DNA of 34,459 nt from a virus: the IMG/VR virus record IMGVR_UViG_3300003321_000338, positions 1 to 34,459 of that record; one strand, 5' to 3'. The notes beneath the pieces were generated by a model. That model was not told the DNA's origin, did no database searches, and saw nothing but the letters and a program-made list of their open reading frames with translations. The translations under genes were made by a program, and so were the position numbers. Position 1 is the first letter of the stretch, and each line of letters opens with the position of its first letter. Shown in pieces: positions 1 to 34,459 of the stretch.

Positions 1-183
1 TCATCAGAAAGTTCTGAATATGCATACTTATTATCTAGGTACATGAAAACTAAAAAAATAGAGGATGCATTAGATCTAGTAGATTTAATGATAAATGGAG
101 CTATAAAACAAGCTGGAAATGAAATTGTAGATTTATTAATTGAACAGGAACAGGAATATAAATTTAATCGTAAATTTGAATAA
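1..183 (+). CDS. small early protein, 3' part (start codon at window end)
   Basis: The frame is open from base 1 to TAA at 181-183 (60 residues) and has no start inside the window. The last three bases of the window are ATG (34457-34459) and continue in frame, giving a 61-residue protein if the molecule is circular. A TTAGGG stretch just before that ATG could serve as ribosome site. The protein is charged and mostly helical, begins MSSESSEYAY, and contains an internal MKTKK start-like segment resembling the first residues of the gene before it. I do not recognise a family. It sits first in line before the recombination genes and probably belongs to the same early plus-strand transcript. Confidence 0.7.
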   Translation, partial: SSESSEYAYLLSRYMKTKKIEDALDLVDLMINGAIKQAGNEIVDLLIEQEQEYKFNRKFE

Positions 184-194
184 GGATATTCAAA

Positions 195-308
195 ATGAAA
201 AAGGACTTTGTAAACCCAATTGACAGGATTTGTAAAAATAAAAAAGAAAAAATAATGCATATTATTAAAAGATTAATTTTTAAAAATAAATTTAAGGAGA
301 GAAAATGA
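195..308 (+). CDS. 37-residue basic protein
   Basis: ATG at 195 follows GGA at 184-186 by eight bases. The product has 37 residues and is very lysine/arginine rich, with no known domain. Its TGA (306-308) overlaps the ATG of the next gene (305-307) in an ATGA arrangement, typical of translational coupling. It fills the gap between the junction-spanning gene and the Sak4-like ATPase gene. The ribosome site of the next gene (AAGGAGAG, 293-300) lies inside it, so the open frame could be partly incidental. A leader peptide or a small nucleic-acid-binding protein are both possible. Confidence 0.45.
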   Translation: MKKDFVNPIDRICKNKKEKIMHIIKRLIFKNKFKERK

Positions 309-976
309 GTAATACAATACTTATTATTGGAGAATCAGGAAGTGGTAAAAGCTCATCAATACGTAATCTTGAACCAAAAGAAACATTCTTGTTTAACGTT
401 TTAGATAAACCATTGCCATTTAGAGGTTATAAGAAAAATTACTTAAGAACAACAACTGAAGAAAGAAAAGCTAATTATTTAGCTACAGATGATTATTCAT
501 TAATAATTAGAACATTAAGAAAAATAAATGATGAACGTCCTGAAATAAAATCAGTAATTATTGATGACTTTCAATACATAATGGCTAATGAATTCATGAA
601 AAGAGCAACTGAACGTGGATTTGATAAGTTTACAGAAATAGGACAACACGCATGGAATATAGTAAATACCCTAATAAGCCTTAGGGAAAACATTGATTGC
701 TTTGTGCTATCTCACACTGATACAGACGCTTCAGGACGGGTTAAACCAAAGACCATAGGTAAGATGCTAGACGATAAAATAACTCTAGAAGGGATGTTTA
801 CGATCGTTTTACATGCATTAATAATCGATAGTAAATATAAATTCCTCACACAAAACGATGGAACCCATGTTGCTAAATCACCAATTGATATGTTTAAAAA
901 CAAATTAATTGATAATGACTTATTATTTGTTAAAGAACAAACTACTATTTATTTTAATGAAGATATTAACATGTAA
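305..976 (+). CDS. Sak4-like phage recombination ATPase (RecA-fold)
   Basis: 223-residue P-loop ATPase. Walker A is GESGSGKS at residues 9-16, directly after an N-terminal beta strand (TILII). Walker B is VIIDDF at about 84-89. Size, fold and position match the Sak4/AAA_24 group of phage single-strand annealing or recombination ATPases, which work with a phage ssDNA-binding protein. That partner type is encoded directly downstream. The start has a strong AAGGAG site (293-300). The gene overlaps the 37-residue gene by 4 nt and ends 10 nt before the next start. Family assignment is from motifs and context, not a search; a DnaB/RecA-type accessory ATPase is the alternative. Confidence 0.8.
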   Translation: MSNTILIIGESGSGKSSSIRNLEPKETFLFNVLDKPLPFRGYKKNYLRTTTEERKANYLATDDYSLIIRTLRKINDERPEIKSVIIDDFQYIMANEFMKRATERGFDKFTEIGQHAWNIVNTLISLRENIDCFVLSHTDTDASGRVKPKTIGKMLDDKITLEGMFTIVLHALIIDSKYKFLTQNDGTHVAKSPIDMFKNKLIDNDLLFVKEQTTIYFNEDINM

Positions 977-986
977 AGGAAACTAT

Positions 987-1406
987 ATGAAAATCACACC
1001 AAGAACTGAAGATTATTTTAAATCACGAAATTTAATGGACCCAGGTATATATAACTTTGTAGTTGTACATGCTGAAGAAAAAAGATCTAAAACCAGTGGA
1101 GATGAAATGATAGAAGTTGTTCTAAAAGTTAACGATATAAATGGAAGAGAACATAAAGTATTTGATTATTTAATGGACAAAGAACCAATGGATTATAAGA
1201 TAAGGCACATATATCAATGTGCTGATTTGTTGAATAAATATGAATCTGGTGAAATATCTGCATCAGATTTAGTTAATGTTGTCGGTAAAGTTAAAATACA
1301 AATAAGAAAAGATAAAACTGGACAATATGGTGACAAAAATGTTGTTCAAGATTATTTAGTGGATAAAAATTCTAATTTAGAATTCAACGATACTATTCCT
1401 TTCTAA
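987..1406 (+). CDS. DUF669-like phage ssDNA-binding protein
   Basis: 139 residues from ATG 987, chosen because AAAGGA (975-980) lies six bases upstream; the frame is open further upstream, but that part lies inside the ATPase gene. The pattern of GIYNF, a charged E-V-L-KV segment, H-K-V-FDYL and a helical LL.KYESGE.. segment, then the basic K-I-RKDKTGQYGDKN strand, fits the DUF669 OB-fold proteins that serve as phage SSBs. The C terminus is DTIPF, closely resembling the acidic DDIPF tail through which bacterial SSB recruits partners. It probably coats ssDNA during replication/recombination and cooperates with the Sak4-like ATPase. It is the last gene of its operon, followed by a terminator. 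Confidence 0.82.
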   Translation: MKITPRTEDYFKSRNLMDPGIYNFVVVHAEEKRSKTSGDEMIEVVLKVNDINGREHKVFDYLMDKEPMDYKIRHIYQCADLLNKYESGEISASDLVNVVGKVKIQIRKDKTGQYGDKNVVQDYLVDKNSNLEFNDTIPF

Positions 1407-1423
1407 CTATTATCATACTTTTT

Positions 1424-1462
1424 CCGGAAAAACTCCCTCTCAGGTTTTTCCGGTTTTTTTTT
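1424..1462 (+). terminator. rho-independent terminator after the recombination genes
   Basis: Perfect 10-bp stem CCGGAAAAAC (1424-1433) with GTTTTTCCGG (1444-1453), a 10-nt loop, then nine T residues (1454-1462). It lies 17 nt after the SSB-like stop and closes the plus-strand early operon. Confidence 0.93.
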
Positions 1463-1522
1463 ATAGCCATAATTGTCATTAATGATAAAATATTAATGTT
1501 TCATAATATTAAGGGATTATAT

Positions 1523-1759
1523 ATGAAAACGTTAGTTCAGTTTTTTATCATATTATCTTTGTTTTTTGTAAGTAATTCTTATTCTTACAACAGTGAAGAA
1601 GTAAATCCTGAATTCATGGAAGATGAGGAAATAGATTATAGTTCTAATTCTAAACATTCATCTATAGAAACAGAAGAAAGATCTCAATATGAGTTAGATA
1701 TTAAAAACTATGCTTCTGCAAGATATATATCAACTAAAACTACAGTTGAATATAACTAA
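1523..1759 (+). CDS. small exported protein with signal peptide
   Basis: 78 residues from ATG 1523, preceded by AAGGGA (1511-1516) six bases upstream. A possible ATG at 1496 has no ribosome site. The N terminus is a classic Sec signal: MKT, then a hydrophobic core LVQFFIILSLFFV and a small/polar exit region near residues 18-22. The mature part is short, acidic and rich in Ser, Glu and Tyr, with no Cys and no recognisable domain. It stands alone between two terminators. A secreted or periplasmic moron-type function, such as superinfection exclusion, is conceivable but only a guess. TTGTCA at 1473-1478 gives at best a weak promoter. Confidence 0.7.
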   Translation: MKTLVQFFIILSLFFVSNSYSYNSEEVNPEFMEDEEIDYSSNSKHSSIETEERSQYELDIKNYASARYISTKTTVEYN

Positions 1760-1788
1760 AAAAATAAGCCCTCATGGCAGAGGGCTTA
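1756..1788 (-). terminator. bidirectional terminator ending the late operon
   Basis: Perfect 9-bp stem TAAGCCCTC (1765-1773) with GAGGGCTTA (1780-1788). An A run at 1758-1764 becomes a U tract for minus-strand transcripts, so it should stop the long leftward late operon, whose last gene ends at 1864. It may also end the small plus-strand gene stopping at 1759. Confidence 0.8.
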
Positions 1789-1863
1789 AATTAATATTAG
1801 GAGAGAGAACCAAGATTAAGTCACAATAATTATTGTATATATAATATAAATATTGTCAATGTT

Positions 1864-2268
1864 CTATAAAATAGATATTTCATACATAACAACAGATGAA
1901 TCTGCTGCATTAGTTGAACTAATAGTAAATCCCGTTCCAGGTGTCTTTGATGAAATATATTTTGCACCTGCGTTATTAGCTGATAATTCTACTATTCCTA
2001 TAGCCATATTTGCCGTAAGAGCTGGTAATGATACAACAACTGATCCAGAAGATAAAGTAGCTAATGCCCTAAAAGCCGGTACAACCACTCTTCTCCACTT
2101 TAAAGCACCTATCGTATCATCGACGCAAACGAATCTGTTATTATTTGATGTATTAAACCATTCATCAAATAACTCAGGATTAGGTAATAAATTAGTTGAA
2201 ATAATGGAACTTGGAGGATCTACATTATCAATAAATCTTCTAGCTGATGATAATAATTTTGTTGACAT
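1864..2268 (-). CDS. small virion-associated protein, last gene of the late operon
   Basis: 134 residues. The start has GAGGA about seven bases upstream. An equally long plus-strand frame exists, but spacing, ribosome site and operon continuity favour this strand. The C-terminal half alternates small beta strands and ends in a G-T-GF-I-SS-N-A-DSSVV pattern common at the C terminus of small phage decoration or fibre-associated proteins. It resembles the end of the 330-residue protein at 7619-8611. Probably a capsid- or tail-associated beta protein; its role is unknown. It lies 12 nt after the C1q-like gene and before the operon terminator. Confidence 0.65.
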   Translation of the reverse strand: MSTKLLSSARRFIDNVDPPSSIISTNLLPNPELFDEWFNTSNNNRFVCVDDTIGALKWRRVVVPAFRALATLSSGSVVVSLPALTANMAIGIVELSANNAGAKYISSKTPGTGFTISSTNAADSSVVMYEISIL

Positions 2269-2280
2269 ATAAATTCCTCA

Positions 2281-2910
2281 TTAACAAACCAAAAATCCAG
2301 AAAAATAAGTAAAATTACCTGCTCCAATATCCACAGTTTTTGTGCTACCTGATATAGTTATAGTACATGTAGCAGTATCAGTTGCACTCATAGAAACTGT
2401 TAAAGATCCATTTACTATAATATTACTATTTGAATCCCTTAAATTAGCTGCATTTCCTGCACTAACTTCATAAGTTCCACCAGTAGTTACTAGAGCTAAT
2501 ATAAATTGAGTATGAGATGATCCTATTTGTCCAGCTAACATACTAAATGTAAAATGATATTTACCAGATACAGGAGCAGTAAATGTTGAGGTACCATCAA
2601 AATTATTTGCTTGATCAAACTTTTCACTATTAAAAATTAATGTATAAACAGTTCCATCACCTGTTACATCGTTTCTGGAGCTTCCATTGCTAGCACCAAA
2701 TGCCGGTTGTCCTGGGTTAACCATCGTTCCATTTAGAGTTAATCCTGCAAATGTTGGACTTATTGATGAGGTAGTAGAAGTTAAGTTCTTAGATCCATCT
2801 GTTGCAACTAATCTTGATGCAGTTAAACCAGATAAATTAAGACCTGTAAAAGTAGCTGAATCAGAAGTAGCTAACTTTTGATTTGAGTTTGTGACATTGT
2901 TAGTTGCCAT
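2281..2910 (-). CDS. C1q-like domain protein, probable receptor-binding tip
   Basis: 209 residues. Residues 1-70 are low-complexity Ser/Thr/Asn repeats of fibre type (SNQKLATSDSATFTGLNLSG is a typical fibre-shaft repeat). Residues about 75-209 match the C1q/TNF-like jelly-roll pattern: N-F-DGTSTFTAPVSGKYHF near the first conserved strands and a final YFSGFLVC strand. C1q-like heads occur at the ends of phage fibres as trimeric binding modules. It follows the giant fibre gene by 10 nt and may act as a separate tip or adhesin. The domain call is by pattern; the shaft repeat is clear. Confidence 0.72.
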   Translation of the reverse strand: MATNNVTNSNQKLATSDSATFTGLNLSGLTASRLVATDGSKNLTSTTSSISPTFAGLTLNGTMVNPGQPAFGASNGSSRNDVTGDGTVYTLIFNSEKFDQANNFDGTSTFTAPVSGKYHFTFSMLAGQIGSSHTQFILALVTTGGTYEVSAGNAANLRDSNSNIIVNGSLTVSMSATDTATCTITISGSTKTVDIGAGNFTYFSGFLVC

Positions 2911-2920
2911 TGTTCTTCTC

Positions 2921-5900
2921 CTACACTACAGTAATATTACCTACGGCTGTTTGTACAACCCAAGTTGTATTAGCAGTAACACATTTTAATTTTATATTAT
3001 CCCACTGATTAGTTGATGACAAACTTCCACCAACACCTGTTGTTGTTGTACTAGAACCTAAATGAACTAATTGACCTGAATTCTGAGCAATAGACCATCC
3101 TCCAGCACCCTTACCATTAACTGTTACTTGATCCCCAATAGCTGCTGTTGATGGCAAAGTAAGAGTAACTAATCCAGCATTATTAGCAGTATATTCATTA
3201 TTAACAGCCATACTTTGAGAAGTTCCTGTTACTTCTGTATATGGAGAATTTCCAGTTGATGCAATAGTAATTGATCCAGCGCCATTTGTAATAGATATTC
3301 CATTTCCTGGAGTTAGAGTAGAAGCACTTGGGCTACTACCAGTAGATCCAATTAAAACTTGTCCATTTGTCAAAGCAGTGGCAGTAACAACATTAGAAGA
3401 ACTTAATGTTAATACAGTTGAAGCAGTTATATTAGGAAACTCTATCCCACCAGAATTATTGACTGTTATTACAGTAACTGGAGTAGCAGTATTTCCAGCA
3501 GATCCTAATGGTGCTGATCGAAGATCAATACCATTTGTTGTTAATTCAATAAGACCAGCTCCCGCTGCTATTGCATTAATATATTTATAGCTAATAGCCG
3601 TGGAATCCCAGACTAAATTTTTTGCCATAAATATTTTACTTGAAGAAGTTATACCAGCATAACCAAATCCTTCATAATTAATAAGATTACCCAAGCTCAA
3701 AGTAGAAGGAAAGTTTAATGCAGCATTCGTGCTAGTTAATGCAGAACCTTTATTATTTATGGTAGCTAATCCAACTGTTAAGCCAGCCGTAGAAGAATCG
3801 AAACCGAAATTTGCATTATTTAAAGGCTGCAAAGATTGCGATCCACTAGCACTAATGAATAATGGAAAGCATGTAGTATCACTAGCTTCATTAACAGATT
3901 GTATAGTCTGAGGAACTATATTTGCAGTTCCATCAAACGAAACTCCACCTATAGTTCTTGGTGTTTGCAATGCAGTTGCTGTCGCAGCATTTCCTGAAAT
4001 ATTTCCAGTTAAACTAGCAGTTATTGTTCCTGCTGAAAAATTACCACTAGCATCTCTTGATACAATTGCACTAGCAGTATTAGCGCTAGTTGCAGTAGTT
4101 GCAGAATTAGATACCTTTCCTGCAGTAGATATTGTATTAAGTTTGCTATCATCAATAGAACCAGCAAGCATTGCATTTGTGACTTTAGATGCACCTATTG
4201 CTGTGACACCAGTAGAATTTATAGTGATATCACCAGAAACTGCATTAGTTACCCAAGTAGTTCCAGAACCTATTAATATATTACCGGAAGTTGCAGTTGT
4301 AGAACCTAATGAAACACCATTTATTTTTGCTACCGTTGGAGAAGGATATGTTCCAGATAAATCACCACCTGCCGCTCCTCCTGGAGCCGTTCCACTAATT
4401 GTAACATTAGAGGCAGCGGTTATTTGACCTTTAGCATTTACTGTAAAACTTCCTACATGCGTACTATCCCCAAATGATCCAACATTTGAATTAACAGTAG
4501 CGATTGTTGTTGCATTTCCTATACTTGTCACATCACCTGTTAAATTAGCATTTGTAGTAACAGTAGCAGAATTACCAGTAATGTCACCTGTTAATGTTCC
4601 CGCACTTTCAGTAAATGTTAATAATGCAGTTCCACCACTGTTTTTAATTTCAAATGGTTTAGTATTTTGATCACCCTGTATAATTCCGTTTCCAACATCA
4701 TATGCTTGTTGTAAAGTAGATGTAGAAGCTAAATTCTGATTAACAGATCCCACCATTTCTTGAGCTATTAAATTATTTGCTAAGCTATCTAAATTGGCTA
4801 CATATAATTGAACAACATCACCTGCTACCAATGAAAATGTATATTTAACAACCAACGCACTTCCACTTCCGCTTAAGCTAGCGGCTGGTTCAACATAATA
4901 AGTTTGTAAACTTTCTGTTTGAACAACACTATTAACAGCTATAGAAAATGCAAATACATTCTGAGTACCAGAACTTCTACCACTTATTACATATTCAAAA
5001 TCATAAGTTCCATCATCAACTATCTCAACACTTCCATTACTATTGACATTTATATTACTAGATGATGAACTAGCAACTGTACAATTTACTGCTTTATATG
5101 ATGAATTTGAAAAAGTAGTCGTTGCTCCTGATGAAATAGCAAATACTGCATATCCACCATTCAATAATCCACTACCAGATGAACTGATGGTAACTGTTCC
5201 ATCTCCATTATTTAATATAGTTATATTAGTACCAGCTACTAAACCATCAATATCTAATACAGTTTGCCAAGTTGTCCCATCAAAATAATCTAATGTTTTA
5301 TAATCAGAATTATATATTCTAAGTCCTTCATCAGGAGAAACTATTGCATCTCTTTGTGCAACAGTCATAATAGGTGCATCTATTACTCCCTGTGTTGTAC
5401 TTGTAATTTTTGAAAAATAAGACTTAGAATCATTGTTATATTCTAGATCAGTTGATGGATTTGATATTGTCATTGGTTTAGATGAATCAATATCAATTGA
5501 TTGTCCAGTATTATAAGCTTCTTGTAATGAACTATGTAAATTAGTAGCTATCCAAGTCCCATCAGCCGTAGTATTGGTATCTAATTGAACCATGTAGAAA
5601 TCACCCGGGTTCAATACTGCAATAACATTTGCACTTCCATCGGTTAAAGTTGCAACAAATGCACTATTATTTTTAAAGTAAACTGGATATCCTTTTCTAA
5701 CAGTATTAAATGCATTTGCAATCCATAATGCAATAAATCCATTTGTTACAAAATCAATTGAGTAATAATAACGAGCTGGATTCCCTAAACTAGTGTTTGG
5801 GAATGGTACAGAATTTACAATTGATTGAAATGGAGCAATAGGAAAATTTATTGGTATTAATGTCCATGAAGATCCATTATAAAAAGCATAAGTATTTTGA

Positions 5901-7588
5901 TCAGTATCAAAAACTAAGTCACCTATTGTTGGTGATGAAATTGCAAGTCTTTGAGAACTTGTCATTGATGGCGCAGGATGAGAAGCTCTAATTGTAGAAT
6001 TTACTTCTAATATAGTACCAGGATTACTTGTTTCATCATTAATTACTACTTCATCTGAAGGAGTAATTTCTTGATATTGAAATGATCCAATATATAAAGC
6101 ATTGGACAATGTAGTAAATGATTGTGGATATTGCAATGGAACAGGAGAAGAAGATACAGGACCACTAGCATAACCAGTTACTGTTATATCACTTTCAACT
6201 GCATCTTCATTCAAAAAGTTTGATTGGTTTGCTGGTATTACAGTAACAAATACATAATCTACACCAGATGTTAATGTTACAGAATTAGATAATGTTTGAG
6301 TTCTAAAAGTATTTGTAGAATCTAAAGGATCTGTTTGTAATATAGTTGCACTACATAATAATTCTTCAGTATCTTTATTATAAATACCTGTAGGTCTTGA
6401 TTCTGATGTGGTAAACAATGAATCATCATACTGTAAAGTTGTTACTAACATATCTACAGAAGGTGTAAAAGTCCATCCAAAAACTCTATAATTTGCTACG
6501 GTATTTAATCCAGTAGCTTGAGTTGTAACAACATTAACATTTGTTCCTAAAGAAGCATTAAGAAATCTAACTGGTCTTGATGGAGAAAAAATAATATTAG
6601 CATTATCTCCATTATCATAAGCAGCTTGTAAAGTAACTCCACTTGAATCACTAACAGAAAAATCTATGTTTCCTGAATCTAAATCTACAGTTATTGAAAC
6701 AGATCCATCTGAACTTGATAAAACAACATCTCCGCTTTGATTATTTACAGTAGAAGTAAATGGTCTATCGTACCATACACCATCTGGAAAAGAATTGTCT
6801 GTCAAAACAAATTGATGACAAGAAGGAGATCCAATGGTAACTAATGGAGAACCTGAAGAATCAGCAATATCAATAGCTTCAAATCCCCCTTGTAATATAA
6901 ATACAGGACCTTGAGAAGGAATAAAGCTTTGTGGTTCATCTACAGGGGGAAGAAATACCGTATTTCCTTCGGTTTCAGCATTAACAAAAATTATATTAGG
7001 ACATGGATTAGTTAATTTATACAATCCTCCAACAAAATCAGATTCGTCTATTATTAAATCTTGACCTGAACCTAATCCTAAATTAGTAAATCCAGTTTCA
7101 TTATTTGATAAATCCGAAAGATTTCCTGCAACAGTTAAATAAGGACCTGGTTGATTACCACCAGTTGAAACATCAATAAAAATAAAATTCGAATAACCAA
7201 TTAACGTAGGTAAAGGTTCAACCAATACATACATTGCGCCTGCTAATGTATCACCTGCTCCTACTGAAAAATATTGACCAACTTTAAGCTGCTCAAGAGA
7301 TTGAAAATCTGGAGCTCTTTCCAACAACCAAAGTGAAATAGAGCTTCCAGGTAATTTAACAACATAAATTCCATTTTCACCAGGATTTGTTTGATCCTTA
7401 AGAAGTAACCTATCGCCAATATCAACAGATATACCATCTACTGATAATAATCCTGGATCTAAAGCTACAAGAGTTGCACCTACGCCATTATTTAATTGAC
7501 CATTAAAATATTCCCCTGAAAGATTCTCAGTTGAAGACAATCTAACAGAAGTAATTTGTTGATATACATTATATGACGTAGTTGCCAT
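2921..7588 (-). CDS. giant tail fibre protein (1555 residues)
   Basis: The longest gene in the window. Residues about 1-130 form a module shared with the next upstream gene (7619-8611), ending YVLVEPLP in both, and presumably attach the fibre to the virion. Beta-rich segments follow. Two copies of a T-xx-QR-xx-I-SP motif (residues about 542 and 741) precede short beta hairpins ending in W. Residues about 800-950 look like a BclA/C1q-type jelly roll. From about 1000 to 1240 there are tail-fibre shaft repeats with GNAATATALQ and RTIGGVSFDGTANI. A final beta domain covers about 1450-1555. No intramolecular chaperone domain is visible. The multidomain, Ser/Thr/Gly-rich layout indicates a host-binding fibre. 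Confidence 0.9.
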   Translation of the reverse strand: MATTSYNVYQQITSVRLSSTENLSGEYFNGQLNNGVGATLVALDPGLLSVDGISVDIGDRLLLKDQTNPGENGIYVVKLPGSSISLWLLERAPDFQSLEQLKVGQYFSVGAGDTLAGAMYVLVEPLPTLIGYSNFIFIDVSTGGNQPGPYLTVAGNLSDLSNNETGFTNLGLGSGQDLIIDESDFVGGLYKLTNPCPNIIFVNAETEGNTVFLPPVDEPQSFIPSQGPVFILQGGFEAIDIADSSGSPLVTIGSPSCHQFVLTDNSFPDGVWYDRPFTSTVNNQSGDVVLSSSDGSVSITVDLDSGNIDFSVSDSSGVTLQAAYDNGDNANIIFSPSRPVRFLNASLGTNVNVVTTQATGLNTVANYRVFGWTFTPSVDMLVTTLQYDDSLFTTSESRPTGIYNKDTEELLCSATILQTDPLDSTNTFRTQTLSNSVTLTSGVDYVFVTVIPANQSNFLNEDAVESDITVTGYASGPVSSSPVPLQYPQSFTTLSNALYIGSFQYQEITPSDEVVINDETSNPGTILEVNSTIRASHPAPSMTSSQRLAISSPTIGDLVFDTDQNTYAFYNGSSWTLIPINFPIAPFQSIVNSVPFPNTSLGNPARYYYSIDFVTNGFIALWIANAFNTVRKGYPVYFKNNSAFVATLTDGSANVIAVLNPGDFYMVQLDTNTTADGTWIATNLHSSLQEAYNTGQSIDIDSSKPMTISNPSTDLEYNNDSKSYFSKITSTTQGVIDAPIMTVAQRDAIVSPDEGLRIYNSDYKTLDYFDGTTWQTVLDIDGLVAGTNITILNNGDGTVTISSSGSGLLNGGYAVFAISSGATTTFSNSSYKAVNCTVASSSSSNINVNSNGSVEIVDDGTYDFEYVISGRSSGTQNVFAFSIAVNSVVQTESLQTYYVEPAASLSGSGSALVVKYTFSLVAGDVVQLYVANLDSLANNLIAQEMVGSVNQNLASTSTLQQAYDVGNGIIQGDQNTKPFEIKNSGGTALLTFTESAGTLTGDITGNSATVTTNANLTGDVTSIGNATTIATVNSNVGSFGDSTHVGSFTVNAKGQITAASNVTISGTAPGGAAGGDLSGTYPSPTVAKINGVSLGSTTATSGNILIGSGTTWVTNAVSGDITINSTGVTAIGASKVTNAMLAGSIDDSKLNTISTAGKVSNSATTATSANTASAIVSRDASGNFSAGTITASLTGNISGNAATATALQTPRTIGGVSFDGTANIVPQTIQSVNEASDTTCFPLFISASGSQSLQPLNNANFGFDSSTAGLTVGLATINNKGSALTSTNAALNFPSTLSLGNLINYEGFGYAGITSSSKIFMAKNLVWDSTAISYKYINAIAAGAGLIELTTNGIDLRSAPLGSAGNTATPVTVITVNNSGGIEFPNITASTVLTLSSSNVVTATALTNGQVLIGSTGSSPSASTLTPGNGISITNGAGSITIASTGNSPYTEVTGTSQSMAVNNEYTANNAGLVTLTLPSTAAIGDQVTVNGKGAGGWSIAQNSGQLVHLGSSTTTTGVGGSLSSTNQWDNIKLKCVTANTTWVVQTAVGNITVV

Positions 7589-7618
7589 ATTAAATGCTCC
7601 TTGCGAAAAGATTAACTA

Positions 7619-8611
7619 TTAAACTGTTGCTATGGCATGCCATTGTACTGTTGTAGCTGCACCTGGATCAGCACTAAAAGTAATAGTTAATGTATCAGCG
7701 CTAGGAACTGCTTTACAAATAGAAACAGCATTTGTAGATGCAAGAATAGTTGCAACAACAATATCAGTAGAAACTAAGCCTGTGGCTGTAAATGCATTAG
7801 AAGTTCCACCGCCAGCATAAGCAGCAGTTGTACCTCTTTTAACACCTAACGTTGTTAAAGCAACTAACTTTGAAGCATCATCTACCAATGTTGCACCATA
7901 TGCTGACACAGTAACGCTTGCTGCACTAACATCTAAAGTACGAGCAGCATCCCCTGTAGTTATAGTTAATATCCGATCAGCAGTTAGATCACTTCCTGGC
8001 TTAATTACTAAATCATGTGATGCATTTGTATCTAATAAATGCAATCCATCATTATCTAATGTTAATGAACTGAAAACTACATCATCTGTTGCACCCAATC
8101 CAAGATTGTCAGCAGAGGTAGCTGCATCATCGACATCTGATAAATTGTTATCAGCAACTAAAAATGTACTTCCAGAAGGAACAGAGGTAGGGCTAAAGGA
8201 TAAATCATCAATTCCCAGCTGAGCTGGTAAAGGTTCTACCAAAACATACATTGCGCCAGCATTAGTAGTACCAGCATTAATACTTAAGAATTGTCCAGCT
8301 TTCAATTGCTCTATATTTTGTTGATCACCTGCTCGAGTCAATATCCAAACAGAAGAAGATCCCCCTGCGCTAGTAACAATATAAATGCCATTTTCATTAG
8401 CATTTGTTTGAGCAACTAACAAAACTCGATCATTATTTTCTAAATCAACACCATCAATAGTTAAAGCACCTACACCACTTGCAGTTAAAGTGGCTCCTAC
8501 GCCATTATTAACTGGACCATTCAGATAAGATCCAGATAAATTAGCCGTATCTACCACTCTGGCTGATGTCAATTGCTGAAAAATATTATACTGAGTTACT
8601 TGTGTAGTCAT
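7619..8611 (-). CDS. second tail protein sharing the fibre N-terminal module
   Basis: 330 residues. The first 130 residues parallel the N terminus of the giant fibre: YNIFQQLTSAR, NNGVGATL, NENGIYIV, IEQLKAGQ and AGAMYVLVEPLP all have counterparts at matching positions. The remainder is a repeat-like LDNDGLHLLDTNASHDL beta segment and a short C-terminal beta domain. The shared module suggests that both proteins dock on the same virion site or on each other. This copy is far shorter and lacks the shaft repeats, so it could be an adaptor, a short fibre or a remnant of a duplicated fibre. The gene has its own AAGGAG-like site upstream. Confidence 0.82.
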   Translation of the reverse strand: MTTQVTQYNIFQQLTSARVVDTANLSGSYLNGPVNNGVGATLTASGVGALTIDGVDLENNDRVLLVAQTNANENGIYIVTSAGGSSSVWILTRAGDQQNIEQLKAGQFLSINAGTTNAGAMYVLVEPLPAQLGIDDLSFSPTSVPSGSTFLVADNNLSDVDDAATSADNLGLGATDDVVFSSLTLDNDGLHLLDTNASHDLVIKPGSDLTADRILTITTGDAARTLDVSAASVTVSAYGATLVDDASKLVALTTLGVKRGTTAAYAGGGTSNAFTATGLVSTDIVVATILASTNAVSICKAVPSADTLTITFSADPGAATTVQWHAIATV

Positions 8612-8643
8612 TTTACAACTCCTTTTGTAAAATTAAATAAATT

Positions 8644-8946
8644 TTAACTACCCCAAACTAAACCTGTTGCGGTAGTTCCTGTTGTGTTAATCATTATTGA
8701 ATAGATATTATGCCATCTACCAGCCTGAGCATTAGTTAAAACTTGAGTAGTACCATCCCATTTCACATAAGATATATTACCAGTTACACCAACCCATAAC
8801 CATGATGCATATTCAACCTGTCCATTAGTTCCATATTTTACATCTAATGTAACATTTCCTGATCTAACAGGACCAGCTAAGAGTCTTGATGGACCAGTGT
8901 ATAGATTTGGATCTAATGGAGGTGCCACATATACTTGTTGTGCCAT
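8644..8946 (-). CDS. small beta-rich virion protein (spike-base-like)
   Basis: 100 residues. N terminus MAQQVYVAPPLDPNLY, then GNVTLDVKYGTNGQ, a SWLWVGVTGNISYV strand and the end GRWHNIYSIMINTTGTTATG. The C-terminal pattern (valine-glycine-x-x-G, then a W/P-I region and N-x-TGTTAT) resembles small phage and gene-transfer-agent proteins described as spike-base or decoration proteins. It lies between the tail-collar fibre and the paralogous fibres, which fits a linker or base function. The match is from remembered patterns only; a generic structural protein is the safer call. Confidence 0.65.
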   Translation of the reverse strand: MAQQVYVAPPLDPNLYTGPSRLLAGPVRSGNVTLDVKYGTNGQVEYASWLWVGVTGNISYVKWDGTTQVLTNAQAGRWHNIYSIMINTTGTTATGLVWGS

Positions 8947-8954
8947 AAGAACTC

Positions 8955-10844
8955 CTAAAGCTTAATAATCATATTATAAAATACTGTTGGTTGATCTATA
9001 TTAAAACCAATACTATTTCCGGTAGAATTAGCAGTGATTGTCACAAAATGAGCGCTTGGTCCGCTACTACCAGAAGAAAGACCAGAACCGCCCGTTTGAT
9101 ATATGCTTCCAGCATTATTTAATGAATGTGTATGAGAAGCTAATTCATTCTGTGTTTGAACATGTCTATTTTCACCATTAAATGACGCTAATAAATTACT
9201 AGCTGGAGTGGTAATTACATTTGAAACTACACTAGAAAATACTATAGCTCCAATATTAGATATTGCAGCTTCAGCAGAATAAAATATAGAAATTGTAGTT
9301 GATGATAAATTTCTCACAAAATAAGTAACACCTACAGATAATGGAGAAGGAGCAGATACAGTAAATACAACAGTATCTCCAGTAATAAATCCTGATGAAG
9401 AAGTCACGGTTAAAACTGAACTACTAATTACTGAAGTAAAAGTTGTAGTTGTTATTGTTTGATCAGTTGGAGTAGCACATGCTGTTACCCTTCCTAAATT
9501 ATGAGGTAATTTAATACTATTGTTGGCATTCCAGTCAGATAATGCTGTACCGCCTTTAGAAACTGCAATTCCTGAACTATTAAATATTCCACAATTTGCC
9601 GCTGTTGTATTTTCCCATATTAATTTATATAAGAGCCATGTATCAGGTTTTGCTCTTGTTGTAGCATTCGATGATGAATTACCTATAGTTCCATCATTAA
9701 GAGGAATCCAACCATTTTGAATCATTTGATTTTGTTTAAATGAAAATGGATTCATAGATGGTTTTATATCACCAGTTCTAGATAATTCAATTTCTGTCTC
9801 TATTTCTTCTGTTGATTCATAAATTATAGAAGGAGAAGAACTACCTTGAAATAGCATGGGTTTAAATATATCTATAGTTGTAGTAACACCTATAGGATAT
9901 CTAATTTGTAAATATGTTCCATCATCATTAGAATTTCCTATAGTTTTTCCTAAAGTACTTGGAACAGTAAAAGTAACAGAATATAAAGCAAAAGAACCAG
10001 TTAAAGTACGTGGTTGCACTAAATCTACGGGGGTAGATACTGATGGAGAACCACCGGAACCAAAATATTGATATATAAAAAAGTTTAATTGATTACCTAC
10101 ACCAGCAGTTTTTCTTGCATAAAACGTTAATGTAAATGTTTGGTTTGACAAATCATTAACAAATTTAGAAATAGGTATTTGAAAACCTTTATATACTTCT
10201 CCAGAAGGACTATTTAAACATTGATATCTCATATAATAATCAGTTAAAAAATCTGGAAAAATAGGATTTACACCTGTTCCAGGATCATCATTAAAAGAAA
10301 CAAATGAAATAGAGTCATTTGCATCAGATGAACCACTAGCTATATATGTAACATCCGGATATAACAGTCCAGAATGAGCACCAGGATATAAAAAAGTATT
10401 ATTTGCAATAGGTGAAGTAACAGTTGATCCAATATTGTAAATGAAAGAGCTATTTACAAAAATATTTTCTATTTTTTGTATTAATGTAGGTCCACCACCA
10501 CCTCCACCGCCTCCACCAGATATAGGATATACTGGCTCAGACCATATTAAATTTCCTGGGTCTTGAGTGGTAGCACCTTGATTATCAGTAAAAAACAAAT
10601 AATACAAATCCTGTGGATTATCTGTATCAAGTTTCCAGTAAAATGAGCCAGGGGCAGTACCATTTGAATCAAATATAATAGGATTGTCCCAAGGAATAGT
10701 GCCAGCAGCATCTTGATAGACCAATTTATCAACAGTAGGATTTAGACTGCTTCTAACAAATAATTTACCACCTGATGCAGGTTTCCCATCTAGATCATTA
10801 AATACCCAACGAGGGACTGGTTGTATTGTATATGAAATGGTCAT
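8955..10844 (-). CDS. tail fibre/spike with tail-collar C terminus
   Basis: 629 residues in several modules. Residues 1-105 form a beta head with the GGKLFV...YQDAAGTIPWDNPIIFD pattern common at the N terminus of podovirus fibres and tailspikes. A run of nine glycines (110-118) follows as a hinge. Residues about 125-340 look like a carbohydrate-binding jelly roll (TFTLTFYARK, a strand before TFTVPSTLGKTIG and a final KPMLFQG). Residues about 375-629 are a Phage Tail Collar type domain (GWIPLNDGT, IKLPHNLGR, ASHTHSLN, FYNMIIKL), interrupted at about 461-540 by a beta insert. Its start overlaps the preceding ejection protein in ATGA. Probable receptor recognition. Confidence 0.87.
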   Translation of the reverse strand: MTISYTIQPVPRWVFNDLDGKPASGGKLFVRSSLNPTVDKLVYQDAAGTIPWDNPIIFDSNGTAPGSFYWKLDTDNPQDLYYLFFTDNQGATTQDPGNLIWSEPVYPISGGGGGGGGGPTLIQKIENIFVNSSFIYNIGSTVTSPIANNTFLYPGAHSGLLYPDVTYIASGSSDANDSISFVSFNDDPGTGVNPIFPDFLTDYYMRYQCLNSPSGEVYKGFQIPISKFVNDLSNQTFTLTFYARKTAGVGNQLNFFIYQYFGSGGSPSVSTPVDLVQPRTLTGSFALYSVTFTVPSTLGKTIGNSNDDGTYLQIRYPIGVTTTIDIFKPMLFQGSSSPSIIYESTEEIETEIELSRTGDIKPSMNPFSFKQNQMIQNGWIPLNDGTIGNSSSNATTRAKPDTWLLYKLIWENTTAANCGIFNSSGIAVSKGGTALSDWNANNSIKLPHNLGRVTACATPTDQTITTTTFTSVISSSVLTVTSSSGFITGDTVVFTVSAPSPLSVGVTYFVRNLSSTTISIFYSAEAAISNIGAIVFSSVVSNVITTPASNLLASFNGENRHVQTQNELASHTHSLNNAGSIYQTGGSGLSSGSSGPSAHFVTITANSTGNSIGFNIDQPTVFYNMIIKL

Positions 10845-12514
10845 TTACTTTTTTCCTCAATCAGAAAGTCACTTACAGGTAAAATTTTCATCATTATATC
10901 ATTAACAGCATTTTCTACATTCTCTTTTTTACCCGTTTTTTGTGCATCACGTAATTGTTTTACCCATGAATCTCCACGAATAAATTTAACTGATTCTAGG
11001 TTTTTCTTTTTACCAAATAATTGTCTTTTAATTTCTAATAATTTATCCATCCAATTTCTTGCTTGATTTAGTGCTTTTTCAGATTGATATGAAGCAGTAG
11101 ATGGTTTTTCTACATTTATTAAATTTTTAAATACTAATTTCATGTCTTGTAGCATCTGTTGAGCTTCTGGAACATTTTTAAGAGAATTATGCAACTTATC
11201 AAATTCATTTTCATTTTTAATTATCTTCTTATAAAACTCTGTTCCTTTGATTTCAGAAGTTTTTAATTTTTTCTCTATTTGAGATCTAATAATTTTTCTT
11301 TGTGCTTGTTCTCTAGCTTGTTTATAAATAGGAGAAGAATTATCCATAGCCTCAACTAAATTAGTTCTAGCTTCTTTATATTCAGCAGCTTTAGATTTTT
11401 CACCAGATCTTAATAATTTTCCTTCTTGATCTAATAAATTTTTTCTAACTTTATCTAAATAAGCTAAACTATTTTCAGGTTTCCCTTCTAATTTTCTTTG
11501 CCAAGCTCTGTCATTCAAAACAGATTCAAAAGCATCAGAAATTAAAGGATCTTGTTTTAATTGATTTACCATTTGAGGTTCTAAACTAGATTCATAGGCA
11601 TCTTGATATAAATTTTTTAATTTATTATCAGAAGTCACAGATTTATCATAAATAGTATCTAAAAGTTTATTAATTTGTTCTTTTTCTTTTCCTATTCTTT
11701 CAGTGCCTAATTCTACATTTTCTGCTGCTGCTTCTCTCGTTCTTGGATATTTTCCTTCTAATCCAGCTATAAATGGATTTCCCGTTGCTTCAGATGGACG
11801 CAGTGGTACGCCTAATCTTTCAGCAGCTTCTACTTGTGGAGCAACTTGCCCATAAGTTAAACCTTCAATTGTTTCAGCTCCAGGCTGTTTACCAAAACCT
11901 AATTTATTAGCAATTGCTGGAACACCGTGACCTAAACCAGATAAACCAGCTCCTAAGCCAAATCCAAGGGCACCACGAGTTAATTGATTCTCAGGGTGTT
12001 CTGCTGCCTCATATAATCCAAACTCTGCTCCACGGCCTCCTACGTCGACCAATTTATTAAGGATAGGAGAAGCTTTCATTGCATGTTCTAATACTTTACC
12101 GATGTGTGGAATTCCTTGCGCAGCTTTTAAACCACCCATTATTCCTGCTCTTGGTAATCCCATTCCTAACATTCCACCAAGACTTTCTGCTTCTTTTATA
12201 TTTTTCTTCGATACTCCAGGTGATATTTTACCTGCTACATCAAAATCTGTAGGAATCTGCATTGATTTAGGCAATAAGACATTAGCCATTTTAAATGGTT
12301 CTTTTACTGCACCTTGAGCAACATAAGGAGATTCACGTAAAACATCTCCTGCTAAATTAGAAAATTCTTCTTCCGATGGCGGTTTACCAAAAAATGAATT
12401 AGATTTTTCTTCTTTAGGAAATTGCTTTTGAAGTACAGATTCTATTTCTTCATTGGACATATCATCAGGAAAACTACCTTGTTTTCCATTAGGAAGATTG
12501 ACTAATTTAGCCAT
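10841..12514 (-). CDS. DNA ejection protein (P22 gp16-like position)
   Basis: 557 residues. The N terminus (MAKLVNLPNGKQGSFPDDMSNEEI) carries a short segment often seen on phage ejection proteins. Residues about 110-215 contain several glycine/alanine-rich stretches that could insert into membranes. The C-terminal half (about 265-557) is long, charged and helical, suited to coiled coils. Location after two other ejection-type genes and before the fibres matches the P22 order gp7-gp20-gp16, whose products leave the virion first and form a path for DNA. It overlaps both neighbours by 1-4 nt. Assignment rests on composition and synteny. Confidence 0.75.
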   Translation of the reverse strand: MAKLVNLPNGKQGSFPDDMSNEEIESVLQKQFPKEEKSNSFFGKPPSEEEFSNLAGDVLRESPYVAQGAVKEPFKMANVLLPKSMQIPTDFDVAGKISPGVSKKNIKEAESLGGMLGMGLPRAGIMGGLKAAQGIPHIGKVLEHAMKASPILNKLVDVGGRGAEFGLYEAAEHPENQLTRGALGFGLGAGLSGLGHGVPAIANKLGFGKQPGAETIEGLTYGQVAPQVEAAERLGVPLRPSEATGNPFIAGLEGKYPRTREAAAENVELGTERIGKEKEQINKLLDTIYDKSVTSDNKLKNLYQDAYESSLEPQMVNQLKQDPLISDAFESVLNDRAWQRKLEGKPENSLAYLDKVRKNLLDQEGKLLRSGEKSKAAEYKEARTNLVEAMDNSSPIYKQAREQAQRKIIRSQIEKKLKTSEIKGTEFYKKIIKNENEFDKLHNSLKNVPEAQQMLQDMKLVFKNLINVEKPSTASYQSEKALNQARNWMDKLLEIKRQLFGKKKNLESVKFIRGDSWVKQLRDAQKTGKKENVENAVNDIMMKILPVSDFLIEEKSK

Positions 12515-13629
12515 TATTCTAATCTCCCGGTTTTGGGATTATATGTCATTATGTTGTTTTTTTCTGATTGAGGAGTAACTTTTGAGGCTTCTGAAACAAG
12601 ATTTCCACCTGTTGATTTCTTAGTAGCAATACCTTGTGTAGCTTTTTTATTAGCTGCTTCAACTGCTTCAGTTAACCATTCATCTACATATTTTTGAGCT
12701 TTTTCATATACCTCAGGGGATACCATACCATCTATAACTTTCAGATGACCCATAGAAGTATCAGTCATTTCTCTAATTGCTTCTATACCAACATTACCCC
12801 CACCCATTCTTAAACGAATAGCCGCTAATTCAGGTTGAAGAGCTCTGGCTGCTAAAGCTTTAGCTTGTCCTTCTTTATTTTTACCTTGAAGAGCTTCAAG
12901 TATTAGCTTAGGAGATTGACCAAATAATTTTCTTGAATAACTCTTAGAAGCATCTGATATTTTACTACTTAATGCCTTTATTTCTTCATTAGCTGCTTGT
13001 CTATTTTTAAATGCAGTTTGTCCTGCTTTAGTTAGAGGATAAACAGGTTCGGGTAAGTTATTAGGATCATATCCATTTTCTACAGCAATTTGTTCTAATG
13101 ATTTACCAGAAGCTAATAATTTTCTTCCTTCAACAGGATCAATTCCCATTCCTGCAGTTTGAGCTAATAAATATTCTTTAGATCCAACAGGAAGACTATT
13201 AAAATCATATCCAGCAGCCTGTTTTTGATGAAGAGCAGTCTGAGCTTGTTGATTAGCTAATCCACCGGACATTGCCTGTTCAATTAGATTTAATGCATTA
13301 GGATTTTTTGCCAATTGAGGATTATTTCTTAATAATTCTGCTGCTCCAACTTGACCAGCCATTCCTGCCTGACCATATAAAGGATTCTCATTTTGAAAAT
13401 TTAATCTATTTGTATTAGCTTGTTTTTGAGCAATATCAGCTTGTGTCATTGGAGTATAAAGAGCACTTTTTTGTTTAGCTTGAGCTAATTCCTCTTGTGC
13501 CATAGGCTCTGCATATTTATTTTTTATCAATGCATTTTTAACTTGTTGTCTAGCCAATTCATTTTGTTCAAACTGACCAAGACGATTGGTTATCATTGAT
13601 CCTAAAGTGTCATAATCTGGAAGTGCCAT
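12514..13629 (-). CDS. DNA ejection protein (P22 gp20-like position)
   Basis: 371 residues, Gln/Ala/Asn rich and predominantly helical. Residues 15-90 are a Q- and A-rich helix with repeated AxQ and KQxA steps, and a central part carries SLPVGSKEYLLAQTAGMG. The last 30 residues are polar and probably disordered. Such Gln/Ala-rich proteins in this slot of P22-like phages are internal virion proteins ejected with the DNA. Its stop overlaps the start of the 557-residue gene by one base (TAATG), so the two are translated together. No catalytic motif is seen. Confidence 0.72.
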   Translation of the reverse strand: MALPDYDTLGSMITNRLGQFEQNELARQQVKNALIKNKYAEPMAQEELAQAKQKSALYTPMTQADIAQKQANTNRLNFQNENPLYGQAGMAGQVGAAELLRNNPQLAKNPNALNLIEQAMSGGLANQQAQTALHQKQAAGYDFNSLPVGSKEYLLAQTAGMGIDPVEGRKLLASGKSLEQIAVENGYDPNNLPEPVYPLTKAGQTAFKNRQAANEEIKALSSKISDASKSYSRKLFGQSPKLILEALQGKNKEGQAKALAARALQPELAAIRLRMGGGNVGIEAIREMTDTSMGHLKVIDGMVSPEVYEKAQKYVDEWLTEAVEAANKKATQGIATKKSTGGNLVSEASKVTPQSEKNNIMTYNPKTGRLE

Positions 13630-13643
13630 ATATCACCTATTCT

Positions 13644-14348
13644 TTACATCATCGATAACAACATAGGAAGATATTTTTCCATTCCTCCCATACTACCGCT
13701 ACCTAATCCACCACCATAACTATTACTATTACCACCGAACATTGATCCTAAGTCCATACTTGAACCAATACCAAATATTCCACTTAAAATATCATTTAAG
13801 TTTTTATTCTTATAATTCTGAGATCCAGCAGCTGCACCACCCATTTGCTGACCCAAGTTACCAAAAATGTTTGATAAGTTATTAGCAGCTCCTTGACCCA
13901 TTCCCATCATTTTTTCTAAACCACCACCATATTGATTATTAATTCCTAAAACATTTTGAAGCCATTGATTCATATCACCAGAAGCAATGTTAGATGCATT
14001 TTCCTGAGCAAATTGAGTCAATGGAGTAGATCCAGATAAACCAGACGCTGAACCCATATTTTGAGCAGCCCTCATGGATTGATCTTGAAGATATTGAGAA
14101 TAAGGAGAAGCAGAATAACCACCCATCAAATCATTAATAAATTTGGATGGATCTTTCATATTATTTAAATAATTCTGATAATCTCCAATTGCTCCAGTAC
14201 CAGCATTAAAAAATGGATTTTGAAAACTAGCAGCCTGATTTCCATACTTCTCATATTGCTTCATGGCTTTTTTGTATGGATCTTTACCACTACTTCCACC
14301 AATTAAACCACCTGTTATACTTCCCAATGAATCCCATAAACCAGCCAT
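13644..14348 (-). CDS. Gly/Asn/Met-rich ejection protein (P22 gp7-like position)
   Basis: 234 residues. Starts MAGLWDSLGSITGGLIGG, a short amphipathic glycine-rich segment, then helical regions with KKAMKQYEKYGNQA. The C-terminal third is almost wholly Gly, Ser, Asn and Met (for example GSMGGMEKYLPMLLSMM). This layout is typical of small phage DNA-injection proteins that pass through the tail. Place in the cluster, just upstream of the two larger ejection proteins, agrees with P22 gp7. The gene stands 13 nt from each neighbour. Confidence 0.72.
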   Translation of the reverse strand: MAGLWDSLGSITGGLIGGSSGKDPYKKAMKQYEKYGNQAASFQNPFFNAGTGAIGDYQNYLNNMKDPSKFINDLMGGYSASPYSQYLQDQSMRAAQNMGSASGLSGSTPLTQFAQENASNIASGDMNQWLQNVLGINNQYGGGLEKMMGMGQGAANNLSNIFGNLGQQMGGAAAGSQNYKNKNLNDILSGIFGIGSSMDLGSMFGGNSNSYGGGLGSGSMGGMEKYLPMLLSMM

Positions 14349-14360
14349 ATAAAATCCTCT

Positions 14361-14651
14361 TTAAGGAGTTGTAGTAATTACATGCCATGCTGGATCAGCA
14401 GGCGGTTTTACTTGCCATACTTGCAACTCATTTGTACTAGTATTGTATATCAATTGCCCTAGTTGTGGCGACTGAATTGTATTTCTCTGACTAGTTGTCA
14501 AATTGGGTATAAACATTCCATACTGAGACAAATACCCAGATAATGTTTGTCCAAATGTAGCTATCCATGTAATCCAAATATCGCTTATATAATCCTCTTC
14601 ATTTTTAGTTAATGGATCATAAACAGGAGGACTATCAAAATCTGCTGACAT
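14361..14651 (-). CDS. 96-residue tail/neck-associated protein
   Basis: Residues 1-45 are acidic and helical (YDPLTKNEEDYISDIWITW). Residues 50-96 hold LTTSQRNTIQSPQLGQLIYNTS ending in a Trp-containing strand. This SQR-x-x-I-x-SP beta-hairpin motif recurs twice in the giant fibre (residues about 542 and 741), suggesting a small beta module used on several virion parts. In P22 the slot after gp10 encodes the tail needle gp26, but this product is too short and lacks the long coiled coil. Role unknown; likely a minor tail component. It starts two bases after the gp10-like stop. Confidence 0.7.
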   Translation of the reverse strand: MSADFDSPPVYDPLTKNEEDYISDIWITWIATFGQTLSGYLSQYGMFIPNLTTSQRNTIQSPQLGQLIYNTSTNELQVWQVKPPADPAWHVITTTP

Positions 14652-14653
14652 AT

Positions 14654-16711
14654 TTACTCCGGCATTTCTTCATATACCCATGCTGCACCTAATACAACAA
14701 ATGGTATTTCATTATAAAATTCAATCTTAGGTACAAACCCTTGGCCTCTAGGTATTGTCCCTAATTTACGCCAGACAGTTCTATATGTTCTTTCACCTGT
14801 TTTACCCATGGTACCGATCAATCTATTTCCATAAGTAACACCACCATCTTTTGAGTAAGAAAGGAACACTTCAGGAGTTAAATTAGAATTAAAAGGATAG
14901 GATAAAAAATTTAAACCAACTGCATCAGTAGATAATGTAATAGGAATATTATCTACTGCATTCTGATAAGTTGTAGCTAATTTTATATTAAAATTAGTTA
15001 AAACTATTACATAATAATTAGTAAAAGGAGCCAAAGGTTCAGGCAAAGTACCAGCAGATGTAGATACTTGAACCATTAATCCTGTTACTAAATCTTCTGT
15101 AGTTGCTAATGTTAAAATATCAGGACTAGTTACGATGTCTGTCGTAAATTCGAAAAATATTTGTTCAGTTGTATCTTGTCCCTGTATAACATCTAACTGA
15201 AATCTGTCAATACGTAATCTCTTATATTCTGGTGAGGTTTTTGCCTGACCTATCCTAATTCTGGGTATATTTTCACCATCATTAGTCATTACATTTGGGT
15301 CAACTTTGTACAATATATGGGTTAAATAGTCACCATAGTAATTATTACCATTAAAATAAGCATGTGTTTGAGCAGGATGTCTATCGCCTAATAAAGTCTG
15401 TTCTTCATGCCATCTCTGTTCTTTTTCATTAGCCTGAGGGTTAGACATCATTACATTATAAACATAAGTTTTATTTGCTTCTGTAAAGTTTAATCTATAA
15501 AAAATTAAACCATTTTCTTTTATTAATATTGCAGTTGCATCTGATATTTCACCTAAAGTTGCAAATTGAGAAAACTCATAATCAAGAGCTCTAGTGCTAA
15601 TTGGAATAGCTTGAGCTCCGGAAACTAATTGAACAGAGCTTTGTCCATCCTTATCTTGAGATAAGAAAAACATCATATCAAATCCAACTCTGATACTTGC
15701 AATTGCTGGTGTACCAAGCTCTATTAATAATGAATTATTTCTTCTAAATGGAAGATTTGTACCTAATCCTGCATTTTCCCAAACTTCTGTATAATTTTCG
15801 CTAAATAAAAATAACCTTCTGTGCAAAGTTCTACATGCAACAATATTTCCAGGATGAGTGGTTATAGATCCTAACTGTAATTGTCCACTTTGAGTAATGG
15901 TATTAGTTCCGGTTCCAGTAGTGGTTAGAGAAATTGCTGAACCACCTTTTGTTGCAGATACTTGAATCTGATTTGTACCACTATTAACTGCAACAACGTA
16001 ATATGTAGTTCCTGCAACTAGTGGTGCTGGAAGCCCTCCTCCAGAATTAGAAAATGTAACTGGAGTTCCCACTTGATAATAAGCCCAATATCCAGCATTG
16101 GTTAAATTAATTAATGTTGTAGGAGGACCCACAACAGTAAACTGTGTAGTTCCTGAACTCCATATCAATCCATTATTGAAACTAGATAATTGGAAATTAT
16201 TGGTACCACCACTTGCAACAACAAAAAATCCATCTAAATAAGTTACATCAATAGGTTTTGTAGGAAATCCAGGATCTGTTATTTTAACTAATGTGGAAGT
16301 TTGAATATCATATATCCATCCATTTGTTCCATCTACAAATATTACCTGAAATGTATTAGCATCTACTCCAACATATCCCGTAGTTCCATTTATAGTAGGA
16401 GAAAGATTGGTAGCTGTTCCACCACGTACACTAGTTGATATTATGTAAATAGTATTTCCAATAACCATAAACATTATTGGATTTTGAGAAGTAGTTCCAT
16501 CATGAAAAGAAAATTGGGCTCTAAATCCTCCTGAACCGACAGAAGGAAAAGAAACTTCTTGATTAACTAAACCTGAGGTTGGAAGTAATGATTGAGGTTT
16601 TTTACCGAGAGGATCTATAAACTCAAACATATTAATTGTACGTTCAGCATCAATGTTAGTATAACGTTGATTATTGTATGAACCTACAATTCCATAATCC
16701 TGCCAAGTCAT
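14654..16711 (-). CDS. gp10-like packaged-DNA stabilisation / tail hub protein
   Basis: 685 residues, against about 470 in P22 gp10. The N terminus has the family's INMFEF...LLPTSGL arrangement. The centre (about 295-395) carries LHRRLFLFSENYTEVWENAG and the FFLSQDKDGQSSVQLVSG strand typical of the gp10 beta-propeller-like fold. The C terminus (about 613-685) has LSYSKDGGVTYGNR and RTVWRKLGTIPRGQG. Extra length comes mainly from two beta inserts at about 200-276 and 528-607, each with an LP-x-PL-x(3,4)-YYV core. In P22 this protein sits below gp4, closes the portal channel and carries the needle and tailspikes. It lies two bases after the gp4-like gene. Confidence 0.87.
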   Translation of the reverse strand: MTWQDYGIVGSYNNQRYTNIDAERTINMFEFIDPLGKKPQSLLPTSGLVNQEVSFPSVGSGGFRAQFSFHDGTTSQNPIMFMVIGNTIYIISTSVRGGTATNLSPTINGTTGYVGVDANTFQVIFVDGTNGWIYDIQTSTLVKITDPGFPTKPIDVTYLDGFFVVASGGTNNFQLSSFNNGLIWSSGTTQFTVVGPPTTLINLTNAGYWAYYQVGTPVTFSNSGGGLPAPLVAGTTYYVVAVNSGTNQIQVSATKGGSAISLTTTGTGTNTITQSGQLQLGSITTHPGNIVACRTLHRRLFLFSENYTEVWENAGLGTNLPFRRNNSLLIELGTPAIASIRVGFDMMFFLSQDKDGQSSVQLVSGAQAIPISTRALDYEFSQFATLGEISDATAILIKENGLIFYRLNFTEANKTYVYNVMMSNPQANEKEQRWHEEQTLLGDRHPAQTHAYFNGNNYYGDYLTHILYKVDPNVMTNDGENIPRIRIGQAKTSPEYKRLRIDRFQLDVIQGQDTTEQIFFEFTTDIVTSPDILTLATTEDLVTGLMVQVSTSAGTLPEPLAPFTNYYVIVLTNFNIKLATTYQNAVDNIPITLSTDAVGLNFLSYPFNSNLTPEVFLSYSKDGGVTYGNRLIGTMGKTGERTYRTVWRKLGTIPRGQGFVPKIEFYNEIPFVVLGAAWVYEEMPE

Positions 16712-16713
16712 AG

Positions 16714-17451
16714 TTAATACGCCAATATATTAGGCCAATAGAATGGTTCTGGCGCAGTCAGCATAACAGATGGTCTTATTGTAACATCTGTTTCATTGGC
16801 ATTCTTTAATGTACTTATATAGTCTTGATATTTTTCTTCTGCTGTATCATTCCAATTACCAGAAGGATAATAAGACCTAAATTCTCTAGCTAAAGCATAT
16901 TTAAGAAAACCATAGTAAAAAGGTGGCAATTCGGTCAAATCTTGGGTTGCAGTGAGAGAATTAATCATAACCTTTGCCTTTAATAGGCATGGATAAGGCT
17001 GATCAGGAGCAGGATATAAAACTACAAAACTTTCTGTAGCTTGTTTATTCAAGAATATAAATCCAGGTCTTGCTCTCAAGTTTTGCAGTCTAACTACATT
17101 GTAATAAGTTGCTTTATTGATAATTTGAAGAGGATAGACAATGGGTTCTGAATTATCGGGTTGTACAACGTAATTAGCAAATTGCAAATCTATGATTCTG
17201 TCAGCATTCACATCAGCAGGCACGATATCAGATATGCTATAAGTATCTTGTCCTGGAACCATAACGAAATTTAAATCAGTCAAGTAAGGAACATAGATAC
17301 TATCAGCAGAAAATGAATCTAAGATTTCATTAAGAATCTCCAAGCCAGACGAAAGCATAAAAGAATCGGGTGTTTCCCCGACTCCTAGTTCGCCTAATAA
17401 ATATAGAGAATTAATAATAACATCATTTGTCGTGCGTGTGACTTGAGGCAT
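16714..17451 (-). CDS. gp4-like head-to-tail adaptor (tail accessory factor)
   Basis: 245 residues. The opening TTNDVIINSLYLLGELGVGETP, followed by a helix with SGLEILNEILDSFSADSI, is the conserved front of the P22 gp4 family. It continues with PGQDTYSI, IDLQFANYV, a Y-P-LQIINKA-Y-V segment, LYPAPDQPY and LPPFYYGFLKYALAREF, ending with a flexible tail. Twelve gp4 copies attach to the portal ring after packaging and start the tail. P22 gp4 is somewhat shorter and also has muralytic activity; no catalytic residue can be assigned here. Position between coat and gp10-like genes agrees. Confidence 0.87.
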   Translation of the reverse strand: MPQVTRTTNDVIINSLYLLGELGVGETPDSFMLSSGLEILNEILDSFSADSIYVPYLTDLNFVMVPGQDTYSISDIVPADVNADRIIDLQFANYVVQPDNSEPIVYPLQIINKATYYNVVRLQNLRARPGFIFLNKQATESFVVLYPAPDQPYPCLLKAKVMINSLTATQDLTELPPFYYGFLKYALAREFRSYYPSGNWNDTAEEKYQDYISTLKNANETDVTIRPSVMLTAPEPFYWPNILAY

Positions 17452-17478
17452 GATATTCCCTCACGCAATAGCCAAAAC

Positions 17479-17745
17479 CTACTTAACTGGATAAGCCTTT
17501 TTATCTAGTCCAGCAGTTAAATCACGAGCAAATTCCTGAGCATGCTCACCATCATTGATCATGCAAGCATCAAACTTCATGTATTTTTCTTGAAGATTTG
17601 CGTCTTTCATTCCCATTGATGCAAGAATTGCTCCTTGTCTCTTAACAAATGCATTATTAGAACTATGCTCAGCTTCAAACTTTTTCTGAAGCTTCTTTGC
17701 ATGCATCGACTCTTTTCCTTTTATCCCGTCGTATCTGTCTTTCAT
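17479..17745 (-). CDS. small charged protein overlapping its neighbour
   Basis: 88 residues from an ATG with GAGGGA six bases upstream. That site lies inside the preceding 69-residue gene, giving a 71-nt overlap in another frame. A second ATG at residue 14 (about 17706) is weaker. Content is charged and helical (HAKKLQKKFEAEHSSNNAF, then LQEKYMKFDACMINDGEHAQ), with no known domain. It lies between coat and gp4-like adaptor, a slot that often holds small head-completion proteins, but nothing more specific is visible. Confidence 0.68.
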   Translation of the reverse strand: MKDRYDGIKGKESMHAKKLQKKFEAEHSSNNAFVKRQGAILASMGMKDANLQEKYMKFDACMINDGEHAQEFARDLTAGLDKKAYPVK

Positions 17746-17884
17746 ATTTTTCCCTCACTTCTTTAGCTTCATAAGGACTGTTAAACCAAACCCCTGTTGC
17801 TACTAATTTATCGGCTTCTTCCTGTTCAACAACTCTCATCTCTTTATTTACGTGATAAACACAACAAAGCATTAGGGGCCTCAT
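17675..17884 (-). CDS. conserved small head-region protein
   Basis: 69 residues. Central pattern MRVVEQEEADKLVATGVWFNSP followed by a basic tail (RQIRRDKRKR). The rVV-x(4)-A-x-L-x-x-TG-x-WF-x-SP-x-EA pattern is a familiar small phage protein found near capsid genes; the family has no firm function that I know. It starts four nt after the coat gene stop and ends inside the 88-residue gene. The basic C terminus overlaps the ribosome site of that gene. Confidence 0.72.
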   Translation of the reverse strand: MRPLMLCCVYHVNKEMRVVEQEEADKLVATGVWFNSPYEAKEVREKYERQIRRDKRKRVDACKEASEKV

Positions 17885-17887
17885 TAA

Positions 17888-19099
17888 TTATGATAAAACC
17901 TTGGTAGCATATTGAGGATGCCATTTAAACCCACATAACAAGTCAAGACGCATATAGTTCTGATACCCAAGGATGTCGCCAGTTTGAGTTACAGCAAGCG
18001 ATAGACCGGTTTCTGGATCAATAGCAACAGATGCATACGGAACCTGTAGCTTGTATAAAGGAGGACATACAATATCCAATCCTCTAGCAGGATAAGCTAC
18101 GTTTACGTTATAAGACGGAATCATAGTTACAACTGCATTGTTTGGTATTGCATTAGATACGTTTTGCAATGGATTAGAAGTAGAACTAATGATTGATGGA
18201 GATACTTGTACAGTAATATTACCACCACCATCAGAACTAGCCGGAGCAATCACAACAAATTGCATATCTTGACCAGTAGATTTACGAGATAGAGGATTAA
18301 CACTTTCTACCCCTGCAATGGAAATCAAATCACCAGGCAAGAAGTAATTTGCCACTCCAGCAGTAGCACCATCCATAACAATAACATTACCAGATCCAAC
18401 TGCACCATTTACCAATAATGCATCAGAAGGATGTAAAGTAGGACCAGCTCCCGCAACGTGACGAGCAATATTCTGAGATTGGAAAATATCAAAATATGAT
18501 AAATGACCAATTGCAGATTGACGTACAATTTCTTCATTAAATACTGGCGTAAATTGATTTAACAAAGAGCTTTTTAGGCTTGAACCATCACGAACCGTCA
18601 TAGCCATATAAGCATCAGAACTGATATTTACACCTTGTTCTAGAAGCTTAGCACCAGCTAAATCAACTGTTTGATAGCTATTAATTGGGGTACCAGCAGT
18701 TCCAGTGAAGAAGTAAAGTTCATTCTCAGCAGCATGACAAATATCAATTTCCATGGCAGAAATAATATCTTGAATAGCTGGTTGAATGAAAAGTCTACTA
18801 AAATCTTCAATTCTTAAAGTTAAATCTTGAACAGTGTATGCAATTAAAGCATGATATTGATGCGCTACAGTAATATTTTCTACCGTTTCAATAATATCCT
18901 GCGGAGTAGCCGTAGAACCATCACCGATAACAAAGTTATTTTGTCTGCGAACTTGTAATGTATCACCAATTTTATAACCAGAAGATGTAAAGTCATCTTG
19001 ATAAATTCGTGATGCAGTCATTACAAACGGCGCATTATTAGCAAACATCGCAAGAGCCGTATTACTTACGAGTTGCGTAGTAATAAATTGATTAGCCAT
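17888..19099 (-). CDS. major coat protein, P22 gp5-like HK97 fold
   Basis: 403 residues (P22 gp5 has 430). The order scaffold-coat-gp4-gp10 and the internal layout match P22-type coats. The N-terminal arm is followed by VRRQNNFVIGDGS, a helical TVQDLTLRIEDFSRLFIQP spine region, and an inserted beta domain (about 220-310) with YFLPGDLISIAGVESV, comparable to the gp5 I-domain phrase on GDKISFAGV. The C-terminal strands read SLAVTQTGDILGYQNYMRLD. It assembles into the procapsid on the scaffold encoded 36 nt upstream and probably forms the icosahedral shell. The codon use is less AT-rich than in neighbouring small genes, as often seen for abundant virion proteins. Confidence 0.88.
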   Translation of the reverse strand: MANQFITTQLVSNTALAMFANNAPFVMTASRIYQDDFTSSGYKIGDTLQVRRQNNFVIGDGSTATPQDIIETVENITVAHQYHALIAYTVQDLTLRIEDFSRLFIQPAIQDIISAMEIDICHAAENELYFFTGTAGTPINSYQTVDLAGAKLLEQGVNISSDAYMAMTVRDGSSLKSSLLNQFTPVFNEEIVRQSAIGHLSYFDIFQSQNIARHVAGAGPTLHPSDALLVNGAVGSGNVIVMDGATAGVANYFLPGDLISIAGVESVNPLSRKSTGQDMQFVVIAPASSDGGGNITVQVSPSIISSTSNPLQNVSNAIPNNAVVTMIPSYNVNVAYPARGLDIVCPPLYKLQVPYASVAIDPETGLSLAVTQTGDILGYQNYMRLDLLCGFKWHPQYATKVLS

Positions 19100-19135
19100 T
19101 TTTAAAACTCCAATAATTTAATAGTTAACGGAAAA

Positions 19136-19921
19136 TCAACCCCACTTTTTTCCGCCATCTTTCATCCGTTTGCGTATTTCGCCTACAGACGTGCCTTCAT
19201 TAACGATATGAGAAGTTACTGGATTGTTTTTGACTTGGCCGAGAGGTTTGGCACTATTGACAGATCCTTCTTTACCGCCATTTCCGCTCATCAAAGCAAC
19301 CGATAATTTAATAACTTCTTTTGCTTGATCTAGTGGATGGAGTTCGGATAAACGCTTCAGTTTTTCTTTATCTTTGCCTAAGTGATACAAAACATCAGGG
19401 GCATTATCAATTAAAAGGGCAGCGTCACGCATTGCATCTGTATAGGGTGCATCATCTGACTTTACGATATCATCGAAATCATCATATTTAGTTGATGCAT
19501 TATCGAGATTATCTTGTAGATTCCTATAAGATTTTTGTACATGCTGCATTCTTTCTGCTTCACGAGCCTTGTGTTCCTGCATTTTTTGAAGATGCATTGC
19601 TCGTTCTACAGCCTTATAAACTGTCTCATCCATTGAACCTGGTTCAACTTGAGACGTATAAGGATTCATACCCTGTTCAGGTGAATTAAGTGGTTCAGGT
19701 CGTGTCCTAAGATGATCTCGCAACTCATCTAATTGTTGCTGCATCTTACGCATCTCCTTTTTATGCCTTTTTTCCTGCATTCCTAGACGTTTTTTTGCTA
19801 CATCTGGGAATTCATCAGCTTTAGTTTCTTCAACTTGACTTTCACTTAAACCCAATGAGGAATTTACTGCATCACCTAATTCATTTTTTGCTTCACTTGA
19901 CATTTCTTCAGACTGTTGCAT
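19136..19921 (-). CDS. scaffolding protein
   Basis: 261 residues from ATG 19921 (GGAG 11 nt upstream); the frame could begin at a TTG eight codons earlier, which is less likely. It is highly charged and almost wholly helical, with coiled-coil parts at about 45-70 (KRHKKEMRKMQQQLDELRDH) and 110-145. A flexible region lies between them, and the end is a basic helix-turn-helix-like tail (SVGEIRKRMKDGGKKWG), the same kind of C terminus that contacts coat in P22 gp8. It lies directly before the coat gene. Expected role: guides coat assembly and is then released. Confidence 0.82.
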   Translation of the reverse strand: MQQSEEMSSEAKNELGDAVNSSLGLSESQVEETKADEFPDVAKKRLGMQEKRHKKEMRKMQQQLDELRDHLRTRPEPLNSPEQGMNPYTSQVEPGSMDETVYKAVERAMHLQKMQEHKAREAERMQHVQKSYRNLQDNLDNASTKYDDFDDIVKSDDAPYTDAMRDAALLIDNAPDVLYHLGKDKEKLKRLSELHPLDQAKEVIKLSVALMSGNGGKEGSVNSAKPLGQVKNNPVTSHIVNEGTSVGEIRKRMKDGGKKWG

Positions 19922-20019
19922 ATATCTTATTACTCCAACTGGCAATTAATATTTGCCCCGAAGCTACGGCGCTTCGTAAGCCAAAGGAACAGAATTGGCC
20001 AAAATTCTGCTAATAAGAT

Positions 20020-20047
20020 ATTGTACGATAGGTAAAAAAGGAAACAA
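20020..20047 (-). promoter_or_regulatory. candidate internal late promoter before scaffold/coat
   Basis: Read leftward, TTGTTT (20042-20047) and TACAAT (20020-20025) are separated by 16 bases. It would give extra transcripts of scaffold and coat, the proteins needed in largest amount. Consensus match is moderate, so this is a candidate only. The 172-nt gap also holds two short hairpins: CAGAATT/AATTCTG around 19990-20009, and CGAAGC/GCTTCG around 19965-19980. Confidence 0.4.
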
Positions 20048-20052
20048 TCTGC

Positions 20053-20092
20053 ACCGGTATAGATTTAATTATGGCTATATATACCGGTATAT
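20053..20092. promoter_or_regulatory. palindromic ACCGGTATA operator-like element
   Basis: ACCGGTATA (20053-20061) and TATACCGGT (20080-20088) form a 9-bp inverted repeat, and 20079-20092 is itself a perfect 14-bp palindrome. A near copy, AC-T/C-GGTATAGATTTA, lies in the spacer of the terminase promoter (25997-26011). This suggests a binding site for a regulator of late genes. It sits between portal and scaffold genes, just upstream of a candidate promoter. Confidence 0.45.
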
Positions 20093-20093
20093 A

Positions 20094-22250
20094 TTATTTT
20101 TCTGATTTTTTATGAAGGTCAGCAACTATCTTAGCTATTTTTGCTGTGTAATCTAATTCAGACTTTTTATGATCCAATCCATGAGCAATTTTTGACTTCT
20201 GAATATTGGCTTGATGATCATAAATATTTAATTCAGCATCCATTTGGGCTTTTTGTGCTTTTAACAATAACTCTGCTTTTTCTAATTCTAGTTTTTGCAT
20301 CTCTAGTTCTATTTTCTTCTGCTTTTCTTGTAAATCAGCTTGCTTAATCTGCATTTCCATTTGCATAGCTTGTTCTTGAGGTGAAGGAGGTTGAGGAGGA
20401 AGTTCTTTACCTTCTTCTTCAGCCAATATTTGAGGAGGAACCAATGTTTTAAAACGATCTGAAATTTGCTGCATATACTGAACATCCAGGTTTTTAGCCC
20501 AAAGGTCAGCGATGAGATTAAATGATTGAGGATTAGCAGCAATAGTTTGTTGGAAAAACTCCAATGCCATTTCTTTTTGAACAGCAAAACTCGGGCCAGT
20601 ATCGATTTCAATATCAAAATCTCCATGAGATATTTTATTTTCTATAGATCCATCTGGAAGCCTTTTATTCAATACTAATGATTCAGTTTTACCATCTTTT
20701 TTGGATATCACCATATGCCTTTCATCCTCTCCAATAACATACGGGAGAAGATCCAAAACAACTCTTCCAGATTGCTCAACAGCTTGATTTAAATTATCCA
20801 TATAAACGTATGTAGCCATCGAACCTTCCATCTTGCGCTCACGCCTAGCCTTACCTGAAATATCACGACCTTGAAGCTCCTGCGCCTCTGAGAACCCTAA
20901 TATTTCACGTAAGTCCTGCTTTCCTCTTTGCATTTCAGCCATAAGCTGAGGGGATATATCCCATGGCGGCATTTTTATAGGCATCTGTCCAGTCTTAGGA
21001 TCTGGTTTAGCCATTAATATTCCTGCTTGAGTTTCAGGAGTTCTCCAAAATTGTTCATAACCTATAATATTATCTGGAGTACCAATCCACTGTTCACGTC
21101 TTCTGTTCTTTATTTCAGTGGCTATTTCTGAACCAACATAGTTGATAAACTTCTGTGCATCTCTACCTTCATGGATAAATGATTTGGTATATTGACGACC
21201 TTCAACAAAATGTGAATTACCATCAACAAATATTATGGGTAGGTATTTAGAAGGCCATTCAGAAAAGTCAATAATTCTATCTTTTATTAATCTATATCTC
21301 ATTATTGAAAAATCTTGAGATTGACGTTCAGCACGAACTTCTGGAATTAAATTCAATATTATATCTTTTACTTCAGAGGAACTGTTCTGCGCCAAATCGG
21401 ACTTAACCTTTACTTCAGTTTTCTTAATCTTTTGCCATTCTGATTCAGTCACACTTCTTCCATCGGAAAGCAACAACATTTTTACTGAATACCATTCTTT
21501 GACAAAATAATCACAAACTATAATTGTATCTCTAGTTTCCCATTGGAAATCTAGGAACATACGAGGGTCAGCATAAGAAACAGGATTATAGATATAAGGA
21601 TAAGTAGCATCAAATTCTTCTCTGCTATAAACATACTGTCTTGCGCAATAATCTCCATCTCCCTTGTGAGGCTTAACAGCTGCAGGGTCCCATGAACAAC
21701 GAGTGGCATCAGGTATTAACAAGTACTTAATAACTTTATTGAAAGATCTAGGAGATTCATAATCCATATCTACTTGAAATGCACCCCAGCCCAGCAACAA
21801 TGATGATCTAAGAGCTGTTTGATAAATTAAATCATTTTGAGATTGATAAGATATTGTACGAACCAAATCAGCTCTCAAGTTTATATCTTCTTGAGTTGCC
21901 TTACCTGTTAGTGATCTAACCATTAGATCAGGCTTATTTTTTCTTTGCTCACCAGCAATCTTGTTTACCGAATCTAACATATTGTTGAACGTGAAACATA
22001 CTTTCTGCAAACGATTAAATTCTGATCTCTCTATAGCTGTCCACTGATCTCTAAGGCAAAAATTCATATCATCTTTGCCACGAGTCATATTTTCATTGAA
22101 ATAGTTTTCCCATATGTTCAGGTTATCCCTAGCTTGAGCCAACACGTCCATTTCATTGATTGAAGCCTCATCTAAACGTGCTATACGACGTTTTTCTATT
22201 TCTTCAATATCTTCCATTGGCAAATCTCTTGGCTCTTGCATGGTGTCCAT
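20094..22250 (-). CDS. portal protein, P22 gp1-like
   Basis: 718 residues, close to the 725 of P22 gp1. The N-terminal half has the P22-portal features: ENYFNENMTRGKDDMNFCLR, then FNRLQKVCFTFNNMLDSVNK and AGEQRKNKPDL, a SSLLLGWGAFQVDMDYESPR stretch and RREQWIGTPDNI. The C terminus (about 600-718) is a long Gln/Lys/Glu/Leu-rich helix, matching the extended barrel of P22-like portals. Twelve copies form the DNA channel and packaging sensor at one capsid vertex and bind the gp4-like adaptor. It starts two nt after the small gene 22253-22405 and lies upstream of scaffold, the standard order. Confidence 0.9.
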   Translation of the reverse strand: MDTMQEPRDLPMEDIEEIEKRRIARLDEASINEMDVLAQARDNLNIWENYFNENMTRGKDDMNFCLRDQWTAIERSEFNRLQKVCFTFNNMLDSVNKIAGEQRKNKPDLMVRSLTGKATQEDINLRADLVRTISYQSQNDLIYQTALRSSLLLGWGAFQVDMDYESPRSFNKVIKYLLIPDATRCSWDPAAVKPHKGDGDYCARQYVYSREEFDATYPYIYNPVSYADPRMFLDFQWETRDTIIVCDYFVKEWYSVKMLLLSDGRSVTESEWQKIKKTEVKVKSDLAQNSSSEVKDIILNLIPEVRAERQSQDFSIMRYRLIKDRIIDFSEWPSKYLPIIFVDGNSHFVEGRQYTKSFIHEGRDAQKFINYVGSEIATEIKNRRREQWIGTPDNIIGYEQFWRTPETQAGILMAKPDPKTGQMPIKMPPWDISPQLMAEMQRGKQDLREILGFSEAQELQGRDISGKARRERKMEGSMATYVYMDNLNQAVEQSGRVVLDLLPYVIGEDERHMVISKKDGKTESLVLNKRLPDGSIENKISHGDFDIEIDTGPSFAVQKEMALEFFQQTIAANPQSFNLIADLWAKNLDVQYMQQISDRFKTLVPPQILAEEEGKELPPQPPSPQEQAMQMEMQIKQADLQEKQKKIELEMQKLELEKAELLLKAQKAQMDAELNIYDHQANIQKSKIAHGLDHKKSELDYTAKIAKIVADLHKKSEK

Positions 22251-22252
22251 AT

Positions 22253-22405
22253 TTAACCCTTGTTTAATAATTCACTTTGCAAAATAACCTTAATCTTATA
22301 TTTTCCGTGTTTTATTTTTCTAAAAGACTGAATTACATAATACACATCATTAATAGATAAAATAGTTCCTTTAGGAGTTTTACCATTAATTATTAATTCA
22401 TTCAT
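22253..22405 (-). CDS. 50-residue SH3-like protein resembling EF-P N-terminal domain
   Basis: The start overlaps the stop of the 59-residue gene (ATGA) and the stop lies two nt before the portal start, so it is embedded in the operon. Residues about 11-50 (KGTILSINDVYYVIQSF then KHGKYKIKV) align without gaps to the EF-P KOW-like N-terminal pattern KG-x(9)-YVI-x-x-F-x(3)-K-x-GK-x(4)-V-x(6)-L-x-x-G. About a third of positions agree with the consensus that I remember. The glycine-lysine of the modified-loop region is present, but the flanking residues differ. A generic SH3-like barrel is the cautious reading; function unknown. Confidence 0.55.
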   Translation of the reverse strand: MNELIINGKTPKGTILSINDVYYVIQSFRKIKHGKYKIKVILQSELLNKG

Positions 22406-22581
22406 TTATGCATTTTCCTAAGAGTTTTAGCCAAAACAGCTCGTTTACGAGTGGTGGGATTCTTTGAATGTTCAGCCTTTTCTAGCTTCTTTTCGGGGAT
22501 CTTATCACCCTTCTTTACATTCAATGATTTACGCAATGCACCCGGCTTCTTTATAGCCTTTTGGATCCATTTCTCAGCCAT
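22402..22581 (-). CDS. conserved small basic phage protein (KWIQKAIKKPGALRKSL)
   Basis: 59 residues, starting after GGTG four bases upstream. The motif KWIQKAIKKPGALRKSL with KKGDKIPEKKL and a C-terminal TTRKRAVLAKTLRKM is a widely seen small phage protein found near terminase and portal genes. It is very lysine-rich and helical. I recall no proven function; DNA or RNA binding is plausible from composition. It lies eight nt after the 56-residue gene and is coupled to the following gene by an ATGA overlap. Confidence 0.8.
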   Translation of the reverse strand: MAEKWIQKAIKKPGALRKSLNVKKGDKIPEKKLEKAEHSKNPTTRKRAVLAKTLRKMHK

Positions 22582-22589
22582 TTAACACC

Positions 22590-22760
22590 TCACTCAATAC
22601 CATTAATCATGTGTATTTTATGATTTTTAGGATATTCTTCTTCAAAATGTCCATACCAATCATAATCTCTCTGCGCATGCGGAGGAACAATATAAAATAA
22701 ATAATCCCATGTTTTATAGTAACAATAAATACATTTATCAGTAAATTTATTGTCGTTCAT
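22590..22760 (-). CDS. 56-residue aromatic protein with CxxC
   Basis: MNDNKFTDKCIYCYYKTWDY, then PPHAQRDYDWYGHF and an end in HKIHMINGIE. A single CxxC pair (residues 10 and 13) with nearby histidines could bind zinc, perhaps as a dimer. The start overlaps the upstream stop in ATGA, and the next gene starts eight nt after its stop, so it is a true member of the operon. No family recognised. Confidence 0.62.
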   Translation of the reverse strand: MNDNKFTDKCIYCYYKTWDYLFYIVPPHAQRDYDWYGHFEEEYPKNHKIHMINGIE

Positions 22761-22948
22761 AGTTTATTTTCTTCCAAAGCTGACTCAATAAACTTCAATA
22801 GTTTATCACTTCTTCTATTATTAATCATCTCAATTGGTCTAGAATAACCCAATCCTGAATTAAATTCATGGAACCAATTTATGGTCTTTTTTGAATCACC
22901 TTTGAAGTGTTCTTTTACTAGATCATAGCATTTTTGTGCATTTGTCAT
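22757..22948 (-). CDS. orphan Xre/MbcA/ParS-type (DUF2384-like) domain protein
   Basis: 63 residues. The pattern INWFHEFNSGLGYSRPIEMI, then N-x-RR-x-x-K-LLKFIESALEE, matches the DUF2384 toxin-binding domain: W-x(5)-N-x-x-LG-x(2)-P-x-E-x-I, then a C-terminal helix. Full antitoxins of this class add a helix-turn-helix and sit beside RES-domain toxins; neither is present here. It could be a phage anti-toxin decoy or a structural reuse of the fold. Its start overlaps the upstream stop (TAATG) and its stop overlaps the next start (ATGA). Assignment from pattern; moderately sure. Confidence 0.65.
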   Translation of the reverse strand: MTNAQKCYDLVKEHFKGDSKKTINWFHEFNSGLGYSRPIEMINNRRSDKLLKFIESALEENKL

Positions 22949-23136
22949 TAATCACCACATAAATATATAAATTGTGCTATTTGTGAATCATATTTACCGG
23001 AACAAGAATTCTTCCAATATCTTATCCTTTCTTTTATTACTTCTTTCGAATCAATAAATGGTATTTTATCTATTTCATTCTTAATGCTATCACGTTGACA
23101 GTAACACCATGATTCACATTGACATTTAGAACTCAT
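22948..23136 (-). CDS. Cys-rich small protein
   Basis: 62 residues starting MSSKCQCESWCYCQRDS, with four cysteines in the first 15 residues and two more at positions 45 and 60. Middle part is helical (SKEVIKERIRYWKNSC). It probably binds a metal. The ribosome site AAAAGGA lies about 12 nt before the ATG, which is rather far. It is translationally coupled to the DUF2384-like gene. No family recognised. Confidence 0.6.
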   Translation of the reverse strand: MSSKCQCESWCYCQRDSIKNEIDKIPFIDSKEVIKERIRYWKNSCSGKYDSQIAQFIYLCGD

Positions 23137-23178
23137 AATTAATTTTAATCCTTTTAAAATGACTTTTAATCTGTTTTT

Positions 23179-23670
23179 TCATTTAGGTTTCCAACTATTT
23201 TTTTTAACATTGCAAACTTTTTGACCGTTTAAAGGGCCACCCAAATAAATCATCCTATCTTCATCTAATTTTTTTTCCGTATCGGAGAGTTGTTTTTGGC
23301 ATTCTATTTCTCTATCAAAATCATCATCTTTCGGTACAAACTTAGGAAACTTGTAGATGATAGATGTTTTTTGTATTTCTTCCTTATCACGATTAGCTTG
23401 CCTAACATAAGGATTAATCCAATTATCTTCATGCTCATCCAGCGTCAAATCATTTAATGTAAAGCTGTTTAATGTTTTTATCCTATCTGTATCAAACTTA
23501 CCTGTGTCAATGTTTTGATATCTTTTATGACCTGCATATACTGTGCAATAACCTTCTCTTACCTCAATCAATCCATAACCTCTTATTATTGGTTTATTAA
23601 ATGGATGATTTTTATTACGAGAAGTCATTAAAATCTCATAGCCAAAGGATAATTCTGTCCTATCTTCCAT
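23179..23670 (-). CDS. 163-residue protein with C-terminal GGPLNG motif
   Basis: ATG 23670 gives 163 residues; a TTG two codons earlier is also possible. No clear ribosome site precedes either, so initiation may depend on coupling to upstream translation. Content is charged, with RGYGLIEVREGYCTVYAGH early and DEHEDNWINPYVRQANRD in the middle. The end MIYLGGPLNGQKV resembles a short motif found at the N terminus of several small phage proteins, here placed at the C terminus. Function unknown. It lies between terminase large subunit and the accessory small genes. Confidence 0.62.
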   Translation of the reverse strand: MEDRTELSFGYEILMTSRNKNHPFNKPIIRGYGLIEVREGYCTVYAGHKRYQNIDTGKFDTDRIKTLNSFTLNDLTLDEHEDNWINPYVRQANRDKEEIQKTSIIYKFPKFVPKDDDFDREIECQKQLSDTEKKLDEDRMIYLGGPLNGQKVCNVKKNSWKPK

Positions 23671-23723
23671 CCACAATATTTACATTCATTACTATGCTGA
23701 TGAAACCAATAACATGCGCTCAT
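23628..23723 (-). CDS. 31-residue CxxC peptide coupled to terminase
   Basis: The ATG shares one base with the terminase stop (TAATG). Product: MSACYWFHQHSNECKYCGWK then a short tail, with one CxxC and two nearby His, consistent with a mini zinc knuckle. It overlaps the start of the 163-residue gene by 43 nt in another frame, and may provide the coupling that gene seems to need. Very short, so only a candidate. Confidence 0.4.
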   Translation of the reverse strand: MSACYWFHQHSNECKYCGWKIGQNYPLAMRF

Positions 23724-25279
23724 TATAAATACCTAAATGTTGGGTTATACATATTTAATACTTCTTTTTTGCTCTTATCAGATGCAATACGATCTGATGC
23801 GAACTCTAGAGCTATATACTGCAAAGCATCATGAGGATGTGAAGACATATTCTTATCAGGTTCATTCCTATATCTCTCCTCTCCTGCCACTGCTATTCGC
23901 TTATAAACATAATCCTTGGTAAATCCACGAAACAATGTTGGACATCCTTGTTTGCTAATCAAGAAACCTGGCTGCCCGTCCACCATTCTATTAAGAAAAT
24001 ATCGAACAGCATTAATGCGCAGATCAATAGCGTTAGTAATAGCAGGGATTGTCTCGATGCCCAAAGCATTAAGCTCCCCAATAAAACTAAACTCAGCCAT
24101 AATTTCATCTCTTTTCACTCCTGATGGATCTGCTCTGGAAAGGCCAATCTTGGGATTATAGGGAAATTCTTTTTGTATCTTGGGCAATACAACATTCTCA
24201 GCAAATGTTCTTACTCCCATGTCTTCAGCTGTATATTCCTTGAGAACTAATAGTTGACCACGAGAAGTGAACTGAACCACCACACAAGCCGGAGTGAGCC
24301 CACCATCCCATCCTAGATACAATGGATCACCTTGTATAGGCTGCAATGTATCTCTCGCATGAGTATCGCTATTAAACTCAGGATAAACCTTCTTACCAAA
24401 TCCAACAGATCCATATTCACCTAGACAGTAGACTTTAATGAAGTCCTGAGTCTGTCCACCAGCCAGCATGGTGTAATAGTTATGAGACAAATTTGCATAG
24501 TTATCGCACAGAGGATTTTGATACCAATTGTCATTATCGTCTTTCATTAATCCAGGAGGCTGATGGAATATCTTATAGCCATCAGGACAATCAATTTCAA
24601 AAGTTTTATGAATCCAGTGATCTGTGTCAGGTGGGTTAGTATCAGCAAATATACCAGTCCAATAGGGCTCAGAGCAGAATTGCTTAGAAGGATATCTACC
24701 ATTTAATCTCCCCTTTAGATGTGATAACACTCCTTGAGGTACTTCTGATAGCTCATTTATGTAAGCAAACGTTACTTCTAATGACTTCATCTTACGTATG
24801 TCATCTTCCCTATCTAAAGCCAAGAATAACAGCTCTAGTTCAACGATCCCTTTACCATCATTGAAGTGGTGCTCATAAGTTAATATTGGCTTCTGACGCT
24901 TATAAATGTCTCCAAGATCACTGAACCAACTTAACCATGATTGTAGAGTTGTAGAGTATAGTTCACCTGAAGTATTTCTGATAATAAGTGCTCTAGCTCT
25001 ACGACGACCATTGTGCCAATAGGGCATGTTACATGCAGCTTTAGGCAATCGTTGCAAGCACATAGTGGTTTTACCTGAACCATAAGGTCCAATAACCAAG
25101 TTGATAAATGCATCTGATGATTCAAATTTCTTACCTGTTTCTGATGGGATATATATTTTATCTTTTTCTGCTGAATGAATCAGTGTTCGGTCTTTACCAA
25201 AGACAATATGCTGATTTTCCTTCCTATTAAATCCTTGTTCTAGCTCATGGATTCGACGTAGCAAGTTTTGGCGTTGCAT
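23723..25279 (-). CDS. terL: terminase large subunit
   Basis: 518 residues. ATPase: Walker A GPYGSGKT at 64-71 and Walker B FAYINE at 171-176, with the conserved glutamate at its end. Nuclease: acidic residues in GWDGG (D325), ADPSG (D384) and HPHDALQY (D484), the RNase H-like triad of headful terminases. It powers DNA translocation through the portal and cuts the concatemer. Spacing and motif style resemble podovirus headful packaging enzymes, in line with the circular-looking genome. The start overlaps the zinc-protein gene by 35 nt and has only a weak GAAAAA ribosome site, so coupling is likely. Confidence 0.95.
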   Translation of the reverse strand: MQRQNLLRRIHELEQGFNRKENQHIVFGKDRTLIHSAEKDKIYIPSETGKKFESSDAFINLVIGPYGSGKTTMCLQRLPKAACNMPYWHNGRRRARALIIRNTSGELYSTTLQSWLSWFSDLGDIYKRQKPILTYEHHFNDGKGIVELELLFLALDREDDIRKMKSLEVTFAYINELSEVPQGVLSHLKGRLNGRYPSKQFCSEPYWTGIFADTNPPDTDHWIHKTFEIDCPDGYKIFHQPPGLMKDDNDNWYQNPLCDNYANLSHNYYTMLAGGQTQDFIKVYCLGEYGSVGFGKKVYPEFNSDTHARDTLQPIQGDPLYLGWDGGLTPACVVVQFTSRGQLLVLKEYTAEDMGVRTFAENVVLPKIQKEFPYNPKIGLSRADPSGVKRDEIMAEFSFIGELNALGIETIPAITNAIDLRINAVRYFLNRMVDGQPGFLISKQGCPTLFRGFTKDYVYKRIAVAGEERYRNEPDKNMSSHPHDALQYIALEFASDRIASDKSKKEVLNMYNPTFRYL

Positions 25280-25436
25280 ATTTTTCTTTGTCCGATTTTA
25301 TGATTATTTCTTGGGTTGTGAATCTGCCGTTACAGTGTAAGCAACGGCGTCTTCTGATGGTGTTATGCTTGGATGTTACATGGATGATATAGACAACTTC
25401 AGTGCTTTTAGTCTTACCACAATATGGACATTTCAC
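25245..25436 (-). CDS. NrdR-like zinc-ribbon protein between terminase genes
   Basis: 63 residues from GTG 25436, with AAGAGGTG upstream. MKCPYCGK (CxxC), then HNTIRRRRCLHCNGRFTTQE, closely follows the N-terminal zinc ribbon of the repressor NrdR (CPxC, RRRRxCxxCxxRFTTxE), but the ATP-cone domain is absent. The isolated ribbon plus a basic tail suggests nucleic-acid binding; its place between small and large terminase subunits suggests a packaging or late-regulation role. The GTG overlaps the preceding stop (GTGA), and the end overlaps terL. Confidence 0.75.
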   Translation of the reverse strand: MKCPYCGKTKSTEVVYIIHVTSKHNTIRRRRCLHCNGRFTTQEIIIKSDKEKYATPKLATSNP

Positions 25437-25534
25437 TTACGAACACCTCTTAATGTTCTTTTAAGTATCATTGCTTTAGGTTTTCTACAATCTCCATCAA
25501 TTTCAACATATTTCGTCTTGGGTGTTTTTTTCAT
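25433..25534 (-). CDS. 33-residue basic protein bridging terS and the zinc protein
   Basis: ATG 25534 lies in the last part of the terminase small subunit gene in another frame. The product MKKTPKTKYVEIDGDCRKPK... continues to LKRTLRGVRK and ends TGA at 25433-25435, overlapping the GTG of the zinc gene. The chain of overlaps and strongly basic content support translation, but GGAAAG lies about 13 nt away, so the ribosome site is poor. Candidate only. Confidence 0.42.
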   Translation of the reverse strand: MKKTPKTKYVEIDGDCRKPKAMILKRTLRGVRK

Positions 25535-25961
25535 CTTTGGCTTTCTTTCCATTAATTCGTTTTTCTTCTTCCCCAGATCCTGTGGACGTACTCTCATTTT
25601 CTTTTTCCTTTTTGTTTTCTAGTGCTTCTACTCTTTCATTTAACTCCATCTCAGCAGCTTTTGAGCTAAAGTACTGCCAATATGCTCTTTCTAATATCCA
25701 TTCTTTGCCTTTGTGTCCTTTATCTGATTCAGAAATGGCCGAAACGTGATTAGTTATAATATTTTTCTGCACATTCCTCAAAGATGACAAAAATTGGGTG
25801 TATATTGTTTCTTTGCCTTCATTTTGATCTCTTGCTGCATTTTGTAACCAATTCCTAAAAGTGCTATAAGAAATTCCAAAAGATTCACATGAAATTTTAT
25901 ATGGCACTCCATTAGCCACGTCTTTTAATATCCCTTCTGCTATCGGTTGACTGAACTTCAT
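25503..25961 (-). CDS. terS: terminase small subunit (helix-turn-helix type)
   Basis: 152 residues, first gene after the late promoter, with GGATGGA upstream. The N terminus (residues 5-40) is a helix-turn-helix of the type seen in small terminases: FSQPIAEGILKDVANG, then SCESFGISYSTFRNWLQ. A region with GKEWILERAYWQYF (about 87-100) forms the oligomerisation helices, and a Lys/Glu-rich tail follows. The subunit recognises the packaging site and delivers DNA to TerL, encoded two small genes downstream. The assignment rests on pattern plus position, both consistent. Confidence 0.8.
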   Translation of the reverse strand: MKFSQPIAEGILKDVANGVPYKISCESFGISYSTFRNWLQNAARDQNEGKETIYTQFLSSLRNVQKNIITNHVSAISESDKGHKGKEWILERAYWQYFSSKAAEMELNERVEALENKKEKENESTSTGSGEEEKRINGKKAKDEKNTQDEIC

Positions 25962-25985
25962 AGTAATCCATCCAATTTTTATTCA

Positions 25986-26014
25986 ATTATACAATGTAAA
26001 TCTATACCAGTAAA
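25986..26014 (-). promoter_or_regulatory. late leftward promoter before terS
   Basis: Read leftward: -35 TTTACT (26009-26014), 17-bp spacer, perfect -10 TATAAT (25986-25991), with the terS ATG about 18 nt after the expected start site. The spacer contains ACTGGTATAGATTTA, a near copy of the element at 20053-20067. It is back to back with the early rightward promoter. Confidence 0.8.
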
Positions 26015-26031
26015 TATATTTATATTACATA

Positions 26032-26060
26032 TTGACATATATGGCCTTTTGCCATAATAT
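26032..26060 (+). promoter_or_regulatory. early rightward promoter with embedded operator-like repeat
   Basis: TTGACA (26032-26037, perfect) and TAATAT (26055-26060) are 17 bp apart. Between and into the -10 lies the perfect inverted repeat TATGGC-CTTTT-GCCATA (26040-26056), a likely repressor site. Related copies flank the XRE gene at 34013-34029 and 34079-34095. It drives the small-gene operon beginning at 26091. Confidence 0.82.
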
Positions 26061-26090
26061 ACATGTGTTAATCACTTATGGAGAAATAAA

Positions 26091-26276
26091 ATGCGTAACA
26101 CATTGTTAAAGAATATAGCAGAAAAATTAGTATTGTGGATAAACAAATTAATCCCTGTACTTAGTACGATAGATTTAAAGGTAAAGGAAAACGAGAAGAA
26201 GTTAAAAGAAACCCGTAAAGCCATTGAGAAGTTAATCAAGCAAATAGATAAGAAGCTAGTAAGTTTAAAAGCCTAA
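26091..26276 (+). CDS. 61-residue coiled-coil protein, first early gene
   Basis: Strong ribosome site GGAG (26080-26083). The N terminus is a short hydrophobic helix (NIAEKLVLWINKLIPVLSTI); the remainder is a lysine/glutamate heptad helix (KVKENEKKLKETRKAIEKL) with net positive charge. No known family. It is the only gene between the early promoter and a strong terminator, so it would be made at a high level when downstream genes are not. It could act as a regulator, for example an antiterminator, but the sequence alone does not show that. Confidence 0.78.
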   Translation: MRNTLLKNIAEKLVLWINKLIPVLSTIDLKVKENEKKLKETRKAIEKLIKQIDKKLVSLKA

Positions 26277-26295
26277 TAATATCCACTATCTATAT

Positions 26296-26321
26296 GAGCC
26301 AGTTAATCTGGCTCTTTTTTT
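26296..26321 (+). terminator. strong terminator inside the early operon
   Basis: GAGCCAG (26296-26302), five-base loop, CTGGCTC (26308-26314), then seven T (26315-26321). It stands between the first gene and the rest of the plus-strand mini-gene operon. No second promoter was seen between it and the ATG at 26334, implying read-through or antitermination. Confidence 0.92.
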
Positions 26322-26333
26322 GAAGGATAACAA

Positions 26334-26486
26334 ATGCCAAATAACCAACAAATTATAAAAAATTTAATGAAATTCTTATATGAACATATATTTTCATGTA
26401 AGCATGGAAAACACATAACAAAAGAAAATTGTGATGAATGCTATAAAGAATATTTATTAAAATTAAAAGAAAAATATAAGGAATAA
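26334..26486 (+). CDS. 50-residue protein with Cys/His pairs
   Basis: AAGGA lies seven bases before the ATG. Product MPNNQQIIKNLMKFLYEHIF, followed by CKHGKH and CDECYKEY and a lysine-rich helical end. C22, H24, C33 and C36 could form a small zinc site. No family recognised. It is the first gene after the internal terminator; the next gene starts four bases after its stop with the same TAACAAATG spacing, a layout repeated in this operon. Confidence 0.65.
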   Translation: MPNNQQIIKNLMKFLYEHIFSCKHGKHITKENCDECYKEYLLKLKEKYKE

Positions 26487-26489
26487 CAA

Positions 26490-26663
26490 ATGGAAGAACA
26501 AGAACATCATTGGTGGTTAAACAGAAACTATTGTTTATCCTGTTATGGAAAAGGTTTAATTGACAATACTAAACCACCATCAATTGGAAACACATGTAAC
26601 AAATGTTTAGGATCTGGAAAGAGATTTCATAATCAATGGTTAGGTGGAATTATTGAGGAATAA
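26490..26663 (+). CDS. mini DnaJ-type zinc protein (two CxxCxGxG)
   Basis: 57 residues. Two knuckles, CLSCYGKG (15-22) and CNKCLGSG (36-43), have the CxxCxGxG spacing of the DnaJ zinc centre, so one four-cysteine zinc site is expected. There is no J domain. Such single-centre proteins are frequent in phages and of unknown use. Preceded by AAGGA within the end of the previous gene. Confidence 0.72.
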   Translation: MEEQEHHWWLNRNYCLSCYGKGLIDNTKPPSIGNTCNKCLGSGKRFHNQWLGGIIEE

Positions 26664-26666
26664 CAA

Positions 26667-26754
26667 ATGCGAGAACTAAGAAGAAATTAATCTATACATA
26701 GAACAATTAAATCAAGAAATTATAAATACAACAAAATTACTGGAGAATAAATAA
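26667..26754 (+). pseudogene. frameshifted small helical gene
   Basis: ATG 26667 with GAGGA upstream codes for only MRELRRN before TAA at 26688-26690. If one base is skipped after the fourth codon, the frame continues as EEINLYIEQLNQEIINTTKL with a coiled-coil look and stops at 26752-26754. That stop overlaps the next ATG (26754) in TAATG, exactly as the other genes of this operon do. Either a single-base insertion broke the gene, or a +1 frameshift is used, or the base is a sequencing error. A heptanucleotide typical of programmed +1 shifting is not obvious. Confidence 0.5.
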
Positions 26755-26900
26755 TGGAAGATAATCATTTAATAAATTTAATTATATCTATTGTAGGTAT
26801 CATTATTATGGTTTGGCTTTATCTTAATTTTATAGATCAACTTAAACAAGTAAACTGCAATTTAAATGAAATTAAAAATGTATTATTGGAGAATAAATAA
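26754..26900 (+). CDS. 48-residue single-span membrane protein
   Basis: MEDNHLINLIISIVGIIIMV continuing WLYLNFI forms one clear transmembrane helix (residues about 6-27), followed by a polar helical tail LKQVNCNLNEIKNVLLENK. TAATG overlaps join it to genes on both sides. The upstream GGAGAATAAATAATG is almost identical to the sequence before the next gene. Function unknown; small early phage membrane proteins often modify the host envelope or exclude other phages. Confidence 0.7.
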   Translation: MEDNHLINLIISIVGIIIMVWLYLNFIDQLKQVNCNLNEIKNVLLENK

Positions 26901-27058
26901 TGCCATATTATCCTGATAAATGCAGTTGGTGTGGTAAATTTATATCAATAAAAGATTATGAAAATGGTGCTTATTATAAATTTACTCCAGATAGTGAATT
27001 CTCTTATGAAGATTTCGAATATTGTTGTAAAAAATGCAATAAGGAGGACAAACAATGA
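26900..27058 (+). CDS. 52-residue zinc-ribbon protein
   Basis: CSWCGK at 8-13 and CCKKC at 42-46 make a CxxC...CxxC zinc ribbon, with an aromatic acidic middle (YYKFTPDSEFSYEDFEY). Starts in TAATG overlap and its TGA overlaps the next ATG. No family name can be given. Likely a protein- or nucleic-acid-binding mini-protein of the early operon. Confidence 0.7.
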   Translation: MPYYPDKCSWCGKFISIKDYENGAYYKFTPDSEFSYEDFEYCCKKCNKEDKQ

Positions 27059-27267
27059 AATTAGAAATAGGAGATTTAGTTTATATAAAAAAAGATTTAC
27101 CGGATAGTATGAGTCATTTTGAAAATGACTGTTATGCATTAATAACAGATGTAGATAAGAATGAATATATGACTACTATATCAGGATGGTATCCTATTAA
27201 ATGTTTAAAATTAATAAGAAAAAACTCAAATAATAATTTATTAAAAAAATTGGAGAACAACCAATGA
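27055..27267 (+). CDS. SH3-like small phage protein
   Basis: 70 residues. MKLEIGDLVYIKKDLPDSM, then NDCYALITDVDKNEY and SGWYPIKCLKLI, gives the strand order of small KOW/SH3-type barrels (G-D-x-V-x-I at the front, W-Y/F-P-x-x-x-L at the end) found in many phage genomes. GGAGG-like site AAGGAGGA directly upstream. ATGA overlaps on both sides. The function is unknown. Confidence 0.72.
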   Translation: MKLEIGDLVYIKKDLPDSMSHFENDCYALITDVDKNEYMTTISGWYPIKCLKLIRKNSNNNLLKKLENNQ

Positions 27268-27416
27268 AATTCGAAGAAGTATTAGTTGAATATAAAAAAG
27301 GTAAAAAAATTTTCAGGAAAATATGGGATAAAGGGAATTTTGCTTATCCTTTAGGAATTATGGATGGAATAAAGATTTCTGATTTAACAGAAACAGACTG
27401 GGAGGTAATTAACTAA
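27264..27416 (+). CDS. short DUF2829/Tad2-like protein
   Basis: 50 residues: MKFEEVLVEYKKGKKIFRKIW... and ending ISDLTETDWEVIN. This is the N- and C-terminal signature of DUF2829 (F-x-EAL-x(4)-K-x-GKK-x-R-x-x-W, then D-x(5)-DWEV) with the middle beta strands shortened. DUF2829 includes Tad2, which blocks Thoeris immunity by holding its signalling nucleotide. Whether this short form still binds a ligand is unknown. Coupled to the Lar-DUF551 gene by TAATG, so two possible counter-defence genes are adjacent. A longer relative is encoded at 29870-30127. Confidence 0.68.
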   Translation: MKFEEVLVEYKKGKKIFRKIWDKGNFAYPLGIMDGIKISDLTETDWEVIN

Positions 27417-27754
27417 TGGAACTACTTCCCTGCCCATTTTGTGGATCAAAAAACATAAAACTACATCAACAACATTGGCATATGAACAGAAAATCACAAT
27501 GTTGTGATTGTCATTCTGAATCTACTTATGATGAAAAAGAAGGAATAACAACATGGAACACTCGCCATTCACCATGGATATCAGTTAAAGATAGATTACC
27601 AAATGGAGATAAAAAAATATTAGTTTATTGTAATGGTATAGGTGAAATAATAGTATTTTATAATTTAATTGATAAAGTTTTTATGGATGAATTAAATATT
27701 TATATAGCAGTAACACACTGGATGCCACTACCCCAACCACCAAAGGAAAAATAA
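27416..27754 (+). CDS. Lar-like zinc domain fused to DUF551
   Basis: 112 residues in two parts. Residues 1-50 follow the Lar restriction-alleviation family: LLPCPFCGS (C6, C9), then CCDC (C29-C32) and the closing TTWNTR. Residues 54-112 are a DUF551 domain: WISVKDRLP at the start and THWMPLPQPP at the end. In Rac prophage, Lar lowers type I restriction. DUF551 has no known activity but is common in phage early regions and does occur behind Lar-type fingers. Likely counter-restriction, by inference. TAATG couples it to the DUF2829-like gene. Confidence 0.82.
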   Translation: MELLPCPFCGSKNIKLHQQHWHMNRKSQCCDCHSESTYDEKEGITTWNTRHSPWISVKDRLPNGDKKILVYCNGIGEIIVFYNLIDKVFMDELNIYIAVTHWMPLPQPPKEK

Positions 27755-27755
27755 C

Positions 27756-27920
27756 ATGACTGATAAATATTGCGAAGACTGCAAAGGAACAGGAATAATA
27801 GAAACAGAATTAATTATTCTGGGAAGACTATACTGTGATAAAGAACAAAGAAAAGTTTTAACACCCTATGAAACAGATAGTATATGGACTAAAACAGTAT
27901 GTCATTGTAAGGACGATTAA
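27756..27920 (+). CDS. 54-residue CxxCxGxG mini-protein
   Basis: CEDCKGTG (6-13) near the start and CHCK (49-52) at the end could together hold one zinc. The middle contains LIILGRLYCDKEQRKVLTPY. AAGGA precedes the ATG by about five bases, and the gene starts one base after the previous stop. It resembles other mini zinc proteins in the operon but not enough to call a recent duplicate. Confidence 0.68.
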   Translation: MTDKYCEDCKGTGIIETELIILGRLYCDKEQRKVLTPYETDSIWTKTVCHCKDD

Positions 27921-27921
27921 C

Positions 27922-28323
27922 ATGAACCTGGAATCACAAGTCACAAGTTTAGAATTAAGCAAGAAACTAAAAGAACTAGGAGTTAAACAAGAAAGTTTAT
28001 TTTATTGGGAGAGGTGCTCTCATTTTGGAGTTAATAATAATTTTTCAATTATATATGAACCAACTCATGATTTAATCACTTATGAATTTGGAGATTGTCA
28101 TTGTATTCATTCATCACACGAATATACTTATTCAGCCTTCACCGCATCAGAACTATTAGAATTATTACCATTATTCAGTGGTTCAATTCCAAATATTATA
28201 AAAACAGAAAAATATACATCATCTTATTTTAATCAGGAAATAAAATTTAATGATGAAAATTTATCCAATTCACTTGCAAAAATGTTAATTCATTTAACAG
28301 AAAATAAATTAATAGAGGTTTAA
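27922..28323 (+). CDS. conserved phage protein of unknown function
   Basis: 133 residues from ATG 27922, preceded by AAGGA (27910-27914); the frame is open further upstream but overlaps the previous gene. N terminus MNLESQVTSLELSKKLKELG then VKQESLFYWE, middle YSAFTASELLELLP and end SLAKMLIHLTENKL. This combination is a recurrent phage hypothetical protein, widespread in unrelated hosts, known to me only by pattern and without function. It is the last sizeable gene of the early operon. Confidence 0.77.
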   Translation: MNLESQVTSLELSKKLKELGVKQESLFYWERCSHFGVNNNFSIIYEPTHDLITYEFGDCHCIHSSHEYTYSAFTASELLELLPLFSGSIPNIIKTEKYTSSYFNQEIKFNDENLSNSLAKMLIHLTENKLIEV

Positions 28324-28327
28324 TAAT

Positions 28328-28429
28328 ATGTTCGCAATTATATTTTTAATATGCTTATTCTGTGGAGCCCCACTATGGGTAACGGCCATAGTGGGTTTTC
28401 TATCATTAATATTTTTGTTATCTGATTAA
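28328..28429 (+). CDS. 33-residue hydrophobic peptide
   Basis: MFAIIFLICLFCGAPLWVTA then IVGFLSLIFLLSD is almost wholly hydrophobic, one or two membrane spans. It starts four nt after the previous stop, but has no strong ribosome site. A perfect 10-bp hairpin followed by four T lies inside the frame, so part of the sequence is under RNA-structure constraint and the frame may be incidental. It ends tail to tail with the holin gene (overlap 28426-28429). Confidence 0.42.
   Translation: MFAIIFLICLFCGAPLWVTAIVGFLSLIFLLSD
28369..28399. terminator. hairpin at the convergent ends of two operons
   Basis: CCCACTATGG (28369-28378) pairs perfectly with CCATAGTGGG (28386-28395), loop seven, then TTTT. 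It is a likely weak terminator for the plus-strand early operon; leftward transcripts lack a clear U tract here. Confidence 0.6.
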
Positions 28430-28902
28430 AATCTTTTTTTCTTAAATGGGGATGATAGAAAATTAATTTTGTCATCCCACCCGCCAAAATACATTTTATA
28501 AATCTGACGAATATCTAATATTAATATTCCGGTAAATGCTAACAGTATTTGTCTTATGATATCGTCATCAACATACATTATCAAAAGAATATCACCGAAC
28601 AGTGACAAAAAAGCTACTATAACAAGAAATGGTCTCATAAATCTTAACGCACCAGTTTCATTGCTAGCAGCGAGTCTTGCATCGTGCAGGTCATTTAATT
28701 GAAGTTCTAGTTCTTTAAGTTTGTGAACGCACTCAGGATCTTCCAGCTTCCTTGCAACTTCGTTTGGGTCGTCCATATTGACTCCTATTGCTTTAGAAAT
28801 CAGTGAACCGACGAGGGTTCCTGCAGGACCCCCTAAAGCTGTACCTAAAACTGGTGAAATAGCAGAGATGATATTTACTATAGAATTGGGAATTATAGAC
28901 AT
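28426..28902 (-). CDS. holin, GTA_holin_3TM-like
   Basis: 158 residues. N terminus glycine-rich and hydrophobic (NIISAISPVLGTALGGPAGT), then a charged helical segment with VARKLEDPE and LELQLNDLHDARLAAS, followed by two spans: RPFLVIVAFLSLFGDILLI and QILLAFTGILILDI. It ends with a basic tail (SSPFKKKRF). The layout fits the three-span holin family of gene transfer agents and many podoviruses. It should permeabilise the inner membrane so that the endolysin reaches the wall. It is the last gene of the leftward replication-lysis unit, joined by a one-base overlap to the endolysin. Confidence 0.8.
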   Translation of the reverse strand: MSIIPNSIVNIISAISPVLGTALGGPAGTLVGSLISKAIGVNMDDPNEVARKLEDPECVHKLKELELQLNDLHDARLAASNETGALRFMRPFLVIVAFLSLFGDILLIMYVDDDIIRQILLAFTGILILDIRQIYKMYFGGWDDKINFLSSPFKKKRF

Positions 28903-29378
28903 TATAACTCTCCAGAAGTCATAATATTTATTAGGCGATAGGCTCGAGTTGTATATTCCTTATACCAGACCGAATCCTTCATAGCTGCCGCTGCGCGACT
29001 ATAGTCTTTAGACTCGAGCGCTTTTATCATATCATGAAAGTTTAACAAACCGTTAACACCCATTTGATACGCCATATTTATCAGTATAGATTTTCTAGCA
29101 TCATTTAGGTCATACCAAAAAGATATTTGCCTTGACAATTTGTTTTCTAGTTGATAGATGATCAAATCCAACCATTGATTTGCTATTTGTTGAGGCAATC
29201 CATTGACGTCTATATTGAATCCATAGCCAATTGTTAGATATCCTTTAGGACATTTATAAGGTTTATCACGAAATCCTTCGTCTTCAGCTATCATATTTGT
29301 TAATTTTTCTAGGTTTTTCAGTTGCATTTTATTAATCCAGATATAACATAATTCCGTTATATCACAAAATGCCATCAT
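28902..29378 (-). CDS. endolysin, T4-type lysozyme (GH24)
   Basis: 158 residues if started at 29378 (GGGGAA nine bases upstream); an internal ATG at 29327 (141 residues, GGA upstream) starts nearer to the domain, so the start is uncertain. Catalytic triad spacing E-8-C-5-T: E34 in DEGF, C43 in YKCPKG, T49 in LTIGYG, numbered from the first start. Asp is commonest at the middle position, but Cys also occurs in this family. It cleaves the glycan of peptidoglycan. No signal or SAR segment is visible, so release through the adjacent holin is expected. Confidence 0.9.
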   Translation of the reverse strand: MMAFCDITELCYIWINKMQLKNLEKLTNMIAEDEGFRDKPYKCPKGYLTIGYGFNIDVNGLPQQIANQWLDLIIYQLENKLSRQISFWYDLNDARKSILINMAYQMGVNGLLNFHDMIKALESKDYSRAAAAMKDSVWYKEYTTRAYRLINIMTSGEL

Positions 29379-29547
29379 CTACAAATTCCCCGCTTCCTCC
29401 GCATCTTGGGCATTTAATTTTGTGTGGTTCTATTAGCAATTTTTTTCCTTCTGTTAATTCTATCAATTCCACTAATTCTTTTAACTTGGAATATATTTTA
29501 TACAAATCAACTTTTTTATCTTCTATAGGAACGTGACAACCTGACAT
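29362..29547 (-). CDS. 61-residue protein with one CPRCGGSG knuckle
   Basis: ATG 29547 is preceded by GAGG six bases upstream. Helical first half (LYKIYSKLKELVELIELTEG) and the C-terminal CPRCGGSGEF. A single CxxCxGxG can bind zinc only as a dimer or with other ligands; the helix suggests dimerisation. It overlaps the endolysin start by 17 nt. No family recognised. Confidence 0.66.
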   Translation of the reverse strand: MSGCHVPIEDKKVDLYKIYSKLKELVELIELTEGKKLLIEPHKIKCPRCGGSGEFVDDGIL

Positions 29548-29554
29548 ATTAACC

Positions 29555-29704
29555 TCAATGAATTGACTTAAGCGTAGGATATTCTTTTTTATGACCAATA
29601 CAAGTTAAACAAATGCAATAAGATGATTCCTCCGAATCTGAACAAAAATAAACTCCAAAGTATTCATCTTCTATTTTTTCCTGCATACATTCTATACAAA
29701 TCAT
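29555..29704 (-). CDS. 49-residue Cys-rich protein
   Basis: MICIECMQEKIEDEYFGVYF then CSDSEESSYCICLTC. C3, C6, C30, C32 and C35 provide a plausible zinc site with a treble-clef or ribbon look. The start lies one base after the preceding stop (TAATATG), so it is coupled. Ribosome site weak. Function unknown. Confidence 0.62.
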   Translation of the reverse strand: MICIECMQEKIEDEYFGVYFCSDSEESSYCICLTCIGHKKEYPTLKSIH

Positions 29705-29705
29705 A

Positions 29706-29873
29706 TTAGTTTTCACTCGAAATTTTTTCAAAATCTAATTTTCCATAATCAAAATGACTCATAACAAATTTTATAATTTCCCCGTGACAATCGACATCAC
29801 ACCAAACACCATGAGGATCAATTACAATATTATAAATTTTATCTACTTTTTTATTGCATTTGTTACAAATCAT
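29706..29873 (-). CDS. 55-residue zinc-finger protein
   Basis: ATG 29873 overlaps the stop of the DUF2829-like gene in ATGA; the frame could start at a TTG five codons upstream, but coupling favours the ATG. MICNKCNKKVDKIYNIVIDP then GVWCDVDCHGEIIKF: C3, C6, C25 and C29, with nearby His. Such CxxC...CxxxC fingers are frequent in phage mini-proteins. No function assigned. Confidence 0.66.
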   Translation of the reverse strand: MICNKCNKKVDKIYNIVIDPHGVWCDVDCHGEIIKFVMSHFDYGKLDFEKISSEN

Positions 29874-30127
29874 TCTATTATTTCCCAATCATGATTAATA
29901 ATATCTTCATATTTTGGAATAATATTATTATGCAAATTATCAACATAAATTCTTATAGAATTAAGATCTTCTGAAAAAAATAAATAAGCATTGCAAAATA
30001 CTGTTTTACTCCAAATAGATCTTCTTAATTTTTTACCTTCTTTGCATAGTAAAGAAGCTTCATCAATTCTAAGTCCTGATGTTTTTTGTAAATTACAAAA
30101 AATTTTAATGTTATTATCTGAATCCAT
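29870..30127 (-). CDS. DUF2829/Tad2-like protein
   Basis: 85 residues. After a 17-residue lead, RIDEASLLCKEGKKLRRSIW matches the DUF2829 opening (DEA-x(2)-L-x-KEGKK-x-RR-x-x-W). Strands with YLFFSED and IRIYVDN follow, and the end is DIINHDWEII, matching the family's D-I-x(3)-DWEV/I end. Close to full length, unlike the relative at 27264-27416. Members of this family include the Thoeris inhibitor Tad2. No direct evidence for that activity here. It sits between a VRR-NUC gene and small zinc genes on the replication-lysis unit. Confidence 0.72.
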   Translation of the reverse strand: MDSDNNIKIFCNLQKTSGLRIDEASLLCKEGKKLRRSIWSKTVFCNAYLFFSEDLNSIRIYVDNLHNNIIPKYEDIINHDWEIIE

Positions 30128-30139
30128 ATTAAATTTCCC

Positions 30140-30499
30140 TTACATAAAATAAATTTCAACTACCTTTTTTGCTTCTTCAAACCCATGACACACCTCAACC
30201 TTGTAACCCACAGAATTTAACCGATTAATCCATTCCCTTTGGCTTTTACTTACAAACCCAAGTTTATTACCCCGTTTAAACTCAATATAAAGCCCGTGGT
30301 AAGGATATATTGGATAGGCTATATGGACGTCAGGGACTCCGGCCTTCGCCCCTAGGCGCTTATATTTGGCCCCTTCAATGGCATCCTTTCTTCCATTGGG
30401 AATGTGGTAACAAAAATTGCTCTCAAACGGGTATGCAAGATTTAACCACTTGAAGAATAATTCTTGTTCCTTGTGTTCAGACAGTTGTAATGTTTTCAT
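30140..30499 (-). CDS. VRR-NUC domain nuclease
   Basis: 119 residues, the size of a stand-alone VRR-NUC. Features in order: E11-Q12 at the front, HIPNGRKD (32-39), the GVPD core (54-57), LYIEFKRG (70-77) with E73 and K75, and Q87 in SKSQREWI. These are the residues of the PD-(D/E)XK-like active site of the family. Phage members act as structure-specific (Holliday-junction-type) nucleases in replication and recombination. It follows the replication genes, in keeping with that. Ribosome site GGTGA four bases upstream. Confidence 0.9.
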   Translation of the reverse strand: MKTLQLSEHKEQELFFKWLNLAYPFESNFCYHIPNGRKDAIEGAKYKRLGAKAGVPDVHIAYPIYPYHGLYIEFKRGNKLGFVSKSQREWINRLNSVGYKVEVCHGFEEAKKVVEIYFM

Positions 30500-30550
30500 A
30501 TATCACCATTTAAAACGATTTTAAGGTACCTACATTAAACGATCTACCCT

Positions 30551-30667
30551 CTACCCATCCTGACCTATTGCCATAGCATCAATAACGTCCTCAGGGCTGT
30601 ATTTCGACAAAGCCATGATATGATCTAGATGAGAATGTCCTTCATAGTAAAGTTTGGTTTTTTTTTT
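30551..30667 (-). other. possible -1 frame extension of the P-like gene at an A10 run
   Basis: The P-like reading frame crosses ten A residues (minus strand, 30658-30667) and stops 10 codons after the run at 30625-30627. Shifting by -1 at the run opens a frame of about 36 codons containing YYEGHSHLDHIMALSKYSPE and DVIDAMAIGQDG, ending TAG at 30551-30553. Its composition looks coding. This could reflect transcriptional slippage, a true frameshift, or a homopolymer sequencing error. A 21-codon frame could alternatively start at ATG 30616. Confidence 0.4.
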
Positions 30668-31167
30668 AATTCTGTAAACTTAATTGCTATTTTCATCCAA
30701 GACATCTCTGGATATATGTTTTTCAACATCTTGCAAACCTTTGCACCTTCGTCAATTATCCTTTCAACCGATTGATTTGTTTTAACAGTAGATTGGTTAG
30801 ATAATTTAATAACATCATCAAACCAAGGAATTAATGAGGAACCTTTTAACCCTAAACATATCTGTTTAAATTCTGATATCTCAGGCGGCCACTTGTGTGT
30901 ATCAACACATTTCTCCAAAGCCTTATCAATAATTTCATCAGGAATCTCTTTCAGCGTCGTAGTCCAAAGTTGGCCTGCTATCATAATCTCTTCTCGGGTC
31001 CGGTAAATCGTCCCAAACTTGACCGGGTATAAGACCCTTAATTTTGCTAAGATCTGCGTCCCTCGAGAATCCACATCCTTCTTTGAGGATGTCCCACACT
31101 TCAGTGCTCCAAGTTCTTTTTGGTTCGATATATCCATTCGGTCCAACAACTGCGCCATTATTTCCAT
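30625..31167 (-). CDS. replication protein P-like (helicase-loader type)
   Basis: 180 residues from ATG 31167, preceded by AAGGA; the frame is open to an ATG at 31212 that has no ribosome site. The central part, ILAKLRVLYPVKFGTIYRT to QLWTTTLKEIPDEII and then THKWPPEISEFKQIC, is the pattern of lambda P-like and related phage replication proteins (W-x(3)-L-x(2)-I-x(3)-I, then WPP-x(2)-EF). These deliver the host DnaB helicase to the origin. It overlaps the O-like gene by 230 nt in another frame. The end may be altered by an A10 run. Confidence 0.77.
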   Translation of the reverse strand: MEIMAQLLDRMDISNQKELGALKCGTSSKKDVDSRGTQILAKLRVLYPVKFGTIYRTREEIMIAGQLWTTTLKEIPDEIIDKALEKCVDTHKWPPEISEFKQICLGLKGSSLIPWFDDVIKLSNQSTVKTNQSVERIIDEGAKVCKMLKNIYPEMSWMKIAIKFTELKKKPNFTMKDILI

Positions 31168-31858
31168 ATCCGCTTCCTTGTGATTTAAGTTCAAATATCC
31201 CTTGCCATCCATTGGCTATGCTTTGGTTAATCACTGAAACAATATCTTGTCCATTCACTCGCATTTTATCCAATTGAGCAATTGTCTTTTTTTGTGCCAA
31301 TGTGCTCATCGGCTTTTTCATCTCTTTCCTGTGCTGTTTAAATTCTTCCCATGTTTCTTTAGGTAACCAATCAGGTAATTCAATCTCACAAGCAACCGGT
31401 TTTTTCGGTTGCGCCTTATCTTTATCTTTTATATATGGTTTATTATCTGTGTTTATATATGGTATAGGTGTGGGGGTTTCGCCTCTTCTATCTGGCGATT
31501 TCGCCACATCACGATGGCGATCTGGGATTATGTCTATATTCAATAACTTATGCCCAAAATCACTTAAAGAATACCACAAAGTTTGATCATATCCTGATTT
31601 ATTGTAATTACCTTTTACAATCAAATCATGATTTACACACTTAACTATTATTCTTCTTATCTGATCTTTTGACCAATAAGGAAAGATCAAAGTAAATGCA
31701 TCAAGTTTATTATATGTCCAATATCTACCATCATGAAAATGTTCGTTATTTGATTGATTCTTTACCACCCAAAAAGAAATATTCTTTATAAAAGTTGCTA
31801 CATCCATTCCATATTTAACAGCGACATCAACATCAAATATATGCTGCATATAAATCAT
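30938..31858 (-). CDS. O-like replication initiator with winged helix
   Basis: 306 residues if started at 31858, where ATGA overlaps the previous gene; ATG 31849 has better ribosome-site spacing. Residues 5-110 form a winged-helix-like replication N domain (HIFDVDVAVKYGMDVATFIK, WTYNKLDAF, YWSKDQIRRII, TLWYSLSDFG). Linker at 110-165, then WEEFKQHRKEMKKPMSTLAQ to INQSIANGWQGIFELK, the C-terminal region typical of phage replisome organisers. The last 90 residues are encoded in the region that also carries the start of the P-like gene. Expected to bind the phage origin, often located within such genes, and recruit P. Confidence 0.82.
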   Translation of the reverse strand: MIYMQHIFDVDVAVKYGMDVATFIKNISFWVVKNQSNNEHFHDGRYWTYNKLDAFTLIFPYWSKDQIRRIIVKCVNHDLIVKGNYNKSGYDQTLWYSLSDFGHKLLNIDIIPDRHRDVAKSPDRRGETPTPIPYINTDNKPYIKDKDKAQPKKPVACEIELPDWLPKETWEEFKQHRKEMKKPMSTLAQKKTIAQLDKMRVNGQDIVSVINQSIANGWQGIFELKSQGSGYGNNGAVVGPNGYIEPKRTWSTEVWDILKEGCGFSRDADLSKIKGLIPGQVWDDLPDPRRDYDSRPTLDYDAERDS

Positions 31859-32022
31859 CCTTGTTCTTTAAGTACGAAAGGCTCCATCTTAACGTATTTC
31901 CTAACCCTCTGTGTTGGCCTAACATCTCCGTATCTTTGAAATCTCATTAAATGAGCACCACATAGACCATGTTTTTTAACCTTCATCTTTTTCTTGCAAC
32001 CATTCACTTTGCATTTTTCCAT
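31855..32022 (-). CDS. 55-residue zinc-finger protein, first gene of the replication unit
   Basis: MEKCKVNGCKKKMKVKKHGL then CGAHLMRFQRYGDVRPTQ: the C-x(4)-C...GLC-x-x-H-x(2)-R-x(3)-GD arrangement is the same small zinc motif found at the N terminus of many phage HNH-type and NUMOD proteins, here alone and followed by a basic tail. AGAGG lies six bases before the ATG. Its TGA overlaps the O-like ATG. Likely DNA-binding. Confidence 0.72.
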   Translation of the reverse strand: MEKCKVNGCKKKMKVKKHGLCGAHLMRFQRYGDVRPTQRVRKYVKMEPFVLKEQG

Positions 32023-32055
32023 TATAACCTCTTTACATGTAGATGTATATGTGTA

Positions 32056-32084
32056 ATCATATCTGTAGTTTGGTTAAATGTAAA
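32056..32084 (-). promoter_or_regulatory. leftward promoter of the replication-lysis unit
   Basis: Read leftward: TTTACA (32079-32084), 17-bp spacer, TATGAT (32056-32061), each five of six consensus bases. The expected start lies about 27 nt before the ATG at 32022. No other comparable promoter was seen down to 28.4 kb, so replication and lysis genes probably share this transcript. Confidence 0.82.
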
Positions 32085-32096
32085 TAAAGGAATGAT

Positions 32097-32486
32097 ATGT
32101 ATAGAAATTTAGATATAAATTCAATTGTTTATTCTTATATGGATACAAAAAAAGATTTATTCGAGAAATTAATCAACGATAAACTTAATGAGTTAAATGT
32201 TGAAATATTAATAAATGATTTTATTTCAACAAAAATAAATAGAGAAATAGATAATGCAATTATAAAATCAATTAGATGTAAGTTTGATCAAACAATTGAA
32301 AATACTATATTCTCAATAATTAATGAAAAACATTTGAGTGATGAATCTGTTAATAAATTAATAAAACAATCTTTTAATAAAGCTGATATAAAAAAATACA
32401 TAAAAGATAGAATTATTAAAAATTTAACAAAAGAATGTGAAGAATATGAAATATCCATTGTTAAAATAAAAAGAGAATATGATTGA
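32097..32486 (+). CDS. 129-residue helical protein of unknown function
   Basis: AAAGGA five bases before the ATG. The protein is almost fully helical, Ile/Lys/Asn/Glu rich, with DTKKDLFEKLINDKLNELNV near the front and KYIKDRIIKNLTKECEEYE at the back; oligomeric coiled coil likely. Very AT-rich codon use. I do not recognise it. It begins the plus-strand island of genes separated by structured elements; the first element follows its stop by three bases. Confidence 0.68.
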   Translation: MYRNLDINSIVYSYMDTKKDLFEKLINDKLNELNVEILINDFISTKINREIDNAIIKSIRCKFDQTIENTIFSIINEKHLSDESVNKLIKQSFNKADIKKYIKDRIIKNLTKECEEYEISIVKIKREYD

Positions 32487-32489
32487 AAA

Positions 32490-32556
32490 TTTATGGCCGA
32501 CGATACTTGTATAGGCGTTACACCCTTTGACTACAGGAAAAATAGGCCGCCAGTTT
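32490..32556 (+). ncRNA. structured repeat element A
   Basis: 67 nt between two small genes. Its ends match element B: TTTATGGC-N-GACGATA at the front and AAAATAG-N-CCGCCAGTTT at the back. TGGC (32494-32497) pairs with GCCA (32549-32552), GAC with GGC allows partial extension, and CTTGTA (32506-32511) pairs with TACAGG (32532-32537). The centre differs from B while pairing is kept, as expected for a selected RNA structure. It is more GC-rich than its surroundings. Strand is assigned by gene direction. Confidence 0.45.
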
Positions 32557-32577
32557 AATGTTGGATAAATTTAGTAT

Positions 32578-32745
32578 ATGAAAATTTACATTGTTATTCG
32601 TCATGTTGACGGATCAAAAAAAAATGTTATTGTTACATCCAGTAAAAAATCAGCAGAACATATGTGCTCTCAATTTAATTTCATAGACTCGTATGAAATT
32701 GAAGAACATGATTTAATGGATGAAGTTATGATGCAAAGTAATTAA
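32578..32745 (+). CDS. 55-residue protein between two structured elements
   Basis: MKIYIVIRHVDGSKKNVIVT, then SSKKSAEHMCSQFNFIDSYE and an acidic helical end. Alternating strands at the front, then helix: a small alpha/beta fold. The nearest ribosome-like site is GGA about 13 nt upstream, which is poor, so the upstream structured element may affect translation. No family recognised. Element B follows three bases after the stop. Confidence 0.6.
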   Translation: MKIYIVIRHVDGSKKNVIVTSSKKSAEHMCSQFNFIDSYEIEEHDLMDEVMMQSN

Positions 32746-32748
32746 AAG

Positions 32749-32817
32749 TTTATGGCAGACGATATCGTGGTACTGCTCATCAGTCGAAGAGACCACAATA
32801 AAATAGTCCGCCAGTTT
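32749..32817 (+). ncRNA. structured repeat element B
   Basis: 69 nt sharing both ends with element A. Helices seen: P1 TGGC-A-GAC (32753-32760) with GTC-C-GCCA (32806-32813), one internal mismatch; P2 GTGGT (32767-32771) with ACCAC (32792-32796); P3 ACTG (32772-32775) with CAGT (32781-32784) closing a CTCAT loop; seven unpaired bases CGAAGAG between P3 and P2. No tRNA, riboswitch or ribozyme class that I know fits. Confidence 0.48.
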
Positions 32818-32891
32818 CCGGTTTGGGAGGATTGAGCAATGTTTCCCTATGAGGCCCGGAAAGGTTCGCTAGTACCCTGCTCGATACTAGC
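32818..32891 (+). other. two further hairpins following element B
   Basis: CCGG (32818-32821) with CCGG (32856-32859) encloses GGGA (32825-32828) paired with TCCC (32844-32847). Next, GCTAGTA (32868-32874) pairs perfectly with TACTAGC (32885-32891) around a 10-nt loop. No open frame with a start fits this 106-nt gap. With elements A, B and the arms around the HNH gene it makes a dense run of RNA structure. Confidence 0.45.
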
Positions 32892-32899
32892 AAAGTTTA

Positions 32900-33356
32900 T
32901 GGCAATCGCGGCGTGGATAATAAATGAGAAAACCAACTAAAAATTGGATTGATAGAAAATGTTTAATCTGTGAATCAGATTTTAAAGTAGCTCCTTGGCG
33001 TATAAAAAAAGGTGGTGGATTATATTGTTCTATTCACTGTTTAAACGTGCGTAATGGTAGAAAATATGCTGAAAATTGTACTGGCGAAAATAATGCTAAT
33101 TGGAAAGGTGGATTAACTAAAAATCGTTATAGATATAAGTTGATTGATAAATCACGTTATCCAGAACATCATAAAGCACGAGAATCGGTTAGAAGAGCCA
33201 AGAAGTCAGGAAAGCTAATAAAGAAACCATGTTTTATTTGTGATGAGATTAAGGTATATGCTCATCATGAAGATTATTCAAAACCGCTTGATGTTAAATG
33301 GTTATGTTCAAGATGCCATCGTGAACAACACAAGTAGCAATTCTGGCCGATTGCCA
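32900..33356. repeat. complementary arms bracketing the HNH gene
   Basis: TGGCAATCG (32900-32908) and CGATTGCCA (33348-33356) are perfectly complementary and enclose the HNH gene, with 15 and 10 bases to spare. The left arm is preceded by GTTTATGGC, the same front as element B (elements A and B share TTTATGGC). So the HNH gene may lie in the loop of a third element of the same kind. Confidence 0.45.
32924..33337 (+). CDS. HNH homing-type endonuclease
   Basis: 137 residues. N-terminal zinc site C13, C16, C35, C39 (CLICESDF and YCSIHC), a GENNANWKGG segment typical of phage homing endonucleases, then the HNH core: CFIC (103-106), AHHEDYSKPLDV (113-124) with the catalytic His pair, and WLCSRCHREQH (126-136). 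Complete and apparently intact. Nicks or cuts DNA and probably spreads itself. No split host gene is evident on either side, so it is free-standing or part of an unidentified intron-like element. GTGGA lies about eight bases before the ATG. Confidence 0.92.
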   Translation: MRKPTKNWIDRKCLICESDFKVAPWRIKKGGGLYCSIHCLNVRNGRKYAENCTGENNANWKGGLTKNRYRYKLIDKSRYPEHHKARESVRRAKKSGKLIKKPCFICDEIKVYAHHEDYSKPLDVKWLCSRCHREQHK

Positions 33357-33368
33357 ATTATTAGACAA

Positions 33369-33397
33369 CTCGAACGTACCATAGGCAGAGGTTCGAG
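33369..33397 (+). other. hairpin downstream of the HNH gene
   Basis: CTCGAAC (33369-33375) pairs with GTTCGAG (33391-33397), loop 15 nt. CAATTCTG occurs just before (33338 region) and just after (33400 region) as a direct repeat. There is no U tract, so it is not a standard terminator. GTTCGAG resembles a tRNA T loop, but the flanks do not form a T stem. Confidence 0.4.
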
Positions 33398-33471
33398 CCA
33401 ATTCTGTAATAAAGAACCACATGCAATTATACAACATTTGATGATAAAATAGTATTTTTAGGAGACAATTT

Positions 33472-33717
33472 ATGTCAGTTTTATCATTTCAAATCAATTT
33501 CCCTGGTCAAGCAGTTAATCCACGTTTAGGTCATTTGTTATCAGATGATACACTTGCAGTTGTTACAGGTGCAGGTTATTTAGATTATTATGTTAACAGC
33601 CAAGGATTTAGTTTATTACCAACTGATTTTGTGTTAGTCATGGCTTCTGATGGTGGAGCATTATGCACAGTAGCTGAATCAGCAGGATCATTTAAGTTGA
33701 CCTCTATTACAAATTAA
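33472..33717 (+). CDS. 81-residue conserved phage protein
   Basis: AGGAG about nine bases before the ATG. MSVLSFQINFPGQAVNPRLG, then DDTLAVVTGAGYLDYYV and LPTDFVLVMASDGG, ending in LTSITN. The order P-R-x(2)-x-x(5)-DTL-x(4)-GAGYL...D-x-V-x-V fits a small beta protein found in many phages, known to me by pattern only and without assigned function. Base composition is less AT-rich than in its neighbours. It stands alone before a terminator, and its promoter is not clear. Confidence 0.75.
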   Translation: MSVLSFQINFPGQAVNPRLGHLLSDDTLAVVTGAGYLDYYVNSQGFSLLPTDFVLVMASDGGALCTVAESAGSFKLTSITN

Positions 33718-33760
33718 TACATAATTTATATTTACGCAGCATGTTCATTCCTTAGTGGTT

Positions 33761-33791
33761 AAAAGCCTCGTCATATCCGGGGCTTTTTTTT
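33761..33791. terminator. terminator between convergent genes
   Basis: AAAAGCCTCG (33761-33770) pairs with CGGGGCTTTT (33778-33787), 10 bp with one G-T, then T to 33791. It serves the plus-strand gene ending at 33717, and in reverse the XRE gene ending at 33793, though the reverse U tract is only about four bases. Confidence 0.88.
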
Positions 33792-33792
33792 A

Positions 33793-34002
33793 TTACTCTG
33801 GTCTTAAATCCTCTATTGAAATAATTATTCCTTTAAGTTTAGCAATCTTAATTATCTTGTAACAAACCTTTAAAGAAGGATTACGTTTACCTGTTTCATA
33901 ATTAGATAAAGTTGATTGCTTCATTCCCAAAATATCGGCTAACTCCTTTTGATTAAATTGCAAATCTAGCCTAAGTTTTTTAAAAATATTGTTTAATTTC
34001 AT
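33793..34002 (-). CDS. small XRE-family repressor (CI/Cro-like)
   Basis: 69 residues, a single HTH_3 domain. Helices: FKKLRLDLQF, then NQKELADILGMKQSTLSNYE with the recognition helix QSTLSNYETG (about 29-38), then RNPSLKVCYKI. No C-terminal peptidase or oligomer domain, so it is Cro-sized. It faces the early promoter at 34069-34097. Inverted repeats TATGGC-N5-GCCATA-like lie at 34013-34029 and 34079-34095, and a perfect copy lies in the early promoter at 26040-26056. It probably represses both. AGG lies seven bases before the ATG. Confidence 0.9.
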   Translation of the reverse strand: MKLNNIFKKLRLDLQFNQKELADILGMKQSTLSNYETGKRNPSLKVCYKIIKIAKLKGIIISIEDLRPE

Positions 34003-34012
34003 AATATACCTA

Positions 34013-34029
34013 TATGGCTTATAGCATTA
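34013..34029. promoter_or_regulatory. operator-like inverted repeat near the XRE gene
   Basis: TATGGC-TTATA-GCATTA: left half perfect, right half four of six against GCCATA. It lies 11-27 bases upstream of the XRE start codon, suitable for autoregulation. Confidence 0.45.
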
Positions 34030-34068
34030 TTTGAACATAATATCACATATTTTTATTGATAAAAATAC

Positions 34069-34097
34069 TTGTTTATAATATTTCAATATGCCATAAT
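34069..34097 (+). promoter_or_regulatory. early rightward promoter with operator-like repeat
   Basis: TTGTTT (34069-34074), 17-bp spacer, CATAAT (34092-34097). The motif TATTTC-AATAT-GCCATA (34079-34095) covers the spacer and -10, with a perfect right half. It drives the small early genes and, through the circle, the recombination genes up to the terminator at 1424-1462. Confidence 0.72.
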
Positions 34098-34131
34098 TTA
34101 TCTTGTTAAACCAAGATAAGGAATTTTTAGA

Positions 34132-34308
34132 ATGAACGACTTTACAACTAGAGATGCTGTGTGTTGGATATTAAATAAAATGGGTTTTAAAAAACTAGCT
34201 GATGATGCGTCTAAGTCAGATTCAAATTTAGACGTTTATATTAGATACATAAAATATGTTGATAAAAATTACTCTTCTGTAAGAGAATTTATTAACTATT
34301 ATTTATAA
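34132..34308 (+). CDS. 58-residue early protein
   Basis: AAGGA about ten bases upstream. MNDFTTRDAVCWILNKMGFK, then KLADDASKSDSNLDVYIRYI and a helical aromatic end (SSVREFINYYL). Mostly helical, no recognised domain. It holds the position of a cro-like gene, opposite to the XRE gene, but shows no helix-turn-helix. First gene of the early plus-strand transcript. Confidence 0.68.
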   Translation: MNDFTTRDAVCWILNKMGFKKLADDASKSDSNLDVYIRYIKYVDKNYSSVREFINYYL

Positions 34309-34317
34309 GGATATTTT

Positions 34318-34459
34318 ATGAAAACTAAGAAAGAAGCAAGGGAATATGCTTATGATTTAATATCATGCGGTAAAGATGATATTACTAAATTATCAGAAAC
34401 AGAAAAAGAAGAATTAACCGCACATATAATTGAATCATATGACAAGTTTAGGGCTTATG
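34318..34459 (+). CDS. small early protein, cut by the window end
   Basis: ATG 34318 follows AAGGA by about seven bases and nine nt after the previous stop. MKTKKEAREYAYDLISCGKD, then helical and acidic, open to the window end (47 codons). Joining the end to base 1 adds VIRKF and a TGA at bases 15-17, giving 52 residues and a 20-nt overlap with the junction-spanning gene. Its MKTKK start resembles an internal segment of that gene. No family recognised. Confidence 0.7.
   Translation, partial: MKTKKEAREYAYDLISCGKDDITKLSETEKEELTAHIIESYDKFRAY

Follow-up and report, generated by a model that had tools for sequence, protein, structure and literature searches.

Elements A and B of the window

The window analysed here is a viral DNA stretch of 34,459 nt (IMG/VR record IMGVR_UViG_3300003321_000338, positions 1 to 34,459). 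A first-pass annotation had pointed to two related elements in it, A (32490-32556) and B (32749-32817), and both were located at these positions. As it had described, they lie in gaps after small genes, A a few bases past the stop codon of the ORF at 32097-32486 and B likewise after the ORF at 32578-32745. The order of the array is ORF, A, ORF, B, a type-3 module, a class-2 RNA split by an HNH gene, a small gene and a terminator. The features are listed below; the module types are described in the following sections.

32489-32494, + strand: 5' spacer of element A, AUUUAU; the U(U)UAU ahead of G1 is found again in most of the family and also precedes other tRNA-like modules
32495-32552, + strand: element A, type-1 tRNA-like RNA, putative mature part; matched by covariance model R2, centre in common with an element of contig L037
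32495-32498 with 32545-32548, + strand: helix P1 of element A, part of the type-1 structure
32499-32505 and 32538-32544, + strand: internal loop of element A, part of the type-1 structure
32506-32511 with 32532-32537, + strand: helix P2 of element A, part of the type-1 structure
32549-32552, + strand: 3' GCCA of element A, part of the type-1 structure
32754-32813, + strand: element B, divergent type-1 copy, its ends close to those of A; matched by R2 with filters off
32822-32892, + strand: type-3 module, also present in contigs L047 and L093 (only three sequences)
32901-32923, + strand: 5' half of a class-2 RNA, with acceptor GGCAAUCG and the start of a D-like hairpin; GTTTATGGCAATCGCGGCG is also found in 14 IMG/VR loci, with intact class-2 RNAs elsewhere
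32924-33337, + strand: HNH endonuclease-like gene (PHROG 2340 endonuclease, E 2.4e-17)
33338-33355, + strand: 3' half of the class-2 RNA, with the T-arm end and acceptor CGAUUGCC; intact class-2 RNAs have a 3' end that matches CAATTCTGGCCGATTGCC
33761-33787, + strand: hairpin resembling an intrinsic terminator, located past the array and one small gene (one found against 0.7 expected)

The near-identity of the ends was evident in the alignment of A with B, in which 15 of 17 nt agree on the 5' side and 17 of 18 on the 3' side. A repeat finder run on the window paired 32482-32505 with 32741-32764 (88%) and 32539-32556 with 32800-32817 (94%). Both elements are richer in GC (A 0.50, B 0.48) than their visibly AT-rich flanks, and the predicted folds of both show the outer and inner stems that had been proposed. 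Compared with dinucleotide shuffles, the folding energy of A was weak (z -0.6 to -1.0) and that of B was better (z -2.1 to -2.6). Folding no stronger than that of shuffled sequence had been named in advance as evidence against a structured RNA; A comes close to this outcome. Single-sequence folding energy by itself would not carry the case for A and B.

A family of small viral RNAs with tRNA-like ends

A gapped pattern drawn from both ends of A and B was searched against IMG/VR and gave the first five contigs, and further homologues were collected with the 5' end pattern alone and then, separately, with the 3' end pattern alone. After removal of duplicates and of chance protein starts reading MADDT (~15 matches of the 5' pattern), these two independent patterns yielded ~65 distinct elements, here called type 1, in environmental podovirus-like contigs. 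Their consensus is (G)UUUAU-GGCY-GACGAUA-[centre 15-85 nt, opened by P2]-GAAAAUA-GGCC-RCCA. The architecture is a 4-bp terminal helix (P1, GGCC:GGCC), a 7x7 purine-rich loop (GACGAUA/GAAAAUA), the helix P2 and a hypervariable centre.

None of the search patterns contained P2. Across 47 aligned elements this helix was 86.1% paired compared to 72.1% in the shuffled control, and its covariation was 0.411 compared to 0.175. The value of 0.411 was reached by none of 500 shuffles, and slid controls gave at most 0.136. Position by position, the six pairs of P2 were standard in 98, 98, 77, 71, 66 and 60% of cases, against 86, 95, 42, 38, 40 and 36% after the 3' sides had been dealt among elements, and one of these pairs was U-G in 31 of the 47 elements. 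P1, which is partly fixed by the search patterns, still covaries in a few elements (GGCU:AGCC, GCCC:GGGC). Exchanges in the 7x7 loop, noted by eye in L034 (GAUGAUA/GAAAGUA) and L037 (GACAAUA/GAAGAUA), may be isosteric.

The centres share no common anticodon loop. Six pairs of centres from different contigs, one of them the centre of A with that of an L037 element, exceeded every pair from 30 shuffled sets in similarity, which indicates that the hypervariable centres include distinct heads recurring in different phages. T-loop hairpins were enriched in type-1 centres (5 compared to 0.55 expected) and were too few to serve as a family-defining trait.

A leave-out test used the covariance model R2, from whose training set A, B and the nearest L037 relative had been excluded. 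R2 recovered A at 52.7 bits (E 1.3e-10), whereas B emerged only when the filters were switched off, at 11.1 bits. A second model, R1, was trained on A and B, which explains its lower E-values for them. In B, P2 is kept in register, but the family P1 is altered (GGCA:GUCC) and the outer stem (GGC-A-GAC / GUC-C-GCC) differs from that of the family. Of the compensatory change that had been seen between A and B, the inner stem therefore holds, compensated in the same register, whereas the outer stem of B departs from the family. Since the model without window sequences missed B at default settings, and since B retains P2 in register while the family P1 is lost, the most fitting description of B is a divergent or decaying copy. 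The proposal of selected RNA folding in a small phage ncRNA is strongly supported by the ~65 distinct homologues with P2 covariation, and the opposite outcome, an absence of homologues with covariation, clearly does not apply.

The window gave no family in Rfam 15 at the gathering score or at E up to 10 and no tRNA call by ARAGORN, and in 22 related loci Rfam returned tRNA matches only, all outside the type-1 elements. The earlier statement that the elements fit no RNA class thus holds against Rfam 15. When the region and the type-1 and class-2 sequences were compared by blastn with 50,697 phage records, no homologue was found. One strict pattern match occurred in 84,980 prokaryotic genomes (L007); it lacks the flanks and is probably a chance match. 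Literature searches on these sequences and on phage arrays of tRNA-like RNAs, with subscription papers mostly outside their scope, returned nothing relevant. Collectively, A, and B in altered form, belongs to a previously unlisted family of small, non-decoding viral RNAs with tRNA-like ends.

A portal protein related to that of the window was present in 22 of 33 records, at 21-80% identity, indicating that a deep group of small podovirus-like phages carries the feature. The arrays are close to early genes that resemble, by eye, RecT, exonuclease, AAA and SSB-like proteins.

Arrays of RNA modules around the type-1 elements

Type-1 elements occur in tandem, with four in L037, and L037, L047 and L032 carry RNA-only tandem arrays with no genes between the modules. 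Their neighbours are class-2 RNAs and other acceptor-ended RNAs, joined in some contigs by true tRNAs, and these surrounding RNAs have matching first and last stems. The covarying family, its structure, its boundaries and its association with tRNA-like RNAs and true tRNAs are established. A tRNA-Gln lies inside the arrays of L037 and L068, and the L073 array contains a tRNA-Asn and a tRNA-Met, the tRNA-Asn beginning 2 nt after a type-1 RCCA.

In class-2 RNAs the acceptor is joined directly to a T-arm with the loop UGCAAUU or UUCRANY. There is often a D-like hairpin with the loop GACAGNGA, whose stem covaries, and most of these RNAs are ~75-215 nt long and have no anticodon arm. A search for a word followed by a 7-bp acceptor and a contiguous T-arm gave 22 distinct cases with 11 acceptor pairs when the word was TTTATG and no case with any of nine control words; many of the contigs in this test had been fetched with the class-2 pattern, while those with other acceptors had not.

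In the window, the HNH gene occupies the place of the class-2 variable domain (32901-33355). L069 carries an HNH gene of 65% identity at the same point of its own class-2 RNA (2757-3240). In both, the insertion lies directly after the D-like region, and the stop codon touches the T-loop remnant. In L035, from 1626 onward, an ORF stands where the centre and 3' half of a type-1 element should follow its 5' half (by eye), which is perhaps another homing-gene insertion.

The hairpin loops of the type-3 module, AUUGAGCA and UGCUCGAU, are strictly conserved in its three sequences (the window, L047 and L093), and pairing between the two loops could form a pseudoknot or kissing pair. Just past the class-2 remnant, the segment 33338-33425 contains a hairpin, CTCGAAC...GTTCGAG, between TTATTA and TAATAA, which may be another module. 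The 81-aa ORF at 33472-33717 has homologues (31-52%) in several other array-carrying contigs; the ORFs of the window gave no match to Pfam or PADLOC.

Further acceptor-ended RNA types were seen in L019, L031, L087, L048, L074 and L093. One type with GGCUCUC:GAGAGCC-ACCA is common to L019 and L087, and a 200-nt type with GAAGCUCA is common to L048, L074 and L093. L024 contains a degenerate tRNA (3725-3798, Rfam 38 bits) with a good acceptor and T-arm and no ARAGORN call.

tRNA-like ends and alternative readings

The ends of the type-1 elements (UUUAU-G and GGCC-RCCA) look like those of a pre-tRNA. N-1 and RCCA are established recognition features for RNase P (PMC11143913). Sequence features of its substrates, namely U at -1, G1:C72 and a 3' RCCA, are present in most elements. 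The junction RCCA-N-UUUAU-G occurred 40 times, compared to 1-3 times for each permuted control word at the same spacing. Against a tRNA-processing reading, the final A of RCCA is absent in roughly one quarter to one third of the elements, and the terminal helix is only 4 bp long and is followed by the 7x7 loop. RNase P measures a 12-bp acceptor-T stack, which such a helix does not resemble. In the window and the other loci, no type-1 element was called by ARAGORN or reached the Rfam tRNA threshold, the only calls in other loci being separate true or degenerate tRNAs. A 7-bp acceptor joined to a T-arm is found in the class-2 modules and not in type 1, which also has no anticodon arm.

We interpret the locus, with a probability of about 0.6, as an array of phage ncRNAs with tRNA-acceptor-like ends that are excised by host tRNA-processing enzymes and act as tRNA mimics. 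This reading is based on the ~65 elements, the P2 covariation, the 40 junctions, the 22 TTTATG modules and the true tRNAs within arrays.

Its main rival, which we consider unlikely, is that the elements are tRNA-like punctuation that tRNA enzymes cut or that simply blocks exonucleases, and that serves for separating and stabilising the mRNAs of small genes, with no role of its own for the excised RNA. Such a role in cis fits the position of the elements, 24 of 65 of which start no more than 12 nt after an upstream same-strand stop codon; many also precede a nearby start, and both window elements follow this arrangement. Neither the gene-free tandem RNA arrays nor the recurring conserved heads would be needed for it.

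Improbable in our view is a cis-acting transcription element resembling the HK022 put RNA, with RNA polymerase as its target in early transcription. The arrays do lie near early genes, and PMC9378689 describes put RNAs as phage elements whose action on RNA polymerase is in cis. This reading leaves the tRNA-like ends and the true tRNAs in the arrays unexplained, and R2 found no match in positions 26000-40751 of the HK022 record, an early-region stretch in which put sites are not annotated.

We give a low probability to a DNA-level mobile or recombination cassette of the integron attC or hairpin-ended style. The order of gene and element, the direct GTTTAT at both ends, the HNH gene inside the array and the differing module sets of close relatives (L031, with an 80% identical portal, has other modules) are all in its favour. 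Its difficulties are that the compensatory changes fit folding of RNA or of a single strand, that G-U pairs are common, that the class-2 modules are tRNA-like and that no recombinase is tied to the elements. The mobile hairpin considered in the first-pass annotation likewise finds little support: no transposase-type logic was seen at the ends and the elements keep the strand sense of the RNA arrays, although the HNH gene does invade the array of the window. That the elements are short peptide genes, ATGGCCGACGATACT reading MADDT, is very improbable. Several pattern matches are true protein starts, but in real elements the reading frame of the conserved 3' part varies or stop codons precede it, and the middle shows the covariation of a helix.

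For the tRNA-mimic array, we infer a common transcript that RNase P cuts at the 5' U-G junction, with stable free RNAs that end in RCCA as the products. A-type RNAs would be transcribed together with their neighbours as an array of tRNA-like modules. Host RNase P would then cut between U and G1 of UUUAU-GGCC (between U32494 and G32495 in A), with trimming or completion giving RCCA at the 3' end. This would release RNAs of ~40-110 nt in which different heads carry an acceptor-like end. Such RNAs would most likely be tRNA mimics, for instance decoys of host enzymes whose point of attack is the acceptor end of tRNA. The 3' CCA of tRNA is acted on by ToxSAS defence enzymes (PMC11559606). The decoy role, suggested by defence enzymes of this kind, is a doubtful guess and the weakest step of the explanation. 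The tRNA-like ends and neighbours do point towards the processing or decoy RNA raised earlier as a candidate. More broadly, but still tentatively, modular arrays with a shared acceptor-like handle and interchangeable heads may be released by host tRNA enzymes and occupy or mislead host enzymes whose substrate is tRNA, among them defence toxins, synthetases and processing enzymes. If the RNAs are indeed freed and mimic acceptors, they would be an RNA-based means of countering host defence or of host takeover. Whole RNA arrays in phage genomes are missed by current annotation tools, and enough sequences are in hand to define their structures.

Comparison with known systems

In phage tRNA gene arrays, as here, acceptors with RCCA stand in tandem with short spacers, and true tRNAs are mixed in. 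The type-1 RNAs differ in having no anticodon arm, a 4-bp acceptor followed by the 7x7 loop, and no ARAGORN or Rfam call. The HK022 put RNA is likewise short and structured and is present in more than one copy per genome, but has no tRNA-like ends and does not occur in arrays. An integron attC site, with its complementary RYYYAAC / GTTRRRY core sites, was rejected, as both ends of the elements read GTTTAT in direct orientation.

Plant-virus 3' tRNA-like structures, some of which are RNase P substrates (PMC11143913), are also viral mimics of the tRNA acceptor end. They form the 3' ends of RNA genomes, whereas the phage RNAs are internal, multi-copy and found in dsDNA phages. The M3 RNA of phi80 is, like the proposed type-1 products, a phage RNA of ~60 nt, and it is cut by RNase P (PMC11143913). 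M3 is annotated as a lambda oop homologue and lies outside any array; homology was rejected, as the best R1 match was 9.5 bits (E 1.3) elsewhere in the genome and R2 gave none.

T4 rnaC (species 1) and rnaD (species 2) are small phage RNAs with no stated role, located beside tRNA genes and the homing endonuclease gene segB. rnaC ends in the T-arm GGTTCGAATCC, and rnaD runs into CACCA. Unlike the type-1 RNAs they are single copies and have no type-1 structure, and homology was rejected because R1 and R2 found no match in L094. T4 rnaC and rnaD and phi80 M3 are the nearest known cases; by the models none of them is a homologue of the window RNAs, which may work in a similar way. The T4 stable RNAs beside tRNA genes are still annotated without a role, and RNAs in this style are common, modular and fast-changing in small environmental phages.
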